DNA of 64,000 nucleotides, from positions 1-64,000 of the IMG/VR virus record IMGVR_UViG_3300033141_002949. The stretch is one strand, 5' to 3'. The position numbers and the translations under genes are program-made. How positions within the stretch are numbered: position 1 is the first letter of the stretch; the number at the start of each line of letters is the position of its first letter. Source of the DNA: a virus. The notes under the pieces were generated by a model. It was not told the origin of the DNA, searched no databases, and saw nothing but the letters and a program-made list of their open reading frames with translations. Positions 1 through 64,000 of this stretch are shown here, one piece after another.

Positions 1-363
1 GGGTACGTCTCGGCTGAGGCGATACGGCACCCCGATGGCGGTGTGGACGTGCGCCTCATCGATTTTGCTCCTGCTCTGGCCGAGGTGCCTGAGAAGAAAA
101 TGAAGGAGCTACGACACCATGCGGTGTCGTCCCCGTTTGATTTCGTCAATTTCTGGGCGGTGGACTTTGACTATCACGACGACCAGCCCTTTGAGCAGCA
201 CTGGCAGGACTTCCGCACGCGGCAGGATCGTAGCCTGAAGACCGAGAGCGACCTGGGCTGGCGCTATCAGACCCCTGGCCCCCACCGCATCGGCGTCAAG
301 GTCATCGACGTCTTTGGTGTGGATACGACCACCGTGCTCACCTGGCTGGATCGCAACGCATAG
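1..363 (+). CDS. C-terminal fragment of Mod-type (type III-like) DNA methyltransferase
   Basis: The reading frame is open from base 1, so the gene begins outside the window. About 120 residues remain. They include FDFVNFWAVDFDY and end in PHRIGVKVIDVFGVDTTTVL, an arrangement I recall from the C-termini of large site-specific adenine methyltransferases of the Mod type. No catalytic motif lies in this part. The gene cut off at the right edge (63614-64000) supplies the N-terminus and DPPF motif of a protein of the same type on the same strand, so both may be pieces of one gene in a circular genome. Family membership rests on recall of the C-terminal pattern. Confidence 0.6.
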   Translation, partial: GYVSAEAIRHPDGGVDVRLIDFAPALAEVPEKKMKELRHHAVSSPFDFVNFWAVDFDYHDDQPFEQHWQDFRTRQDRSLKTESDLGWRYQTPGPHRIGVKVIDVFGVDTTTVLTWLDRNA

Positions 364-410
364 GCATGAGGGTCAATGGGAGTGTGAAACAGACGAAGGG
401 AGTTGAAGTC

Positions 411-581
411 ATGATCGCCTTGAGACTAGGCCGTTGGAACCACGCCGCAGATCGTTGGTTCATCTGGGACCGCATTTATTGGCGCGGTTACAGGTGGACG
501 CCGCTTTGCCGTGTGGCCTGGCGCTATAAGAATACCGTTTCTATTCACACAGGAGGGGACCAGAATGTCACAGGAAGTTGA
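411..581 (+). CDS. Small unknown protein, paralogue of the 2618 gene
   Basis: This is a 56-residue basic, tryptophan-rich protein of unknown function. I chose ATG 411, preceded by GGGAG, over ATG 366, which has no ribosome binding site. The core LGRW...R..IW.R.Y..GYRWTP.C closely matches the N-terminus of the protein at 2618-2926, so the two are paralogues, this one lacking the C-terminal half. The 3' end overlaps the next gene by 17 bases. Confidence 0.7.
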   Translation: MIALRLGRWNHAADRWFIWDRIYWRGYRWTPLCRVAWRYKNTVSIHTGGDQNVTGS

Positions 582-825
582 ACTGCACACATTGCTAGGA
601 AGCGCGAAGAGGCTCGAAAAGGGACTCGAAGAGTTGCAGTGCTATATTGGGGTCTCTAGTCCGGATCCAGCGCCACCGGAGCCGGAGCACGGCGAAGCAT
701 CGCGGATGCTGTTCGACGTGTACCAGATCGATGCAATCCTGGGCCGATGTTTATCCCTACTCGACCTGATCCATGCCGCTGTGTGCGAGATCGATGCGGC
801 ATTGAGGGGGCAGGAGAGCGCGTAA
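565..825 (+). CDS. Unknown small acidic protein
   Basis: The 86-residue product has a predicted helical N-terminus (HTLLGSAKRLEKGLEELQ), a proline-rich turn and a second helical segment. I do not recognise a family. ATG 565 follows AGGAGGGG at good spacing, so the upstream part of the frame is not used. It overlaps the previous gene and belongs to a co-directional series of small early-type genes. Confidence 0.7.
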   Translation: MSQEVELHTLLGSAKRLEKGLEELQCYIGVSSPDPAPPEPEHGEASRMLFDVYQIDAILGRCLSLLDLIHAAVCEIDAALRGQESA

Positions 826-864
826 GTGATTGTCACCACTCTACCGCCCGCGACGGGGGCAGCC

Positions 865-902
865 GACGGCAATGCCGTCAGGCGGGTTAGGCGCAATGCG
901 CC
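865..902 (+). repeat. Two adjacent hairpins with identical AAT loops
   Basis: Two perfect inverted repeats lie in the 139-base gap between genes: GACGGC-AAT-GCCGTC (865-879) and GGCGC-AAT-GCGCC (890-902). Both have a three-base AAT loop. They are not followed by a T-run, so they are not typical terminators. They may be protein-binding or processing sites. No open frame of note occupies 826-964. Confidence 0.5.
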
Positions 903-964
903 GAGGGCCAGACTAGAGGGTGTATGGCTAGGCGGCGGCGGGGTGGTATAGAAAGGAGGGCAAC

Positions 965-1387
965 ATGAACAACAAGGTACTGAAACGGTGGGTTGACGTG
1001 ATTGAGTTCGCCAGAGAGGAGGTCCATAGCAGGCAGGTAGGGCCGCGATCACGCTGCATTGTAGACTTGGCGGAGGAGGTAGACCGCCTGCAAGAGGAGG
1101 TGGAGGTGCTGGATCACGGGGAAGTGTATTCGCAGATGTATGTAGACTCGCTGGAGACGGAGCTAGCGAAGTGCCGGGCTGAGAACGACCGGCTGCGCTT
1201 CGAAATGAAGCGCACATTACGGCAACTGGGTCAGCGCAATGCTGATCTGGCCGATGCTCAGGACGAGATAGAGACGCTGCGGGCCGAGAACGAGCGGCTA
1301 CAGAAAGCGCTGGGCGGGCGACTGGTCGATGATGAGGCCGCCTTGCAGCAGACCAGGCTTGACAGGAACACCACCGATGCTTCTTGA
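965..1387 (+). CDS. Coiled-coil protein
   Basis: The 140-residue hydrophilic product is dominated by heptad-like coiled coil: LAEEVDRLQEEVEVL around residue 35, then a long stretch from about residue 62 (LETELAKCRAENDRLRFEM) to 117. No enzymatic motif is visible. ATG 965 is preceded by AAAGGAGGG. The 3' end overlaps the start of the next gene by 11 bases, suggesting translational coupling. The function is unknown; a structural or scaffolding role is only a guess. Confidence 0.8.
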   Translation: MNNKVLKRWVDVIEFAREEVHSRQVGPRSRCIVDLAEEVDRLQEEVEVLDHGEVYSQMYVDSLETELAKCRAENDRLRFEMKRTLRQLGQRNADLADAQDEIETLRAENERLQKALGGRLVDDEAALQQTRLDRNTTDAS

Positions 1388-1661
1388 GATCACACTCGTG
1401 TTCGGTGGGTTCGTATTCGGCGTGATTGTCACGTCCTGGCTGGCGGTGAGCCGCCTGTGCTCGCAGGAGGAGGAACACCGTGAGTACAAGCCGTTGAACA
1501 AGCAGCCGCTTGAGGACTACGGTCCATGCTGCGGGACGTGCGCACACTGGAACTCGATAAATGGCTGGTGTGAGAAGCGGGGCGCTTACTATCGCGGCGA
1601 CGCATCGCGCTGCGAGGATTGGCAATCGTTTGACCCTTACAGGAGGAATGACTGTGACTAA
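1377..1661 (+). CDS. Membrane protein with C-terminal Cys cluster
   Basis: The 94-residue protein has one N-terminal membrane segment (ITLVFGGFVFGVIVTSWLAV) and then a cytoplasmic-looking domain with the pattern CCGTCAHW...WCEKR...RCEDW. Its cysteines could bind a metal or form disulphides. The start at 1377 overlaps the upstream stop. Function unknown. The pattern resembles short phage zinc-binding proteins but with a membrane anchor. Confidence 0.7.
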   Translation: MLLEITLVFGGFVFGVIVTSWLAVSRLCSQEEEHREYKPLNKQPLEDYGPCCGTCAHWNSINGWCEKRGAYYRGDASRCEDWQSFDPYRRNDCD

Positions 1662-1779
1662 CCGACCTGTTCTTCTATTGCCCCCGGACTCTGCGGTCTA
1701 CCACCTCGCCGTAGATGAAGTGGCGACAGTGGAGGTCAGTACTGCACTGGTCTCCCAAGGGGGGAGGCGTATACGATGA
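1654..1779 (+). CDS. Very small unknown protein
   Basis: A 41-residue product beginning at GTG 1654, seven bases after AGGAGG. The alternative ATG 1648 sits almost on top of that site and is less likely. The sequence has a hydrophobic stretch (PVLLLPP) and no recognisable motif. It overlaps its neighbours by 8 and 4 bases, as expected inside an operon. Confidence 0.55.
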   Translation: MTNRPVLLLPPDSAVYHLAVDEVATVEVSTALVSQGGRRIR

Positions 1780-2069
1780 TCTCGGCATACCTAGAGAGGT
1801 TGACGCACAGCCTGCGGTCCAGGGGCGCTCGGCTGTCATACTTCCCGCCAGACAAGAAACTTAGGCGTGAGCGCAACTTGAAGTTGGGGCGTGAGCTGGG
1901 ATACGGTCTGGCTATCTGGCCAGATGAGGATATCGACTTTCACCTTGGCGCGCTATACGGGAAGTTCATCGTGATACCGTCACTAGACCGGACCGGTGTC
2001 GTTATCAGCGCAAAGGAATGGGTAGCAGCAGTCAAGGAGGGGATTGCATGGGGACGAAGGAGTTACTGA
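1776..2069 (+). CDS. Unknown 97-residue protein
   Basis: A basic N-terminal half (KKLRRERNLKLGREL) is followed by a more regular alpha/beta-looking half ending in AVKEGIAWGRRSY. No family recognised. ATG 1776 overlaps the upstream stop in the ATGA arrangement. The gene ends at the edge of the IS200/IS605-like sequence described next. Confidence 0.7.
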   Translation: MISAYLERLTHSLRSRGARLSYFPPDKKLRRERNLKLGRELGYGLAIWPDEDIDFHLGALYGKFIVIPSLDRTGVVISAKEWVAAVKEGIAWGRRSY

Positions 2070-2112
2070 CATACTCTCCCCACTGAAGTGGGGAGCATCC
2101 GACGCTGAGATT
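2062..2112 (+). other. Possible IS200/IS605-type right end remnant
   Basis: The text TTACTGACATACT is followed by a 9-bp perfect stem, CTCCCCACT-GA-AGTGGGGAG (2076-2095), then GCATCCGACGCTGAG. From memory, the run GACATACTC plus a C/G-rich foldback resembles right ends (and omega-RNA 3' ends) of tnpB-bearing IS605-family elements. No transposase lies nearby and no T-run follows, so it is neither a complete element nor an obvious terminator. It could be a decayed insertion or a chance likeness. Confidence 0.35.
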
Positions 2113-2132
2113 CAGTGAAAGGAGATGGCGCG

Positions 2133-2360
2133 ATGACTAACGCTTGCTGCGACGTTCTGAAAAGGTATGCCGAGGAGTACCCGGCCACGTTTGAGATGTC
2201 GGAGAACATCTTCGATGTAGCAACCGGAGAGCTGTACCCGCCCGCCTGGATACTTCGCATGTACAAGTACACCAAGAGGCGTCGCGTGGCATTTGTAGGG
2301 CGCAGCTGGGCGTACATGACGTACTGCCCGTTCTGTGGGCGGAAATTGCGAGACGAGTAG
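2133..2360 (+). CDS. Small zinc-ribbon protein
   Basis: The 75-residue product ends in YCPFCGRKLRDE, the closing half of a zinc ribbon, with further cysteines near the N-terminus (ACCDVL) that could complete a four-cysteine site. A short protein with a C-terminal CPFCG is common in phage early regions, function unknown. ATG 2133 follows AAAGGAG. Confidence 0.75.
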   Translation: MTNACCDVLKRYAEEYPATFEMSENIFDVATGELYPPAWILRMYKYTKRRRVAFVGRSWAYMTYCPFCGRKLRDE

Positions 2361-2371
2361 AGGCGAGTGAC

Positions 2372-2608
2372 ATGTCTGACCTGTTCCAATCTTTATTTGT
2401 GCTGGGGGTTATGGCCCTGGTTGTGGTGGGTGCGTTTCTGCTGTGTCGTGAGGTTCTGTGCTGGTACTGGAAGATCAACGAAATGTTGACTTTGCTACGC
2501 CGCATCGCTGACCATCGGGATGACGGGCGGTGCAGATGCTCCCTAGGCGAGTCGGCGGAGTGTGAGCGCAGAGACGAAGTGAGGTCAAAGTTTGTGAATG
2601 AGGAATGA
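2372..2608 (+). CDS. Single-pass membrane protein
   Basis: The 78-residue product has one strongly hydrophobic N-terminal segment (LFVLGVMALVVVGAFLLC) followed by a charged helix and a Cys-containing tail. No signal peptidase site is evident. The gene starts 11 bases after the previous stop. Function unknown; location far from the endolysin does not support a lysis role. Confidence 0.7.
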   Translation: MSDLFQSLFVLGVMALVVVGAFLLCREVLCWYWKINEMLTLLRRIADHRDDGRCRCSLGESAECERRDEVRSKFVNEE

Positions 2609-2617
2609 GGAGGGAAC

Positions 2618-2926
2618 ATGATCTTGCCGAGACTAGGCAGATGGACGCGACATGTTGGATCCCGTTTGATTTGGGAGCGCCTGTATCTAGACGGGTACCG
2701 CTGGACGCCGTTTTGTTGGGTGCGAAGGCGGCACCCGAAGATCTCCATTTGGGAGAAGGCGCGTCGATATGATGAGCTCATCGAATGCCTCGATGACCAC
2801 GGCCTTGCGATGCTCTATCGCAAGGGGGACGAGCTAAAGAGAACAGACGGAGAGGGCTGGACTGCTGGTTATCTCTTACAGAAGTTGTGCCGATATGCGG
2901 GCTTTGTGCCCGAGCCAAAGGAGTAA
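2618..2926 (+). CDS. Unknown protein, longer paralogue of the 411 gene
   Basis: The first 40 residues (PRLGRW...SRLIWERLYLDGYRWTPFC) match the small protein at 411-581. The extra C-terminal 60 residues are helical (YDELIECLDDHGLAMLYRK). Good ribosome site GGAGGG before ATG 2618. The pair indicates a gene duplication with loss or gain of a C-terminal domain. No known family recognised. Confidence 0.7.
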   Translation: MILPRLGRWTRHVGSRLIWERLYLDGYRWTPFCWVRRRHPKISIWEKARRYDELIECLDDHGLAMLYRKGDELKRTDGEGWTAGYLLQKLCRYAGFVPEPKE

Positions 2927-2946
2927 ACGGCTGGACCCTAAGCGCG

Positions 2947-2990
2947 TGGCGGTGCAGGGGATGGACGCCGGCTCGCTACCGGCACCGCCA
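2947..2990 (+). other. Leader hairpin module upstream of the 3027 gene
   Basis: A perfect 9-bp stem, TGGCGGTGC (2947-2955) with GCACCGCCA (2982-2990), encloses a smaller G/C-rich foldback. It lies 36 bases before the start of the next gene. A closely related stem recurs at 3223-3301, so this is one copy of a repeated structured element. Confidence 0.5.
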
Positions 2991-3026
2991 TTGGCCGGAG
3001 GCGTGAAGCGAAGAGAGGAGAGAGTG

Positions 3027-3218
3027 ATGCCTGAGTCATGTTGCGCTTTAGGATGCACCCGACCTGCCGACTGGGCGATGTACGACGACGATCCGCTTTG
3101 TGAGACGTATGCGTGCGGGTCGCACGTGGTGGAACTGTTGCAGGCAGGGACAGTGAACCACGTTTGGTGGTGCGGAGAAGAGGAGGTTGCTCCGCGTAGT
3201 GACAGGGCGGAGCAGTAA
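3027..3218 (+). CDS. Small Cys/His protein
   Basis: A 63-residue product with CCALGCTRPADW near the start and YACGSHVV in the middle, a CxxxC...CxxH pattern fitting a small zinc site. ATG 3027 follows GAGGAGAGAG. The leader sequence just upstream (AGGCGTGAAGCGAA) recurs at 3364-3377 in front of a degenerate 14-codon frame, suggesting this gene and its leader were duplicated and one copy decayed. Confidence 0.65.
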   Translation: MPESCCALGCTRPADWAMYDDDPLCETYACGSHVVELLQAGTVNHVWWCGEEEVAPRSDRAEQ

Positions 3219-3222
3219 CCAC

Positions 3223-3301
3223 TGGCGGTGCAAAGGGAGAGGCCATCCTCGTGACGGCGAGGACAATGTGCCCAGGCCGGTGCAACTCCGGCCCACCGCC
3301 A
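3223..3301 (+). other. Candidate structured RNA, 79 nt
   Basis: A closing stem TGGCGGTG/CACCGCCA (3223-3230 with 3294-3301) encloses two hairpins: TCCTCG/CGAGGA (3246-3263) and GGCCGG-TGCAACT-CCGGCC (3275-3293). The 7-base loop matches the T-loop pattern found in tRNA T-arms and the cobalamin riboswitch L6, but neither fold is complete here. A 39-codon frame starting at GTG 3250 after GGGAGAGG runs through it (MTARTMCPGRCNSG...); whether RNA or peptide matters is unclear. No larger gene lies in 3219-3477. Confidence 0.4.
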
Positions 3302-3358
3302 CATAGCCGGCGGCTTACACATGACGAAAGGAGGAACTCCCTGACCACCGCCGGCAGT

Positions 3359-3432
3359 ATGGCCGAGGCGTGAAGCGAACACAGGAGAGCCGAGTGGTGG
3401 AACCGTACCCCTTATGCACACGCCTCGGCCAT
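3359..3432 (+). other. 14-bp inverted repeat enclosing an SD and a 14-codon frame
   Basis: ATGGCCGAGGCGTG (3359-3372) pairs perfectly with CACGCCTCGGCCAT (3419-3432). The 46-base loop contains the repeated leader GAAGCGAAC, the ribosome site AGGAGAG and a GTG-started 14-codon frame ending in CTRLGHA at TAG 3436-3438. Pairing would sequester or present the ribosome site, as in a translational switch or attenuator placed ahead of the regulator gene. Confidence 0.45.
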
Positions 3433-3477
3433 GCATAGAGTCGCTCTGTACAGAAAGGTGCTGTGGGGAGGATGCGT

Positions 3478-4023
3478 ATGACCAAGATACCGGTGCCAGC
3501 AGATGAAGACTACGAAGATGCTGTACTCGCCGTCTACCATGCGGACCCACTTGTGTCCGTCGACGATCTTGCTAAGCGATATGACATCTCGCGCGCACAG
3601 GTCCTCAGCATTCTGGAGGATAACGGCGAGATGTGCCGGCGTTGCGGGCTCCTGTGGCGGCGCTGTATACTGTACCCGGACACGCCGCGCGAACATCGCA
3701 TGGAATACGATGCCGAGACAAGGCTGTGCGAGTTGTGCATCGAAGAGGTCGGGCAACAGCTGCCGATGGCCGGGCGACCGGGTGTGGAGGAGCTGGGGCC
3801 TAGGGCCGTGGTCGTCTATGGCGCAGTCAGGCGGTGCCCGCAGGTGGACGGTGGGAAGTATCGCGTGAATGTTGACGCCATGGCCAGGAGGGTAGATATG
3901 GCGCGTTCGACGATCCGCCGTTGGCTGAAGAGGCTCTGTGAGGAGGGCTATCTGCGCGATCTTACGCCGGACGCATCGAATCAGCCACACGTCTATGCGA
4001 TCCGTGAGCGAAAGGAGGACTGA
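3478..4023 (+). CDS. Putative transcription regulator, two HTH units around a zinc ribbon
   Basis: The 181-residue protein has an N-terminal helix-turn-helix (SVDDLAKRYDISRAQVLSIL), a central CRRC...CELC zinc-ribbon-like pair and a C-terminal winged-helix segment (VDAMARRVDMARSTIRRWLK). This argues for sequence-specific DNA binding and makes it the best regulator candidate in the left arm. I chose ATG 3478, six bases after GGGGAGG, over GTG 3463 and ATG 3472. It is preceded by the hairpin module at 3359-3432 and coupled to the next gene by overlapping bases. Its target is unknown; the pairing of two different HTH units is inference from sequence pattern. Confidence 0.65.
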   Translation: MTKIPVPADEDYEDAVLAVYHADPLVSVDDLAKRYDISRAQVLSILEDNGEMCRRCGLLWRRCILYPDTPREHRMEYDAETRLCELCIEEVGQQLPMAGRPGVEELGPRAVVVYGAVRRCPQVDGGKYRVNVDAMARRVDMARSTIRRWLKRLCEEGYLRDLTPDASNQPHVYAIRERKED

Positions 4024-4490
4024 TGTTGTCGAAATTGGTTATCGCTTTCGTGGGCTGCTGGAACCGCCTCACGTCGATGCCTACACAACGAGTTTGCGGC
4101 AGCGTAGCGGCAGCTAGTCCTGCGGCGACGCTGTGTGGTCCTACACCGGAGGAACTAAAAGCCCGTTGGGAGGAGATGCGAGCAAACTGGCAAGACCTGA
4201 CTCATGCACAACGTTCCGCGCGGCAGGATGCCTACCAAAAGCAAGTCACGGGAAGTTACGTGCGTTGGACGGGTGACATCGTCGATGTGTATGCCGATGG
4301 CACTGTGTGGGTTAGCACTCGTGCTGGCAACGGAATCATCGACGTGGTGTTTCGCATTCCGGTGGAGCAAGCGGGCCAGTATGACAAGGGGCAACCAGTG
4401 ACTTTCGAAGGCACGATCCGCCGAGTGGAAAAGGACGTTCTTTTCTCTGTTCTAGAGGTGCACTTAGAAGACGCGAGAGTGTTGCCGTGA
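4023..4490 (+). CDS. Putative OB-fold protein, possibly exported
   Basis: 155 residues. The first 35 are mildly hydrophobic and Ala/Ser/Cys-rich, possibly a weak signal or lipoprotein-like segment, and a helix follows. Residues 80-150 read as a small beta-barrel: GDIVDVYADGTVWV...VVFRIPVEQ...VTFEGTIRRVEKD, a pattern like the OB-fold of tRNA_anti-like proteins. AGGAGG precedes ATG 4023. Role unknown. Confidence 0.55.
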   Translation: MLSKLVIAFVGCWNRLTSMPTQRVCGSVAAASPAATLCGPTPEELKARWEEMRANWQDLTHAQRSARQDAYQKQVTGSYVRWTGDIVDVYADGTVWVSTRAGNGIIDVVFRIPVEQAGQYDKGQPVTFEGTIRRVEKDVLFSVLEVHLEDARVLP

Positions 4491-4530
4491 ACGGGTGTGG
4501 GAAGGAAGGCAACACGTGGAGGTTTAGTAA

Positions 4531-7105
4531 ATGACAAACCTGTACAAAAAAGGTGCCCACTGTGCGGGGTGCCCCCTACGCACAGGGGTTTTGGTGCCAG
4601 GCCGTTGGGCGCGGGGGGCACAGGGGGATAAGGCGGATGTAGTGTTAGTAGGCGAGGGGCCGGGGCGCTTCGAGGTTGCCTTCGGCAAAGCCTTCGTAGG
4701 CCCCAGCGGGGAGCTGCTCGACAAAGTTACGCGCGGTCTCAATCTCGGCAACGTGTACCTGACCAATACAGCCTTATGTCAAGTGGAGGGCGACAAGGAC
4801 AAAGCCGTAGCCGCCAAACACTGCCGGGAGCGCCTGTTCGCTGAGTTATGTCAACTGCAACCCCGCATCATCGTGGCCCTTGGCAACGTGGCTATGATGA
4901 CGCTGCTATCCTGCCCCTCAGGGATCACCAAGCGGCGCGGTGTGTTGCATGACGTAGTGCTGAACGGCAAGCGCGTCCCGGTGATGCCCACGTTCCATCC
5001 TGCGGCGGTGCTGCGTAACCCCGGCTGGTACACCGATTTGCGCGCCGACCTGAGCACTGTAGCTACGCTACTAGAGCAGCCCAAGATCGACGCTACATCG
5101 CGCAGGCCCATAGATGTGTCCTACACGGTAACTCACGATGTCGGTGAGGTCTTTCGTGCCGCCGAGCGTGGCGACTACGCTGTACTAGACCTGGAGACTG
5201 AGGGCCTGGACTGGACGCGGCACAAAATCCTGTGCGCCGTGATCGCCACGGCGCAGGGGGTGTACATCGTCCCGCAGGATGTCGTGTACGGAGAGGAATT
5301 CAAGCGGCGACTACGGGAGTCGCGTGTTGCCTGGTCAGGACACAACGCCAAGTTCGACCGCAACTTCGTTTTGGCCCACCTGGGTGTGCCGCTGAAATTC
5401 AAGTTCGACACTATGCTGGCCAGCTACCTGCTGGACGAGCGCGGCGGCATACACAGCTTGAAGGACATCGCGCGACGCATGTACGACGCTCCCGATTGGG
5501 AAGCCCCGATACAGGATGCCCTGAAGGGCAAAGTCACTCTGCCGGATGGAGGGAAGCGCAACAAGCACTACGGAGACATCCCACGGGATACGCTCTTCCG
5601 CTACGCTGCACAGGATGGGCACTACCAGTACAAGCTGACCTGGGACCTCGCCAAACAAATCGTGGCACAGGGGAGGTTGCGTTGGGTGTTCGAGAACCTG
5701 TTGATGCCCGCGACGGACGCCCTCTCCAACGCGGAGGTGCGCGGCGTGCAAATAGACGTGGACTATCTGAGGAAACTACGACCGGAGTATGAGAGGCGCT
5801 GTGACGCCCTGACCCGCAAAATGGTCGACATAATCGGGCACGACCTGAATCCCCGCTCCCCTGTGCAAGTCGCCAAAGTGATCTTCGATGAGTTGGGCGT
5901 CCCCCAGCATCACCGCTTTGGGCGCAGCACAAACTGGAACAACGTGCTCATGCACCATAGGGACGTGCCCTTCGTGGCGCTGCTCGGCGACTTTCGCAAG
6001 GCGGACAAACTCCTCAGCACCTACGTGAAGGGTCTGCTCAAATACGTGGACGCGCAAGATCCGCCTCGCGTACATACCACGTACAAGATCCACGGGACGG
6101 TTACGGGGCGCCTGAGCAGCGAGGCCCCCAACATGCAGAACATCCCACGGGATGTCAAGGACATCAAGCGGGCCTTCGTTGCAAGCCCAGAACACCTGTT
6201 GATCTACGCGGATTTCAGTCAGATCGAGTTGAGGATGCTCGCCTGGTTCTCCCGCGACGAGTGGCTGATGCAGGTGTACAGGGATGGACGGGACCTGCAT
6301 GGGGAGATGGCCGAGGTGTTGTTCGGCGAGGACTACACCCCGGAGCAGCGAAGCTTTGCGAAACGTCTAAATTTCGGTCAACGTCTGCAAGGCCGAAGAA
6401 AAACTCGCTCAATTGCTGGAAACCTAACCCTGCGAAGGTATGGCAATCAGCAGCCAGGGCATCTAGGGATAGATGCGAATGGTTCAGAGACTCACAGCGC
6501 AACTAGACCAGTTGCGGTCTGGGATGCCGCGCAAGCGGCATAACACGGCGAGACCAGACACTCTGGTAAGGTATAGTCCACGCCACACCGAAAGGGTGGA
6601 GCACGTGATTGCATATGGTCGTAGTGTTGTAGCTGTGGCTGAGGATGGTATGTACGACCTGAGGGCGGAGGACGCGGAGCGCATCGAGCGGGATTTCTTC
6701 GGTCGAATGCCGGGCGTGGTGAAATGGAAGGAGCGTGTCTATGACGACCTGTTAGCACAGGGGTACATCGAGAGTCCTACGGGAAGGCGTAGGCGGTTCC
6801 CGTTCATACCGGAGCGGGGGTCCTCACGTGCTGCGATCTTCCGTGAGGCAGTGAACTTTCTGCCGCAGTCGTCGGCGTCCGACGCGACGCTGCTGTCCTT
6901 CATCCATTGCGACAGCGCGGGCTTGCGTCCCATACTGACGGTTCACGACTCCATCCTGTGTGACGTGCCAGGGAAGAGCGCCAGCGACGCGGCGGAGACG
7001 CAGCGTGAGATCATGGAGCGCACCGCCCGAGACCTGTACGGGGGGAGTGTACCTTTCATTGTCGAGATTGGCACAGGGAAGAACTGGGCAGACGCGGAGG
7101 GATAA
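4531..7105 (+). CDS. polA: UDG-exonuclease-DNA polymerase I fusion, split by a group I intron (join 4531..6378, 6608..7105)
   Basis: Removing the 229-nt intron gives one 781-residue protein. Residues 1-180 are a family-4-like uracil-DNA glycosylase: CAGC (11-14), GEGPG (41-45), C98, FHPAAVLR around H156. Residues 205-385 are the 3'-5' exonuclease (D220, E222, D276, D362). Residues 390-781 are the family A polymerase: motif A YADFSQIELR with D561; O-helix R607, K611, F615, Y619, where Y619 lies in exon 2; motif C VHDS with D730. There is no 5'-3' exonuclease. Read without splicing, the frame stops at 6543 before the O-helix is complete, so a functional enzyme needs splicing. It presumably replicates the phage genome; the glycosylase fusion suggests linked uracil repair. 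The final A overlaps the MazG-like start. Confidence 0.92.
6379..6607 (+). ncRNA. Group I self-splicing intron in the polymerase gene
   Basis: Conserved elements are readable in order: P AATTGCTGGAAACC (6411), Q AATCAGCAGCCAGG (6445), R GTTCAGAGACTCAC (6482), S AAGGTATAGTCC (6568). P1 is exon TTCGGT (6373-6378) paired with internal guide GCCGAA (6392-6397), with the expected U-G pair at the splice site. P10 pairs 3' exon TTGCA (6609-6613) with TGCAA (6386-6390). P4 is TGCTG/CAGCA; R/S pair through GACT/AGTC. P6, P8 and a GCAA-tetraloop hairpin (6524-6541) are clear. The intron ends in G6607 and splicing restores NFG-IAYG in frame. It has no endonuclease gene and its length is not a multiple of three. 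Subgroup IA is likely. Confidence 0.95.
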
Positions 7106-7455
7106 TGGACGACTTTCAGGAGCAAGTTGCGAAGTTCAGGGCGCGTGTAGAGCCTTGGTTTCCCACACCGGACATCAGGGATACATACATCTTTCTCACT
7201 ACTGAGGTTGCCGAGCTGGGCGATCTGCTGGTGCGCACGATGCCCAACGGCGAGTACTTGCGTAACAGCGATGATCCCGTGACCAAGGAGCAATTCAAAA
7301 ACGAGCTCGGCGATACGTTGTTCATGTTGGCGACCTTGGCGACGCAGATGGATGTGAGCCTGCCGGAGGCGCTGGCGCACGTGTTGGAGAAGATAGAACG
7401 GCGGGTCGCAGATGAGATCGCCCGTAACGCAAGGAGGAAACTTCATGGTGCCTAA
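7105..7455 (+). CDS. MazG-like nucleoside triphosphate pyrophosphohydrolase
   Basis: A 116-residue all-helical protein with the paired acidic motifs of the MazG/dUTPase-2 superfamily: EVAE (34-37) and ELGD (67-70). These enzymes hydrolyse nucleoside triphosphates or alarmones to monophosphates. It overlaps the polymerase stop by one base (TAATG), so the two are co-translated. Plausible roles are cleaning the nucleotide pool (for example dUTP, fitting the uracil glycosylase domain next door) or lowering ppGpp; the substrate cannot be read from sequence. Confidence 0.8.
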   Translation: MDDFQEQVAKFRARVEPWFPTPDIRDTYIFLTTEVAELGDLLVRTMPNGEYLRNSDDPVTKEQFKNELGDTLFMLATLATQMDVSLPEALAHVLEKIERRVADEIARNARRKLHGA

Positions 7456-7642
7456 CTGGTTCCGTGACTGTGGATGGGACATCGATCTCCGTGAGGTAGT
7501 CGCAGTCCAGACGTACAACACGGGGAGCATCGTCGTACACATGAGGGGAGGAACCGCGATCACGCTGATTGCTATCGCTGCAAAAGAGTTCCTTACGAAC
7601 TGGGACCTTTGGTTGGCTGAGCAGAAGGTGAAACATGGATAG
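7445..7642 (+). CDS. Unknown 65-residue protein
   Basis: A small protein (start ATG 7445, after AAGGAGG) with beta-strand-like segments (EVVAVQTYNTGSIVVHMRGG) and a Trp-rich end. No family recognised. It sits between the MazG-like and resolvase genes and overlaps both. Confidence 0.7.
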   Translation: MVPNWFRDCGWDIDLREVVAVQTYNTGSIVVHMRGGTAITLIAIAAKEFLTNWDLWLAEQKVKHG

Positions 7643-8114
7643 ACAGTGGGTGACTTACGACGTGGACCCCGACCAGCCGGTCCTTTTGGCCCTGGACCCC
7701 GGTGAGACCACAGGATACGCCGTGATGCTGCTGGAGCCGCTATTGGACAGTGAGCAAATGCCCATCTTGGTGGAACACGGTGTGATCTCCAGGTGGCGGG
7801 GTATCAACAAGATTCTCAACGTGTACAATCCTGATGCAGTGGTCGTGGAGAAGTTTCTCCTCTACCCGTGGAAGGCCAAGGAGCAAGCCTTCAGCGACAT
7901 GGCCCCCGTGCAGGTTATCGGCGTCGTCGAGTACCTGGCCGAGGAGCGCTCCATCCCCGTAGTGCAGCAACCCGCACAGGTGGCAAAAGCTGTAAAGATT
8001 TCACAGGAACTTCGTAGCGCGATTCGGAACAGCCACGCCATCGATGCTGTTTGTCACGGGATAGCCTATCTGCGAACGGTCAAGCGAGCGCAGTCAACCG
8101 AGAGAGAACCATGA
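7635..8114 (+). CDS. RuvC-like Holliday junction resolvase
   Basis: 159 residues with an RNase H-fold acidic set: LALDPGETTGYAV (D21), VVVEKFLLY (E72) and NSHAIDAVCHG (H134, D137). This matches compact phage RuvC-like resolvases that cut branched DNA to free replication and packaging intermediates. The start at ATG 7635 overlaps the previous stop and the end overlaps the next ATG. Confidence 0.82.
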   Translation: MDRQWVTYDVDPDQPVLLALDPGETTGYAVMLLEPLLDSEQMPILVEHGVISRWRGINKILNVYNPDAVVVEKFLLYPWKAKEQAFSDMAPVQVIGVVEYLAEERSIPVVQQPAQVAKAVKISQELRSAIRNSHAIDAVCHGIAYLRTVKRAQSTEREP

Positions 8115-8299
8115 GAAAGATACTTCGCGCCTGTGTGCTTCTAGCCACGCTCTTCGCGTTGAACACCGTGCGGAGGGCGCTGCTGCTCGTTGTGAGGCTC
8201 CTGCTGAGAGCCAATGACGGCCTCCTGCGGGTCATGACCGCCCTGGGGCGCGTCATAGACCGCGTGATCTGTAACTTGGAGGAGGGCCTTGATGCTTGA
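8111..8299 (+). CDS. Small membrane protein
   Basis: A 62-residue product starting at ATG 8111 in an ATGA overlap. The N-terminal half is hydrophobic with spaced arginines (ACVLLATLFALNTVRRALLL), followed by a probable amphipathic helix. Membrane association is likely; role unknown. Confidence 0.6.
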   Translation: MRKILRACVLLATLFALNTVRRALLLVVRLLLRANDGLLRVMTALGRVIDRVICNLEEGLDA

Positions 8300-8381
8300 T
8301 TTGTTCTGCGCGGCACTCTTCTCGTTGGTGTACGCCGTGGGCTTTTGGGTCTGTTGGATGTCCAAAAGAAAGGTCAGGTAG
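8292..8381 (+). CDS. 29-residue single-pass membrane peptide
   Basis: ATG 8292 follows GGAGGG and opens a 29-codon frame ending TAG 8379-8381. The peptide is a hydrophobic segment (FCAALFSLVYAVGFWVCW) with a basic tail (SKRKVR), a positive-inside single-pass design. It overlaps the preceding gene by 8 bases. It is short enough to be missed by gene callers. Confidence 0.6.
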   Translation: MLDLFCAALFSLVYAVGFWVCWMSKRKVR

Positions 8382-8384
8382 TTC

Positions 8385-10079
8385 GTGCGCTACGTTTCCA
8401 AAAGTAGAGGTCTAGACCGCCTCGTTTGTGCGGGGATGGAGGCGCGCCGGGCCGCACCGTTCGTCGGGTTCATTTCTGGCGTACAGTTCCGCAGGGGCAC
8501 CTTGAATGCCCCTGCGGAGACCCGAATGTACGAACTGTTGTGCGCCTCGGGCGCGGAGCCGGACGACGCCGCTATCAGATGGTACGACGCGCAGATGGAA
8601 CAGGAGAGGGCCTTCGTCGACCTGATCAACCGCGATGATGTCGACCTGAAACACCCCAAGGCCCACGAGCTGCGTCCCTACCAACGTGTAGGCGCGGATA
8701 CCCTGGTCCGCCGTTCCAGAACCCTCCTGTGCGATGACCTGGGATTGGGCAAAACCGCTCAGAGTGTCGTGGCTGTCGACATCAGTAGACATAATAAGAA
8801 CATCCTGGTCGTGTGCCCTGGCAGTGTGAAGCGTCAGTGGCGGGACGAGATCGTGCGCTGGACGGCATACCCGGAGGTGCCCGTTACAGTCATAGAGGCC
8901 GCTACGCGAGAGGAGCAGCAGGCGCAGGCACAGGGGGGTTGGGTGATCGTCAACTATGAATGCCTGCGCGTGGACTTTGACTTGGAACAGCGGAGGGCGT
9001 TAGGGCGCCCCAGGTGGGTCGTGACGGGCGCGCCGGACTTTTACACGGGGCGTCTGTGGGATTGGGTCATTCTGGACGAGGCGCACAGGCTAAAGTCTCG
9101 CAAGTCACAGATCTTCCGCTGCTTGTGCGAGCTGCGCACACGAAGGCTGGCCGTTCTTACGGGGACGCCGTTTGGCAACCATCCTGCCGAGTTGTGGACG
9201 TTGCTGCACTTGCTGGACCCCAAACGGTATTCGAGTTATTGGCGATTCTTCGATATGTACGTGGATTACGAGGAGGACCCCATCTTCGGTGGTCGCCGGA
9301 TCGTGGGGGAGCGCAATCCTGAGGTACTGCGGAGGGAGTTGGCGCACCAGATGATCATGCGTAAGAAGCGCGACGTAGCCTCTCAGTTGCCGCCGAAATA
9401 CTACCAGACGTTGCAGGTCCCCTTACTGCCCAAACAGGCTGAGTACTACAAGGAGATGCGCGACGACCTGCGCGTCACGTATGAGAGCGGCGCGGAGCTT
9501 GAGGCGAGCAGTGTGATAGCACAGATCGTCCGCCTACGCCAAATCCTGTCGACCCCTTACACGCTGGGGCTTCCCGACGTATCGTCGAAGTTGGACGCCG
9601 TAGAAGAGATTGTAGATGATACAGAGGAACGGGTTTTGGTCTTTACGCTATTTCGGGATACGGTGAAGGCCGTGTGCCGTCGCTTGGAGGGGCGTGGGAT
9701 ATCCCACGTACACATCCTGGGTGGGATGTCGTCCGAGGACGTCGGCGCCGCTGCGCGGGCCTTGAACAATGGGGACGTTCGCGTCCTAGTGGCCACGCTG
9801 GGCGCGGGGGGTGTGGGCTTGAACCTGGTCGGGGCGTCCACGGTGGTCTTCGTGGAGAAACACTGGAACCCCGCCGTACAGGAACAGGCAGAGAACCGTG
9901 CTCATCGCATAACCAGCACGCTCCCCGTGCACATTATCGACCTGATGTGTCCGCGCACGGTGGACGATCTGGTGGACGAGGCGGTCCGTACAAAGTTGGC
10001 TATGCAACAGGCCATCTTCTCTCAACCCCTACGGGAGGCTGTCGAGGCCTTACTCTCTATGGAACCGGAGGTCGGCTAA
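8385..10079 (+). CDS. SNF2-family DNA-dependent ATPase/helicase
   Basis: 564 residues with a full superfamily 2 set: LRPYQ (Q-like motif, about 97), DLGLGKT (K123), DEAH (231-234), LTGTPFGN (motif III), and a C-terminal half with VLVATLGAGGVGLNLV (motif V) and QAENRAHRI (motif VI). Phage SNF2-like translocases of this size usually lie in replication or recombination modules. The GTG start at 8385 is chosen because the stop of the previous frame lies just upstream. The last four bases overlap the stop of the oppositely directed gene, marking the point where the two transcription arms collide. Confidence 0.88.
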   Translation: MRYVSKSRGLDRLVCAGMEARRAAPFVGFISGVQFRRGTLNAPAETRMYELLCASGAEPDDAAIRWYDAQMEQERAFVDLINRDDVDLKHPKAHELRPYQRVGADTLVRRSRTLLCDDLGLGKTAQSVVAVDISRHNKNILVVCPGSVKRQWRDEIVRWTAYPEVPVTVIEAATREEQQAQAQGGWVIVNYECLRVDFDLEQRRALGRPRWVVTGAPDFYTGRLWDWVILDEAHRLKSRKSQIFRCLCELRTRRLAVLTGTPFGNHPAELWTLLHLLDPKRYSSYWRFFDMYVDYEEDPIFGGRRIVGERNPEVLRRELAHQMIMRKKRDVASQLPPKYYQTLQVPLLPKQAEYYKEMRDDLRVTYESGAELEASSVIAQIVRLRQILSTPYTLGLPDVSSKLDAVEEIVDDTEERVLVFTLFRDTVKAVCRRLEGRGISHVHILGGMSSEDVGAAARALNNGDVRVLVATLGAGGVGLNLVGASTVVFVEKHWNPAVQEQAENRAHRITSTLPVHIIDLMCPRTVDDLVDEAVRTKLAMQQAIFSQPLREAVEALLSMEPEVG

Positions 10080-10342
10080 CCCGTCAGGGCGCGCACGACG
10101 GCCGTTGTAGCCAGCGTGACCGCTATCGCGGTGATGACGGTAAGGACAACGTGGCGCACTGGTGCCAACCACGCCTCGCGTTGCGCAATGATCCTGTCCA
10201 GCCGTCTGTTCTGTTCTTGCAGCTCGACGGCCAGGTTGCGCACACAAACGAGAATCAGACGTTGCAGCCGCTCTTGAGAGATATTGTCGCCTACTAGTGC
10301 TGTGTCTACTTCTCGAATGATCTCGTCGGTTTTATCAGACAT
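10076..10342 (-). CDS. XhlA-like small membrane protein beside the endolysin
   Basis: An 88-residue protein: helical N-terminal part (LQRLILVCVRNLAVELQEQN), a basic turn and one C-terminal membrane segment (VLTVITAIAVTLATTAVV). Coiled coil plus C-terminal anchor, directly downstream of the amidase gene, is the layout of XhlA-type holin helpers. ATG 10342 follows GGTGAG. It is the last gene of the late operon. A role in lysis is inferred from position and topology. Confidence 0.6.
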   Translation of the reverse strand: MSDKTDEIIREVDTALVGDNISQERLQRLILVCVRNLAVELQEQNRRLDRIIAQREAWLAPVRHVVLTVITAIAVTLATTAVVRALTG

Positions 10343-10347
10343 CGCAC

Positions 10348-12060
10348 TCACCAATCCAAAGCGTTGATTTTCATTGGGTCCCACTCGCCCTCACGAGTCC
10401 ACAGGATCTTTCTGGCAAAGCCTTGTATGACGACGTTGCCCTCACGGGCCTCCGGCGTCTGCGGGGCGCCCAGGGCGTCCCAACGCGCGCGTTTGACGAA
10501 GGCGCTATTGGGGTTGTAGGGTATCCCCGCTTTATCCCATCCAACGTGCTGCCACGCTATCTGACGGATTCGCTCTGTGGAGATGTCCACGGTGGGCCTC
10601 CTGGTGAATGGGTGGGCGTTCCACTCTTGCTTTAGAAGGGCAACAACGGGGAGGTCGCCCCCATGACGGCGGTTGTCATGCCACGCGGCCCAGGCGAAGC
10701 CATCGTGTTGATGTCCCCACTCGGCCACGAACCACATACATTGGCAGAACAATGAGTCACGCCAACGCCCGGTCCTGAACCCACGCAGGAGTTCCACGTT
10801 GTACTGGGCGTGCAGGGACACGTCGATCTTGGGATAGCGTGGGTCCTGGTGCCACTCCGGTTCATACCCTGCCTCCGTGCCCAAGAGTGGTAGGGAACGC
10901 CCGTAGCGCGCCTTTACCAGATCGTCTATCCATTCGTAATCCAGAAAGTGACAGCCAGGCACGGGTTCCCCAGGGCGGTCCCGGTAATCTAGCGGGTGGT
11001 TGAGGGGCCTGTTGTGTACGGCCAGGGCAGCACCATCGAGGCTGCGCATGTGTCCGTGCTTTTCCAGCCAATCGAAGGTCACGTTGTACCATTTATGGTG
11101 GGGATAGTGACCGCCAGGAGCCAGGGCGGGCAGCAACGGAATGCCGCCAGCTGCCTTGATAACTTCCTGGTTCCTTAACCACTGTTGGCAGACCTTATCC
11201 ACGTGCGCGCCCTCATTCCACTCTGCTTCGTCCCATTCATCTTTCAGGTTCGGTTCGTTGCCGAACTCAAAGTAGCGGGCGCCCGCGTCAGTGTACGCGC
11301 GCACGACGTTGCCCTCGACGACGTAATGGGGATGCGGGCGGGGGGCGTAGAGCCTGACGATGACTTCTATCCCGTGCGCGGCGAGTACGCGCGCCATCTC
11401 AACCTTGTTGGTGCCGAAGACCAAGAGCTTGAACCACGTCATGCCGTGGCTGCGCATGTAGCGAGCAAAGTCCGCGAGGTCGCCGGGTTGGGCGTAGACG
11501 CCTGTGGAGTCGTGGTATCCCCAACCCGTATCCTCCGTCGGTCGCGGATAACCTTGCATGTCCCCTCCTAGAAGGTGCTTCCATTTGTCCCAAGTGTCGC
11601 CAGGGCAGGCGGTGGGGTTGTTTTGGGCGACCTTGTAACCCTCCTTGTGCCCCACAACCCTGAGTATACCATAACGCTCCTGCAACCGTTCACGCAGGGC
11701 ACAGAAGGAGTCCGTCTGTGCGTCCGTTGGGTGCACACGCGAAAAGTCTCCCACCAGGGCCACGCCGAGGGCGCGATTGTTCTCCGAGAGGGGATCGTTG
11801 ATGTCGCCCATCCCGGCGTGCCAGACGCGATCCTCATAGTCGTTGCACCACCAGATCTGACCGTCGTGCGTTATCACGTAGTGGTAGCAAATCGCAGGGC
11901 GGTCACGGACGTTGACGTGGTAGTCGGCGATGAGCGGGACGGGATACTCGGGCGGCGTGTTCGTATGGTGAACGACCAACGAGTCTATAGCCCTATTACG
12001 TTGATCCCACCTTTTAGTTGGATGTCGGACCAGCGTCTTCCTGGCGTCGAAAATGTGCAT
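10348..12060 (-). CDS. N-acetylmuramoyl-L-alanine amidase fused to a TIM-barrel glycosidase-like domain
   Basis: 570 residues. The first 170 or so form an amidase_2/PGRP-type domain: zinc ligands in LVVHHTN (H31/H32), later VVGHKEG and TACPGD. The rest looks like a clan GH-A (beta/alpha)8 barrel: YFEFGNEPN carries the usual acid/base Asn-Glu and LLGTEAG a possible nucleophile Glu. It would cleave stem peptides and probably a glycan, serving as endolysin or tail-associated hydrolase. There is no signal peptide. ATG 12060 follows GGAGGTGGG; the upstream extension of the frame overlaps the ribosome site and is not used. Confidence 0.85.
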   Translation of the reverse strand: MHIFDARKTLVRHPTKRWDQRNRAIDSLVVHHTNTPPEYPVPLIADYHVNVRDRPAICYHYVITHDGQIWWCNDYEDRVWHAGMGDINDPLSENNRALGVALVGDFSRVHPTDAQTDSFCALRERLQERYGILRVVGHKEGYKVAQNNPTACPGDTWDKWKHLLGGDMQGYPRPTEDTGWGYHDSTGVYAQPGDLADFARYMRSHGMTWFKLLVFGTNKVEMARVLAAHGIEVIVRLYAPRPHPHYVVEGNVVRAYTDAGARYFEFGNEPNLKDEWDEAEWNEGAHVDKVCQQWLRNQEVIKAAGGIPLLPALAPGGHYPHHKWYNVTFDWLEKHGHMRSLDGAALAVHNRPLNHPLDYRDRPGEPVPGCHFLDYEWIDDLVKARYGRSLPLLGTEAGYEPEWHQDPRYPKIDVSLHAQYNVELLRGFRTGRWRDSLFCQCMWFVAEWGHQHDGFAWAAWHDNRRHGGDLPVVALLKQEWNAHPFTRRPTVDISTERIRQIAWQHVGWDKAGIPYNPNSAFVKRARWDALGAPQTPEAREGNVVIQGFARKILWTREGEWDPMKINALDW

Positions 12061-12108
12061 TTGTCTGTTCCCACCTCCGGCTCCTACGCGCCGTGGTCGG
12101 CGCCGCAC

Positions 12109-12510
12109 TCAGGATGCTTCATCCACCAGCAGCGGCCCCAGTGCGATCAGCACTGCCGGCTCAATGTCGCCCACGGACTCCAGGTCGGCTACAGTAATCG
12201 TCTCGCTAACCTCGACCTCGGTCTCGAGCAGCTCATTGTAGGACGCTTGGAACGCTGCCATGTTGGTCAACTTGTACTGCCGCTGTGAGCCGTCCGGCGA
12301 GACGTTCGTGCGTACCATCTCGCCGTTGGCGTCGCGCTCGGCGTACTGCTCGATGAGCTTTTGGCGCTCCGCTTCGGCGTCGTCCAGATGTGCTTTGACT
12401 TCCTTGATTAGCCGTCGTACCTTGAGCGCCGCCGCGAAGCTCATACGCCGCTGTGCGATGGCATTCAGTGCGCTCGTCGCTTGCTGCGCGTCTCGGATGG
12501 TGATTTGCAT
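12109..12510 (-). CDS. DUF1617-like protein
   Basis: 133 residues, mostly helical, with the order helix (FAAALKVRRLIKEVKAHLDDAE), KLIEQYAERDANGEMV, MAAFQASYNELLETEVEV and a short end (PAVLIALGPLLV). The arrangement resembles DUF1617 proteins coded near tail fibre genes in other phages, but this is recall, not a search. It lies between fibre and lysis genes. Confidence 0.55.
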   Translation of the reverse strand: MQITIRDAQQATSALNAIAQRRMSFAAALKVRRLIKEVKAHLDDAEAERQKLIEQYAERDANGEMVRTNVSPDGSQRQYKLTNMAAFQASYNELLETEVEVSETITVADLESVGDIEPAVLIALGPLLVDEAS

Positions 12511-12520
12511 GTGTGCTCCT

Positions 12521-15500
12521 TTACCTACCCCAAGCGTGAATGGTGTAGCTCCTTGTCGTACTGTAACCGTTCTGCACTTTTATCGCGAAATCCTCCCAGT
12601 ATACATTTATCTTGTTTGCGGTATCTTTCGTGGTGCTGAAACGCGCGGTATCACCAGAGACGATAACTTGTGCGCTAATATCCAGGCGAAATAACGCACA
12701 ACGGCCAGCACTGCTAGATTCAACGAATACCAAGCCATGATTAAGCGGCAGCGTTATAATCTCCCCCGCTGCATGTGACGCATTGGTGGTTTGTGACACA
12801 AACTGCCCAGTAGCAGAGGATGCCAGGCTAGTATTACCAATCACAATGTCACCAGAAACTTTGATATCGCCCGCCCCCGCTCCCGTCGCCGTGCCAAGGT
12901 TGAGACCGCCCTCCACGACGACGCTATCGGGGGTATGCATCACGTCCGCTGCACTGCGATACCACTGTGCATCCCCACCGATCAAGAGGCCCGCAGCGCT
13001 GCCCGTAGCTGGCAACTGTGTTTGACGTGTTTCGGTCACCTGAAGCACGACCTGTGACGCCCAGGAGCCAACTCCGTCATTCGTCAACAACTGAAGGCGG
13101 CCTTCTCTGTCCGCCTCAGCGAAGTTCGGACCGGTTTTCGCAGCTACCCTGGCAACCTCTCGCGCTGCTGTTCCGGTATGAGCATAGAAAATAAAGGCGC
13201 CAGCGGTATCACCGCCAGGAACGGCGGTTGGGAGAGCCTTAGTCCCTCGTGCTGTCATAAGGGCACAGAGCGGGTGGCTGGTCGTAGTGCCCGTATAATC
13301 CGCGACGGTAAAACCCGGATATCGGGCCACCGTACTGGAGGTGTTCTCAAGCAGCAGCATCTTGGAGTCGGCATCAGCGAAGCTCACCTGAAGATGCACA
13401 TTCGGGTCAAGTGCAGTTGGACCGATATTGAGGCTATCTGATATCCCGACAGCTCCGGTTACGTCAAGTGCATTGACTGGAGCCATGCCGATCCCCAGGC
13501 GCTCCAACTGCAAATAGCCGTCGGCGTCAGTCTTGAGCAGCGCACTGGCTGCGCCAGGGTCGGCGCTTGGCGTGAGGAGACCCAGTGTGTCAGTCGCCGT
13601 GAGGCCGACCACTTGCAACGCCGAGCCAGTGACGGTGTGGTAGGCACCAACCACATCATGAGCGACCGTGCCACCGCCAGGCAAATTGCCGATCTGTACC
13701 CGCTTCTTGGCGTTGCCAGCCTCAGAGTCTTCGATGAGCAACACGTCCGCGCTGGCTGGTGTAGTTTTCTCAGGGACGAGTACGATCTCGCCGGCCACGT
13801 TGTCATGTATGGCGTCCACATCGGTGTGGTCCAGGTCGGTGATATCCGCCTCGACGTGATTGTGTGATGGCAGATCACCCGCCTGTATCGCACCCCAGGC
13901 GAAAGTTGTAGCGCCAGTGGCCCGCAGCACGTGGCCGACAGTCAAGCCGCTCTCGGTATGGTCAGGACCGCTAAGGACGTGACTCTGCGGATGGTGTGGG
14001 GCGTCGTCGCCGATAGCCGTGTGCTCCGCCGGCGTCAGAACGTCGGCCAGCGTAAGCTCCTGTCCCACGAGACTCAAAGCCGGATCGCTCCCGGCACCAA
14101 GGGTTACCGGCGCATGGTGCTGATCGGCAAGGACGTTCGTGAGGTTGGCATGATCTACTTGTGTTGGGTCCCCCGCCGAGTGGTCATGCGCATCATAGCT
14201 GGCCTTTAGCCCTGCTATATCCACGCCATCCACCGTGCCCGTAACGCCAATGTTGCCGGTGACATCCAGCGCGTTAGTCGGAGCCATGCCGATTCCCAAA
14301 CGCTCCAACTGCAAATAGCCATTGGCGTCGCTTTTCAACAATGCGCTATTCGCGCCAGGGTTGGCGCTTGGCGTGAGCAACCCGATTGTATTCGGCGCGG
14401 TCGCGCCAACCACGGAGAGGGCCGGCCCCGTAAGCGTGTGGTCACCACCAACCACATCGTGTACCTGCGTATGGTGCTGGTTGGCTGTTACCCCGGCAAG
14501 GTCGTCGTGGTGGACGGGAGTCGTCGTAGGGAAGAGAACCTCAAAAGCGCTCTCGACGGCGGTGAGTTCCGTGTCGTTCTTGAATACGATGATCTTCGCC
14601 ACGAGGGTGGCGAACTCGGAACAGATATCCGGAATATCGGGGAGTGGCGCGATCTCCGCATCGTACAGCTTGTACGAGTCGCGGCCGTAGACCGTATCCA
14701 CGTGGCCGTCATGGTGCAGGAATACCCAATGGATCCCGTAGCGGTTAGGTGCAAGTGGGGCCAGACCGGTACCTGTATCGTAGTTGACGTTATCTATCGT
14801 CGCCTGATCCCTAGCAGTGAAAGTCCAGTTCCCCGCGCCATCGTGATACCAGGCCCGAAATCTGTCAGCACCGCTTGTATCAAAGGCATCTGTGGTGAAT
14901 CGTTCGAGACCCGAATATAGCACGCCCTCGGTGAGTGAAAAGTGGAGCGACCCCTCGTCAGCGATGATAGCCCCAGAGACGCGCTCAACCCTCCGTGCGT
15001 CGCGGATCCGTTTATGCAGGCGCTGCAACGTGTTGTAGAGATAGCCGCCAGACTGTAGGATGTGTAGTTCTGTGCCACTCCTGAACACCCGACCGATGAT
15101 GAACTCGGTCATGCGGTTGATGGATGTTTCATCGTCCGTGACCTCGATCGTGCCAGCGGACGTTCCGTAGATCCAGTTGACCTTTTCATCGGTCAGCGCA
15201 AGATGAGTGACGGCCGGACAGTCGATGAAAGCTATAACGCCATCGATCTCATCGTCGGTCCGCTTGACCATCGCCTTGACCGCGCCGACATCGACCCGGC
15301 CGTCAGCGATACTGCCGTCGTCTGTGCCATCCGGCACGTTTGCGACGGTGATGGTCGTGTCGTCATCCTCGGCGTCGTAGATGGAATCGCCCACGGTCGT
15401 GTAATCACCGTCGTTGCCAGTGCTGCCTGAAACGGTGAAGACGACTCCGTTCGTGAAGTAAGCCGTCACATCGCCAGCTATCTTGAAAGTATTAGCTACA

Positions 15501-17233
15501 TCGTCTGCGGCTTTGATGGCATAAGAGGTCGCGGTGATCTCTCCGCCGTCGATCAGCCCAGCGGACTGCGTGATGTTCGCCCAGTGTTGGAAGTACTTAT
15601 AGGTCGGAGTATTGATCCACTCCATGACCACGTTGCCTCGGATCTCGTTGCTCACGTCCAGGCTGCCCGTGATAAGGAGATCCTCACCGCTGGGTGTGAT
15701 GGTCAAGTCACCGGTGTTGCCAACCGTGAACTGGGCGTAGTTGTCCGCGTCATAGGCTAGCCGGAGTTGCTCGTCAGTCTTGATAAGATGCAGCTTGGCC
15801 GAGGCTGCGTAGGCACCGGATACGATGTCCACAGCGGCCTCCCCAATGCCCCCGATGACCGCCGTGTTGCTGGCCGTAACAGCAGCCCGGTAGCCGATGG
15901 CGATGCTCTTGGACACGTCGCCGCTGGGATCGCCCCAGCCGGCCCAACCCGCGCCGGCCTGAAAACCGATGTAAGTGTTGTGCTGGCCGGTCGCCACGGC
16001 GTTCGCGCCGGCCATGTACCCGATCATGACGTTGCCGGGGCCGCTGGTCACGTCCTCACCGGCTTCGCTGCCGACGAAAGTGCCATAGCCGGCGGTTGTC
16101 TCCCCGCCGGCCATATGGCCAACAGCGGTATTCTTCTCACTGTATCCTGTGACACTCCCGAGTGCATAATCGCCAATAGCAACGTTGTAGTCCCCTGTGG
16201 TGAGACTATACAGTGCCATATCGCCGACAGCGACATTATCGGAGCCGTACTCAAGGCTGAACAATGCCCACGGCCCTACGCCAACATTGTACTCTGAGAG
16301 TGGATTGTTGACCCATCGCAATGCTTGATAGCCGATACCGACGTTGAACGAACCATCACTGGCCCTGGACATAGCCTCAGGGCCTATGGCCGTATTGTAG
16401 TCTCCGTCTTCCAGGTTCCGTCCCGCATCGTAACCGATAGCCACATTGCCGGTGCCGGCGGTCGCATTGAGCAAGGAGAAAGCGCCTACGGCGACGTTCT
16501 GGTCACCGTCCAGAAGGGAGCCGCCCGCTGAGCGCCCCACGGCGGTGTTGTCGCTGCCAGTGGTAAGAGCGGAGAGTGCGTTGCCGCCCAGAGCCGTGTT
16601 CCAGATACCCGTCGTGACCTTCTGTCCGGCGTGATAACCCACAGCCACGTTGTACTCGCCGCTGGTCAGGTCCTGTAACACCTCGCCGCCGATGCCCACG
16701 TTGAACTGGGCATTGATGCTGTGGGAGAAGTTGCCAGCGTTATAGCCCCAGAATACGTTGCGAGACTCGAACTCGTGGAAGAGCCGCATCCGTGTCCAGC
16801 TATAGTCGCTGGGGCCGCCGCGAGCAACGAAAAATTGCTGGCCGTTGAGCACGTCTACCAGATAACCGTTATTGGTGATCGTCCCAGTCACTTGACAATC
16901 ACGCAGTGTAGCATCCCAGCCCACTGTGACAGCACCATCGATGACAGTATTGTGTAGCCCCTGGCCAACCACCTCCACACCATCAGGTATCGTGACGTTC
17001 TCCGCAAATGTCCCTGACAACGCCCAAATCGTGTCCCCCGCGCTGGCTGCTGCACATGCTTCGCCAATGGACGAAAACTGTGCAAATGAAGAGCCGTCTG
17101 CGTAGAACAACAAAACACGGTCGGAAATTGCAGGAGGTAAATCCTCAGAACGCTCGTAGGCCTCTCGCACCTCCAACTTGCGGATGCGGCGTTCCAACTC
17201 ACGGAACCTGGTCCCTATGATGTCGGTCGTCAT
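12521..17233 (-). CDS. Long tail fibre protein with YadA-head-like repeats
   Basis: 1570 residues. A short N-terminal coiled coil (FRELERRIRKLEVREAYERS) would join it to the tail. Residues 60-150 look like a right-handed beta-helix. About 160-460 is a run of imperfect repeats of the type G..N.A.G..A (for example SGEYNVAVGYHAGQKVTTG), as in trimeric adhesin heads. The second half holds two copies of a unit ending ERLGIGMAP.NALDVTG (near residues 1015 and 1265) and HAxLTN-type linkers. No chaperone (S74) domain is visible at the C-terminus. It should be a trimeric receptor-binding fibre. It overlaps the next tail gene by 4 bases. Confidence 0.85.
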   Translation of the reverse strand: MTTDIIGTRFRELERRIRKLEVREAYERSEDLPPAISDRVLLFYADGSSFAQFSSIGEACAAASAGDTIWALSGTFAENVTIPDGVEVVGQGLHNTVIDGAVTVGWDATLRDCQVTGTITNNGYLVDVLNGQQFFVARGGPSDYSWTRMRLFHEFESRNVFWGYNAGNFSHSINAQFNVGIGGEVLQDLTSGEYNVAVGYHAGQKVTTGIWNTALGGNALSALTTGSDNTAVGRSAGGSLLDGDQNVAVGAFSLLNATAGTGNVAIGYDAGRNLEDGDYNTAIGPEAMSRASDGSFNVGIGYQALRWVNNPLSEYNVGVGPWALFSLEYGSDNVAVGDMALYSLTTGDYNVAIGDYALGSVTGYSEKNTAVGHMAGGETTAGYGTFVGSEAGEDVTSGPGNVMIGYMAGANAVATGQHNTYIGFQAGAGWAGWGDPSGDVSKSIAIGYRAAVTASNTAVIGGIGEAAVDIVSGAYAASAKLHLIKTDEQLRLAYDADNYAQFTVGNTGDLTITPSGEDLLITGSLDVSNEIRGNVVMEWINTPTYKYFQHWANITQSAGLIDGGEITATSYAIKAADDVANTFKIAGDVTAYFTNGVVFTVSGSTGNDGDYTTVGDSIYDAEDDDTTITVANVPDGTDDGSIADGRVDVGAVKAMVKRTDDEIDGVIAFIDCPAVTHLALTDEKVNWIYGTSAGTIEVTDDETSINRMTEFIIGRVFRSGTELHILQSGGYLYNTLQRLHKRIRDARRVERVSGAIIADEGSLHFSLTEGVLYSGLERFTTDAFDTSGADRFRAWYHDGAGNWTFTARDQATIDNVNYDTGTGLAPLAPNRYGIHWVFLHHDGHVDTVYGRDSYKLYDAEIAPLPDIPDICSEFATLVAKIIVFKNDTELTAVESAFEVLFPTTTPVHHDDLAGVTANQHHTQVHDVVGGDHTLTGPALSVVGATAPNTIGLLTPSANPGANSALLKSDANGYLQLERLGIGMAPTNALDVTGNIGVTGTVDGVDIAGLKASYDAHDHSAGDPTQVDHANLTNVLADQHHAPVTLGAGSDPALSLVGQELTLADVLTPAEHTAIGDDAPHHPQSHVLSGPDHTESGLTVGHVLRATGATTFAWGAIQAGDLPSHNHVEADITDLDHTDVDAIHDNVAGEIVLVPEKTTPASADVLLIEDSEAGNAKKRVQIGNLPGGGTVAHDVVGAYHTVTGSALQVVGLTATDTLGLLTPSADPGAASALLKTDADGYLQLERLGIGMAPVNALDVTGAVGISDSLNIGPTALDPNVHLQVSFADADSKMLLLENTSSTVARYPGFTVADYTGTTTSHPLCALMTARGTKALPTAVPGGDTAGAFIFYAHTGTAAREVARVAAKTGPNFAEADREGRLQLLTNDGVGSWASQVVLQVTETRQTQLPATGSAAGLLIGGDAQWYRSAADVMHTPDSVVVEGGLNLGTATGAGAGDIKVSGDIVIGNTSLASSATGQFVSQTTNASHAAGEIITLPLNHGLVFVESSSAGRCALFRLDISAQVIVSGDTARFSTTKDTANKINVYWEDFAIKVQNGYSTTRSYTIHAWGR

Positions 17234-18576
17234 GGCGCGACCTCCTCAGGGCGTATCACATCGGGCCAATGTACGAGGCGAGGATACACGTGCTCTCCCC
17301 GCTCGTCAAGCAACACACGCACTTCGATGATCCTGAAATCGTAGTATACGTCATCGTAGTGCACCGTAACGCGGTCACCTAAGTCCCAATCTACGCCGTA
17401 CAGTGAACCTATTGTAGGAAGGGCCTCAAAGGTGAGACTTATAACGTCCTTGCGCTCGGCGAGGTAGGCGTCGGCCTGGGCCATCAGGTCCGCCGTCTGG
17501 GTGTACTGTGTGGCTTCCACCAGGCTCTCGACGAAGTTCCACGGGGAATGGTACTGCGCGTCCGTCAGGCTGTAACGACGCACGCGCTCGCGGGTGGCCC
17601 CTATACCATCGCCCAACGCGACCGCGCTGGTTACCTCGCGCGTGCGGTCCCGTACAAACTCCACCCTGTGCATGTTCCCGTTCTCTAGGGCGAATATTAC
17701 AGGGTTGTTGCCTTCAGGGTTGTCCCACCTGCGGTCCACACCGTAACTGTCGTAATATATATGAAACATGTACACATCGTCGTACCGAACCACGTCGAAA
17801 TCGAAACCTACGCCGTCGGCGTACATTTCGAGTTCTTCTGAAAGCTGCGTCCAGCGGAAGTTCAACGCCTCTGCGGGCGTCGGTCCTTCTCCCTTATTAG
17901 GTTCCACGTAGAAATAAGGCATGTTGCGCTCAGCGTCCTCCGCCGTGGTCATCTGGCGACGCACCACCTCGCGCATCACGTCGGTGAAAGTGCCGGAAAG
18001 CGTCAGAAAGTCCTGACCCACAGGGGGAACGATGATGCGGCGCTTGAGGAGGGACCGCAGATCGAACCCCTGCGAGAAAAACCGTAGAACGTCGTCTGCC
18101 CGAGGAAGCTCCGTGCCCCAACGACGGTTCAGACCATCGAAATCCTTGTACCAATCGCCCCCAGGCGGCTTGCGATGCACGACCACCAACCGGTCCAGGA
18201 TGAAATATTCCATCGGTATCTTGCTGGCCGCACCGCGCAACGTGTAAGTCCCCCAGCCGTGATGTCCAAAACCATTGATGGTGCGCGTGTACTCAAGCGT
18301 CTCGAACTCATCTATAATACTAAGCACCGTACCATCATAATCCGCGACGAACACCTGTGCGCGCCCACTGAGCTTGTCCAGCACAGGGGGAGTTGGGGCG
18401 GGAATGGATGGTCCAACAGGATGTATATCTACCTCGACGAGTACCTGCGTGGCCCGTTGCGGCTGGTCTTCAAGGTGCTCGGCTTCAACAAGTACCTGCG
18501 TGACACGTTGTGGCTGGTCCTCAAGGTGCTCGGCTTCGATTATGGTTTGGGTTACTCGCCGAGCTGGGTCAGCCAT
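17230..18576 (-). CDS. Gp37-like phage tail protein with N-terminal tandem repeats
   Basis: 448 residues. The N-terminus carries three copies of a 17-residue repeat (RVTQVLVEAEHLEDQPQ and variants). From about residue 70 the sequence fits the siphovirus ReqiPepy6 Gp37-like family: VFVADYDGTVLSIIDEFETL, LRSLLKRRIIVPP, and a C-terminal WDLGDRVTVHYDDVYYDFRI barrel. Such proteins sit at the tail tip near the distal tail protein. It overlaps both neighbouring genes. Confidence 0.75.
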   Translation of the reverse strand: MADPARRVTQTIIEAEHLEDQPQRVTQVLVEAEHLEDQPQRATQVLVEVDIHPVGPSIPAPTPPVLDKLSGRAQVFVADYDGTVLSIIDEFETLEYTRTINGFGHHGWGTYTLRGAASKIPMEYFILDRLVVVHRKPPGGDWYKDFDGLNRRWGTELPRADDVLRFFSQGFDLRSLLKRRIIVPPVGQDFLTLSGTFTDVMREVVRRQMTTAEDAERNMPYFYVEPNKGEGPTPAEALNFRWTQLSEELEMYADGVGFDFDVVRYDDVYMFHIYYDSYGVDRRWDNPEGNNPVIFALENGNMHRVEFVRDRTREVTSAVALGDGIGATRERVRRYSLTDAQYHSPWNFVESLVEATQYTQTADLMAQADAYLAERKDVISLTFEALPTIGSLYGVDWDLGDRVTVHYDDVYYDFRIIEVRVLLDERGEHVYPRLVHWPDVIRPEEVAP

Positions 18577-19577
18577 TAGGACACCTCCATACCAGCTTCG
18601 AGTGCGTTGACCTTGGCGATAGTCCAGTCGGTAGAATCAGGTGCCTGATCGAAAATCTCAGTGAAATACTTGTAAGACGTATCCACTGCTAAGTTGCCGC
18701 CCTTATAATCCGTGCTACTGTACCGCAGGACGCGCTTGAAGTTACCTGAACCGGCCGCAGCAAGCTTCACCCGAGCGAGCCACTGTACTGCGTCCACTAT
18801 GCCAGTTGTGGGTTCAAGGTCTTCCAGGGTATATGTGTCGATCTGACCTACCACGTCATCTTCCACATAGTCGATGTCGTCGTTTGGTGGCACCTCATCT
18901 ACACACTCATAGTTCGCGCCTGCACTGGGGGTAAAGTCGGTGTGCGCGCCTGCGCCATTCGGCTTGAGTCCGTAAATGCCACCGCGCCCAATCCAAGAAT
19001 TGTTCTTGGAACCCGTCGTGTCGTTTACAGCGATGTCGTCTAGGTATCCTATCCACTCGTCGCCGCCAGCAGAACCCCAACGCGCCACGCTTAGGTTGGC
19101 GTTACCAGTTTGCTGCGTATCCCCTGCAAAATCTATGACCTGAACGCCATCGAGTTTCACCGTGACTACCCCAGCGGCATCGTCGATCTTGATGTGTGCC
19201 TCAAGACACGTCCAAGCATTCAAGGGCAACGGGCTTGAGCTAGTTGCTAATAAAGTGCTCTCATCTCCACGGTACAATCGAAGCTGACGAGTAAGCCTAT
19301 AAATATAAAGAGATATCTGAGCACCTCCAGCACTATCCCTAAACAAAAGCAACTTACGAATGCTATCGCCCGTCCCACCCTTATAGTAGATGCCCGCGCG
19401 CAGAAAAATTTCACTAGGATCTCCTGGAATATCGTGATAAACCTCTTTACCGTATCCGCCCACATACGCAGAATAGACACCAGTTCGGACCGTCTCGGAA
19501 CTGATTACCGCGTTGGTTGAAGGTAGCACCACATCCAAACTGCCTGCCTCGAACCCCGTCATAAAAATCCTAGCCAC
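18576..19577 (-). CDS. Concanavalin A/LamG-like tail protein
   Basis: 333 residues. The first 210 read as a jelly-roll lectin-like beta sandwich (AYVGGYGKEVYHD, LNAWTCLEAHIKIDDAAGVV, DEWIGYLDDIAVND), and the remainder is a second beta-rich domain. Lectin-like domains in this position usually bind host glycans. It is encoded between the Gp37-like and another tip gene. Confidence 0.7.
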   Translation of the reverse strand: MARIFMTGFEAGSLDVVLPSTNAVISSETVRTGVYSAYVGGYGKEVYHDIPGDPSEIFLRAGIYYKGGTGDSIRKLLLFRDSAGGAQISLYIYRLTRQLRLYRGDESTLLATSSSPLPLNAWTCLEAHIKIDDAAGVVTVKLDGVQVIDFAGDTQQTGNANLSVARWGSAGGDEWIGYLDDIAVNDTTGSKNNSWIGRGGIYGLKPNGAGAHTDFTPSAGANYECVDEVPPNDDIDYVEDDVVGQIDTYTLEDLEPTTGIVDAVQWLARVKLAAAGSGNFKRVLRYSSTDYKGGNLAVDTSYKYFTEIFDQAPDSTDWTIAKVNALEAGMEVS

Positions 19578-19638
19578 CTATACCTCCCTCACCGGTGCTG
19601 TACTAAGGATAACATTCCGCCTTCAACGCACTCCCATG

Positions 19639-20520
19639 TTACAAAACACCGTCCAATGCACTCCGCACTGGCACGAAGAGCACCGTCAGACGACGATCCA
19701 CCATGTTCGCCGAGTCGGGGTCCGGCACGGTGGCGCGCCAGATTTGCCCTTTGATCGTGCGTGAGCCATACGTGATCTGCATGGCCCAATGCGCTGTGAA
19801 GTGGTTGTACCCTACCGTGTCCAATATAGCGGAGTGCGTCTCCTCCACCGCGCCGTTCAGATCCACACGGAAGGCCACACGACCGCCGCTGCCGGACACT
19901 GGGCCGTCAAACGTGCAGCTCAACCAGACCAGGATGATACCATCCCACGGGACGTACTTGGTGATGGAGCAGTCGGCAATGTCCGTCCACGTCTCCGTAG
20001 GTAGGTTGGCGGACAGGCTCCAATTGGAGGTCGCGCCGCTGCCCACAGGGGTGGGTTCAAAAAGGCCCTTGATGCGCTCATCGGTGAGCGTTATATTACC
20101 GCCGGTTGTAATCGACACCTGCCAGAGGGCAATCTCCCACAGAACGCCCGCGTTCTGCGTCAGCGCGGGAGCGCCGGTGCCCTCAGATGGATTTTGCAAG
20201 TGCGCCAACCGTATTTCCTGTGCGGCATAGTCGGAGCGCAGGACGATGCGGTCTATGCGAGTGCTCACGCTGGGCGTGGGAACGGAAAAGTCTGTGTTGT
20301 CATCCGTCTCACACACTCGTCCCCAAATCTGGCCTGCGCCATTCGTGACGCGCACAGTGTTGGCCGCCGGTACGGAGGCGTTCCAACCCCAAAACACACC
20401 ACCGGGAAAGGAGGCATGTGTATTCCAAGTGTTCCGCACGTAGTGCGTAAAGACCTCAGCGGAGTAGGGACCGCAATCTCCCAACGCATCTCCATCCCAC
20501 GGGAGGCTTATCGTAGTCAT
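19639..20520 (-). CDS. Tail tip/baseplate-associated structural protein
   Basis: 293 residues. The N-terminal 150 (LPWDGDALGDCGPYSAEVF...FWGWNASVPAANTVRVTNGAGQ..G...DTDN-like) resemble upper baseplate or receptor-binding accessory proteins of siphoviruses: a segment binding tail, then a beta domain listing per-residue coordinates (STRIDRIVLRSD). Position next to the distal tail gene agrees. The exact role is uncertain. Confidence 0.6.
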   Translation of the reverse strand: MTTISLPWDGDALGDCGPYSAEVFTHYVRNTWNTHASFPGGVFWGWNASVPAANTVRVTNGAGQIWGRVCETDDNTDFSVPTPSVSTRIDRIVLRSDYAAQEIRLAHLQNPSEGTGAPALTQNAGVLWEIALWQVSITTGGNITLTDERIKGLFEPTPVGSGATSNWSLSANLPTETWTDIADCSITKYVPWDGIILVWLSCTFDGPVSGSGGRVAFRVDLNGAVEETHSAILDTVGYNHFTAHWAMQITYGSRTIKGQIWRATVPDPDSANMVDRRLTVLFVPVRSALDGVL

Positions 20521-20521
20521 G

Positions 20522-21415
20522 TTACACTCCTATCCAGCGTTCGTACCATTCCATATGAACGTTTGAATCTGCACCTGTGCCAAAAGCAGATACCTGCAAC
20601 TGTGTGTCCTCACCGCTCTCCCTGTTGGGTTGCAGGTAAAAGTCCATCATGACAGACTCCGGCGTGAGCGCCCAATAGATGTTCCCCCGCGTGCTGGACA
20701 CTACGCTCCTGTGAGGAAATAGCGTTCTGATAGTGACGACCTCCCCGCGAGCTATGCTAGTATTCAGTTGCAGGACAGCCCCCGTCGAGAGGTTGTGAAT
20801 CGCTGGGCTGGTCATTGGACCGGTCAGCGTGATCGTAGGATACGCCGGCCATGTGCCGTTTATCGTCACGGTCTTCAGGTCGCTGATATGTGTAGCGCCA
20901 TGGAAGATGATCGGGAACGTGGCAGGGAACACCAACTCGGTGATCACGATTGGCTCCTCGGCCCAAAGCAGTTCCCTACGCTCGCCGAACCACACGGGAT
21001 CGTCCACCTGAAAGCGCAGTGCAAGCCGCTGTTGACGTGGACTCCCTGAGGTCCCCAGGTCCCCTTCCGCCCCCGCGTCATAGTACACATCGTGCAGGGC
21101 CATGATGCGCCCGTCGGGGTAATGCAGCTCCAACTGTAAAGCGCCCACACGAGGATTCAACAACTCTATGAGGTTCTGCCGTAAGCGCCACAGGTGCTCG
21201 CGGGAGCAGGCGTCCAGGACGACCGTCAGAGTGACCAAACGGGGCTGTAGGTAGAAATTATCAAATGACACACCGTGCTGAAACGGTGCCCGCACGACAT
21301 TGTGCGCTATAGGGGGCATCCCGATGCCGCTCATGGACACCAGCGCCGTGGGCGCCGTGAAGTAGACCCGCCCGTTCGCTGAATCCCGCAGTTTGAAGAA
21401 CTCGCCGTTATACAT
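20522..21415 (-). CDS. Distal tail protein (Dit-like)
   Basis: 297 residues. The N-terminal part (GMPPIAHNVVRAPFQHGVSF, LQPRLVTLTVVLDA, LWRLRQNLIELLNPR) is the split-barrel pattern of siphovirus Dit proteins, which form the hexameric hub at the tail end, followed by a galectin-like C-terminal half. It is encoded right after the tape measure, as usual. I chose ATG 21415, preceded by GTGGGG, over GTG 21427. Confidence 0.75.
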   Translation of the reverse strand: MYNGEFFKLRDSANGRVYFTAPTALVSMSGIGMPPIAHNVVRAPFQHGVSFDNFYLQPRLVTLTVVLDACSREHLWRLRQNLIELLNPRVGALQLELHYPDGRIMALHDVYYDAGAEGDLGTSGSPRQQRLALRFQVDDPVWFGERRELLWAEEPIVITELVFPATFPIIFHGATHISDLKTVTINGTWPAYPTITLTGPMTSPAIHNLSTGAVLQLNTSIARGEVVTIRTLFPHRSVVSSTRGNIYWALTPESVMMDFYLQPNRESGEDTQLQVSAFGTGADSNVHMEWYERWIGV

Positions 21416-21426
21416 AGATTTCCCCA

Positions 21427-23994
21427 CTAAATCAGCTGCGCGAGTAGCTCTATGTCCGCCTTGACGCTGGCCGGAGTCTGTACGCTTGGGTAGGTGGCCT
21501 GGACGTGGAACTCTGGACCCGTCTGCGTTATGTAGGTCGTGTTGTACGTGGGGCCGGCCATCATCGCCCCGAGGAAGCCCGTCATCGTGTCCAGCATGTT
21601 ACGCATTCTGGCCACCTCCTCAGGTTCCGGCGTGCCTCTGGGGATCACAGGTTCGAGTGTGCGCTCTTCCTCCTCGATCTCGGGCGGGTGCGGCGGCACA
21701 GGAACAGGAACGGTAACGGGGGGCGCAGGAGTTGGTGTCGGCTCCGGTAGGGGAGGCGCTGGCGGCTCCCGTGGCGGAGTAGGCACAGGGGGAGTTGGGG
21801 CGGGGGCGGGCGTCACCTCTAACGGTGCCGGCGGCTCGGGTACGGAGGGAAGTTCCGGATACTCTTCGGCGAACTTCTTAAGCTCTTCGATGTACGCCTC
21901 CATTGCCAGGCGCGTGCGCTCCGCAGCTTTGGCGCGTTCCTCCTCCAAGTCGAGCAGATTTCGTAGATGCTCTTCTTGTTCCTTTAGCATCTCAAGGTGG
22001 TCACGTTCCTTCCCCAACGTGACTGAGAGTGCACTCTGATACCTTTGTGCGAGTTCAAGGGCGCGTTCCAGACGGATGCGCTCCTCCACCTGGCGGTCCT
22101 CGGCGAGTTGCAACTCCTCGCGGGCGCGGAGGACCCGCTCGTTCTCCAAGTCGATCTGACGGTCGAGCGCTCGAAGTTGCTTGTCGAGCGCCTTCAGTTG
22201 TATCTCCGCGATGGTCTCAAGGTTTTGAATGCGTTCGCGCTCGTCCTGGAGCTGCCGCTGCATGAGGGCCAGTTCCTCTTGCTGGCGAGCAACGAGGTCC
22301 CCCTGTGCGATTTTCTGAGAGCGCAGTTCGAGAGCGCGCATAGAGCCGGCGCGCCCCAGAATCCTGTTGCGGACGTTCTCTATGAACAGCTCGTGCTCGA
22401 TGACTTGCAGTCGCGCGCGGGAGGCGTCCACGAGCTGCTGGAACTTCTCAACCTGTGCCTCTAGCGCCGCCAAGTGCATTTCGAGCCGCTCGCGCTCCAG
22501 TTCTACGAGTTCCTGAAGGTCCTCGCGCTGGCGTTGAAGTTCCCTCCGCTGTCTTTCTAATGGAATGGTGATTGCCCGCGCGCTCGCTTCGACACGTCGC
22601 AGGTTGTTCCTGAGGGGTAGCAGCGCATCGTCCAGTGCGTCTATCTGCGCCTGCCAAGCTCTAGTAGCGTCGGCAGCTCTCTCGACTTGGCGTTCCAAAT
22701 CGGCTATGCCCGCCTCTGCTAAGCGCACCCACGTGCGTGCGTCCTGCCAAAGCTGCGTCATTCGGTCGATAATCGGCGATGTAACGGCTATCTTCTCCAG
22801 GGGGATTTCCATTATTTTATCAAAAGCAGAGCGCGCACGTTGCGCTGCCGCCGCCGTGAGGTCCAGGCTGCCGGCCAGATCGTCCGCTGCCCTAGCCGAG
22901 TTGCGTGCCCAGGCGACGAAACCTGCCGTGACCAAGGCGACTACCGCAGCCACCAGCGCAGCCACCCAACCACCCGAAATACCTAAGGCGCCCGCCAACT
23001 TAGTCAGGAACGGCAGCGCCCCTGCCAACGCTTTGATCGCAAGGACAGTCTTGGTGATAGCGAACGCTACCGAGGCGATGGTGCCCGCTGCTGCCGTAGT
23101 TACGGCGACCGTGGCGATGAAGTCGGTGATCAACTCCTTCGTCTCAGGGGAGAGCTGTTCCAAATTCTCCAACAGGTCTGCGAAGGCGCCCACAACCTTC
23201 GCCGCCGCCGGGAGTAGTTGCTCGCCGAGACTCTTACGTATCTCCTCAGATGCTGTAGCTACGCGCTCCATCTGGTAGGCCAACTGGTCCTGAGTCTCCG
23301 CGTGCGCGCCGGAGACGCGCACGGCCTGCTCCATGGTGTAGTTGTACACGGCCTGCTGGCGCTCGGCCAGCGTCAGCTCAGAGGTCTTCTTGTCCAACGC
23401 ACGTGCAGCACGGTTGTAGACATCCTCTGCACGCACAGCGATGCCCACTGCACGCAGCCCCTCTGCGTTGCCCGATATATAGGCTTGTGTGAGGGCCGTC
23501 AAAACGGCGATGCGTTCCTGGTCGTAAGCTGTCGCTATGTCGTTGGCCGCCGCCGCCAGCTCGATTGCATGTGTGGCCTCCAACTGCGCGCCTATGAGAC
23601 TATTGATAACCGTATGCGCCTCACGGGAGGTGTACAGCTGCTCCCGCATACTCGCTACGATCTTATCAATAGTCTCGGCGCTCACACCGTTGATCAAAGC
23701 CATGACGCGCGTCGCCGTAGTCAAACTCTCGGCGTCCTTGGCCGCGCTCAAAAACGACGTAGACAACGCGGCCGCAGCCGCACCAACGGCCATAAGGGTG
23801 CCGCCCAGGAGCGCGGCACCACGCGCGGCAGCGCGCATGGCGGTCTCCGTGTCGACGGCCTCCCCCATCCTCTTCGCTATAGACTCGACGCGGCGAAGGC
23901 CAGACTCCACGGCGGCGACGCCCAAGAGCTGTAGTTGTAGTCCCACGAACGGCACGGCCATACCCGCCGTGCCTGGTAAACTACGTCCTAACAC
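21427..23994 (-). CDS. Tape measure protein
   Basis: 855 residues. Alanine-rich helices fill the N-terminal 280. Hydrophobic segments at about 285-370 (FIATVAVTTAAAGTIASVAF and GGWVAALVAAVVALVTAGFV) may insert in the host membrane. A long coiled coil spans about 420-720. A proline-rich stretch (PEPTPTPAPPVTVPVPVPP) precedes the C-terminal 60. By the common 0.15 nm per residue rule the tail would be near 130 nm. The start is GTG 23994, immediately after the TAA of the chaperone frame and preceded by AAGGAAG. No lysozyme or peptidase domain is visible. Confidence 0.9.
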   Translation of the reverse strand: MLGRSLPGTAGMAVPFVGLQLQLLGVAAVESGLRRVESIAKRMGEAVDTETAMRAAARGAALLGGTLMAVGAAAAALSTSFLSAAKDAESLTTATRVMALINGVSAETIDKIVASMREQLYTSREAHTVINSLIGAQLEATHAIELAAAANDIATAYDQERIAVLTALTQAYISGNAEGLRAVGIAVRAEDVYNRAARALDKKTSELTLAERQQAVYNYTMEQAVRVSGAHAETQDQLAYQMERVATASEEIRKSLGEQLLPAAAKVVGAFADLLENLEQLSPETKELITDFIATVAVTTAAAGTIASVAFAITKTVLAIKALAGALPFLTKLAGALGISGGWVAALVAAVVALVTAGFVAWARNSARAADDLAGSLDLTAAAAQRARSAFDKIMEIPLEKIAVTSPIIDRMTQLWQDARTWVRLAEAGIADLERQVERAADATRAWQAQIDALDDALLPLRNNLRRVEASARAITIPLERQRRELQRQREDLQELVELERERLEMHLAALEAQVEKFQQLVDASRARLQVIEHELFIENVRNRILGRAGSMRALELRSQKIAQGDLVARQQEELALMQRQLQDERERIQNLETIAEIQLKALDKQLRALDRQIDLENERVLRAREELQLAEDRQVEERIRLERALELAQRYQSALSVTLGKERDHLEMLKEQEEHLRNLLDLEEERAKAAERTRLAMEAYIEELKKFAEEYPELPSVPEPPAPLEVTPAPAPTPPVPTPPREPPAPPLPEPTPTPAPPVTVPVPVPPHPPEIEEEERTLEPVIPRGTPEPEEVARMRNMLDTMTGFLGAMMAGPTYNTTYITQTGPEFHVQATYPSVQTPASVKADIELLAQLI

Positions 23995-24243
23995 TTATGG
24001 CTTCCTTCCTTGCCTCGGCTGCATTTTCCGCCTTAACACGGTGGACAACTTTTGCTGCGCCCGAAAATGCGCCACACACATCGCCCTCTCGTGGGGCGGC
24101 AACGACATGAACCTCCCATACTCCATATGAGAGAACCGCGCGGCCTCTCGCATCTCCCAGAGGTAACTGAACCGCACCTCCGGCTCGGGGTCTCTAGGCG
24201 GTGGAAGCGCCTCCAAAGCGCTATCCAACGGCTCTCCGTCCAC
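23995..24243 (-). CDS. Tail assembly chaperone, downstream frame (T-like)
   Basis: An 82-residue frame between the chaperone G-like gene and the tape measure. Content is helical and charged (FSYLWEMREAARFSHMEYGRF). It overlaps the upstream gene by 23 bases in the +1 frame. Its only start, GTG 24243, has no ribosome site, so it is probably made as a fusion through ribosomal frameshifting, as in lambda G-GT, but with a +1 or -2 shift. It would then bind the tape measure during tail assembly. Confidence 0.7.
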   Translation of the reverse strand: MDGEPLDSALEALPPPRDPEPEVRFSYLWEMREAARFSHMEYGRFMSLPPHERAMCVAHFRAQQKLSTVLRRKMQPRQGRKP

Positions 24244-24793
24244 GAAGATCTGGAAACAACTTTTCCGCTTCGGCGATGTCCTCCTCTGTCACTCCGCTCA
24301 GGCGGTTGCACATACTCTGGATCTTCTCGTAATCGTCTGCCGTAGTGATCACGCGATAGCGTAACCACTCTACATAACGGGCTGCGGGGGACGTCGGTAC
24401 GACGACGCCCAACCAGGCAAGCTCCTCCAACCAGTCGTCGTCCTCCTCGAAAGGTTTTATGTCCTCTGGAAGACCTACGACCTCTACACCGCGAAGGAGC
24501 GTCAACCGCTGCACCGCCTCGGAGATGTTCAGCGTCCTCTCGCGCAAAGCCGCTATATACTCGGGGTCATCGGGGTTCGGCTCCTTCCAACGTTTACCAC
24601 CCGACTCTATCTCTACCATCGGTGGCTTCGGCTCGGGGAACTGCGTCCAGATGCGGGACAGCATAGAGTTGGGAAGGGCCTTGCATAGGACCCTGGCCCC
24701 GTTGGAAAGTGTGACCTCTGGAGAGAACTCGTCCTTTCCCTCAGCAACGTTCTCGACTGCCTGTACGACCTTCTCCTCGTTTACCTCGGACAT
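24221..24793 (-). CDS. Tail assembly chaperone, upstream frame (G-like)
   Basis: 190 residues, acidic, with a short beta-rich start (EVTLSNGARVLCKALPNSML) and long helices, placed between the tail tube gene and the tape measure. This position and the overlapping downstream frame are the signature of phage tail assembly chaperones. ATG 24793 follows GGAGGGCGAGG. Frame 0 ends at TAG 24221-24223. Confidence 0.7.
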   Translation of the reverse strand: MSEVNEEKVVQAVENVAEGKDEFSPEVTLSNGARVLCKALPNSMLSRIWTQFPEPKPPMVEIESGGKRWKEPNPDDPEYIAALRERTLNISEAVQRLTLLRGVEVVGLPEDIKPFEEDDDWLEELAWLGVVVPTSPAARYVEWLRYRVITTADDYEKIQSMCNRLSGVTEEDIAEAEKLFPDLRGRRAVG

Positions 24794-24830
24794 CCTCGCC
24801 CTCCACTACGTGCGCCCTCGAATGCTTCTC

Positions 24831-24865
24831 GCACAGGGGAGTGGAGGGCGCACACTCCCCTGTGC
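24831..24865 (-). terminator. 13-bp hairpin between tail tube and chaperone genes
   Basis: GCACAGGGGAGTG (24831-24843) and CACTCCCCTGTGC (24853-24865) form a perfect 13-bp stem with a 9-base loop. It lies just downstream of the highly expressed tail tube gene on the coding strand. There is no T-run on that strand, so it may lower, rather than end, transcription. Both arms contain the over-represented word CACAGGGG. Confidence 0.55.
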
Positions 24866-24880
24866 TTTATCGGAACGGGT

Positions 24881-26377
24881 TTACGCTCCGACGACCAGGA
24901 TGCCATCCTCGTCGTCTTCGCCAACTCCGCCGCCGACGACAAAGTTAGGACTGACCCCCGCCGAGAGGGAGTATATCCCGTTGTTGCTTGGGATGCTTCC
25001 CGCGCCCTCGGGCAGGATGTACCAGGAATTACCGTGGTCGATGGTCCGCAGGATGCGCCCATCGTAGCCAGTCGCCACATCGTACTTGGTATGCGCCAAG
25101 AACCCGAACGGTCCGGCGGGATGTCGTGCGAACACGATGTCCTCCACCCTCCCTGTGCCGGAGCCTGGGAAGGTGATCTCGGACCAGGTAGCGCCCGCAT
25201 CGTTGGTGTACCAGAGGTGGCCTGCGTTGTCGCCAACCAACCAACGATACGTGGTCTGCATCCACACACAGTTGATGTCGTCCAAGGTGGGTGTCGTGGG
25301 GGCCAGCGCCCATGCCAGGCCTCCGTTGTTGGTGTACAACAGCGTACCGTTTCCGCCGCCCACCAGAACGTCCTGCGAGTTGCAGGCGTGGATACAAGTA
25401 AGGTCTTCCCCCGCCGCCAGAGTGCCGGCCTCTTGGACCTCGTATGAGGACGTTGGCGACTCAGAGAACCAGATGTGCCCGTTCGTGCCAACTACCCACA
25501 CAATCGTCGCAGCCAGTGCGAAGACGGCGATGGGGTCTGCCACCCCTGCGAAACCGTCGGTCACTTCTGCCCAGGTGTCCAGTGACGTAAGATCCGCATA
25601 GCTCACGGAGCCAGCCGCCGTGGAGGGCACCAATACGCGGGCACCAGCGACGGCCAACCCCGTGGGCTGCTCGTCGCCCGTCAGCGTAGTGATGTCGTAC
25701 TCCATGACCGTCCTGCCCTGGTTGATGGAGACGATCAGCTCGGGGGGAAGCCCTGGCGACGCTGCGCCCGAGCCTTGCATGACTGCAAGGATTCGTTGGT
25801 TGCCGTCCGACAGATAGCCGCAATCCCCACAGGAGATGTAGTCGGCTACCAGAACTTTCACTACGGTGCGCAAGATTGCCTCGTCAGCGCGCTCAGTAAG
25901 CATCATACGACGCACCTCTTGGATGCGCGTAGCCGACAGGCTGGCGGTCAACTCGACGAGGGCCTGCTGGTCCTCCGAGATGGCCGTGAGATCGGTCGCC
26001 TCGATGCTGGACAGTTCCGCGCCCTCGAAATCGAAGATGAGGTCCCATCCCCTATGCAAGTCCGTAGGGTCCTGGCAGGAGCCGTAGTGCACCTGCAAGT
26101 GCAGAGGACACGGCGTCTCCATGAGTTCGTTGGCATGACTCAAACGGGCGGAAACCGACGTGGTTGGAAGCCCGGCCTCACCCTTGATCTTGCCGACGAT
26201 CTCGAACTGGTCGTATGCCTTCATGGACGGTTCCTTGATTGGAGTCACGTCCCCAAAGGGGATCGTGAATCCGCCCATACGCATACGGCCTCGATATTCT
26301 AGCGGATGATCGGGGCTGCCTCCGTACATTTGGAGAAAGACCCGGCCTTGGCCTGTCTTGAAGATTCGCTCAGGCAT
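24881..26377 (-). CDS. Putative major tail tube protein with C-terminal BNR beta-propeller
   Basis: 498 residues. The first 200 (KTGQGRVFLQMYGG, GGFTIPFGDVTPIKEPS, FEIVGKIKGEAGLPTTSV) resemble tail tube proteins. From about 220 to the end it has BNR/sialidase-like blades with repeats of the form YTNNGGLAWALA and YTNDAGATWSEI, typical of propellers such as Ycf48-like domains. On the virion these would decorate the tail surface. Position before the chaperone genes supports the tube assignment. A CGDCG pair (residue 183) is unexplained. Confidence 0.65.
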   Translation of the reverse strand: MPERIFKTGQGRVFLQMYGGSPDHPLEYRGRMRMGGFTIPFGDVTPIKEPSMKAYDQFEIVGKIKGEAGLPTTSVSARLSHANELMETPCPLHLQVHYGSCQDPTDLHRGWDLIFDFEGAELSSIEATDLTAISEDQQALVELTASLSATRIQEVRRMMLTERADEAILRTVVKVLVADYISCGDCGYLSDGNQRILAVMQGSGAASPGLPPELIVSINQGRTVMEYDITTLTGDEQPTGLAVAGARVLVPSTAAGSVSYADLTSLDTWAEVTDGFAGVADPIAVFALAATIVWVVGTNGHIWFSESPTSSYEVQEAGTLAAGEDLTCIHACNSQDVLVGGGNGTLLYTNNGGLAWALAPTTPTLDDINCVWMQTTYRWLVGDNAGHLWYTNDAGATWSEITFPGSGTGRVEDIVFARHPAGPFGFLAHTKYDVATGYDGRILRTIDHGNSWYILPEGAGSIPSNNGIYSLSAGVSPNFVVGGGVGEDDEDGILVVGA

Positions 26378-26663
26378 TTTTGTTACCTCCGGTGATACGC
26401 TCCAGAAAGTCGTGTACCCAGTTGGAACCCCTCCCCAACAGGATACCCGTAAGGATCACACCGACGTAGGGGATAGCACTCTCCAACCGCAGGAATTCCG
26501 TGAAGAGATCCAGCGAGAAGTTGAACGCCAGCAGTACACCTACCAAAGGGGCCACGTACTTCTTATAACGGTCCGCCGGTGTGTCGGTCAGGAAATACTC
26601 CGTAAGGCTCTCAGCCAAGAACGCCAAGAGCGTCGTAACCAACGTCGTGTCTATAACACTCAT
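26370..26663 (-). CDS. Small membrane protein, holin candidate
   Basis: 97 residues with three hydrophobic segments (TTLLAFLAESLTEYFL, VAPLVGVLLAFNFSLDLF, AIPYVGVILTGILLG) and a charged C-terminus. This topology fits a holin, but the gene lies between connector and tail tube genes rather than beside the endolysin. ATG 26663 follows GGAGGAG. Confidence 0.55.
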   Translation of the reverse strand: MSVIDTTLVTTLLAFLAESLTEYFLTDTPADRYKKYVAPLVGVLLAFNFSLDLFTEFLRLESAIPYVGVILTGILLGRGSNWVHDFLERITGGNKNA

Positions 26664-26671
26664 TGCTCCTC

Positions 26672-27898
26672 CTAAACGCTAATACCCATCGGCGCATGAA
26701 GTTCCCTCGTGACCAGCTGGTAGGCCTCCCACGCGCCATTTTGTGCCCCCCACGGGCATATCTGCTGCGCGTATGGAGGGTTGTCGGGGATCATCTGCCA
26801 ACGCTCCACGAGATTCTGTGGCGGCCCATACGTGTCGAGCGTCTTCGCCACCCGCGCCGTAGCCAACGCTGCAACCGCTCGCGCCATGCGGGGACTCATC
26901 CAGCCGTGAGCGTTCAGGGCTACCCCCGCCTGATAGTGACAACGCACCACGTCTGGTCGTCCAGGGAGGCTCCCGGCCACCCAAACAGCGTCGTCCTCAT
27001 CCCACGTGGCCGGAATGACGTGTACGTCGCTCGTCACACCGTCGCGCACCTGCATCACTCCACGCCGAGCTGCGTAGTACGTAGGGTCTGTTGTGGCGAT
27101 GCTTTGACGAAGGAACTCCACAGGGGCGTTGTCCTCTCCCTCCGTGGTCGTCGTCTCACGATAGACATTCACTGTCTTCAGGTAGTTGTCGGGGTCGTCG
27201 CCATCGATCCCGCGCGTAGCACCCTCCTCTGTGCCGTAGTACTCCCACAGGTCGGGCAGCACGAATTGAGCGCTGTTTCCGCGAATCGTAATGCCCGTTT
27301 CGAGCAACGTAAAGCGCAGGAACCGTATACGGTTTTCGCACGACACGTCGTCGTTGTGGACGACTACGATCTCCCCGGCAGACCAACCGCTCGCGTCTAT
27401 GTCGGGGATCACAATCTCTGCGGTCTCCTTGAAGCCGTCCCCATCATTGTCAATATAGTCTACTGTCACGTCCAACGCGACCTCCTGGACGCGACGACGC
27501 CCAGGCGCTTGCAGGTGCCCCCAATTCAAGGTCATTCGCGGATACAGCCTATAAAAATCCCTGTATCCGGCTGGGATGTCGTGCAGTTGTAGCAAACCAA
27601 CCTCAGGCAGCCCCGTCGCCCGTGGGAACTGATGTACCTCGTTCGTGATCCATACGGGGGCGGGCCAATATCTCAACCTTTCGGCGATGGTCTGTTCCGC
27701 CTCTGCGATGGCCACGGCCAGCTCTTCACGGGAGGCCTTGCCGCTGGCCATCCAACCGTGCTGGTACCACAACGTAGACACATCCCGTTTAGGCGGGAAC
27801 TGCGCACAGATGACCGAGTTGAAATGTCTCGGCTCTTGGCCGGTGATGAACGCATATTGATCCAGACTCAGGAGTGTCGGGGTGCTCGCTTTAGCCAT
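26672..27898 (-). CDS. Structural protein at the head-tail junction, family unknown
   Basis: 408 residues, starting at ATG 27898 (after GAGGAG) in an overlap with the stop of the glycosyltransferase gene. Central segments are beta-rich (VALDVTVDYIDNDGDGFKET), and the C-terminal third is helical (MSPRMARAVAALATARVAKT). It may be a neck/completion or connector protein judging by position between capsid-side and tail tube genes. I recognise no family. Confidence 0.5.
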   Translation of the reverse strand: MAKASTPTLLSLDQYAFITGQEPRHFNSVICAQFPPKRDVSTLWYQHGWMASGKASREELAVAIAEAEQTIAERLRYWPAPVWITNEVHQFPRATGLPEVGLLQLHDIPAGYRDFYRLYPRMTLNWGHLQAPGRRRVQEVALDVTVDYIDNDGDGFKETAEIVIPDIDASGWSAGEIVVVHNDDVSCENRIRFLRFTLLETGITIRGNSAQFVLPDLWEYYGTEEGATRGIDGDDPDNYLKTVNVYRETTTTEGEDNAPVEFLRQSIATTDPTYYAARRGVMQVRDGVTSDVHVIPATWDEDDAVWVAGSLPGRPDVVRCHYQAGVALNAHGWMSPRMARAVAALATARVAKTLDTYGPPQNLVERWQMIPDNPPYAQQICPWGAQNGAWEAYQLVTRELHAPMGISV

Positions 27899-30534
27899 CA
27901 GCGCTCCTCTACGGGGACGACCCTGAAGATGCCCGGCCATCGCCTCAGGAAGAAGTCCACGTCCTTAGACTTAACGTACTGCCTCGAATCCTTGCCTTCT
28001 CCAAAGTGGTATCTGCCGCCGCCCGGCACGCGGAGGACTCTGTGCCCAGAAATCCCAGAGGACATCTCCAACAGCACGCCTCTATCCTTGACATCATTGG
28101 GCTGCGTTTGCAACACTGTAGGTCGCTTCACTTGCAGGATACCATTAGAGGCCCCTGACGCGCATCGACTGCAACTGCGTCTGGGTTTGGGAACCGCCGA
28201 TGCGTACCTGGCTTTGATCCTCTCCAAAAGCTCGTCCTCTCGCTCCAGACTTGCCTCGCGGCGCAGCCCTGTATCGTAGCAGTACACGAACAGCGGCTTC
28301 GGAACGCGGACGCCTTTGTACCCCTCCAGGCCCAGACGGATCATATAGTCCCAATCTTCCCACAAAGGGAGCGTTTCGTCAAAACCGCCAACCGTCTTCC
28401 AGGCCGCCTTAGGATGCACGTTGGTCACGGCAAAGAGCGCGTACTCCAACAAACGGGACAGGTTCCAGTTCTTCGCCTGATGTTCCTTGCCCTCGGGACT
28501 CGAAATCCAATCCGTGTACACGATGACGGAATCCGTCTCGCAGTTCTCGGTGATCTCCAAGGTGGCCTTGAAGTAGTCCCTCAGGAGATAGTCGTCGGCG
28601 TCCAGAAAGCACAGGAACCGCCCACGCGCGATCTCCGCCCCTACATTGCGCGCTGCGGAGACGTTTCCTGGGTGTGGATTCTCCAACCAACGCACCCAGG
28701 GGTACACCTGCTCGTAAGGTATCGCGCCCCCTTGCTGGCGCAGAGGGACGATCTCCTGCGTATCGTCCACGACAATGAGCTCCCATCGCGGGTCCGTCTG
28801 CGCCGCCACAGACTCTATGGCTTTGCGGACGTGCTCTACATGGCGCGGGCCTACGGGGATGACCACCGAGACCATCGGCTCGTCGTAAGGGTAGACAGGA
28901 TGCGAGATATGCTTCGGCGGCACACGGGAGGCAATGGGCTGCGACCCCCCGTTGGCCCCCGGGAGCCAAAAGGACCAGTCTGGCTCCTTCCCTGCGCCAC
29001 GAACCTTGCTGGTCGCGCTCTTATCGTGCATCCGATAGACATACACCGGCTCCTCGGTGACTTGCGCGATGTCGTAGCCGGCGAGGGTCAGGCGCGTCCA
29101 CAGCTCCGCGTCCTCTGCCGGAGCCAACAGTTGTCTGAAGCCCCCTGTACGGAGGAAAGCCTCTCGACGCATCATGTTGAAGCTGGGCACGCAGTTCTGA
29201 CGATTCACCTGCTTCGACGCATCGAAAGCGCCCGGCCAGGCGCCCACGCTTGTGGTCTTAGCCTCCGCGTCGGTCAGATACAGCTTTCCGTAGGCCAGCC
29301 CCAGACGACGATCCGCAAGCATCGGCTTCAGCAGTCGCCTCAACGCGCCAGGCATCAGGAAATCATCCGCGTCGAGGAAGCATATGAATGGAGCCTCAGA
29401 CGCCATTGCGCCGGCGTTGCGTGTGTCGGCGACGCCTGTGTTCGCTTTGTCGATTACACGACAGCGGGGGTCGTCGCCTATGGCCTCGCGGATGACCTCC
29501 AGAGAGCCATCCGTCGAGCCGTCGTTGACTACGATCAGTTCCCAATCGACGCCTTTCTGCTCTTTGACACTCTCAATAGCCCTGCCCACGTACTGTTCGT
29601 AATTATAACACGGAATGATAACCGAGACCTGCGCCTGCGACTCCTCCCGTTTGGCAGCTAAAGCGGCGTTGTACACCGTGCGATACGCACGCGCAGCGTT
29701 CTTCCAGGTGTACGACAGCGCCCTCTCTCGTGCGGCCTTGCTCAAGCGTTCGTAGTTGTCCAGAATATAGTGCAGGCCCTCCCGCTCAGCGTCCAGATCG
29801 TAGGGATCAACCAGATATCCCTCAACGTCGTGCCGCACGATGTCCGGCGTCGCCCCCCACTTCCAACCGAGCACAGGGAGACCGGCGGCCATCGCCTCCA
29901 ACGTCCCGATGCCAAACGTCTCCTTGGTGGACGAATAGTAGATGCCACACCTGTAGATGACCTCCCGCATTCGTTGTATAGGCTGGAGGCCGATGACCGT
30001 GACGTTGCGGGCTTCTTCGCCAAAGGTGGTCACGAACCGAAAATCTGGACACGCCTCCGCGAGTCGGTTTACGGGCTTGGGGTTGCATACGTCTGTATCG
30101 CGGTTCTTGTTCCACAGGACGATAGCGCGCACCTCTCGCGGTCCCGGTGCAGGCCACTCCCGCATGTCTATCCCATGCGGGACGACATGCGGCCAGAAGC
30201 CTAGGTCGCGGGCGAAGATCTCCCCGACCCACCGGCTGGGCACGGTCACGGCGTATGCCGAACGCACCGCGTCTATGACGCGCGCGTTCACCTCCCACGC
30301 CCAGGAACCCATAGACAACGACGCCGTAGGGTACAGCCCGTGACAATGCACCACATCAACCGGATCGCCGTTAGGCGAACAGATGTGGACGGCTCGCAAA
30401 TGCGCATCATCGCGGTCGGAGGTCAACTCGACGCCTACCGCTGGCAGTGTGCGGTGCATGTAATACACAGCAACGTCGAGACCGCTGTTGAGGCGCTCTA
30501 CAGGTTTTGGATTTGGATGCAACCAAACTCTCAT
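27898..30534 (-). CDS. Triple glycosyltransferase fusion (GT4-GT2-GT2)
   Basis: 878 residues. About 1-300 is a GT-B fold GT4 transferase (VVPHGIDMREWP, STKETFGIGTLEAMAAGLPV). About 305-530 is a GT-A GT2 unit (VSVIIPCYNYEQYVGRAIES, FLDADDF). About 545-790 is a second GT2 unit (VSVVIPVGPRHVEHVRKAIE, FLDADDY). The last 90 residues hold a CSRC pair and an unknown tail. It would add sugars from nucleotide-sugars to a virion protein, host glycan or DNA base; the acceptor is unknown. Its ATG has no adjacent ribosome site; see the hairpin leader at 30535-30593. Confidence 0.85.
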   Translation of the reverse strand: MRVWLHPNPKPVERLNSGLDVAVYYMHRTLPAVGVELTSDRDDAHLRAVHICSPNGDPVDVVHCHGLYPTASLSMGSWAWEVNARVIDAVRSAYAVTVPSRWVGEIFARDLGFWPHVVPHGIDMREWPAPGPREVRAIVLWNKNRDTDVCNPKPVNRLAEACPDFRFVTTFGEEARNVTVIGLQPIQRMREVIYRCGIYYSSTKETFGIGTLEAMAAGLPVLGWKWGATPDIVRHDVEGYLVDPYDLDAEREGLHYILDNYERLSKAARERALSYTWKNAARAYRTVYNAALAAKREESQAQVSVIIPCYNYEQYVGRAIESVKEQKGVDWELIVVNDGSTDGSLEVIREAIGDDPRCRVIDKANTGVADTRNAGAMASEAPFICFLDADDFLMPGALRRLLKPMLADRRLGLAYGKLYLTDAEAKTTSVGAWPGAFDASKQVNRQNCVPSFNMMRREAFLRTGGFRQLLAPAEDAELWTRLTLAGYDIAQVTEEPVYVYRMHDKSATSKVRGAGKEPDWSFWLPGANGGSQPIASRVPPKHISHPVYPYDEPMVSVVIPVGPRHVEHVRKAIESVAAQTDPRWELIVVDDTQEIVPLRQQGGAIPYEQVYPWVRWLENPHPGNVSAARNVGAEIARGRFLCFLDADDYLLRDYFKATLEITENCETDSVIVYTDWISSPEGKEHQAKNWNLSRLLEYALFAVTNVHPKAAWKTVGGFDETLPLWEDWDYMIRLGLEGYKGVRVPKPLFVYCYDTGLRREASLEREDELLERIKARYASAVPKPRRSCSRCASGASNGILQVKRPTVLQTQPNDVKDRGVLLEMSSGISGHRVLRVPGGGRYHFGEGKDSRQYVKSKDVDFFLRRWPGIFRVVPVEER

Positions 30535-30593
30535 AGAAAATCGGTGCAGGAAACTGTCGTCTTTAGACGATAGAGGAACGCACCTTCCTCCTT
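30535..30593 (-). promoter_or_regulatory. SD-hairpin-AUG leader, copy 1
   Basis: On the coding strand AAGGAGG (30593-30587) is followed by AA, a 42-base foldback closed by GGTGC/GCACC (30584-30543) with an inner TCGTC-TAAA-GACGA stem, then GATTTTCT and ATG. The same arrangement with identical spacing occurs at 54724-54784 ahead of an unrelated gene. Folding would bring SD and start codon to 10 bases apart. Confidence 0.75.
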
Positions 30594-30740
30594 CCTTGAC
30601 TCAATGGCGCTTGGCTTGACAAGCCGTGTCTCTTCTGCCGCACTGCCCGTATCCTGTACACAAGTCCACACTTTGAGGCCAACCCAACCCCAGTAGGGGT
30701 GGGGTACAGACCCGAAAACTGGAAGGGCAAGCCGCCTGCT
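30594..30740 (-). other. Intergenic stretch within the glycosylation cassette
   Basis: About 150 bases without a convincing gene. It contains short foldbacks: CCGCC/GGCGG just after the methyltransferase stop, ACCCC-AGTA-GGGGT near 30690 and GGCT/AGCC near 30610-30622. No promoter with both boxes is seen. Confidence 0.4.
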
Positions 30741-31334
30741 TTATCTGGCGGTAGTTGACTTCCTGGCACTGCGTGACCGCCTTCTACGGGTGTATTTCAA
30801 ACGCCTCCAGGCCAGAATGTTCGAGTCGATAACGTGCGGCTCGCCCAATGTAGCCGTTTCGTAGCCCCACTGCTGGAAATCGTCTGGCATGAGCGCCGAA
30901 CGGTGCGCTTCGTAGGGGTTTCCATGCACTGTCCCCTGTGGATAGCGCCCCCACGGAGACCCCAAAATGACAACGCGACGAGTAATGCGCTCCAAACGCC
31001 ACAGGGCATCCGGGATATCCTCGTAGTCAAGGTGCTCCGGCCCGTGCCACCACACGGTGTAGTCGAACATATGATGGCCCAGCACCAGACGATCCGCCTC
31101 ACGGACATCCCCACATACGATGTTGTGGATCATCTCCTTGTGCTTTATCTCGTCGATGTATGGAGGCCAAATCTCCAACACAGTAAGGCGGTTGCCGGCT
31201 CGATATAGATCGATGCCGTAATGGAAGCGGTCCTTATTCGCCCCCACGTACAAAAGATCGCCAGGCTCCTCTATCAGCTCGGGCACTCGATCTATGATTT
31301 GCGGCCAACGCGCCAGGATGAGCGGTGTAGCCAC
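30741..31334 (-). CDS. Class I SAM-dependent methyltransferase-like protein
   Basis: 197 residues. DLLYVGANKDRF (motif I), LTVLEIWPPY (acidic end of strand 2), NIVCGDVREA and FDYTVWWHGPEHL follow the class I Rossmann order. The C-terminus is very basic (YTRRRRSRSARKS). Located inside the glycosyltransferase cluster, it may methylate a sugar. GTG 31334 overlaps the previous stop (TAGTG) and follows AGGAAGGAG. Confidence 0.7.
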   Translation of the reverse strand: MATPLILARWPQIIDRVPELIEEPGDLLYVGANKDRFHYGIDLYRAGNRLTVLEIWPPYIDEIKHKEMIHNIVCGDVREADRLVLGHHMFDYTVWWHGPEHLDYEDIPDALWRLERITRRVVILGSPWGRYPQGTVHGNPYEAHRSALMPDDFQQWGYETATLGEPHVIDSNILAWRRLKYTRRRRSRSARKSTTAR

Positions 31335-32314
31335 TAAGACACTCCTTCCTCAGAACGGCCTTGTCCAATTGTCAGGTTGTGTGATACAATTTGATCCCAC
31401 CAAAAGATATTTGGTTGCTTCGCTAGAATGGCCTTCAACCATGACTGATCCCCTGCCGCAGCGCGGTTGAAAGCGTGAATCGTGTCGTCGTACAACTGTC
31501 GACGCACCGCAAAGCAGTTGCACACCATGTGACCGTTCGCCACGTCGATCTCCTTCGGCGGTAGGTTCCAAGCACATGGCTTCGGCGCCAGACTTTGTAC
31601 TCGCCAAATTCTCCAAGCCACCATGTCTGGGTTGCCTTTGAAGTCCTGAAAGTGTCGCAGCTCGCGGATCAGCGTCACCTCGGTGATGATATCGTCGTCG
31701 TCTAGAACCATCACCCACTCACCGCGCGCACGTCCAGCAGTCTCTGAGATTCTACGATTAGCGGCCTCCAAGCCGGCGCCGTCGTCGTCCACCAGGATGA
31801 TATGCTCATACTCCGCGTGCGTTTGTGCCTTCAGCGATGCGATGTTCAACGCCAGCTGACGGGGACGACGGCAGGTGCGCGTTATAACGCTCAGATAGGG
31901 AACACGTGACGGCGGGCCGCCGGGCATTCGATATATCCAAAGGTCTCCTACAGCGCGTTCAAGCGTCAAGGGTTGAAGGTCAACTGCGTCGCCCCGCAAA
32001 ATCAACACGCCGCCAGGTTGCAATCGTTCAACCCAGACCGCGCAGTTGGTCGCATCCCCTAAGTAGACCAATTCTACGCGCCCCCCGCGCCACGCAGATG
32101 TGAACGCCGCAGCGTCCAAATCTATCGCACAGGGGGAATCGGAGGCGCAGCCCACGATGGTTGCGCCAGGGCAGCCGGCACGCAAAGCCGGCACTGCGCC
32201 TACGTCCAGTACCACGAAGGTGGGCGTTCGTCGCCCTGGCCACACGCGGATGGACAGCGCCAGGTCACGCAGGGCGCGACGCTGCTTCTCCTCCAGTGGA
32301 CCAAGCGCACTCAC
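31334..32314 (-). CDS. Two-domain protein: Rossmann-like half plus GT2 glycosyltransferase
   Basis: 326 residues from GTG 32314, which follows GGGAGGG and overlaps the upstream stop; a GTG at 32359 is less likely. Residues 20-125 look like a class I methyltransferase-like Rossmann domain (FVVLDVGAVPALRAG, LVYLGDATNCAVWVE). From about residue 140 a GT2 domain follows (LSVITRTCRRPRQLALNIAS, IILVDDDGAG, MVLDDDDI). It probably acts in the same glycan pathway as its neighbours. Confidence 0.72.
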   Translation of the reverse strand: MSALGPLEEKQRRALRDLALSIRVWPGRRTPTFVVLDVGAVPALRAGCPGATIVGCASDSPCAIDLDAAAFTSAWRGGRVELVYLGDATNCAVWVERLQPGGVLILRGDAVDLQPLTLERAVGDLWIYRMPGGPPSRVPYLSVITRTCRRPRQLALNIASLKAQTHAEYEHIILVDDDGAGLEAANRRISETAGRARGEWVMVLDDDDIITEVTLIRELRHFQDFKGNPDMVAWRIWRVQSLAPKPCAWNLPPKEIDVANGHMVCNCFAVRRQLYDDTIHAFNRAAAGDQSWLKAILAKQPNIFWWDQIVSHNLTIGQGRSEEGVS

Positions 32315-32964
32315 GATGTGTCCCTCCCGCGCGGCCACCGTTGCATGGTCCAAACGCACGCTCCTACGTCCACGGTGCCCTTGAAGTAGAAGTTCTGGTA
32401 CTCTAGGATGGGCACTGCCGCGCCCAGGAAGGGGCGCAGGTCGTGTTTGCGTTCCCGCACACGTGTAGTACCCTCCAGTTCCGTCTCCCAGGGTGTCTCT
32501 CCAGGAACCAAAAGTCCACGCAGCACGTCTCGACGCCAGATTGCCGCCTGCAAGGACAGCGCGTATTGGGCGTCCTTGTCGATGTAACAGAAACGTTTGT
32601 CCGGCTCGTATGGACGCCCCACCGGTGTAAACATCTTAGAGAGGCGTACACAATCCGCCTCGCCGTCCTGCACCAGCCTCTCTGCGGCGGCCACCGCGTC
32701 CGCATCTGCTTGGCTGAGAAAGAAGTCATCCAACCACAGAAGCACCACGTCGTCGGTACAATGGTGGTCTAGATAGAGCAGGACGTTCGATGCAAACTGT
32801 TGGTCCTGCCCCACGTAGACGACTTCCGCTTGCACGTTCTCGATGCGCTCCGTACAAGCGACCACCGTGATCTCCGGGCACTCCGCCCAGTTAGCGCGCA
32901 GGAAATGCACGTTGGCTGGAATGAGATGCGTATATTTGTCGCAAACAGGAATGACTACACGCAT
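32311..32964 (-). CDS. GT-A-like glycosyltransferase
   Basis: 217 residues from ATG 32964 (ribosome site GGAGGG). MRVVIPVCDKYTHLIPANVH opens a nucleotide-sugar-binding fold and VVLLWLDDFFLSQADADAV supplies the metal-binding acidic pair. It is shorter than typical GT2 enzymes. It overlaps the epimerase gene at the start and the next transferase at the stop. Confidence 0.65.
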   Translation of the reverse strand: MRVVIPVCDKYTHLIPANVHFLRANWAECPEITVVACTERIENVQAEVVYVGQDQQFASNVLLYLDHHCTDDVVLLWLDDFFLSQADADAVAAAERLVQDGEADCVRLSKMFTPVGRPYEPDKRFCYIDKDAQYALSLQAAIWRRDVLRGLLVPGETPWETELEGTTRVRERKHDLRPFLGAAVPILEYQNFYFKGTVDVGACVWTMQRWPRGRDTS

Positions 32965-33917
32965 CGGGCACCCTCCACCTGTTGCAGAATCCACGGGTAG
33001 GTGCGGGCGATTCCCTCTTCCAAACTCACCTCCGAGCGCCAGCCGATGGATTCAATGCGCGCGTGTGAGAAGTTCCTGGATTGCACCCCCACCGGCCCAT
33101 CAACGTGCCGAACGCGGATACGTTTGCCCGCTACGCGAGCCACCACATCCACCAAGTCGTTCACCGAAACGTATTCCGAGCGGCCAATGTTGCAGGGACC
33201 CTCCAAGTCGGACTGCATGAGCGCACATATCCCCCGCACCAAGTCGTCCACGTAGGTGTATGACCGCACCGCCGTCCCGTCCCCCCAAACATCGATTTCC
33301 CCGCCATCCTCAACCTCGGCCACCTTACGACAAATCGCTGCGGGCGCTTTCTCCCGCCCCCCGCGCCACGTTCCGTAAGGTCCGTAGGTGTTCTCGAAAC
33401 GAGCAATGCGTACCTGGATGGGATAGTGTCGAGCGTAAGTCATCACGACGCGCTCCGAGTAGAGTTTCTCCCAACCATACTCGTTGGCTGGGTACGCTGG
33501 ATAGGCACCGTCCTCAGCCATCTCCGGCTCTCCAATATCCATATCTCGATAGACGCAGACACTGGAGGCAAAGAAGTATCGGCCCACTCCCAACTGCGAC
33601 GCCGCATGTATTGTGTTTAAGTTTATCAAAGCGTTGTGACGTACAATCTCGCACTCGGCCTTGCTGATAAACCCCATGCCGCCCATGTCGGCAGCCAGCG
33701 CGTAGACCTCATCAAAGGGACCGCCTCGGATGACCAACGCTCTGGCGACATCCCGTGGATCGCGCAGGTCCGCAATGACGAACTCGTCGGCGGCGGTCTT
33801 CCGAAAATCCGGCAGCTTGATGTCCACGCCACGCACCCAATAGCCGTGGGCCTTTAGAGCGCGCACCAGATGTCCGCCGATAAAGCCTCCAGCACCCGTC
33901 ACACAGGCTCTCTTCAT
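32955..33917 (-). CDS. NAD-dependent epimerase, GDP-mannose 3,5-epimerase-like
   Basis: 320 residues, extended short-chain dehydrogenase fold. GAGGFIG (8-14) binds NAD; SSVCVYRD and YGWEK give the Ser-Tyr-Lys catalytic set. The stretches AADMGGMGFI, ENTYGPYGTWRGGREKAP and VRSYTYVDDLVRGI are close to those of GDP-mannose 3,5-epimerases, which yield GDP-L-galactose/gulose. It would feed a nucleotide-sugar to the four downstream transferase genes. This is the first gene after the capsid gene. Confidence 0.85.
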   Translation of the reverse strand: MKRACVTGAGGFIGGHLVRALKAHGYWVRGVDIKLPDFRKTAADEFVIADLRDPRDVARALVIRGGPFDEVYALAADMGGMGFISKAECEIVRHNALINLNTIHAASQLGVGRYFFASSVCVYRDMDIGEPEMAEDGAYPAYPANEYGWEKLYSERVVMTYARHYPIQVRIARFENTYGPYGTWRGGREKAPAAICRKVAEVEDGGEIDVWGDGTAVRSYTYVDDLVRGICALMQSDLEGPCNIGRSEYVSVNDLVDVVARVAGKRIRVRHVDGPVGVQSRNFSHARIESIGWRSEVSLEEGIARTYPWILQQVEGARCV

Positions 33918-33938
33918 CGCACCTCACTGTTCTCTAAC

Positions 33939-33965
33939 GGGCGGGGGCATTGACCACCCCCGCCC
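33939..33965 (-). terminator. 9-bp GC hairpin downstream of the capsid gene
   Basis: GGGCGGGGG (33939-33947) and CCCCCGCCC (33957-33965) form a perfect stem with a 9-base loop. It lies 32 bases after the capsid stop on the coding strand. There is no T-run, so it may be a partial terminator that keeps capsid expression above that of the glycosylation genes. Confidence 0.6.
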
Positions 33966-33996
33966 TGTGTTTCAGCCGCGACTAGACGCTCTCTAC

Positions 33997-35439
33997 CTAG
34001 CTCCAAGGAGTGTAGAAGTCAGGGGGAGTATCATACTCCTCGACCCCACCCTTCTTGAAGTAGGGGCTGTCCTCGTCGTAGCTGCGTAGATGCTGCAACG
34101 GCGAATACTTGACGTGCTGGATCTTACCGGCCAACTGCGGGGTACGCAGAATGATGCGCGGTTCGATCTTGGCCTGAATCTTGAAGCACCAGTTTAGACT
34201 CTGAACGCTCCACAGATACCGACCACCATCGGAAGGCCAGAACTGCTGTTTGTTGTTCAGCACGGAGAGGTCCGACTGCGCTGTACGGTAGTCCAGGAAC
34301 TCCCAATAGCACACGGGGATGCCCGCAGCCCGGAGGGGTACCACGAAGATGTCTGACGCAAACTCGCCGGGTTCCAGATTTTGGTTGTTGGCGTTGTTGT
34401 GCTCGAAGATACCGTCGTCTGTTACCACGGGAACTTGCACACCGTTGATCCACAGGAAGGACCCCTGGCGCATAGCATCGCGCAACTCGACGTTGTTACG
34501 GTCGTTGATGACAATGCTTGTGCCGGTGGGCATGTTGACGCCCCCACGGTCAGTGAGGTACCTGACCGGCCACACCGCCGTGATCTCGAAGAACAGCTCG
34601 GGTCGCATGGCGATCACCCACTGCACAGGGGCCAGACCCATACGATTGGCATTGTGCTGTAGGTAGTACAGCATCATCGCCAGGTAGCGAACGATGTCCG
34701 GGTCCTCACCCGAAACATCGTTGTAGTTGAAGTCCTTCACGTCGGAGTCCAGTGCTGGGGCCACAGTGTTCGTGAAGGCATCCACGTGGCCGGTGGCAAT
34801 CAGAGTATCCAGACCCGGAAACTCCTTGTACCCACCGCCCACGTTGTTGTTCAACGGGGAGCCGTTCCACACTTGAGATACCAGAAGGTTCTGGAGCATC
34901 TTGCCCACCACGACCATCTGCGTCTGGATAACGCTCTGGATGAACGTGGCGGTGTCCTGCGCCTCGGAAGGCATCAGGGTATGACGGCCCCCGAACACGC
35001 TGCCGAGAACCCGAAGGTCCGTGGTCAGCCTTTTGTTCAGGATGCCGACAATCTCGTTGTACTCCATCTCCTTCGAGGAGCGCGTGTACCGCCCGAAGGG
35101 AGCAGTAGTGTGCGCGACCTCCATCACTCCAGACGGAGCGTCATCACAGGGACCCGCCGGCTCAGCGCCGCCGTCGGATTCGAACCCGGTGATGAAGGGA
35201 AAGACCGGACTCAACTCGCTGGTAGGGACCACGGGGAGCATAGCGTCGATACCGCGAGGGGACATCGAGGCGTTGATCACCGTGTCGTCTAGACCAAAGT
35301 TCGAGAAGAGTCCGCCAGGACCGAACATGAGCTGCGCGTCCGCCGTGCCGCTGATGGCTTTGGCGCTGGACTGCAACTTGGAGAGGGTGTCCAGCGACTT
35401 CTGAACACCTTTCAGGATTTCGACTACTTCCCTGTCCAT
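33997..35439 (-). CDS. Major capsid protein (HK97-fold)
   Basis: 480 residues, following the protease/scaffold gene. An N-terminal helical segment (VEILKGVQKSLDTLSKLQSS) is followed by the shell domain with E-loop-like and spine helix-like parts (LNKRLTTDLRVLGSVFGG; VIQTQMVVVGKMLQNLLVSQ) and long beta regions (WVIAMRPELFFEITAVWPVR). Assignment depends mainly on order and length. It shares one base with the protease gene. Confidence 0.8.
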   Translation of the reverse strand: MDREVVEILKGVQKSLDTLSKLQSSAKAISGTADAQLMFGPGGLFSNFGLDDTVINASMSPRGIDAMLPVVPTSELSPVFPFITGFESDGGAEPAGPCDDAPSGVMEVAHTTAPFGRYTRSSKEMEYNEIVGILNKRLTTDLRVLGSVFGGRHTLMPSEAQDTATFIQSVIQTQMVVVGKMLQNLLVSQVWNGSPLNNNVGGGYKEFPGLDTLIATGHVDAFTNTVAPALDSDVKDFNYNDVSGEDPDIVRYLAMMLYYLQHNANRMGLAPVQWVIAMRPELFFEITAVWPVRYLTDRGGVNMPTGTSIVINDRNNVELRDAMRQGSFLWINGVQVPVVTDDGIFEHNNANNQNLEPGEFASDIFVVPLRAAGIPVCYWEFLDYRTAQSDLSVLNNKQQFWPSDGGRYLWSVQSLNWCFKIQAKIEPRIILRTPQLAGKIQHVKYSPLQHLRSYDEDSPYFKKGGVEEYDTPPDFYTPWS

Positions 35440-37880
35440 TATGACTCACCTCCACTGAGAGTCTTGAGGAGACTCATGCTGAGACCCCTGACGGCCTTGG
35501 GCACCTCGTCGGGGTCCACATCCTCAACATCCTTATCGGTCACGTTGTCGTCGCTCTGAGATGGACGGGCGTCCTGAAGGTCGATCCCCAGCGGGACCTG
35601 CTTGTCGCGCAGCTCCTTCAGTTCCTTCTGCATCTCGTCGATCCTCTCTGTGAAGTCGGAGATCACCTCGCCGAGGGAGCGAAGCACCTCTGCCAAATCT
35701 TCATCTTTGTTGGCGGGTTCCGCATCCGCGTCGTCCGATTCGATCCCCGACTTCTCGTCGTCCTTGTAGACGGCGGCGTCGTCCACACACTTAGTGTTCA
35801 CGGCGTCCACCCGTGCCACGATGCGGTCGACGAGCTCATCGTCGCCGACGACCTCTCGCAGCAGTTTTTCCTTATTGGCATCCATCGAAACCTCTCCTTG
35901 TGTGTCTATGCTGGTAAAGGGATTGGAAGACCATTCTGTAGGGACTATGGATCGCTCTAGGATACGGATATGTTCCCATACACGCTTGACCTTTACGCCC
36001 TTTACCTCTACGTCCTTATGAACGTCCTCGTCCTTGTAGGTGAACCCTATCGAGACCTTGAACTTGCCTGGATGCTTCGCGGTGTACTCGCGCACCTTTG
36101 TGGCTACGTCGTCGCTGTGCCACAGACCCGATTCGATGAGCACCACACCGTCTGCAACGCGGAAATCGCAAACACCAAAGTCCAAATTTGGAACGTGCCA
36201 GAACCGCAGCGGCCCCAGGTCCCCCGTCTCCTCCGCCGCAGCCTGCAACGCTTTGCTGGATACGATCTCCCCGTCTCTATCCAGAAAGCCCGTCGACGAG
36301 ATGCTGACCCAACGGTACCTCCCATCCGTCTGCTTGACTGTAAAGAAGTCGACCTCCTTCTTACGCCGCTTGGTCAGCGCGCTCCAGGCGTTTTTGAGAG
36401 TCGTCCACAGGGGATTGGCTGGGAGTTCCTTCTCTTCGGTGTCGTCAGGCACAGGGGACCACTCCTGCACAGGGGAGATATCCACCGCGCCATCCTCGTC
36501 GATTTGATAGGGAACCTTGCAGCGCTGACGCTCGCTGCCATTAAATATATCTACAACCAAGTGTTTTGCCAACAGGTCGACGATAACTGGTGCGTCGGCC
36601 TCATCGCCCGCTGCGTCCTCGTAGACACGCAAGAAGGCGTCCTGCACCTTGGTCACAGGACTGTCGTCGTCCTTGGTCTCCTCTTCGAGTATCCGACGCG
36701 CTCGGGCCTGTACGCGCCGGATAACGGCCTCGGGGAGGTTAGACTGTGGCGCACGCGCAAGCGCGTTGCGCAGGTGTGGAAGATCCACCTCGCCCTTCTC
36801 GTTTCGATACGGAAAGTAGCGCAGGCTTCGAGGGGTCGTCTTTCCCTCATCGTCCTTCTTGCCTCCCGGCGCGATGTACAGGAACGCGCTGTCGGGCAAG
36901 TTGTTGATGTAGGCCCGCGTCCATACTGCTTTCTCTTCAGTCTCAGTCACCGTGGTTACCTCCTCGCCCTTGTCCAGCGGAAAGGACATCTCCTCTGCCA
37001 GTAACTTCCGCGCTTCAAGGGCAACACGCCTCTCCATCGTCCAATAGCGCCGGTTTTCCGGCACCTTCTCACGCACAGAGGAAGGAAGGCAGCTCACCCC
37101 CTTGGGCGGTAGCCAGTTGTTCTTCACCGCCGTCCGCGACAGTACGTAGGGGCGTGTGTCCTCTGGGCGCTCCATCAGCCAGTAATTACCCGCGTGCCCT
37201 TCAAGCACCGCCTTGTTGTCCACCGGCTGTCCTTCCACGCCCTCGACGTACTCGTCTGTGGGCCAACCATCTTCTCGTCGGGCACGGTGCCGCCCTAGAC
37301 GGCGAAACACAATGCGGCCCTTCCAGCGTTCTCCATCTACGAAAAACTCGGAGAGCTGTGGAAGTTGAGCGCCCCAATCTACCCTCCCCTCGTCAATCTT
37401 GACTATGCTGCCATAATCTTTCACTCCTGGCACAAGGGGGTCGTCTGGGTCGGCCACGCGCAGTTTACCATCCACTTCCAACCATGCGGTAGGCATCTTG
37501 GTCGTCTTGGGCCGCGCGTAGATCTGCGCCCTGCGAACTGCACCCCCCTCCACCTCGCGCCGACGAATATCTCCAGCATCGAAGTCCACACGCCACAGGC
37601 TCTCGTCCTTCAGAGCCTCCTGGATGGACTTGCCCTCAGGTAGCGGTCCCTTGTGCTGGATCTGTACGCTCCAACCCTCTACAAAGTTCTCGTCACCGTT
37701 GACGTACTCGAACCGCCAGTCCCCGTGCGCATAAGGACCTACCGCGTGTACCTGGAAGGCGTAGTGCATCTCGGCGCTCTCGTCGGGGTAGCGCCCAGTG
37801 GCCTTGGCCGCGTCCTCGGAAAGCGGGAACGCTTCCAAGTGCTCGCGCTCGGATGTTGTATCCCATTCGCCGTCGTACAT
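35439..37880 (-). CDS. Prohead protease with scaffold region and extra N-terminal domains
   Basis: 813 residues. About 35-250 resembles the LigD phosphoesterase-like fold (FQVHAVGPYAHGDWRFEYVN, WSVQIQHKGPLPEGKS). A DUF6582-like stretch follows (LPHLRNALARAPQSNLPEAV). The protease lies at about 510-665: VSISSTGFLDRDGEIVSS, LRFWHVPN (His), FKVSIGFTYKD (Ser), LERSIVPTEWSSNPFTSI. An acidic coiled coil (LAEVLRSLGEVISDFTERID) forms a scaffold-like end. It would process the head during maturation. The N-terminal domain is unusual for the family, and a separate role for it is unproven. Confidence 0.75.
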   Translation of the reverse strand: MYDGEWDTTSEREHLEAFPLSEDAAKATGRYPDESAEMHYAFQVHAVGPYAHGDWRFEYVNGDENFVEGWSVQIQHKGPLPEGKSIQEALKDESLWRVDFDAGDIRRREVEGGAVRRAQIYARPKTTKMPTAWLEVDGKLRVADPDDPLVPGVKDYGSIVKIDEGRVDWGAQLPQLSEFFVDGERWKGRIVFRRLGRHRARREDGWPTDEYVEGVEGQPVDNKAVLEGHAGNYWLMERPEDTRPYVLSRTAVKNNWLPPKGVSCLPSSVREKVPENRRYWTMERRVALEARKLLAEEMSFPLDKGEEVTTVTETEEKAVWTRAYINNLPDSAFLYIAPGGKKDDEGKTTPRSLRYFPYRNEKGEVDLPHLRNALARAPQSNLPEAVIRRVQARARRILEEETKDDDSPVTKVQDAFLRVYEDAAGDEADAPVIVDLLAKHLVVDIFNGSERQRCKVPYQIDEDGAVDISPVQEWSPVPDDTEEKELPANPLWTTLKNAWSALTKRRKKEVDFFTVKQTDGRYRWVSISSTGFLDRDGEIVSSKALQAAAEETGDLGPLRFWHVPNLDFGVCDFRVADGVVLIESGLWHSDDVATKVREYTAKHPGKFKVSIGFTYKDEDVHKDVEVKGVKVKRVWEHIRILERSIVPTEWSSNPFTSIDTQGEVSMDANKEKLLREVVGDDELVDRIVARVDAVNTKCVDDAAVYKDDEKSGIESDDADAEPANKDEDLAEVLRSLGEVISDFTERIDEMQKELKELRDKQVPLGIDLQDARPSQSDDNVTDKDVEDVDPDEVPKAVRGLSMSLLKTLSGGES

Positions 37881-37891
37881 CAGAGTGCCAA

Positions 37892-38725
37892 CTACCCTTT
37901 CTTCAGACCGCGATCCGACGACTTGACGATCCTCGTGGACAGGTCCTGGATTACGTCGGCAATCTCCTCGCTCATCTCTCGTTCGATCTCCGCCTTAACG
38001 ATGTCCGTAAAGTGTCTGGGCATTACATACCACTTTTGCGGGTCGTCGCCCCACTTGTTTGGACCCTGCCCACTTCGGGACTTGTACGGCGGGCGGAAGC
38101 GGTAGACGCGCCTCAGTCCGGGCTTGTAGCCTCTCCCGCGACCTCCGTAGCCCTGCGATCCGCCGTATGTACGACCTGACCTCAATTCACCTGGTGTAGT
38201 ACGCGCCTGCCAGGGCACAAGGAAGGCCAAAGGACGCACGTCGGGGATCGCCTTCTTCCGACGATATATTACCGTGGGTAGACCGCCTCTGATCTCAACG
38301 GTTTTCTCGTAGAGGCCCGATGATGGTCCCATTCCCGGCGATTCCAAATCCCCATAGCCAGGAACTTTATAAGAGAAGGCCGGCACGCCCCGGTCTATGA
38401 TCGCGTACAGCGGGCTGTCGGTCCCGAATATCACGTACAGGTCGGCAAGCGTTCTTGGTCCCTTCGCGCTGGCTTTATGCACCTTGAATCTCGGCTTGGG
38501 AGAGCGCCAAGTGCTCGTCGTCTTTCGATATAGCCTGTTCCCCCGTGCCCCCTTCTTTTTCAGCCAGTCGAACAGGTAGGGGCGCATCTTGTCTACCTGC
38601 CACTCAGCGAGCTGGATGGCTTTGACTTGAACCCCGAACTTGTCGACGTAGGAGGCCGTATAACGATTCGCAGCGCCGCGCACCTTCAAGGTGCCGGCCT
38701 GAATCATTACAGGCCATTCAGCCAT
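37892..38725 (-). CDS. Head morphogenesis-region protein, unknown
   Basis: 277 residues, strongly basic, with a Gly/Arg/Tyr-rich middle (TYGGSQGYGGRGRGYKPG) and a helical C-terminus (FTDIVKAEIEREMSEEIADV). It lies between portal and protease, where minor head proteins are usually coded. No family recognised. It overlaps the portal gene by 8 bases. Confidence 0.55.
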   Translation of the reverse strand: MAEWPVMIQAGTLKVRGAANRYTASYVDKFGVQVKAIQLAEWQVDKMRPYLFDWLKKKGARGNRLYRKTTSTWRSPKPRFKVHKASAKGPRTLADLYVIFGTDSPLYAIIDRGVPAFSYKVPGYGDLESPGMGPSSGLYEKTVEIRGGLPTVIYRRKKAIPDVRPLAFLVPWQARTTPGELRSGRTYGGSQGYGGRGRGYKPGLRRVYRFRPPYKSRSGQGPNKWGDDPQKWYVMPRHFTDIVKAEIEREMSEEIADVIQDLSTRIVKSSDRGLKKG

Positions 38726-40064
38726 CTCGAATCCCCGCCTTGCGCGCCAGGCGCTCGACCTTCTCCCAACTGTCTTGTAGATCGCTCATAGAGCGCACCA
38801 AGAGGTCTATCTCCTCCTCGGACTCCTCCATCTCCTGTAAGAAACTCTCCGGGGCGTCGCCCTCATCGACGGCCAATTGCAGCGCCTGCGCCGGAGTAAG
38901 TTCCTGGGCGTTCAACCGCAGGGCGCGCTCACGGGCGCGGAGGAGCCGCAGCTGGATGCGCTCCTGCTCGGCCACAGGGTCTGTGGAGGCGAACTGGAAC
39001 TCCGTCGTCGGTGGAAGGACGAAAAAGTTCAGCATGTACTCCAACTGTTGAATGAGCACCCCCGGCCCCTTGCCCCTGGCGCGCGCAGCCATCTCCGTGG
39101 CCTGTGTCGCGGCCCCAAAGCCACCGCCGGGCATGGGCGCGAACTCGGTGTAATCCGTACCGAACCCCATCGCCAGGGTGGTGATGTACCACTTGAGCGT
39201 CGTATCCTCGTCGTAGCCGTCGGGGAGTCCCGCCAGCTCGATGAGTTCTGCGGCGACGGCCTGCCCCGGGTCCTGCGAGGCCAGGATGATGGGTGATGTG
39301 TAGACGGTCTGGCCCTCCTCGATTTGCTCCCGCTTGGCAGATTCGAGAGCCTCCTTCACGCGCCCCTCGCGGACGCCCTGCAATACGAGGATGCCCGGCA
39401 CGCGCTTGCCGGACAATTTCTGTCGTTTGTAGATACCTATATCCCTAAGAGTTTGGGCGGCACGGAGGATTCTCGAAATGGCCGAATATCCGTAGCCACG
39501 CTTGTCCTCACGGGGGCTGGGCATGTCCGTGAGCGGGAAGACCTCGTACCACTTTAGTTCGTGCTTGCGGTTTCGACGGTCGGTGTAAATGACGGGCGTC
39601 TCCAAATCCCCTGTGCGTTGGCAGCGCTGCGAATCGAGATGCGCCAGACCGACTATCGGCGTGCGGGGTGTAGCGTTCCGTGGTCGAATGAACTCCACGA
39701 AGCCCCCGTTGTCCTGCGTGAGGTTGTCTTGCGTGACCTTCATCACGAAAGACATCCAGCCAGCGCCCAGGTCGGCCATCATCAAGACGCGCCGCCAGTG
39801 GGTGACGCTCTTTCGGGGACCTCTCAGTTTGAAGTCCAGCGCCGCGACCTTGGCGCACATAGAGTACACCGCACCCGCCAAGATGGGTTCCGTGCGCCAC
39901 AGTTTATCGAGTTCCCGGTCGCGCGCGCGGGAGGGCCAGGCGGGGATGTTATCGCCCACCGAGGCCAGGAAGAACACCAGGGGCGACTCGGAGGCCAGGG
40001 CCTCCGAGGTGCGGTCCTGAACGCTCAACCTGTGCAGTTCCTTGGGGTCCTCTACTGGTGTCAT
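38718..40064 (-). CDS. Portal protein
   Basis: 448 residues from ATG 40064, which overlaps the terminase stop (ATGA). Portal-like features: a helical N-terminus, the wing segment (DNGGFVEFIRPRN), YGYSAISRILRAAQTLRDIG stem helix region, the crown-side helices (PVAEQERIQLRLLRARERAL), and a long charged C-terminus. Position directly after the large terminase supports the call. It forms the dodecameric DNA gate. Confidence 0.82.
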   Translation of the reverse strand: MTPVEDPKELHRLSVQDRTSEALASESPLVFFLASVGDNIPAWPSRARDRELDKLWRTEPILAGAVYSMCAKVAALDFKLRGPRKSVTHWRRVLMMADLGAGWMSFVMKVTQDNLTQDNGGFVEFIRPRNATPRTPIVGLAHLDSQRCQRTGDLETPVIYTDRRNRKHELKWYEVFPLTDMPSPREDKRGYGYSAISRILRAAQTLRDIGIYKRQKLSGKRVPGILVLQGVREGRVKEALESAKREQIEEGQTVYTSPIILASQDPGQAVAAELIELAGLPDGYDEDTTLKWYITTLAMGFGTDYTEFAPMPGGGFGAATQATEMAARARGKGPGVLIQQLEYMLNFFVLPPTTEFQFASTDPVAEQERIQLRLLRARERALRLNAQELTPAQALQLAVDEGDAPESFLQEMEESEEEIDLLVRSMSDLQDSWEKVERLARKAGIRDG

Positions 40065-41440
40065 GAATACCACCGTTGCAGGTAGTCTGTCAGCATAGGA
40101 TCGCGTTGCGCCCACTCAGGTATTTGTGTTTGCTTTTGCTTTTGAGGCGTCGGCTGCTCCTCGGTCTGTTTGAATTCCCCCAAATCCTTCAGGTGCAGGC
40201 CGTAGCGCATGGCGTCGGCGGCGTTGTCGGATTCCTTGCGTGGGCGCTTGGTGTTTTCATCTATAACATACGCCTTTATTTCCTGTATGGCAAACTCGCA
40301 CCTCGGGTGGAAGCGGACGTGCGCCACGCCGTCCCCGTCGCGTATCCAGCTGGCGGTGTGCTTGATGCCCTCCTCCACGTTATGTGAAGCAGCCACGGTG
40401 TCTATGCCCGCGTCCCACAGGCGGCGGCGGAACTCTGCCGCCGAGGAGTCCACGTAGGCCACGGAGGGGGTGATGTCCGGCGCGTGGGTGGTGAGCTGTT
40501 GCAAGGCGTTGACTATGGAGACCTCCGCGACCTCGTACTCCGCTACGTACTCGTCAAAAACGTTTACAAAAGGTGGGACTTCCTGGGCGAACAGGATCAC
40601 CCGTGGGTGGCCACGGGTGTAGCCGTCGTCCACCCACCACTCCACAGGGAGACCGGGGATGTACTCCGCGTCCTCGGTGACGTTGCTGTTTGGGTCGTCC
40701 GGGTCAGTGATGAAGTCCTCCCAGACCGCGCCCTCCATCGTAATGAACTCCCCGTGCAGCTCCTGTTGCGCGTAGCGCCCCGAGTACATGCCCTTCAGCA
40801 TGAGGTAGTGCAGATCGTCCAGGTTCTCGCGGTTGTCGTCCGTGGAGCCGTGGAAGCGCTCCACGATGGGGCCTTCGTAGCCCGATTCTCGTAAGATCTT
40901 CAGGGTTCTATCATCGAAGATGCCCTTCACGAACACGTCGTACAGCCAGTGGTTTATGCCTGCGGGAGTGGTAGTGATCCACAGCTGGGGCTGGGGACCG
41001 ATGCGGATACGGGCGGCCAGCACGTCGAAGGCCCGGCGGGTTCGCTTGCGGGCCAGCTCGTCGCCCCAGGCCCAGTTGATGTTCAAACCCGCCCAGGAGG
41101 ACTCGTCCTCGATGCCTCCGTAATAGACGGTGACGACCTTGCGGTTGACTTCAAAAGTAAGGACTTTTTTCTGGGTATAGGGATGGTCCAGATGGGCGTT
41201 CGTGCAGTAGGACCACGGACACCACTTGGCGAACTCCGGCCAGGTGGACTTGGCCAGTTGTGGAAAGTCCGGGGCGACGATGGCCCCGTCTTGTCCACGG
41301 GCGATCTTGGTAACGGCCTTCACCGCGCCAGCAGCCGTCTTTCCGCTCCCTGTGCCGCCTATGAAGGCCGCGTACCGGGCACGGGAGAGGAGGAAGTCCC
41401 GCTGTTGCGCACTATTTGGTATGAAGGTCAGCTTCGCCAT
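40061..41440 (-). CDS. Terminase large subunit
   Basis: 459 residues. GGTGSGKT (28-35) is the Walker A of the packaging ATPase, INWAWGDE the Walker B and coupling acid, and WITTTPAG the motif III. The C-terminal half is the RNase H-like nuclease (VDDGYTRGHPRVILFAQ; VAYVDSSAAEF; SDNAADAMRYG with the closing Asp). It cuts and translocates DNA into the prohead with the small subunit coded upstream. Confidence 0.92.
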   Translation of the reverse strand: MAKLTFIPNSAQQRDFLLSRARYAAFIGGTGSGKTAAGAVKAVTKIARGQDGAIVAPDFPQLAKSTWPEFAKWCPWSYCTNAHLDHPYTQKKVLTFEVNRKVVTVYYGGIEDESSWAGLNINWAWGDELARKRTRRAFDVLAARIRIGPQPQLWITTTPAGINHWLYDVFVKGIFDDRTLKILRESGYEGPIVERFHGSTDDNRENLDDLHYLMLKGMYSGRYAQQELHGEFITMEGAVWEDFITDPDDPNSNVTEDAEYIPGLPVEWWVDDGYTRGHPRVILFAQEVPPFVNVFDEYVAEYEVAEVSIVNALQQLTTHAPDITPSVAYVDSSAAEFRRRLWDAGIDTVAASHNVEEGIKHTASWIRDGDGVAHVRFHPRCEFAIQEIKAYVIDENTKRPRKESDNAADAMRYGLHLKDLGEFKQTEEQPTPQKQKQTQIPEWAQRDPMLTDYLQRWYS

Positions 41441-41942
41441 CGTCGTCTACGATCTCGGTGAGGATTTCGATCAGCTCAAGTTGGTCGGATTGGTCGGATT
41501 GGTCGGATTGAGCGGGTAGAGCGGGCTGGCTGGGTTGAGCGGGTAGGGCGGGTTGGCTGGATTGAGCGGGCTGGGCGGGGAGGGCGGGCGTGATGTAAAC
41601 GACTAGCTGATCCGTGTCCAGGCGGTGACCCACATCAATGTCCAGGCGGTCGGAGTAGACGCCCAGGGCTTGTAGGGCGAGCTTGATGGCCGAGACTTGG
41701 CCGGTTTCGGCTTTCCTGGCCAGGGCGCGCATGATCTGGGGCAGGCGTTTGCCGATCTCGGCGCGCGCGCGGATGAACGCACCATCCCAGAAGCCGGGAA
41801 GGTGCTCCCAGGCGTACAGTTGGGCCTTCGTCACCCCGAACTTGGCGCAGAACTCGTCGTGAGTCTTGAGTTTTGGCGGACGGTCGTCTGGGTGCGTGGC
41901 CAACCAGAACTGGTATTTCTGCTGGACGACTGTTAGGGCCAT
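41412..41942 (-). CDS. Terminase small subunit-like protein
   Basis: 176 residues. An N-terminal HTH (THDEFCAKFGVTKAQLYAWE), a central oligomerisation-type helix (GKRLPQIMRALARKAETGQV) and a low-complexity Pro/Ala/Gln/Ser/Asp C-terminus encoded by short tandem repeats. It should recognise DNA for packaging. ATG 41942 has no ribosome site; the promoter at 41949-41977 places transcription start on or next to this ATG, implying a leaderless message. A GTG at 41960 would lie inside the -10 region and is rejected. Confidence 0.75.
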   Translation of the reverse strand: MALTVVQQKYQFWLATHPDDRPPKLKTHDEFCAKFGVTKAQLYAWEHLPGFWDGAFIRARAEIGKRLPQIMRALARKAETGQVSAIKLALQALGVYSDRLDIDVGHRLDTDQLVVYITPALPAQPAQSSQPALPAQPSQPALPAQSDQSDQSDQLELIEILTEIVDDDGEADLHTK

Positions 41943-41948
41943 GAGGCT

Positions 41949-41977
41949 AGAATAGCACACATGGTGGTTACTGTCAA
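41949..41977 (-). promoter_or_regulatory. Late operon promoter, TTGACA-N17-TATTCT
   Basis: On the - strand, TTGACA (41977-41972) and TATTCT (41954-41949) are separated by exactly 17 bases, with TGTGC just before the -10. The A of the terminase ATG is seven bases past the -10, the usual distance to a start site. It is the only strong two-box promoter I found at the head of the structural operon. Confidence 0.8.
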
Positions 41978-41986
41978 GTGCGGAAA

Positions 41987-42058
41987 TTTGTAGGGGTAAG
42001 TGTCTATAAAATTTTGTAGGGGTAAGTGTCTATAAAATTTTGTAGGGGTAAGTATCTA
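41987..42058. repeat. Three direct repeats, 26-bp period
   Basis: Units start at 41987, 42013 and 42039 and read TTTGTAGGGGTAAGTGTCTA followed by TAAAAT; the third is truncated and has one change. Unspaced repetition and a single short array rule out CRISPR. Placed just upstream of the late -35 box, they look like activator or repressor sites, or iterons. Confidence 0.85.
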
Positions 42059-42339
42059 GCGACGTGGGGGGAGATAAGAATCTCTCTCCGCTTGACATAA
42101 CGTCACCTAACAGACTCGAAAGCGCCGCGCGCACGCCAAAAAACTGGCAAGCAATACAAACGTTATGTCTAGTAAGGCTGTGGTACACTGTGAGCGCCCA
42201 TAGGGGCCGCGACGAACGCGACGCGACGCACACACATGCGCGCGCGTGCACGCGCGCGCGCAAGCGTCGCTTGAGATATATAGTCACTCGCTCGCGCGCA
42301 TACGCGCGCGCGGGCACACGCACACACGGAGGTTATGTC

Positions 42340-42561
42340 ATGTCCACAGACCGCAACCACACCGACGCGCGCGCCCGCGCGCGCGAGTACGCGCGCGCGG
42401 TGGCATGCGCGCGCGACATGTTACGCGACGCACGCGCGTATGGAACGCGCGCGCACGTCGTGGAATGCGTGCGAGCGCTTGCGCGCGCGGAGCGCGCGCA
42501 CATGCTCGCATTGCAGGAACTCGAAAGGCTCTTGGACGACGGGAGGGAGCGTGCATGCTAG
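42340..42561 (+). CDS. Ala/Arg-rich helical protein
   Basis: 73 residues composed largely of Ala, Arg and acidic residues (TDARARAREYARAVACARDM), predicted to be one or two long helices. GGAGG precedes ATG 42340 at seven bases. The codon choice is extreme, dominated by GCG/CGC, so the DNA is nearly continuous alternating C/G. Function unknown; the composition could suit nucleic acid binding. Confidence 0.6.
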   Translation: MSTDRNHTDARARAREYARAVACARDMLRDARAYGTRAHVVECVRALARAERAHMLALQELERLLDDGRERAC

Positions 42562-42643
42562 TGTAGTCGCTATAACGCTGGTTACATTCGTAGTCGTGTA
42601 CGTGTGTACACGACGATCGCGCTATCGCACAGAGGAGGGCACA

Positions 42644-43330
42644 ATGACGACTCAAGTGACTATCTCGGCTGATCAGATTGCGCGGCGCCATGATTTTTTG
42701 CGCGGCGCGCAAACGTCTATATCGCGCGCCGTGCGTGTGTTAGGCGACGAGTTGGATATGGCCTTCACGACGCTGATCGAGAGCGACGCGCGCATCTTAG
42801 CGCGCGCGGATAGTGACGCGCGGGCGGCACAAGCGCCCGCGCCAAAGTCCGCGCCCGAGCCAAAGTCCGCGCCCGAGCCAAAGTCCGCGCCCGAGCCAAA
42901 GTCCGCGCCCGAGCCAAAGTCCGCGCCCGCCGCCGCCGACGACACGGCGGCGGACGTATGTCCGTGCGGTTCGAACCGCGCGGATTGGCCAACGGCCGCG
43001 CAATATTGTCCCTATTGCGGCCGGCCGCGTGACGCGCAAATACCGCCGGAAAGGACCGCCGCGCAAAACTGGAAGGCCACATGGGAGAGCAATGGAACCT
43101 TGAGCCTACACGTCGACATGTCGCGCGGTAAAACGCGCGTAACAGACGCCTTCGGCGGGCCGGCCCGCCGAGGGAGCGCTTTCCTGGCCACTACGGGCCG
43201 CCGAACGCAAACCAAGCGTGGTAAAACCTACTACGCTGAAGTATCCGTGCCGGCGGAGTTGCGAAGCACGGTTGGCGTCGGAACGGTCAAGGTCCGGCTG
43301 CAGGTGATCGCACCGGACTTGCTGGACTAG
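42644..43330 (+). CDS. Zinc-ribbon protein with KSAPEP repeats
   Basis: 228 residues. Helical N-terminus, then four to five copies of the hexapeptide KSAPEP (about 68-95, 18-bp DNA repeat), a zinc ribbon (CPCG...YCPYCGRP) and a C-terminal beta-rich domain (NGTLSLHVDMSRGKTRVT...YYAEVSVPAELRSTVG). ATG 42644 follows GGAGGG. An in-frame GTG at 42551 after GGGAGG would add a membrane segment (VVAITLVTFVVVYV) and is a possible alternative start. The coding DNA has perfect palindromes, for example at 42966-42979 and 43152-43171. Confidence 0.7.
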   Translation: MTTQVTISADQIARRHDFLRGAQTSISRAVRVLGDELDMAFTTLIESDARILARADSDARAAQAPAPKSAPEPKSAPEPKSAPEPKSAPEPKSAPAAADDTAADVCPCGSNRADWPTAAQYCPYCGRPRDAQIPPERTAAQNWKATWESNGTLSLHVDMSRGKTRVTDAFGGPARRGSAFLATTGRRTQTKRGKTYYAEVSVPAELRSTVGVGTVKVRLQVIAPDLLD

Positions 43331-43348
43331 TCCAGACCGACCAACCAA

Positions 43349-43388
43349 GACGCGCGACGTGTGACGGCACACGTCGCGCGTCGTTTTA
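43349..43388 (+). terminator. Rho-independent terminator, 15-bp stem
   Basis: GACGCGCGACGTGTG (43349-43363), loop ACGG, CACACGTCGCGCGTC (43368-43382), then GTTTTA. A perfect stem with T-run directly downstream of the 42644 gene. Confidence 0.88.
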
Positions 43389-43431
43389 GAGTATATTGTA
43401 AACGGTTACAACGTAATCGTTTCCATACTGT

Positions 43432-43482
43432 AGGACCAAGTGGACAAAGTGGATCCACTTGGTCCTTGCCCCATAGTATAAT
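43432..43482 (+). promoter_or_regulatory. Promoter -10 with upstream 13-bp operator-like inverted repeat
   Basis: AGGACCAAGTGGA (43432-43444) is inverted at 43454-43466 with a 9-base gap. TATAAT follows at 43477-43482; no good -35 is present because the right arm occupies that position. This suits a promoter run by an activator or blocked by a repressor. The 43331-43637 gap otherwise holds the terminator and the long hairpin at 43546-43610. Confidence 0.6.
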
Positions 43483-43545
43483 AGCACGCGACGCGCGAGG
43501 CAAAAAATAATATGCGCGTCACGTGCTATAGAAAAAATGCAGCGC

Positions 43546-43610
43546 GCACAGAAACGCGCATAAAACTATATAATCGCAAAGATTGTGTAGTTTTATGCGC
43601 GTTTCTGTGC
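43546..43610 (+). repeat. Long perfect hairpin in the 5' leader of the 43638 gene
   Basis: Two 23-base arms (43546-43568 and 43588-43610) are exact reverse complements. The 19-base loop can extend the stem through AATC-GCAAA-GATT with G-U pairs. It would form in the transcript from the promoter at 43477 and lies 14 bases ahead of AAAGGAG of the next gene. Confidence 0.9.
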
Positions 43611-43637
43611 CGAACCAATGCGCGAAAGGAGTACAGT

Positions 43638-43931
43638 ATGTTGGTGCGGTTAGAGTTAGACGGAAAGTTATCGCAACCAATGGAGGAGCACCAAGCAAAG
43701 GTGCTCCTCCAGCGCGTCGCGGATAAGCGACGCGCCAATAGAATAAAAATCGTGCGCTATGTCCCGGCCGCACAGAGGCCGGGACATAGCACAAACAACG
43801 CCCATTGCCAGTATGCGGGTTGGTCTTTTGGACCAACCCGCGAGGAAGCGCGGAGCAAGTGCGATGCTCTGCGCCAGAAGTATAAGAAGGCCACGATGTG
43901 CCCAACGCTCCGAGCACTGGGCACAACGTGA
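43638..43931 (+). CDS. Small protein coded by hairpin-rich DNA
   Basis: 97 residues (MLVRLELDGKLSQPMEEHQA...) of unknown function; basic C-terminal helix (SKCDALRQKYKKATM). AAAGGAG precedes ATG 43638. The gene is built of consecutive perfect inverted repeats: arms of 12, 9, 14, 11 and 8+4 bp at 43681, 43712, 43756, 43815 and 43892. This suggests selection on RNA or DNA structure over and above protein sequence. A terminator follows at 43950. Confidence 0.65.
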   Translation: MLVRLELDGKLSQPMEEHQAKVLLQRVADKRRANRIKIVRYVPAAQRPGHSTNNAHCQYAGWSFGPTREEARSKCDALRQKYKKATMCPTLRALGTT

Positions 43932-43949
43932 CTCACCCCTCCGTGTGCG

Positions 43950-43984
43950 GGGGTGGGGGGTCTTTGTGAAAGACCCCCCACCCC
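43950..43984 (+). terminator. 16-bp stem terminator
   Basis: GGGGTGGGGGGTCTTT (43950-43965), loop GTG, and its exact complement (43969-43984), followed by ATTATATTCT. It ends the 43638 transcript and precedes the next gene's ribosome site. Confidence 0.75.
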
Positions 43985-44009
43985 ATTATATTCTACAGAG
44001 GAGGACGAC

Positions 44010-44510
44010 GTGGTCATCGAGGAGATAATGGAGTGCAGGGGTGCAACTTCCGTCTCGTGCCCCTTCGACTGGTACGAGACGGAGGAGGTCGCCCGCTCTG
44101 GGTACCTGCGGGTATCCGACAACTGGGAGGTCATATATATGACATCCCGAGGAGGCCACCTGGTGCGGGTCTGGGCGGGACCCGCAGGAGACCGGTCTTG
44201 GTGGCCATCGAACTGGCGACGCCGTCACCCAGCGGAGACGTTGGACCACATGCGCCAGCGCATTCGTCGGCGTAAGGAAGCGGCCCGCCGTCGTCTCCAG
44301 CGGGAGAGAGAGCAAGACGAAGCTCTCCGGCGGGCCGCTGCTGAGCGAGACCGCCAAGAAGCCGAAGCCGCCAAGTGGCGGCTCACGCACTGCGAGTGTG
44401 GGGCCGAGATTCCGCCCGGGCAGCGGTTCTGCACGAAGTGCGCCGAAGCACATAGGCTGGCAGTGCGCCAGATGATGGCGCGCTACCTGCGCAAAGTACG
44501 GGAGGCATAA
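44010..44510 (+). CDS. Coiled-coil protein with C-terminal zinc ribbon
   Basis: 166 residues from GTG 44010 (AGGAGG five bases before). The N-terminal half has beta-like segments (YLRVSDNWEVIYMTSRGGHL), then a very basic coiled coil (MRQRIRRRKEAARRRLQRER) and CECGAEIPPGQRFCTKCAEA, a zinc ribbon. Inverted repeats inside the gene include 44049/44074 (10 bp), a palindrome at 44130-44143, 44279/44328 (12 bp) and 44366/44377 (7 bp). It ends one base before the Csx16-like gene, so the two form an operon. Function unknown. Confidence 0.65.
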   Translation: MVIEEIMECRGATSVSCPFDWYETEEVARSGYLRVSDNWEVIYMTSRGGHLVRVWAGPAGDRSWWPSNWRRRHPAETLDHMRQRIRRRKEAARRRLQREREQDEALRRAAAERDRQEAEAAKWRLTHCECGAEIPPGQRFCTKCAEAHRLAVRQMMARYLRKVREA

Positions 44511-44511
44511 C

Positions 44512-44787
44512 ATGGACAACGTTATCGTTTCGCGCCACGTTGGCGCAGTCGAGTGGCTGCGCCAGCGTGGAATCACGGGGCGGGTGATCGAACACGCTAC
44601 CGCCGAGGATGTTCGGGGCCGTGTCGTTTACGGCACGCTGCCCCTCCACCTGGCGGCGGAAGCCGCCCGGGTGGTCGCAATCGACCTGCCCCGATTGCGA
44701 CCAGAGCAGCGAGGCAAAGACCTAAGCCCCGCCGAAATGGACGCGGCGGGAGCGCGACTGATAGCATATAAGGTCTTGCTATTGTAG
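44512..44787 (+). CDS. csx16-like: Csx16-like protein (CRISPR-associated VVA1548 family), putative ring nuclease
   Basis: 91 residues, the usual length of the family. Family hallmarks in order: VSRHVGAVEWLRQRG near the N-terminus, YGTLPLHLAAEAARV in the middle, and IDLPRLRPEQRGKDLSPAEM then GARLIAYKV at the end. Csx16 is otherwise found beside type III CRISPR loci and is grouped with proteins that degrade cyclic oligoadenylate. No cas gene is present here, so in a phage it most likely blunts a type III signalling response. The family call is from recall of conserved motifs; the activity is inference. Co-transcribed with the 44010 gene and closed by a strong terminator. Confidence 0.8.
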   Translation: MDNVIVSRHVGAVEWLRQRGITGRVIEHATAEDVRGRVVYGTLPLHLAAEAARVVAIDLPRLRPEQRGKDLSPAEMDAAGARLIAYKVLLL

Positions 44788-44794
44788 CGGAGAG

Positions 44795-44830
44795 AGAGGT
44801 TAGACGGATATCCGTCTAACCTCTTTTTTT
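44795..44830 (+). terminator. Palindromic rho-independent terminator
   Basis: AGAGGTTAGACGGAT (44795-44809) is followed at once by its exact complement (44810-44824), then a run of T to 44830. Thirty bases of perfect palindrome with a T-run end the Csx16-like operon. Confidence 0.9.
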
Positions 44831-44903
44831 CTCGGGGCCTATCGGCATTGCGCGAAAAATCTGCGAGGAGATTATTGCGCAAAAAACGCACGAGGAGGTT
44901 ACA

Positions 44904-45176
44904 ATGGCACAAAAACACTATCACGTTCTGGTAGGTATGCCTGGATACATGCCAGAGACGAACGAGGTATACCAAACGCTGCGCGATGCGCGTGACGCTG
45001 CGCAATGGCACGCGGACACTTACCGCGACGATTGGGACCCGGGCTATAAGGTCACGGGGAACAAACGCGACGGCTACGAGATCATGCCGCGCGATGCGTC
45101 AATCTATACGCTCCCTACGACGATCACTATCGTAGAATGCTATGAGCCAGAATGCCTGGAGCACAGGGAGGACTAG
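44904..45176 (+). CDS. Unknown 90-residue protein
   Basis: A compact alpha/beta-looking protein (HYHVLVGMPGYMPETNEVYQ then a helix TLRDARDAAQWHADTYRDDW). The pattern of strand, short loop, helix resembles other small phage proteins in this region. GAGGAGG precedes ATG 44904. Function unknown. Confidence 0.7.
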   Translation: MAQKHYHVLVGMPGYMPETNEVYQTLRDARDAAQWHADTYRDDWDPGYKVTGNKRDGYEIMPRDASIYTLPTTITIVECYEPECLEHRED

Positions 45177-45177
45177 C

Positions 45178-45420
45178 ATGTTGAAAGATGGCGAAGTGCG
45201 TTACTTGAACAACTCTGGGACCCGCTGGATTCTGAAAGGAGCCAAAGCGCGTCTTATCGTAGCGCGTGACAAGTACGACAAAATCCGCCGTGTGAAGTAT
45301 TTCGAACAGTTTGGGAACTTTGCAGTGTTGGCCTTCGATTATCGCGGTCGGGTGGTCAAAGGTTTGCCCGACCCGTTCCGCGACGTTGTGGGCAACGTTG
45401 TTGTGCGTATCGAACCATGA
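45178..45420 (+). CDS. Unknown 80-residue basic protein
   Basis: Mostly beta-strand pattern (EVRYLNNSGTRWILKGAKAR, FGNFAVLAFDYRGRVVKG). ATG 45178 follows GGAGG at good spacing. It is coupled to the next gene by an ATGA overlap. No family recognised. Confidence 0.65.
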   Translation: MLKDGEVRYLNNSGTRWILKGAKARLIVARDKYDKIRRVKYFEQFGNFAVLAFDYRGRVVKGLPDPFRDVVGNVVVRIEP

Positions 45421-45626
45421 AAGTCGACACGCGGCCCACAACCGGTTTGCCCGCCGCGTTGGAGTCTATAGAGAACGCCACGCGCGTTCTCTATAGGCTC
45501 ATCGACGCGCTACACTTAGAGGTTCAAGCAAAGCCACGGCGACAACTGCCGCCGCGCGGTCCGTTGACGGTCTCCATGTGGCCGCAGCCTGCGGCGTCGC
45601 ACGTCCGTGACGCACTGGAGGAATGA
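45417..45626 (+). CDS. Unknown 69-residue protein
   Basis: Helical N-terminal half (LPAALESIENATRVLYRLID) and a proline-rich C-terminus. It overlaps the preceding stop. The gene contains a perfect 13-bp inverted repeat (45466-45478 with 45484-45496, loop CACGC), continuing the trend of the island to its left. Function unknown. Confidence 0.6.
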   Translation: MKVDTRPTTGLPAALESIENATRVLYRLIDALHLEVQAKPRRQLPPRGPLTVSMWPQPAASHVRDALEE

Positions 45627-45628
45627 CC

Positions 45629-45874
45629 ATGGTTATACCAAATGCAGAAACGACGCTACGAGAACTTGAAGACATGCTCTGGGGCGACTGGCGAGAGACA
45701 CAGGACAACCCAGGGCAGCATGGCACGCGCAATCTACGCATCGACATGACGGACGTTGGCAATATCCGAGTCTGGTTCAAGACCGCTTGCGGCTGCTTTC
45801 TCAGCGGTAGTGGCACAAACCTGCACGAGGCAATCGCTATGCTCTTGGACGCATACCATCGGCACATAAACTAG
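45629..45874 (+). CDS. Unknown 81-residue protein
   Basis: Starts at ATG 45629, eight bases after GGAGG (ATG 45623 is too close to that site). Sequence alternates helix (TTLRELEDMLWGDWRE), strands (RNLRIDMTDVGNIRVWFKTA) and a C-terminal helix (LHEAIAMLLDAYHRH), suggesting a small folded domain. Function unknown. Confidence 0.65.
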   Translation: MVIPNAETTLRELEDMLWGDWRETQDNPGQHGTRNLRIDMTDVGNIRVWFKTACGCFLSGSGTNLHEAIAMLLDAYHRHIN

Positions 45875-45913
45875 AAAACGCCGATCAGACAATAAACCGA
45901 GAGGAAGGTTGCA

Positions 45914-46519
45914 ATGGGCAAAAGTTACACGTACCACGTCGTAGGGTACGCCGCGCGAGCCGACGACCCCACGGACCTACACTATCTATTCCCGGCTATG
46001 AACCGAGGCGAGATTAGCCAGCAGAGAAACAGAGCCAAGCGCCAAGGTCTTAGGATGATGTTCTGGAGAGCACAGACGGAGACCGGCGAACGCCTTCTCG
46101 GGGGCGACTACGCGCCCGACTCGCAGGTTCAGGGGACTAAAGTCGTAAGCTGCCCCATCTGCAAAGGCCGTGGCTGTGTCATCTGCGAGCACTCGGGCGT
46201 ATGCCCACCAAATCACTGGGAGCGGTGGCAGCCGTGGCAGTTGGAAGCGTTCAGGCAAGCTGCTTTGGGCTATCAAAAGGAGGTAAACATGTGTCTCGCT
46301 GAACGGCTGGACGGAGCGCGCTTGGTGCGCTGGGACCCGATTTCTAACCTCATACTTGTCTGGTTCGGTGGGCACGGGGTCCACGCCTTCACGGTGGGCG
46401 GCAAGGAGGTCGCCTACTGGAATACTGGCGACGCTGCCCAAATCAACGCCGCTGTAGAGGACATCGAGGCCAGTATGGAGGAGAGGATAGACCAGCAGGA
46501 TTATCCTCTCTACAGCTAG
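45914..46519 (+). CDS. Protein with DnaJ-type Cys motif and internal start
   Basis: 201 residues. An N-terminal alpha/beta part is followed by CPICKGRGCVICEHSGVC, a DnaJ zinc finger-like cysteine cluster (about 76-93). A perfect ribosome site AAGGAGG and ATG at 46289 lie inside the gene in frame, so a 76-residue C-terminal product (MCLAERLDGARLVRW...) may also be made, or two genes fused after losing a stop. The C-terminal part is a small alpha/beta unit. Function unknown. Confidence 0.65.
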   Translation: MGKSYTYHVVGYAARADDPTDLHYLFPAMNRGEISQQRNRAKRQGLRMMFWRAQTETGERLLGGDYAPDSQVQGTKVVSCPICKGRGCVICEHSGVCPPNHWERWQPWQLEAFRQAALGYQKEVNMCLAERLDGARLVRWDPISNLILVWFGGHGVHAFTVGGKEVAYWNTGDAAQINAAVEDIEASMEERIDQQDYPLYS

Positions 46520-46551
46520 CGCTCTACCAAAAGAGCGCAAAGCAGTTTTTA
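46519..46551 (+). terminator. Terminator-like hairpin
   Basis: GCGCTC (46519-46524) and GAGCGC (46533-46538) with an 8-base loop overlap the end of the 45914 gene. A TTTTT run follows seven bases later. A modest rho-independent terminator. Confidence 0.6.
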
Positions 46552-47236
46552 GCCTTGCGTCTAGGAAACCGCGATCAATGCGAGTCGAAAAATCTCTCCA
46601 TTGGTTGCGGTTTTCTAGGCGCTCCCGCAAGTCTTTCCCTCTTTTTTCTCTGCTGTCTCTTGCTGTCCTATGCACTCTTTTCCAGTCTTTTGGACTTCCC
46701 AAAGAACTTTCCGCTTTCACAGAAAGTTCTGCCGCTTTCACACAATATGCCTCTCTGCGCTTGCCATATTATCATACACTCAAAAGCAAAAAACAGAAAA
46801 CTATCTATATCTTTTCTACACTTTTGGCAGATAAACCTGCTTTTCTACACTTTGTGAAATGACCCCCCTTCTATAAGAACTTTATATATATATATATATA
46901 TAAGCGGATAATGACTTTCCGCTTCTCTCTTAAAAACTTCTTCTTTTCTGCCCCTACCCCCCTCCGCGCCAGGGTGTAGAAAAGCGAGTTTATCTGCCAA
47001 AAGTGTAGAAAACCTCGCGGTCTTTTCCGGTTGACTCCAGTATATGCCATGATAAACTGGCAGCAAAATGCATCTAAATTTTCATTTGCTGCCACTTTCA
47101 CAAAAAGTTCTTCCAGTTTCACAACTGTTTTTTCCACTTCCCTCTGTGCCCGTTTTCACAGGCCCCTGCCAGTTTATCTCCTGCAAATGCGCACTGCATT
47201 TGCAGGATACGCTGCATGACACGAAAGGACGGAAGC
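46520..47236. other. AT-rich repeat region, candidate replication origin
   Basis: About 700 bases without a convincing gene and much richer in A+T than the rest. Two 39-base arms (46812-46850 and 46974-47012) are inverted copies, identical except for four central bases. Between them lies an uninterrupted TA run (46882-46902). GATAAACTGGCAG (47051-47063) is inverted at 47166-47178; CCTGCAAATGC-GCACT-GCATTTGCAGG closes the region (47180-47206). A loose direct repeat CTTTCACA.AAAGTTCT.CC occurs near 46714 and 47094. Iteron-like repeats with an easily melted tract are typical of origins; repressor control sites are an alternative. Confidence 0.6.
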
Positions 47237-47611
47237 ATGTGCATGTTATCAGAAGCCTGGCGCCGTGGGGTGCATGTGCAGATGGGCGTCTGTCCGTTTT
47301 GCTTGGCCGCCCCGCCGCACGAGACCCACGAAGTATCTGTCTCTCAGGAGCACAATCTCGTCACCATTAGAAACACGTGTCACAATGGACATGTCTGGCA
47401 GTCGTTGTATACTTTGATCGACGCGCTGCCCGACGCGGAACCCATCGCCACGGTGCATGTGAGCACGGCGTACATGCTAGCCGACGATAACAACCTTGAG
47501 GAGCCGGGGTCCATCGCCCGCCAGATGCTCCCCTCTGTGCCCGAGGACGCCGTAGAGTACTTGACACCCATGAGCGACGGTTTTTTGGTAACGTTCTACG
47601 AACGAGAATGA
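47237..47611 (+). CDS. Small Cys/His protein
   Basis: 124 residues from ATG 47237 (AAGGA before it). GVCPFCLAAPPHETH and NTCHNGHVW give two Cys/His pairs for a zinc site; the rest is alpha/beta (LVTIRNTCHNGHVWQSLYTL). Overlaps the transglycosylase gene (ATGA). Function unknown. Confidence 0.65.
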   Translation: MCMLSEAWRRGVHVQMGVCPFCLAAPPHETHEVSVSQEHNLVTIRNTCHNGHVWQSLYTLIDALPDAEPIATVHVSTAYMLADDNNLEEPGSIARQMLPSVPEDAVEYLTPMSDGFLVTFYERE

Positions 47612-47910
47612 GTATCTTCTTGCGTGTGCTTGTGCTATCTATCTCTCTACGGTACGGACTAGACCCTGCGTATAGTGCCTGCATCGTAGAGCACGAATCC
47701 TCATGGCGCGCTGACGCGGTGGGGCGCGCTGGTGAAATCGGCTTGACACAGATCATGCCCTCCACGGGCGAATGGTTCGCAGAGATGGCCGGCATAGAGT
47801 GGTGCGAGGATTCCCTGTACGACCCGGAGTACAACCTGGAGTTGTTCGCTTGGGCCGTGACAAACGGGTACGCCGAACATTGGTCGACGCATTCATTGTG
47901 TAAACCGTAA
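47608..47910 (+). CDS. SLT-type lytic transglycosylase
   Basis: 100 residues, a minimal soluble lytic transglycosylase core: IVEHESSW with catalytic Glu30, GEIGLTQIMPSTG (42-54) and a C-terminal NLELFAWAVTNGY helix. The hydrophobic N-terminus (FLRVLVLSISL) may be a signal or anchor. It cleaves the glycan backbone of murein, here perhaps for lysis or for entry. It is distant from the main endolysin gene. Confidence 0.8.
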   Translation: MSIFLRVLVLSISLRYGLDPAYSACIVEHESSWRADAVGRAGEIGLTQIMPSTGEWFAEMAGIEWCEDSLYDPEYNLELFAWAVTNGYAEHWSTHSLCKP

Positions 47911-47925
47911 ACAGAGGAGGTCAGC

Positions 47926-48240
47926 ATGGGGACTTTGGATTTCACAACGCGCAACGTGCGGTGGTACGGCGAGCCTATAACGGTGCGCCTGCTGCCGTTC
48001 GGAACGCGCTACAAAGTCATCGAAACCAACTCTAGTTGGTGCAAGCGCCTAGAGGCCTACTACGCAGAGCGCCTCGATTTCTGGCGTAACTACCCACATC
48101 CTTGTGACGTCCAAGAACAAGCACATCGGGACATTCTCCGGGAGTTCTTCTTCGTACCCTTACCAAAGTCCCGACGCCTTGCCGGGCCTTGGTGCACCGG
48201 GCACATACGTGACGAGGACTCCGTGGTGTGGACAATCTGA
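47926..48240 (+). CDS. Unknown 104-residue protein
   Basis: Beta-rich start (VRWYGEPITVRLLPFGTRYK) and helical remainder. GAGGAGG precedes ATG 47926. No family recognised. Confidence 0.65.
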   Translation: MGTLDFTTRNVRWYGEPITVRLLPFGTRYKVIETNSSWCKRLEAYYAERLDFWRNYPHPCDVQEQAHRDILREFFFVPLPKSRRLAGPWCTGHIRDEDSVVWTI

Positions 48241-48261
48241 GCCAGAGAAAGGAGGACCACA

Positions 48262-48498
48262 ATGAGGGGCATACGATTCTATCGAGAACCTAACGGGAAC
48301 TGTATAGCAATCGACACTGAGACCCCGCTTCTGGGAGACGTCGCATGGGGAGCAGCAGGGCTGTACGACCGCCCCAACTCCCCTGTGGCGTCGACTGGCG
48401 TGTCGCGCGCATACTTGCGCGACGAGTGTAAGCGGATATCTGAGAAGCGGGCGCGCGAGTTGCACCCCAAACTGTTCGAGTATCTGGAGGTGGAATGA
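48262..48498 (+). CDS. Unknown 78-residue protein
   Basis: Contains a central glycine-rich turn (GDVAWGAAGLYDRP) and a basic helical C-terminus (DECKRISEKRARELHPKLFE). AAAGGAGG lies upstream. No family recognised. Confidence 0.65.
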   Translation: MRGIRFYREPNGNCIAIDTETPLLGDVAWGAAGLYDRPNSPVASTGVSRAYLRDECKRISEKRARELHPKLFEYLEVE

Positions 48499-48794
48499 CA
48501 ATGGGGGCGAATACATTCTACACACGCTCTAGAGGCGGAACGCCGGAGGAGGCGTTCCGCCGCGCCGTGGACATGGCTCGCTACAGGTTCGGTCATGACG
48601 GCTACACTGGCTCTATAGCCGAGAAGGAAAGTTTCGTCATGGTAGAGGTCCCCAGAGGGGCGGAGCCAGAGGAACACGCCTACACGCTCCTCATGGCGCG
48701 CGGTGTGGACAAGTGGGGACCGGCAGGGTGCATCGTTCTTGAGCCAGAGAAAGGAGAAAAGGAGTATCTGTTTTTCGGTTGGGCGCCGTCGTGA
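48495..48794 (+). CDS. Unknown protein of a small-domain phage family
   Basis: 99 residues; strand-helix-strand order (NTFYTRSRGGTPEEAFRRAV, then YRFGHDGYTGSIAEKESFVM) like domains found in many phage early genes. It starts in an ATGA overlap. A perfect 11-bp inverted repeat (GGCGGAACGCC, 48534-48544, with 48551-48561) falls inside the gene. Function unknown. Confidence 0.65.
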   Translation: MTMGANTFYTRSRGGTPEEAFRRAVDMARYRFGHDGYTGSIAEKESFVMVEVPRGAEPEEHAYTLLMARGVDKWGPAGCIVLEPEKGEKEYLFFGWAPS

Positions 48795-48818
48795 AACTGA
48801 ATGGTTAGGGAGGAAAAC

Positions 48819-49022
48819 ATGCATTGGAGCGACGCGGAGCATTGGTGGGTATGTGATTGCGGGGCCGTGCTGCCCGACGCCCCACGCGGGGACCAAGGGC
48901 GCGGCCTTGTGCAGTGCCGACGGTGCGGCCAGTGGTGGCGGTTCGGCTACTGGCTGCTGAACCGCTGGCCCGGCGATAAGGGCAACACTGGTCTAGAACC
49001 CAGGCGGGCCATGATGTACTAG
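48819..49022 (+). CDS. Zinc-ribbon protein, paralogue A
   Basis: 67 residues. WWVCDCGAVLPDAP then GLVQCRRCGQWWRF form a complete CxC...CxxC ribbon. The gene at 50298-50489 codes a near-identical ribbon (WWVCDCGAVLPDAPRGDQ in both), indicating a recent duplication. AGGGAGG precedes ATG 48819. Confidence 0.8.
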   Translation: MHWSDAEHWWVCDCGAVLPDAPRGDQGRGLVQCRRCGQWWRFGYWLLNRWPGDKGNTGLEPRRAMMY

Positions 49023-49028
49023 CCGCTA

Positions 49029-49058
49029 GGGTGGCTCTGGCCTCTACCAGAGCCACCC
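49029..49058 (+). terminator. 12-bp intergenic hairpin
   Basis: GGGTGGCTCTGG and CCAGAGCCACCC with a 6-base loop, seven bases after the stop of paralogue A. No T-run; the next ribosome site follows within 10 bases, so it could also regulate translation of the 49078 gene. Confidence 0.6.
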
Positions 49059-49077
49059 CGCAAAGGAGGTTATCACC

Positions 49078-49302
49078 ATGCTACCGCCAGAAGTCCACAC
49101 GTTCATTGGCCGCTACTACGGCCACCGCGCGCACCCGGTTGCCGTCGCCGTCGATGGTGATGGCATCGAGTACATCATCACCAAGCAGAACGGCCATCGG
49201 ACCATCGGGGCATATGCCCCAAATGGCACCTGGCGGACCCTAGCGCCGTCACATGTGCCGGATGGTCTGGCTTGGTCGTTGTACTGGGTGCAACCGGTCT
49301 AG
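49078..49302 (+). CDS. Unknown 74-residue protein
   Basis: Beta-rich small protein (AVAVDGDGIEYIITKQNGHR) preceded by AAAGGAGG. No family recognised. Flanked by strong hairpins on both sides. Confidence 0.65.
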   Translation: MLPPEVHTFIGRYYGHRAHPVAVAVDGDGIEYIITKQNGHRTIGAYAPNGTWRTLAPSHVPDGLAWSLYWVQPV

Positions 49303-49308
49303 GCCTTA

Positions 49309-49337
49309 CCCCACGGGGGATATCATCCCCCGTGGGG
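49309..49337 (+). terminator. 13-bp intergenic hairpin
   Basis: CCCCACGGGGGAT and ATCCCCCGTGGGG with a 3-base loop ATC, seven bases after the previous stop. No T-run. It belongs to the same style of intergenic foldback as 49029-49058. Confidence 0.6.
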
Positions 49338-49353
49338 AAGCAGAAAGGGGGTT

Positions 49354-49626
49354 ATGATGAGACTCACAGTCGATCAGTTGTTTGAGGCTGCTCGCATTCT
49401 GGATGCGGCGACCGGGCCGTCCATTCGCGTCGGTTACCAAGAGGTAGCCGGCGTCCCAGATGATGATAGATTCATCTGGGCGCGGGGCAACTGGGACCGT
49501 GCACGCGGGCAGTCGCTTGTCTTAGCGGTCTGGGTGCCGCAGGACGAGCAGGGGGGCGATGGTACTTGCCTCCTGTGGGATGATGGCGAAATCCTTGTCA
49601 TCGACGAGGATGAAGACTCTGCATAA
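49354..49626 (+). CDS. Unknown 90-residue acidic protein
   Basis: MRLTVDQLFEAARILDAATG helix, then beta-like segments and an acidic tail (EILVIDEDEDSA). AAGGGGG precedes two adjacent ATG codons (49354, 49357). No family recognised. Confidence 0.65.
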   Translation: MMRLTVDQLFEAARILDAATGPSIRVGYQEVAGVPDDDRFIWARGNWDRARGQSLVLAVWVPQDEQGGDGTCLLWDDGEILVIDEDEDSA

Positions 49627-49636
49627 GGAGGTCAGC

Positions 49637-50023
49637 GTGGAAATCTATGTCGATGATTGGCCCTACCTCAACAGCTGGATTGTTCAGGAATACCACGATG
49701 TCATGCTGGTACTTCCTGCAACGCTTCCGCCGCAGCCGCCGGGCGAGCGTCCGCTATGGGCTGAGTTAGCTTCTCGCGCCGAGCGACGAATGGAACTACT
49801 CGGCTATAGAAACACGGCGGGCAAAGGAAACTGGGATGAAGGGGTTGCCATGTTTGAGCGAACCCATGCGCCAGCGACGTACAAAGACCTGTTATCTGAA
49901 CTTGCCACAGGAGAAGAGGTGCGACATATACGAGCGCTAATCGACGCTCGGGGCGCAGAGTTGTCCGATCCGATTGCCCCGGACTTCTTCGACGTGCTCT
50001 CCGAAGAGGGCTACCCGGTCTAA
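49637..50023 (+). CDS. Unknown 128-residue protein
   Basis: GTG 49637 follows AAGGAGG at six bases. Helical and acidic, with a proline-rich loop (LPATLPPQPPGERP). No family recognised. Confidence 0.65.
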   Translation: MEIYVDDWPYLNSWIVQEYHDVMLVLPATLPPQPPGERPLWAELASRAERRMELLGYRNTAGKGNWDEGVAMFERTHAPATYKDLLSELATGEEVRHIRALIDARGAELSDPIAPDFFDVLSEEGYPV

Positions 50024-50080
50024 TCTGTCGAGGCGTTACGCCCTTGCAAGTCTGGACGGATTAACACAGAGAGGAGCAAC

Positions 50081-50287
50081 ATGACGTATCAGTATTGGGC
50101 GCACAAGCGTAGCGGAGAGGTCTACGCCGTGCGCTTGGAGCATGGCCGGGTCACGGGCGTATGTGGGCCATTGCATCGCTCTGAGGCCGTCACAACAAAC
50201 CTGCTCAACATGCACTATGACGACCACCCAGAGGATGTGGCGTGGCTACGCAAGGCCGACAACGACTTTGTACTGTACGAACCGTAA
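50081..50287 (+). CDS. Unknown 68-residue protein
   Basis: WAHKRSGEVYAVRLEHGRVT suggests a beta hairpin; a C-terminal helix follows. GAGAGGAG precedes ATG 50081. Function unknown. Confidence 0.65.
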   Translation: MTYQYWAHKRSGEVYAVRLEHGRVTGVCGPLHRSEAVTTNLLNMHYDDHPEDVAWLRKADNDFVLYEP

Positions 50288-50297
50288 GGGGGGTAGC

Positions 50298-50489
50298 GTG
50301 GACAAATGGTGGGTATGTGATTGTGGGGCCGTGCTGCCCGACGCCCCGCGCGGGGACCAAAGCCGGGGTCTGGTGCAGTGCACCAAGTGTGGGGCCTGGT
50401 GGCGGTTCGACTACTGGCCTTCACGCGGGTGCCCTCGCTGGCCGGTTATGGATGGTCCGGAGCCCAGGCTGGTTATTACAGGTGACTAG
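50298..50489 (+). CDS. Zinc-ribbon protein, paralogue B
   Basis: 63 residues from GTG 50298 (GGGGGGT upstream). WWVCDCGAVLPDAP and GLVQCTKCGAWWRF repeat the ribbon of the 48819 gene; DNA identity over this part is high. The C-termini differ. Confidence 0.75.
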   Translation: MDKWWVCDCGAVLPDAPRGDQSRGLVQCTKCGAWWRFDYWPSRGCPRWPVMDGPEPRLVITGD

Positions 50490-50501
50490 AAAGGGGATGT
50501 G

Positions 50502-50765
50502 ATGGAACTCTACATTGTGTTTCGTAACCGTGGGGATTCTCTTTACTACGTGGCCCGCGTTAGCGACCGTGCGCGGTGCGTAGGCGGGCCTTTCGTGTAC
50601 TTTGACGACGCACACACTGCCGCTGCGAGGTTGGCCAGCCCCGCAGCTGTCTACGGTACTTGGCCGGCAGAGTTCGGACAGCGTGCGGCGGACTATGCCA
50701 GCGATCTGAATGTGGACGATCTGCCGCGCGATGCTTATATCGTTCGTCGCCAGAGAGGAGGCTAA
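50502..50765 (+). CDS. Unknown 87-residue protein
   Basis: Starts ATG 50502 (AAGGGG). Small alpha/beta pattern (ELYIVFRNRGDSLYYVARVS; TAAARLASPAAVY). No family recognised. Confidence 0.65.
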   Translation: MELYIVFRNRGDSLYYVARVSDRARCVGGPFVYFDDAHTAAARLASPAAVYGTWPAEFGQRAADYASDLNVDDLPRDAYIVRRQRGG

Positions 50766-50766
50766 C

Positions 50767-51117
50767 ATGACAGGCGAGATGCACTGGGTAAACCAGGATG
50801 GAACAGACTCCAACGGTGATGTGTGGAAGATACACGCAGCGGTTGCCAAGGCCGTCGGTGGAAGGCTAATGCCTTTCGACGTGTACCAAGGCCCCTACAT
50901 CGTGGTCGGCCCGGACCTGCGTGTGGGCAGAACACCCGTGAATGCGCGGCACTTGGGCATCGTGCGCCTTTGGCTGTACGTCAAAGACGACCTTGTAGGG
51001 GTCGTCTACCGCGAGGACACAGACACGTACCGAGAATACCTGCCTATAGACGACGCGGATGAGGCCTGCAACGCTGCATATGATTTGCTTCAAGAGGAGG
51101 TGTCACTGACATGCTAG
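50767..51117 (+). CDS. Unknown 116-residue protein
   Basis: ATG 50767 after GAGGAGG, one base after the previous stop. Beta-rich (YIVVGPDLRVG, LGIVRLWLYVKDDLVGVVYR) with a C-terminal helix. No family recognised. It overlaps the next start. Confidence 0.65.
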   Translation: MTGEMHWVNQDGTDSNGDVWKIHAAVAKAVGGRLMPFDVYQGPYIVVGPDLRVGRTPVNARHLGIVRLWLYVKDDLVGVVYREDTDTYREYLPIDDADEACNAAYDLLQEEVSLTC

Positions 51118-51758
51118 TGACAATGGAGAACTCAGAGGTACGACTGTCCTTGTCTCCGGACTGTTTGGACGACGGACCGAGAAGGGAGTGGGATAACCTG
51201 GGCCACATGGTCTGCTGGCATAACCGCTACACGTTAGGAGATGAGGGGTTACCAGCGTCGCCGGAGGATTGGTTCTACGACATGGCCTGCGCTCTCCCCG
51301 GCGATTGCCGCAAGGCCGAGCGCCTGTGTGAGCAGGGCCGGCTTCAAGAGTACGTTCTAGGGCACCCAGACTTGCTGTATCTGGACTTGTTCCTGTTCGA
51401 CCACAGCGGACTTGCTATGTCCACGTCGTCTCGAACATTTCGAGCCTGTGACCCCCTTGGTTGGGATTGGGGACAGGTGGGTTACATCTACGTGACCAAG
51501 GACGAGCTACGCGCGGAGTTCGGCGTACAGCGGTTGAGCAAAGCGCGATTGAAGCAGGCTGAAGAGATACTGAGGCAGGAGGTCGCCGTTTATAATATGT
51601 GGCTGCAAGGCGACGTATGGGCGTACACCATCGAGTCGCGGAGCACAGGGGAGATACTGGACTCCTGCGGCGGCTGCTATGGAATCGATGCTCTCCGATT
51701 CCAAGTGCCTGAAGAATATCACGATCTATTGGAGGAGGTGTTAGAGTGCGCAATCTAG
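51111..51758 (+). CDS. Conserved phage early protein of unknown function
   Basis: 215 residues. The order SGLAMSTSSRTF, DWGQVGYIYVTKDELRAEFG, then VYNMWLQGDVWAYTIE and GEILDSCGGCYGIDAL is one I recognise from a widespread phage family with no known function. It starts in an overlap with the previous gene. The domain looks alpha/beta; no catalytic residues are evident. Confidence 0.7.
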   Translation: MLVTMENSEVRLSLSPDCLDDGPRREWDNLGHMVCWHNRYTLGDEGLPASPEDWFYDMACALPGDCRKAERLCEQGRLQEYVLGHPDLLYLDLFLFDHSGLAMSTSSRTFRACDPLGWDWGQVGYIYVTKDELRAEFGVQRLSKARLKQAEEILRQEVAVYNMWLQGDVWAYTIESRSTGEILDSCGGCYGIDALRFQVPEEYHDLLEEVLECAI

Positions 51759-52015
51759 GTGCTTTTTTGGCAGCGTCCGTCCCTCTTCGAATCACGGACT
51801 TGCAAGAGCGGGGCGGGCCTGGACCGGAGGAGTGGGCCTGGGCTGTCGACTTCGGAGAGGCGTTGACCTACCAGAGAGATGTATTGCTCTTTGGGGACGC
51901 GCGACGCGCGTCCGGATTGGCAAACGACCTCTCCCGTGCCGTGGCGATACTGGCCTTCGCTCCGGGCGGTGTGTCTGTCTTTGGACAGCACTTTGAGGCC
52001 AAGAAGGAGGGTTGA
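51746..52015 (+). CDS. Unknown 89-residue protein
   Basis: GTG 51746 after AGGAGG, overlapping the previous gene. Helical, weakly acidic (EALTYQRDVLLFGDARRASG). No family recognised. Confidence 0.6.
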   Translation: MRNLGAFLAASVPLRITDLQERGGPGPEEWAWAVDFGEALTYQRDVLLFGDARRASGLANDLSRAVAILAFAPGGVSVFGQHFEAKKEG

Positions 52016-52016
52016 C

Positions 52017-52250
52017 GTGATTACTCTGACGGTCACAGAGCAAGAGTATCGAACAATCCTGGCCGCGCTGCATATGTGGCAGGATGCCCGCCGTGGGGCG
52101 ATGAGCCACAGCCTGAACGACGCGCAGCACATCAGTAGGCTATGGAGCATAGCCACGGCGCACGGGCAGATCATGGGCCTAACCCCTACCGAGGGGAACG
52201 CCCTTATAGCCTCACTGGAGGCGCAAAAATGTTCTATGAGACGCGAGTAG
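52017..52250 (+). CDS. Unknown small helical protein
   Basis: 77 residues from GTG 52017, preceded by AAGGAGG. ITLTVTEQEYRTILAALHMW and SHSLNDAQHISRLWSIATAH predict helices. It overlaps the J-domain gene by 22 bases. Function unknown. Confidence 0.65.
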   Translation: MITLTVTEQEYRTILAALHMWQDARRGAMSHSLNDAQHISRLWSIATAHGQIMGLTPTEGNALIASLEAQKCSMRRE

Positions 52251-53092
52251 ATCGCGGAGACGATGGTATGTTGCGCTTGAGGACCCCTTACAATCCGGCA
52301 TTGGTTGCCGCACTGAAGGCCGCCGTGCCCACCTCCGAGCGCAAGTGGAACCGCTTTGACAAGGTGTGGGAGGTGCACCCCCGGCACGCACGAACGCTTG
52401 AACAGTTGGTCCGTCGGCATTTGGGGGAGGAGCTACAGATTCCCAAAGAGTACACCGTCGAGCGCCAACCGAGTAAGATGTCCATAGACTTGCACTACCT
52501 GGGGGCCTGTCGGGACCGTGGCGGCGGCGAGTCGGCGGCTTATGGTTGGGATGGTCGTGATTGGCGCTACGTCATATCGGAGAGCGTGCTGCGCTCTTGG
52601 TTCGGCGCTCCCGCATCGCCCGACGATGCCGTAAGTCTGTATGCGGTACTTGGTGTCCGGCAGGGGGTGGGCGCCGACGTTCTCCGAAAGGCGTACCGGC
52701 GCATCGCCTTTCAGTGGCACCCTGACAGGTGCAAGGAGCCGGACGCCAAAGAGCAGTTCCAAGCCGTGCAGCACGCCTATGAGGTGTTGAGCGACCCCGT
52801 GCAGCGTGCCAAGTACGACGCTGGACTCGCCCTGGCCGCGACTGTGACAGACAGCGGGCGTCCCGTGGCGCGCACGCGCGGGTACCGCGCGCCCTTGCGC
52901 ACAGGGAGATTGGAGGTGATGGCCTTGGAGATGGGCGACAAGGTGATCGTGCATGACATCCTAGATTGGCAGGACATACAAGACGCACAGGGGCGGACGC
53001 TCTACGCAGAGTGGGATACGCGAATGCAGGAAGTTGTCGAGCTGTGGGTGCCTGCTCCCCCTGTGCCCGGCACGACCGGGCCGAGTATGTGA
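52229..53092 (+). CDS. J-domain (DnaJ-like) protein
   Basis: 287 residues. About 135-190 is a J-domain: SLYAVLGVRQGVGADVLRKA, FQWHPDRCKEP with HPD at 164-166, then AVQHAYEVLSDPVQRAKYDA. The N-terminal part (LKAAVPTSERKWNRFDKVWE) resembles the N-terminal helper seen in some SNF2-like proteins. No zinc finger or client-binding repeats are present. It may steer the host Hsp70 toward phage replication or assembly. GGAGG precedes ATG 52229. Confidence 0.82.
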   Translation: MFYETRVDRGDDGMLRLRTPYNPALVAALKAAVPTSERKWNRFDKVWEVHPRHARTLEQLVRRHLGEELQIPKEYTVERQPSKMSIDLHYLGACRDRGGGESAAYGWDGRDWRYVISESVLRSWFGAPASPDDAVSLYAVLGVRQGVGADVLRKAYRRIAFQWHPDRCKEPDAKEQFQAVQHAYEVLSDPVQRAKYDAGLALAATVTDSGRPVARTRGYRAPLRTGRLEVMALEMGDKVIVHDILDWQDIQDAQGRTLYAEWDTRMQEVVELWVPAPPVPGTTGPSM

Positions 53093-53113
53093 AACTAGCA
53101 AAGGAGTGGCTAA

Positions 53114-53674
53114 ATGGAACTCGCAATCGTTCCGGGCAGCATCGCTGATGTAGCCAAGGCCGAGGGCCGCAGCGTCGCTGAGAGCTTTATATCCTGTGAC
53201 GCTGTGATCGTGTTCGACTCGTCGGGGTCGATGGCTACACGCGATGCGCGTAACGGTCGGGCGCGGTACGACGTGGCCTGCGAGGAATTGCGCGCGTTGC
53301 AGGAGCGCCTGCCGGGGAAGCTGGCGGTAGTCGCCTTCTCGGATTCGGTGATTTTCGTGCCCGGCGGGGAGCCGCCCCTGTTGGGCGGCGGGACGGACTT
53401 GACTCAAGCGTTGCGTTTCGTCAAAGTCGCCGACGTAGCGGGCATTCGGATTATCGTAGTCTCCGATGGCGAGCCGAACGACCCCGTGAGCGCCCTGCAT
53501 GTAGCGGAGGAGTTCTCGGGCCGTATAGACACGGTGTACGTTGGCCCAGAGGAGATGCCATGGGGTCGGGATTTCCTTCAGCAACTCTCCCGTGCGCATA
53601 GAGGGGCGATGTACGTCGCCGACCGTGCGAACGAGCTCGCAGACAAGGTGCAGTTACTGTTGGAAGGAGCGTAG
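53114..53674 (+). CDS. VWA-domain protein
   Basis: 186 residues. DAVIVFDSSGSMATRD gives the MIDAS site (D35, S37, S39), with GGGTDLTQAL and VSDGEPND completing the metal-binding set. Compact von Willebrand A domains act in protein interaction. It is co-transcribed with the J-domain and macrodomain genes and may work with one of them. AAAGGAG precedes ATG 53114. Confidence 0.82.
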   Translation: MELAIVPGSIADVAKAEGRSVAESFISCDAVIVFDSSGSMATRDARNGRARYDVACEELRALQERLPGKLAVVAFSDSVIFVPGGEPPLLGGGTDLTQALRFVKVADVAGIRIIVVSDGEPNDPVSALHVAEEFSGRIDTVYVGPEEMPWGRDFLQQLSRAHRGAMYVADRANELADKVQLLLEGA

Positions 53675-53675
53675 C

Positions 53676-54113
53676 ATGGCAGTTCACTATCTAGAGCACA
53701 TGGACATCTTCCGTATGATTCATCCCCGTGTCATCCCTGTGAACTGCGTTGGCTCCTGCGGCACAGGCATTGCCAGGCAGTTCGCATTGCAAGAGCCACG
53801 GTTGGCGTTGGCCTTTGCAGGCTACGTCAAGGAGCATGGCTTTCACCCTGGGGATTGCCTGTATCTGCCCTGGGATGTCGGCTACGTCTTCATGGCTACC
53901 AAGAACGCGCCGTGGAACCCGAGTACGATGTCCTGGGTGCGTCAAGGGTTGGAGACCCTGCGGGAGCGTGCCCCTGTGTGGAGGTTGTCCAACGTGGCCC
54001 TGCCCAGAGTGGGGTGCGGGTGCGGTGGGTTGGATTGGAAGAATGTCAAGCCGGTGGTAGAGGAGGTGTTGGGTCCGTCGGATGTGACGGTGTGGGTATG
54101 CTTGTACCCGTAG
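53676..54113 (+). CDS. Macrodomain protein (DarG-like ADP-ribose binding)
   Basis: 145 residues. VNCVGSCGTGIARQFA and LPRVGCGCGGLDWKNVKPVV are the two ADP-ribose loops of DarG/Poa1p-type macrodomains. DarG removes ADP-ribose from DNA; related enzymes remove it from proteins or process ADP-ribose phosphates. In a phage this suggests reversal of an ADP-ribosylating host defence, though NAD metabolism is also possible. It begins one base after the VWA gene stop. Confidence 0.85.
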   Translation: MAVHYLEHMDIFRMIHPRVIPVNCVGSCGTGIARQFALQEPRLALAFAGYVKEHGFHPGDCLYLPWDVGYVFMATKNAPWNPSTMSWVRQGLETLRERAPVWRLSNVALPRVGCGCGGLDWKNVKPVVEEVLGPSDVTVWVCLYP

Positions 54114-54119
54114 GGTGTC

Positions 54120-54151
54120 GGGGGGTGTGCGGAGGCTGATACACACCCCCC
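54120..54151 (+). terminator. 10-bp hairpin after the macrodomain gene
   Basis: GGGGGGTGTG (54120-54129) and CACACCCCCC (54142-54151) form a perfect stem with a 12-base loop. No T-run follows. The rest of 54152-54239 holds no gene. Confidence 0.6.
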
Positions 54152-54239
54152 ACCTCGCCACACGCACAGTGAGCAGGAGGTCTCACATCCCCAGTATACG
54201 TGGAATCAGCCGTGGTGTCAAGAGGAGAGGAGGTCTTCA

Positions 54240-54755
54240 ATGAACGAAGGTGTAGTCATAGTCGTTCACGACGGGCGCGTCGAGCGCGTACACATGGACA
54301 GCCAAAGTCCCGTAGTCGTCGTAGACCTCGACGACGCGGCTTTCGGGGACAACTACGTGTACGAGCCACAGGTTCAGTCGTTGGAAAGTCTTTGCACGAA
54401 ATACCGCTTGGCCGTCAACAGGTACTTTTTCCTGTCTGGGGACGACGTGAAGATTTCCGATGAGGTACGCGCTCTCATGAATGTGTACTCTCACGTGACG
54501 ACAAAACCTGTCGAATACGATCTGGACGACTGGTACACGATTGTAGACTGGCTCGTTTGGTCCAAGCTGAAAGAGATGGTGGGAGAGGATGAAGAAACGC
54601 AACTGGATACGTTGGCGTTTATTGCCAAGGCGTTGCAGGATATGCGCTGGCTTGCGGAGCATGGCGCGCGGCTGAAAGAGAAGAGGCGGGAGAAGCTATG
54701 GTCACGACCTGACGACTGTGGAGAAAGGAGGAAGGTGCATTCCCCTGTCGCCTAA
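54240..54755 (+). CDS. Unknown 171-residue acidic protein
   Basis: Beta-rich start (GVVIVVHDGRVERVHMDSQS, PVVVVDLDDAAFGD), then helical (WYTIVDWLVWSKLKEMVGED). GAGAGGAGG precedes ATG 54240. Its 3' end lies over the SD-hairpin leader of the next gene. No family recognised. Confidence 0.65.
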   Translation: MNEGVVIVVHDGRVERVHMDSQSPVVVVDLDDAAFGDNYVYEPQVQSLESLCTKYRLAVNRYFFLSGDDVKISDEVRALMNVYSHVTTKPVEYDLDDWYTIVDWLVWSKLKEMVGEDEETQLDTLAFIAKALQDMRWLAEHGARLKEKRREKLWSRPDDCGERRKVHSPVA

Positions 54756-54783
54756 AGACGGCGGTTTCCTGCACCGATTTTCT
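54724..54783 (+). promoter_or_regulatory. SD-hairpin-AUG leader, copy 2
   Basis: AAAGGAGG (54724-54731), AA, a 42-base foldback closed by GGTGC/GCACC (54734-54738 with 54771-54775), then GATTTTCT and ATG 54784. Sequence and spacing match the leader of the glycosyltransferase gene at 30535-30593. This copy overlaps the end of the upstream coding frame. Confidence 0.75.
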
Positions 54784-55305
54784 ATGAAAGTTGATGCCGC
54801 GATATGGTCCGCTGAGAGGGCACTGGAGGCGCGCGGCTATCGTATAATGCCTATTGACCCTGTGGACCCCTCACTGTGGGCCTACACACGTTATGACCGA
54901 CGGCACGTCTACGTGCGTCCCGACCTGTCGGAGCGCGAGACCCTTCTGGCCTTACTACACGAGATGGGGCACGTAGAGTTGCACGCGGGCACAGACAGAA
55001 GCAAGATTGCGACGTACCTTCGAGATGTGGAGGCGGAACTGACGGCGATGCGTATGCTGCGCCTGTTACGTCAAACGTCCAACGGCATCTCGATGGACTA
55101 TCTCAAAAACGAAACCGCCGGCCATGGAGACGTTCTCTCCATCGTGCTGACGTTGGACGCCGACCGTTTGGAGCGAGCTGCCGCGCGTCTGGTAGGTGGG
55201 ATGTGGGCCTGCTATCTGCCCAGGATGCTTTGGGAGCAGTTGACAAGAAGCCGAAAGTATGCTACACTTTCTTTAGTGGACAGTGGTCAGGAGGAGGAGG
55301 CATAA
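54784..55305 (+). CDS. ImmA/IrrE-like metallopeptidase
   Basis: 173 residues. LLALLHEMGHVELHAG supplies the HExxH zinc site (H59, E60, H63) and a further His67. Such peptidases often cleave phage repressors or act in toxin systems. ATG 54784 has no adjacent ribosome site; the in-frame GTG 54718 is less likely since the leader's sequence recurs outside coding DNA. It overlaps the next gene by one base. Confidence 0.75.
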   Translation: MKVDAAIWSAERALEARGYRIMPIDPVDPSLWAYTRYDRRHVYVRPDLSERETLLALLHEMGHVELHAGTDRSKIATYLRDVEAELTAMRMLRLLRQTSNGISMDYLKNETAGHGDVLSIVLTLDADRLERAAARLVGGMWACYLPRMLWEQLTRSRKYATLSLVDSGQEEEA

Positions 55306-56102
55306 TGGGCCGCGTCTACATCGTAGGCCGCGTGCTCGACGCTTTCGACGAGCAGGCGGCGAAGTTAGTACCCCGACCCCGCGAACTGTTATCCCATGTG
55401 CTCGTGTCCAGACATCACGTCCTGGACGAGACCAACCGTGCTATCGCCGCGCGGTACGATAACACCCCGCTTGAACTCTTGCGCTCCGCGCGTGTAGAGC
55501 GCGCCGCGCAGTACGTGGTGCGCGATCTCTGTTGGGCGCTCAATCTACGCAGTCACAGCGTTGCTACGTTCATCGTAGAGGACACCATTCCCATTCTCCA
55601 CGTTATGCCGGACGAGTTAGGCGATGTTGTGGATTTTGGCGGCAAGATACCCAGCCGTCCGCAGGTGGGTCTGGACGCACACCTGTACCGCGCTATACAG
55701 CGGCGCATAGAGGTGTGCAGGCTCCCTGACCAATCCCGTGACGAAAACATCTCCGTTCAGGAGTACGTTACGGCCCTCGTGCAGAGCATTCCCCCAGAGA
55801 ACTTACTGAGTTATCTAAACTCCGATGACTTTATGGAGTGGCGCAAGGCACGCGCCGGCGTGAAGTACCGTGCCGTTCCCGTGTCGCGCACGATCTACAT
55901 CGCGTTGAGGCACATAAAGACGGAGTTGAACATACCCATGTCGCAGATGCTCTCCTACTTGGTGGAAAAGGATCTGAAGGCCACCGAGGTCGCAGTGAGT
56001 ATGAGTGAGGGCGGGATACCTGAGGATGTTCGCAAGTATTGGATACGAGAGGTGAAAACGCTTCTGAACATTGACGAGGAGCGCGGCGTGCGATGGGAAT
56101 GA
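55305..56102 (+). CDS. Unknown protein with RHH-like C-terminal segment
   Basis: 265 residues from ATG 55305 (GGAGGAGG). The C-terminal stretch SRTIYIALRHIKTELNIPMS then QMLSYLVEKDLKA has the strand-helix-helix pattern of CopG/Arc repressors. The N-terminal 180 residues are alpha/beta and unrecognised. It may act with the preceding peptidase as a regulator-protease pair; this is inference from adjacency. Confidence 0.5.
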   Translation: MGRVYIVGRVLDAFDEQAAKLVPRPRELLSHVLVSRHHVLDETNRAIAARYDNTPLELLRSARVERAAQYVVRDLCWALNLRSHSVATFIVEDTIPILHVMPDELGDVVDFGGKIPSRPQVGLDAHLYRAIQRRIEVCRLPDQSRDENISVQEYVTALVQSIPPENLLSYLNSDDFMEWRKARAGVKYRAVPVSRTIYIALRHIKTELNIPMSQMLSYLVEKDLKATEVAVSMSEGGIPEDVRKYWIREVKTLLNIDEERGVRWE

Positions 56103-56323
56103 CGGACATCTGTCTTGGACCGGTAATAGTCGCCACTGTTGGATTGGCCGTCTCGCTGGTTCGGGCTTTGGATACGCCAGAGCACAACGCTGGGGATTTG
56201 GAACCCGCCGGGGGTGACGATCCGGATTTCTACGTCTACTCTGAGGAGGGGGTTAGGAAGGTCGCCTACAAAGGAAGTCCGATGTACGGTGCGATCCAAG
56301 CCTCTCTACGTCGTAGGAGGTAA
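56093..56323 (+). CDS. Small membrane-associated protein
   Basis: 76 residues. A hydrophobic N-terminal segment (GPVIVATVGLAVSLVRAL) precedes an acidic loop and basic C-terminus. It overlaps the previous gene. Function unknown. Confidence 0.6.
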   Translation: MGMTDICLGPVIVATVGLAVSLVRALDTPEHNAGDLEPAGGDDPDFYVYSEEGVRKVAYKGSPMYGAIQASLRRRR

Positions 56324-56325
56324 AC

Positions 56326-56613
56326 GTGCGCCTAGATACATCGTTCGTGCGCCGCATGTTCGCCCTGGGCAACCATAAGAGGTTGCGCATCCTGGCGCTC
56401 CTCGCGGAACGCCCCAGGACGCACAGGGAGATATTGATGAATCTGCGCAGCATCACCGACGCGGGGTACCACCTGCGGCTCCTACAGCGTTTGAGCATCA
56501 TAAACAAGGACGCATCAGACCCTCACGATGTCGTGTACTCGCTGCGGCCTGAGGCTATTGAGCACGTGATCCTTGCATTGGAAGAGTTCTTAGAGGAGGT
56601 CAAACATGAATAG
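56326..56613 (+). CDS. ArsR-like winged-helix regulator
   Basis: 95 residues from GTG 56326 (AGGAGG). LGNHKRLRILALLAERPRTH and LRSITDAGYHLRLLQRLSII fit an ArsR/MarR-type winged helix. It may control this early region. It overlaps the next gene. Confidence 0.65.
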   Translation: MRLDTSFVRRMFALGNHKRLRILALLAERPRTHREILMNLRSITDAGYHLRLLQRLSIINKDASDPHDVVYSLRPEAIEHVILALEEFLEEVKHE

Positions 56614-56818
56614 GACGGCATTGCAGGAGATGATTTGGGAGCAGTACAGCGCACAGACCAGCACAGTAGAGGAATACCTTCGGCTTGGCAACTCTGCGGA
56701 GTGCTACGTGCAGGACCTAACAACGTTCTGCGCCGAAGGCCTCGACGAGGAGGAGCGCGCGTTCGTCGAGGCACGAGTGCGTGAACTCGTCGAGGGTGAT
56801 CTGCGTCAGATCGACTAG
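56606..56818 (+). CDS. Unknown 70-residue acidic protein
   Basis: Helical, acidic (LDEEERAFVEARVRELVEGD). GAGGAGG precedes ATG 56606. Function unknown. Confidence 0.65.
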   Translation: MNRTALQEMIWEQYSAQTSTVEEYLRLGNSAECYVQDLTTFCAEGLDEEERAFVEARVRELVEGDLRQID

Positions 56819-56834
56819 CCCAGTACGGCAGGGG

Positions 56835-56864
56835 GCGAGGCTCGTGGACTACCATGAGCCTCGC
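56835..56864 (+). terminator. 9-bp hairpin before the nuclease gene
   Basis: GCGAGGCTC (56835-56843) and GAGCCTCGC (56856-56864) with a 12-base loop, nested in CCCAG/CTGGG. No T-run. Possibly an attenuator. Confidence 0.5.
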
Positions 56865-56901
56865 AAGCCTGGGTGGGTTAGCAGAGACGAGGAGGCTAAA
56901 T

Positions 56902-57909
56902 ATGAGTAAACCTGTCATACACATCACCGACGTGCAGACCTTCGTGCAGTGTCGCTACCGATGGTACTACTCGTCGCCGCTCCAGAACAACCTGGAGCCT
57001 GTACGACCCAACAAGCACTTGCTGTTGGGCACAGCCGTCCACGCGGCGTTGGCCGCGTACTACGACCCGTCGGTGCCACGCTCGGCTGACGTGCTCATCA
57101 GCGCATACGAAGAGCACACAGCCGAGGCATTGGTCGCGTTGGAAAGGGAGATCATCGAGGTTCCCGAGGACGTGATCGAGGCCTACAGCTTGGGTCGCGT
57201 CATGCTGGACCACTACGCAGTGTGGGCGCCCCATCACGATGATTTCGAGGTCCTGTTGACCGAGTACACGCTGGAGCACGACTGGGGGGATTTCACGTTC
57301 CAAGGGACTGCCGACGCCGTGGTTCGTAGGGGCGACGACCTGTGGATTGTGGAGCACAAGACGTACACCCACGTGCCGTCGGGGACCGCGCTGGGCTTCT
57401 CTATGCAACCGCCAGCGTACATTCACGCCGCTCGAAGGGACCCCGAGATAGTCAAGCACGGCAACGTCGTGGGTGTCCTGTACAACATCCTGCGAAAGTA
57501 TCCCCCTGCCAGTCCGGGGGTCCTCAAGTCCGGCAAGCTGTCCCGGCGTGCCAATATCGCTTGCAGCCCCTACTGGTTCGCGCACTGCGTGCGCGAGGCC
57601 GGCCAGGACGTATCGGAGTACGCGGACTTCATTGACACGTTGGACCCCTTCAAGTTAAACTACCGAGCATACATCACCGTGAGCGACCAGCGGATGCGCG
57701 TGTTCGAGGATTATCTGCGTGTCCTGGCGGACGAGATGCTGAACGAGCACAACGTTAGGCTGTACCCCGCGAATCCCATATACAACTGTGACAACTGCGG
57801 GTACCAATCCCTCTGTGCCCAAGCCCTGTACGGTGAGCCGTGGGAGCCGCTGGTGGGCTTGGAGTACAGAGATCGATCCACCGGTGGCGAGGACGATAAA
57901 CATGATTGA
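56902..57909 (+). CDS. Cas4/RecB-like PD-(D/E)XK nuclease
   Basis: 335 residues. FVQCRYRWYY (C18), GTAVHAALAAYY (H47), GTADAVV (D138) and IVEHKT (E151, K153) form the nuclease core; CDNCGYQSLC near the C-terminus with C18 makes an iron-sulphur cluster site. This is the Cas4/AddB-type exonuclease pattern, here likely used for recombination with the nearby Sak4-like ATPase, not for CRISPR adaptation. GAGGAGG precedes ATG 56902. Confidence 0.85.
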   Translation: MSKPVIHITDVQTFVQCRYRWYYSSPLQNNLEPVRPNKHLLLGTAVHAALAAYYDPSVPRSADVLISAYEEHTAEALVALEREIIEVPEDVIEAYSLGRVMLDHYAVWAPHHDDFEVLLTEYTLEHDWGDFTFQGTADAVVRRGDDLWIVEHKTYTHVPSGTALGFSMQPPAYIHAARRDPEIVKHGNVVGVLYNILRKYPPASPGVLKSGKLSRRANIACSPYWFAHCVREAGQDVSEYADFIDTLDPFKLNYRAYITVSDQRMRVFEDYLRVLADEMLNEHNVRLYPANPIYNCDNCGYQSLCAQALYGEPWEPLVGLEYRDRSTGGEDDKHD

Positions 57910-59293
57910 TGGTATAACGCTTCACTGTGGCGATGTCATTGATGTCGCCAAAGACTTTCCAGATGAATCCTTCACTGCGGTTTTCACGGACCCGCCGTAT
58001 GGGTTATCTGGCACGCCAGATATGGTTGACGTGTTGAGCCATTGGCTGAACGGTGACGACTACGTGGCGCGTGGCGGCGGATTCATGGGCAAGTCGTGGG
58101 ACTCGTTCGTGCCCGGGCCTAGCGTGTGGAAGGAAGTGTTCCGTCTGCTGGTCCCAGGTGGGGTGCTGCTTGTCTTTGCTGGCACGCGAACTGCCGATCT
58201 TTTAGGGGTGGCTATTAGATTAGCAGGCTTTGAAAAGTTCGACGAGATTGACTACTTGCACGGCGGGCTGCCCCCACAGATAGAGTGGTTGTATGGCTCG
58301 GGGTTCCCCAAGTCACACGATGTTAGTAAGGCCATTGACCGTGAGGCAGGGGCAGAGCGAAAGGTGGTGGGACGAGTCAAGGGTCGCGGAAGCAATAGCG
58401 GAGAGGGGCGTTACAACTGGAACAATCCTGACGATAAGGCTGATAGGACATGGTATGACGCCACGGTTCCCGCTACGCCCGCCGCCCACATCTGGGCTGG
58501 CTACGGCACAGCGCTTAAACCCGCACATGAAATCATCCTGTGCTTCCGCAAGCCGCGTGAGGCTACCTACGCACAGACGGCGGTGGAACATGGCGCGGGG
58601 GCGCTGAACATAGATGGGTGTAGGATTGAGACGAACGAGAGCACGGTTAGAACTGTTGGTAGAACAGCAGCAGACGGGTGGGGCCTGAACAAGCAGGCTG
58701 GGCTGACACGAGGAAGCGATCGAGGTCGCTGGCCTGCTAACGTCATCCTGGATGAGGAGGCGGGTGCTCTGCTGGACGCGCAGAGCGGGTACAGCAAAAC
58801 GAAACGTATTGAGAAGCCTTCTAACTGTGGCGGCACGTTTCAGACGAATCGGGGACCACGCGGACACACCGACTCTGGCGGCGCTTCCCGCTTCTTCTAC
58901 TGCGCTAAGGCCAACAAGCGCGAGCGAGACGCAGGGCTGGAGGGCATGGATCAAAAGAGGCGCGATCTCTCTCGCCATTCTGAACAACCCAGCATGAATA
59001 GTGGAGAGGGCAACCCGTACAATCGCGGCGTAATCCCCGTATTCAATTATCATCCGACGATTAAGCCGTTAGCCCTCTGTGAGTATCTGGCGCGCCTCAT
59101 CGTGCCACCGCTAGAGTACCGTGACACGGCGCGGCTCCTGGTGCCGTTTGCTGGCTCAGGGAGCGAGATGATAGGTGCGATGCAGGCGGGCTGGCGGAAC
59201 GTCGCAGGCATAGAGATAAGCGAGGAGTATATCGAGATTGCCAAACAACGCATAGCGTACTGGTGCAAACAAGGTGTACAAGACAAGGAATAG
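57902..59293 (+). CDS. DNA N4/N6 methyltransferase
   Basis: 463 residues. VFTDPPYG (DPPY 30-33) is the catalytic motif and VPFAGSGSEM near the C-terminus binds SAM; the order is beta-class. The middle (about 190-390) is a large insertion with Cys/His residues. It would methylate adenine or cytosine N4 in phage DNA against restriction. It overlaps the nuclease gene. Its target is unknown. Confidence 0.88.
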   Translation: MIDGITLHCGDVIDVAKDFPDESFTAVFTDPPYGLSGTPDMVDVLSHWLNGDDYVARGGGFMGKSWDSFVPGPSVWKEVFRLLVPGGVLLVFAGTRTADLLGVAIRLAGFEKFDEIDYLHGGLPPQIEWLYGSGFPKSHDVSKAIDREAGAERKVVGRVKGRGSNSGEGRYNWNNPDDKADRTWYDATVPATPAAHIWAGYGTALKPAHEIILCFRKPREATYAQTAVEHGAGALNIDGCRIETNESTVRTVGRTAADGWGLNKQAGLTRGSDRGRWPANVILDEEAGALLDAQSGYSKTKRIEKPSNCGGTFQTNRGPRGHTDSGGASRFFYCAKANKRERDAGLEGMDQKRRDLSRHSEQPSMNSGEGNPYNRGVIPVFNYHPTIKPLALCEYLARLIVPPLEYRDTARLLVPFAGSGSEMIGAMQAGWRNVAGIEISEEYIEIAKQRIAYWCKQGVQDKE

Positions 59294-59302
59294 GAGGATG
59301 AC

Positions 59303-60124
59303 ATGCCATTGATGCGTATGGAAGAGTTGGAGGGCAACTGCTTGCGGTTGCTGGTTTACGGGCCGCCTGGTGTGGGTAAGACCTACCTGTGCGGCACCGC
59401 TCTGGACGTGCCGGATATGCTCCCCATCCTGTGGGTCGAGTGTGATGGAGGTCTGGTCACGGTGCGGGATAAACTCCGCGAGCACTGGGAAGAGGGCATC
59501 AAAGTCTTGAAGCTGGAGAGCCAGTCCGACGTGAACACGCTGTACAGCGCCGTGGGCAGCGCCAAGACGAAAATGCGAACTCTAGTGATCGACTCGATCA
59601 CCGAGCTGTACGCGCTGTTGCTGGAGATCAGATTGACTACACAAGGGCGAGCGGGTGGCCTTCCGCAGTTGCAGGACTACGGCGCGGTCTCCGGTCAGGT
59701 CATCGAACTGCTGCGCACGATGGCTCGCCGTGACGATGTGAACTTTATCTGTACGGCGGGCGAGCAGATGCAGAGCGACGATCTGACCGGCGCAATGTAC
59801 ATCGTGCCGGACATCACCGGCAAGATGGCGGTGCGCGCACCCAGATTCTTCCACATCGTAGGTTACATGACGGCGGACATACGTGCCAACTCTAAAGGCG
59901 AGATCCGCCGCGCGGTGCGCACTTTGCAAATACAACCCTACGGGCGCGTGTACGCAAAGGACCGCACGCCGAACGCAGCGCTGGGCGCTGCGCTGGCTAA
60001 TCCTGACATCCAGACCCTTTATGATGCGATCAATGGACGTTTGCCTGGCGGTGTACCGAGGGGCAGCGCCAGCGACGACGGTATAGCCGATTCCGAAGCC
60101 GAGGAGGGTAACGACAATGGGTGA
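59303..60124 (+). CDS. Sak4-like RecA-fold ATPase (AAA_24)
   Basis: 273 residues. VYGPPGVGKTYL is the Walker A and TLVIDSITELY the Walker B of the compact RecA-like Sak4 single-strand annealing/recombination proteins. AGGAGG precedes ATG 59303. Its usual partner, a single-strand binding protein, is the next gene. It should act in phage recombination. Confidence 0.78.
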   Translation: MPLMRMEELEGNCLRLLVYGPPGVGKTYLCGTALDVPDMLPILWVECDGGLVTVRDKLREHWEEGIKVLKLESQSDVNTLYSAVGSAKTKMRTLVIDSITELYALLLEIRLTTQGRAGGLPQLQDYGAVSGQVIELLRTMARRDDVNFICTAGEQMQSDDLTGAMYIVPDITGKMAVRAPRFFHIVGYMTADIRANSKGEIRRAVRTLQIQPYGRVYAKDRTPNAALGAALANPDIQTLYDAINGRLPGGVPRGSASDDGIADSEAEEGNDNG

Positions 60125-60578
60125 CGCTTTTACAGTTGACTTTTCAGATGTGCAGGACTTTGTGACGCAAGACCTCGACGTGGGCGTCTATGACGCGGTA
60201 GTCGTAGACGTGAAAGCGGATGTTTCCCGCGCCGGAAAGCCAATGCTGACCTGGACGTTGGCCATCGAGAACGACGACCAGTTCGAGGGCGGCCTGGTCT
60301 CCTACCGCACGTCGCTACAGCCGCAAGCACTGTTCAATCTGCGACGAACGCTGGAGGCTTTGGGCGTGGACAGGGAAGAGCTTCGAGGGCAGTTCCAGGT
60401 GAACCCGCCCGACTACATCGACGAGCCTTGCGCAGTCGTGATTGAGGAGTCTGTGAATCCCAATAACGGACAACTCATGAAGAACGTCTCACGGATCATC
60501 TCACGTGAGGACCGTGCGCGCTTTGTCGCAGCTACGGCGCCTACACAGGAGGACCCGTCGGACCTCTTTAAGAGTTAG
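60117..60578 (+). CDS. DUF669-like, probable single-strand DNA-binding protein
   Basis: 153 residues. DVQDFVTQDLDVGVYDAVVV, KPMLTWTLAIENDDQFEGGL and ALFNLRRTLEALGVD follow the DUF669 order, commonly placed beside Sak4-like or helicase genes. The acidic end (TQEDPSDLF) is like the tip of SSB proteins. Overlaps the ATPase gene by 8 bases. Confidence 0.65.
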   Translation: MGDAFTVDFSDVQDFVTQDLDVGVYDAVVVDVKADVSRAGKPMLTWTLAIENDDQFEGGLVSYRTSLQPQALFNLRRTLEALGVDREELRGQFQVNPPDYIDEPCAVVIEESVNPNNGQLMKNVSRIISREDRARFVAATAPTQEDPSDLFKS

Positions 60579-60586
60579 CCACGCGG

Positions 60587-60620
60587 AGGGAGCGGGACGA
60601 CCCTCGGAATCCCGCTCCCT
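60587..60620 (+). terminator. 10-bp hairpin
   Basis: AGGGAGCGGG (60587-60596) and CCCGCTCCCT (60611-60620) form a perfect stem with a 14-base loop, nine bases after the stop. The following TCGTCTC is weakly T-rich. Confidence 0.65.
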
Positions 60621-60649
60621 TCGTCTCAATGTCGAAGGTAAGGTGAGCA

Positions 60650-63214
60650 ATGCTCCTCGATGTACTGTTTGCTGACCTTCCAGCAGACCAGCAGATTTAC
60701 GTGGCGTGGAAGACCGCAGATCGCAGCGCGCCGTACACAATGGACGAATGGCGCGCCCTTGCGTGGAATACGTCCCTACACGGAAGCCTGGACGATGTAA
60801 ACGCCTTCGTGGATGCACACCCGTATAGCGACATCTACTACGGGGTGGTGCCGCGAAAAAACAACGATCGGAACTCGCTAGCCCCTGTGCTCACCCTGTG
60901 GGTTGACATCGACGCTAAAGAGTTCGGAGGCGATCTGGATAGAGCACGGGCGGCATACGAGGCCTTTCCTGCACGACCGTCTGGCGTTGTGAAATCGGGA
61001 CACGGTTTTCACGTCTATTGGCTTCTGCTGAACGCTGTGAGCGCCGACACCGCACAGAGGGTCATGAAAGCTCTCGTTGCGTTTCACGGGGCGGACGATC
61101 TGCACCACCCCAAATCCGTGCTGCGCGTGCCTGGAACGTACAACTGGAAGGTGTACGATGATCCCGTATCAGTCTCGGAGGTGTACGTTGATGATGCGTT
61201 AAGGTATGAGGCGTCGGACTTGGAGGCGCTCTGCAATGTAAGCGCTCAAACGCGCGTGATGATCACCAAAGGCGTGCTTCCGCGCAAGACACGTAGACGC
61301 CCAAACCCCACACGCTCTGAGCGTGACTGGCACGTGCTCAGGGAGCTCTTAGACGTAGGGGTCAGCGAGGCCGGTATTCGTACTATCTTTGACTATCAGC
61401 CAGTTGGCGACAAGTACCGCGCTGAGGGTGAGCACTACCTGACGCATACGTTGAACAATCTGCGCGGCCAGAACACAGGGGGCAACAAGGGGCTTGGGAT
61501 TCAGGACGCCGACGATGGGTATTATGTCAATACACAGGCGGGGCGGGTGCGCCTGAGCACTTTCACGTTCGACCCGCAGCGAGTGGTGGTGAATACGGAC
61601 GGCGCCGGCGAGGACGCCCTGCTGGGTACTATACATACAGAGGACGGGTCCACGCCGGACATATTGCTGCCTAAGAGTGCCTTTGCTACATCACAGGCGT
61701 TTATGCGCTATCTGCCGCGTATAGAGTGGCAATGGTTGGGGAGCGACCAGCACACCAAGGCCTTGCTCTTGCATCTCACGCAGCAAGTCCGCAGTGAGGA
61801 CACTGAAACGGTGTATGGAACGTCGGTTATCGGTCGCCACGGAGAATACTGGGTGACGCGGGAGGGGACGTTGGGCCGTGAGAAGTTCTACTCACCTGCG
61901 GACGCCCCAATCATCTACGTAGATCCTGCTGTGACCAAGATGCACGAGACGGAGATAGTCCCCGCGCTGCGGTACGGCTTCCCCGATGAGGACCGTTACA
62001 GACGTTTGGTGTGCACCATAGCGGATCTGCTGCCCAAGATCAATCGAGAGGAGGTGATCCTCCCCGCCCTAGGTTGGTTCGCGGCCTGCCCCATCAAGCC
62101 CCTGTGTGAGGACCTGGACATTCGTTTTCCGCACCTCAATGTCTTCGGGATGAAGGGCGCCGGCAAGACGAGCATGTTGTATCACGTCCTCATGCCTCTA
62201 TTGGGTATGTATAAGCCGCGCGCCTGGACGCCGAACACGACAACGTTTATACTGAGGACGTTGTTCTCCTGCACCAACGCGATTCCCGTGCATTTTGGCG
62301 AGTTCAGGAGCGCCACCTTGGGGAACACTCGCAACGATTTCATGCGGGTCGTCCTGCAAGCCTACGAGTGGGGGCGCGACGCCCGTGGGCGGGCCGACCT
62401 GACCACGGAGGACTTTAAGCTGGACGCGCCCGTGGTCATAGATGGTGAGGATGCGGTAGCCGACCCCGCCTTCAAAGAACGCTCTATCGTCGTGGGGATG
62501 CGCATGGAAGATGTGATGGAACACCAGCCAGCCAACGAAGCGTATCAGGCGCTCACACTGCTTCCGTTGCACGACTTCGCAGGAGAGTACATCAGATACA
62601 CACTCTCCGTGGACTTGGACGATTTGAGAGAGCGCCACCAGCGCGCTCTACAGAAAGCACGGGAGATGTGGGAGTCCCCGCTTCCGGACAGGCCGAGGAA
62701 TAACATGGCCGTCGTGCTTTTGGGTCTGGAGCTGTTCAACGAGCATCTGGAGGCGTGGGGCGCCAAGCCGATACGTATTCCTCGCACTATCTTCGATCCG
62801 ATGCTTGAAAACGTGTTGGCGCTCCGCCCCGATGGAACCCCACGCGCCTTGGTGGACAGGTTCGTCGAGGACGTTATCAACGCGGTCGCGTCGCAGTCTC
62901 TACGCAGCGGGAGATTCATCTATGCTTACGAGCCGCGCTCAAAGACCCTGTGGGTGCACCTTTCAAGCGCTCTCAATTGGTGGGAGCGCGAACGCAGATC
63001 ACGCGGCAAGGTGACGCTGGATGCGCCCGCTATACGTGCGCAGCTGTCAGAGCGCTCGGATTACACCGTGCGCGAGCAGATCAAAGACACGGGCAACTTT
63101 GGCACCGTCATGTGTGTGGGCTTTCGTGTGGATCGATGTCACGAGGTGGGCCTAGAGGTACCGGACGACATACCAGCAACGGGTGTACTGGTAGGGGGAG
63201 GTGCAGTCATATGA
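60650..63214 (+). CDS. Primase-helicase (RepB/AEP-like primase plus SF3-like ATPase)
   Basis: 854 residues. LWVDIDAK (D86, D88) and SGHGFHVYW (H118, H121) fit an archaeo-eukaryotic primase-type core. LNVFGMKGAGKTSMLYHV (K506) is a Walker A of a helicase-like ATPase, followed by FGEFRSATLG and a DNA-binding-like tail. It would open the fork and prime synthesis for the fused polymerase in the left arm. Start ATG 60650; the ribosome site is weak (AAGGTGAG). Confidence 0.85.
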   Translation: MLLDVLFADLPADQQIYVAWKTADRSAPYTMDEWRALAWNTSLHGSLDDVNAFVDAHPYSDIYYGVVPRKNNDRNSLAPVLTLWVDIDAKEFGGDLDRARAAYEAFPARPSGVVKSGHGFHVYWLLLNAVSADTAQRVMKALVAFHGADDLHHPKSVLRVPGTYNWKVYDDPVSVSEVYVDDALRYEASDLEALCNVSAQTRVMITKGVLPRKTRRRPNPTRSERDWHVLRELLDVGVSEAGIRTIFDYQPVGDKYRAEGEHYLTHTLNNLRGQNTGGNKGLGIQDADDGYYVNTQAGRVRLSTFTFDPQRVVVNTDGAGEDALLGTIHTEDGSTPDILLPKSAFATSQAFMRYLPRIEWQWLGSDQHTKALLLHLTQQVRSEDTETVYGTSVIGRHGEYWVTREGTLGREKFYSPADAPIIYVDPAVTKMHETEIVPALRYGFPDEDRYRRLVCTIADLLPKINREEVILPALGWFAACPIKPLCEDLDIRFPHLNVFGMKGAGKTSMLYHVLMPLLGMYKPRAWTPNTTTFILRTLFSCTNAIPVHFGEFRSATLGNTRNDFMRVVLQAYEWGRDARGRADLTTEDFKLDAPVVIDGEDAVADPAFKERSIVVGMRMEDVMEHQPANEAYQALTLLPLHDFAGEYIRYTLSVDLDDLRERHQRALQKAREMWESPLPDRPRNNMAVVLLGLELFNEHLEAWGAKPIRIPRTIFDPMLENVLALRPDGTPRALVDRFVEDVINAVASQSLRSGRFIYAYEPRSKTLWVHLSSALNWWERERRSRGKVTLDAPAIRAQLSERSDYTVREQIKDTGNFGTVMCVGFRVDRCHEVGLEVPDDIPATGVLVGGGAVI

Positions 63215-63621
63215 GTTGGAGGGATGAATGGCGCAAGGACTTGGAGCGTTTACGGGCCACAGGAGGTCACGTCCCCGCCGTGAGCGTGGACGGCCACGTG
63301 ATGGAGGCTCTAGACGCCTACGTGCAGCGCCTAGAGAAGACTCACTGTGAACTAAGCACGTTGGTGCAGCAGATGCCGGTGGGATGGAGTTTGGAGCGCA
63401 CCAAGCGCGGCTGGGCCTGTAGGCCTCGGTGTCCAAACGCGAGCAAGTGTCCAAATCGGCCCGACGTGATAGGTATTGGCAGTAAGGCTGCCGACGCACT
63501 GCGCGACGCACTAAGAGAGAAGGAGGTGAGAAATAATAACGACAGAACAAACGAGCAGCGAGATGAGGCTCTACGCGACCACCAGTGCGCAGACCTTGGT
63601 ACCAGGAGGACACATGAGTAG
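63211..63621 (+). CDS. Unknown 136-residue protein with Cys cluster
   Basis: Helical N-terminal half (EWRKDLERLRATGGHVPA; VMEALDAYVQRLEKTHCELS), then CRPRCPNASKCPNRP, a possible zinc knuckle, and a charged tail. It overlaps the primase gene by 4 bases and the next gene by 8. Function unknown. Confidence 0.6.
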   Translation: MSWRDEWRKDLERLRATGGHVPAVSVDGHVMEALDAYVQRLEKTHCELSTLVQQMPVGWSLERTKRGWACRPRCPNASKCPNRPDVIGIGSKAADALRDALREKEVRNNNDRTNEQRDEALRDHQCADLGTRRTHE

Positions 63622-64000
63622 CTCCAAGCACGCTCACGCCTGGGGACCCGATAATCCCCATCCCCTGTCTCAGATCAAGACTGAGCTCGTCTGGGAGGGC
63701 AAATACGACGAGTATGGCAATCGCCGACCCATCTCGCTGCCACCTAGCCCAGTGCCTTTGCAGCGGATCGAGGCGGTAGACGATCCCTACGACCGCGTGC
63801 GCGCGCAGCAGGGCCAGGCCCACCGCGACGACTTTCGGAACATGCTGATCTGGGGCGACAACAAGCTGGCTATGCACAGCTTGCTAGAGCAGTTTCGTGG
63901 TCAGGTCGACCTAATCTACATCGATCCCCCATTTGGTAGGGGAGGGGACCTCACGGTCCGCGTTGAGTTGGGCGAGAACACGGATCTTGAGGAGGTCGCC
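63614..64000 (+). CDS. N-terminal fragment of Mod-type DNA methyltransferase, cut by the window edge
   Basis: 129 codons are present. FRNMLIWGDNKLAMHSLLEQ and VDLIYIDPPFGRGG (DPPF motif) are typical of Mod-like adenine methyltransferases; the rest lies beyond the window. AGGAGG precedes ATG 63614. It is probably the 5' part of the gene whose 3' end opens the window (1-363) if the genome is circular. Confidence 0.85.
   Translation, partial: MSSSKHAHAWGPDNPHPLSQIKTELVWEGKYDEYGNRRPISLPPSPVPLQRIEAVDDPYDRVRAQQGQAHRDDFRNMLIWGDNKLAMHSLLEQFRGQVDLIYIDPPFGRGGDLTVRVELGENTDLEEVA

Follow-up and report, generated by a model that had tools for sequence, protein, structure and literature searches.

A predicted compact group I intron within motif B of a phage family A DNA polymerase gene

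The window, that is, the 64,000-nucleotide stretch analysed here, covers positions 1 to 64,000 of a 65,353-base IMG/VR virus record (IMGVR_UViG_3300033141_002949) from an uncultivated phage. A family A DNA polymerase gene locates near its start, in two parts that encode 781 aa once the exons are joined. Pfam matches give the domain order uracil-DNA-glycosylase, exonuclease and PolA. The parts of the gene are listed below.

4531..6378, + strand: exon 1 of the DNA polymerase gene, 616 codons, ending in KRLNFG (PF03167, PF01612 and PF00476 positions 2-216)
6379..6607, + strand: predicted 229-nt group I intron, inserted just after NFG of motif B, with no endonuclease gene and no P2 (RF00028 match and covariation)
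6608..7105, + strand: exon 2 of the DNA polymerase gene, from IAYGRS... of motif B to the stop (PF00476 positions 210-381)

Exon 1 carries a uracil-DNA-glycosylase-like domain, a 3'-5' exonuclease and the N-terminal part of PolA up to NFG of motif B. At window 4531-5025, the N-terminal domain of the uracil-DNA-glycosylase superfamily (PF03167) is fused to the exonuclease and PolA. Exon 2 lies in a different reading frame, keeps an intact motif C region and stays open. In the polymerase ORF (4531-6543), the family likeness ends past KRLNFG, and a second ORF, starting at 6473, matches the remainder of PF00476. The ORFs and PF00476 thus agree with the earlier note, by which the frame breaks after NFG of motif B and resumes at IAYG in another frame. 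Automated annotation would miss such an intron and report one essential gene as two wrong ones. Elsewhere in the window, among structural genes, 27898-30534 (- strand) encodes an 878-aa protein with one glycosyltransferase stretch of group 1 and two of group 2. An N6/N4 DNA methylase at 57788-59290 (+ strand) matches a 221-position profile over residues 64-487, which suggests that it carries a large insertion.

Taking out 6379-6607 joins the frames and restores motif B. The joined segment RSFAKRLNFGIAYG aligns without gaps throughout to RRSAKAINFGLIYG of E. coli Klenow, and the restored spacing of R607-K611-F615-Y619, which the earlier note had proposed, is gapless both in this alignment and against all relatives spanning the junction. 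The intron bounds and the 6378/6608 junction that it gave are exact to the nucleotide. A search for related loci from the single polymerase protein gave no match; an alignment-based query was needed to recover relatives. With it, 80 related polymerases were fetched from viral contigs by a ranking that favours intact genes, and all 77 whose matches span the region (77/77) are colinear with the joined protein and uninterrupted. The three closest among those fetched, all uninterrupted, are 49, 46 and 44% identical.

A rival to an RNA intron is an intein or a programmed frameshift. Inteins also sit in conserved motifs, as this element does; however, the interval offers no continuous frame linking the exons, and an intein would need more than 229 nt. 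Stop codons within the interval exclude an intein, and a programmed frameshift is excluded because the 229-nt extra sequence is absent from relatives. What is conserved in the interval, moreover, is RNA pairing, and we give an intein or a frameshift practically no credence.

The covariance-model check proposed in the earlier note returned a positive match. Intron_gpI (RF00028) matches the interval over the full model with 41 bits (E=4.8e-9) in a permissive scan of 601 nt, and with 38 bits (E=3.8e-6) at the 64-kb scale, both below the curated Rfam cut-off of 50 bits. The default scan with curated cut-offs is empty for that reason. Three other phage polymerase introns also score under 50 bits (PM135 34, BSP7 48.5, Youna2 31), so the cut-off is no useful divider here. 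The permissive scan of the whole 64 kb gave no other Rfam match with a small E-value. Together with its flanks, the interval folds better than shuffled sequences (z=-3.2).

The elements of the predicted fold, all on the intron-bearing strand, are as follows.

6372..6398, + strand: P1, exon UUUCGGU (6372-6378) pairing with the internal guide GCCGAAG (6392-6398); pairs checked
6386..6390, + strand: P10 5' strand UGCAA, pairing with exon 2 UUGCA (6609-6613); read from sequence
6404..6552, + strand: P3, 6404-6409 with 6547-6552; two-sided change in the ECO111 relative
6413..6453, + strand: P4, 6413-6418/6448-6453, enclosing J4/5 and P5 (6423-6429/6437-6443); pairs checked, covariation
6454..6482, + strand: P6 (6454-6456/6480-6482) and the P6a hairpin (6459-6476)
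6487..6579, + strand: P7, the guanosine site, 6487 and 6489-6492 with 6575-6579; bulged A6488
6499..6541, + strand: P7.1 (6499-6515) and P7.2 (6524-6541, GCAA tetraloop), between P7 and P3'
6553..6567, + strand: P8, reduced to 6 bp closed by a 3-nt loop; site of the endonuclease gene in the relatives L209, PR1 and PM135
6580..6607, + strand: P9.0 (6580-6582/6604-6606, ACG/CGU), P9 with a GAAA loop (6583-6599) and terminal G6607

When P1, P3-P9, P7.1 and P7.2 are written out, every pair is standard and no mismatch occurs; the same sequence display also gave P9.0 and P10. The 5' splice site is marked by U6378.G6392 in P1. The P, Q, R and S elements, P1 with its U-G pair, P10, the GNRA hairpin and the terminal G, as listed in the earlier note, were all found. 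The group I core is complete, with P3, P4, P6, P7 and P8 accompanied by the P/Q/R/S elements and supported by covariation. Stems such as P7.1 and P7.2 between P7 and P3' are typical of subgroup IA, to which the intron is assigned on this feature. The ORF list holds no endonuclease ORF in the interval, as the earlier note had stated, so that the homing endonuclease expected of a mobile intron is missing. A genome-wide profile search confined to HNH profiles gave no match in the phage record. Searching the same record with the L209 endonuclease gave no relative, which is weak proof alone.

Covariation across related introns supports the predicted fold. We aligned the window intron with those of PR1, PM135 and ECO111, with the endonuclease genes excised; 85% of the cells pair, versus 33-38% in slid controls. 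Against these T5-like relatives, 14 pairs changed on both sides, a count reached by 0/500 shuffles. P6a has two-sided changes at 6 of its 7 pairs in this alignment, whereas the P7 pairs are invariant. Compared with L209, a further relative described below, 12 pairs show two-sided change, with one in P1 (C-G to U-A in L209) and one in P9.0 included, the P9 columns being misaligned in this pairwise alignment; P9.0 also changes on both sides in the four-sequence comparison. Across 33 distinct intron cores, 89% of the cells are paired versus 26-50% in slid controls, and 15 pairs have two-sided changes. In this set, P4, P6 and P7.1 are 96-100% paired, two-sided changes occur at all 7 pairs of P6a, and P7.1 is 99.5% paired with two-sided changes at 5 of 6 pairs; P7.2 is seen in the window intron. 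The aligned introns are kin, so that the counts of two-sided changes are not independent events. P8 and P10 were left out of the comparison across relatives, their columns being taken by the endonuclease gene or by differing exons.

With the Rfam match, the full core, the restored motif, the uninterrupted relatives and this covariation, the earlier note's proposal of a group I intron in motif B (the O-helix) holds. We consider it very likely that the interval is a self-excising group I intron of subgroup IA type, derived from a mobile intron lineage of motif B. A decayed ribozyme, of group I origin yet unable to splice, would leave the phage with the truncated, exonuclease-bearing exon 1 protein alone. 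The Rfam scores below the curated cut-off and the open frame running into the intron fit decay; the core helices, however, are all intact with zero mismatches, P1 and P10 fit the exons of their own gene, exon 2 stays open and retains its motif C region, and an untargeted look at the genes annotated here noticed no second DNA polymerase. Decay therefore appears very unlikely to us.

Related introns place the interval in a wider context. A blastn search first pointed to PR1 and PM135; in both, an intron breaks motif B of the polymerase gene 2 nt further downstream than in the window. In BSP7 and Youna2, the nearest cultured polymerase relatives found, motif B is likewise interrupted, at +2 nt in the former and +7 nt in the latter. 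A core-pattern search found L209 (IMGVR_UViG_3300035701_000016), with an intron at exactly the window position; the gene in its P8 is HNH-type (PF01844, E=0.0011, just below its cut-off). A shorter core pattern found 43 stretches, of which at least 28, besides L209, have an intron after motif B of a family A polymerase, within 7 nt. Besides PR1 and PM135, at least 28 uncultivated contigs use the +2 site. Many such contigs have intronic ORFs of 220-290 codons with LAGLIDADG-type motifs (Pfam-confirmed for PR1), and the introns of L249 and L270 are compact. An assembly error or chimera that put foreign sequence into the gene could be imagined for a metagenomic contig, but the insert pairs specifically with the exons on either side, and related introns occur in the same motif in independent contigs and isolates; we regard an artefact as extremely improbable.

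A pattern of NFG followed by the core gave 110 stretches in viral contigs, but in none of them did it mark motif B of a polymerase. With a stricter core pattern, PR1 and PM135 were the sole matches from viral sequences; three matches came from bacterial genomes and were taken as chance, their surroundings being without other core elements. The phiNIT1 intron is positioned upstream of motif B, and exon 1 of KASIA, whose splicing was demonstrated by RT-PCR (PMC8541194), stops upstream of it. In the reported split polymerase of OM43 phages (OP830906, MEP401; L206:4240-4560), the break is likewise upstream of motif B.

Introns of the window intron's lineage are found in a second gene too (L248:4142-5170), with the junction sequence shared by L241, L247, L252, L255, L263, L266 and L276. 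In L248, the gene reads as an SF2-type helicase that is split in its apparent Walker A motif (INALVGWG / KKTFTALHIA), with DEAH further downstream. In L260 and L243, a near-consensus sigma-70 promoter-like sequence (in L260 TTGACA, 18 nt, TATAAT) lies inside the intron just 3' of P7.1, upstream of the LAGLIDADG gene, and perhaps drives this gene separately.

As this comparison shows, group I introns land repeatedly in motif B of phage family A polymerases. Three positions within 7 nt are in use, and the introns there have a LAGLIDADG, an HNH or no endonuclease gene. Polymerases of Bastillevirinae are often split (PMC11878797). A literature search, mostly of work outside subscription journals, found no paper naming motif B as an intron site. 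The earlier note described a minimal intron in the most conserved part of the gene. Motif B and the lack of an endonuclease gene bear this out, but the site is not singular. The intron looks reduced rather than primitive, as relatives have P2 and an endonuclease gene in P8. Nor is 229 nt exceptional, since introns of gut jumbo phages average ~206 nt (PMC12363816).

Read from exon 1 in the unspliced RNA, the frame stays open far into the intron.

6541..6543, + strand: first in-frame stop (TAA), 54 codons into the intron; ORF reading

In relatives with a readable junction, the stop comes 2-7 codons into the intron, versus 54 codons in the window and 60 in L209. A stop soon after the splice site is believed to prevent ribosomes from entering the ribozyme (PMC3984707). 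With 54 open codons, ribosomes could disturb folding. The long open frame may be incidental and accompany the 2-nt shift of the site. We also entertain, as a doubtful idea, that the window intron and L209 form a branch shifted 2 nt upstream in motif B that lost the early stop; ribosomes would run through the core, and competition between translation and folding could set splicing and polymerase output. If true, the regulation would differ from that proposed for phage introns with early stops.

Group I introns splice themselves in a reaction initiated by guanosine. Here, the intron RNA would fold around P3-P9 after transcription, with P1, bearing the splice-site U.G, holding exon 1 and P10 holding exon 2. 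An external guanosine would bind in P7, and two transesterifications would excise the intron, join 6378 to 6608 and restore motif B. The anatomy, position and relatedness of the intron can be read from the sequence, from which we infer catalysis, splicing and the direction of loss. The ancestral lineage, an endonuclease gene in its P8, was presumably mobile and inserted into motif B of phage family A polymerases, and the window copy, in which the P2 stem is missing, would have lost or never regained this gene. Given the endonuclease gene in P8 of relatives and the 3-nt P8 loop here, gene loss in the window lineage would be the simpler reading of the order of events.

Among the related systems, the L209 intron is closest in position. 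It occupies the identical site after the FG codons of motif B, lacks P2, has a core 69% identical and leaves the exon 1 frame similarly open. Unlike the window intron, it is 751 nt long with its endonuclease gene in P8, and its host polymerase is only ~26% identical to that of the window. Such similarity at the identical base in so distant a polymerase suggests that the lineage moved horizontally. The introns of the T5-like Providencia phage PR1 and Proteus phage PM135 share the motif and the lineage (core ~65-67% identical); in contrast, they lie 2 nt downstream (FG-AT|), are 1110-1111 nt long, possess P2, contain an intronic ORF in P8 (LAGLIDADG in PR1), and meet a stop 3-4 codons in. Bacillus phage BSP7 and Weizmannia phage Youna2 have PolA genes in which Intron_gpI matches split motif B. 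The BSP7 intron is also compact (279 nt, no endonuclease gene), whereas the sites (+2 in BSP7, +7 nt in Youna2, 654 nt long) and the core sequence differ. SPO1, SP82, Bastille and Pf-WMP3, as well as phiL7 and PhiI/W31, also have group I introns in family A polymerase genes, some of them self-splicing, but the reported phage sites correspond to E. coli positions 674, 676 and 881 and not to motif B (PMC3428280).
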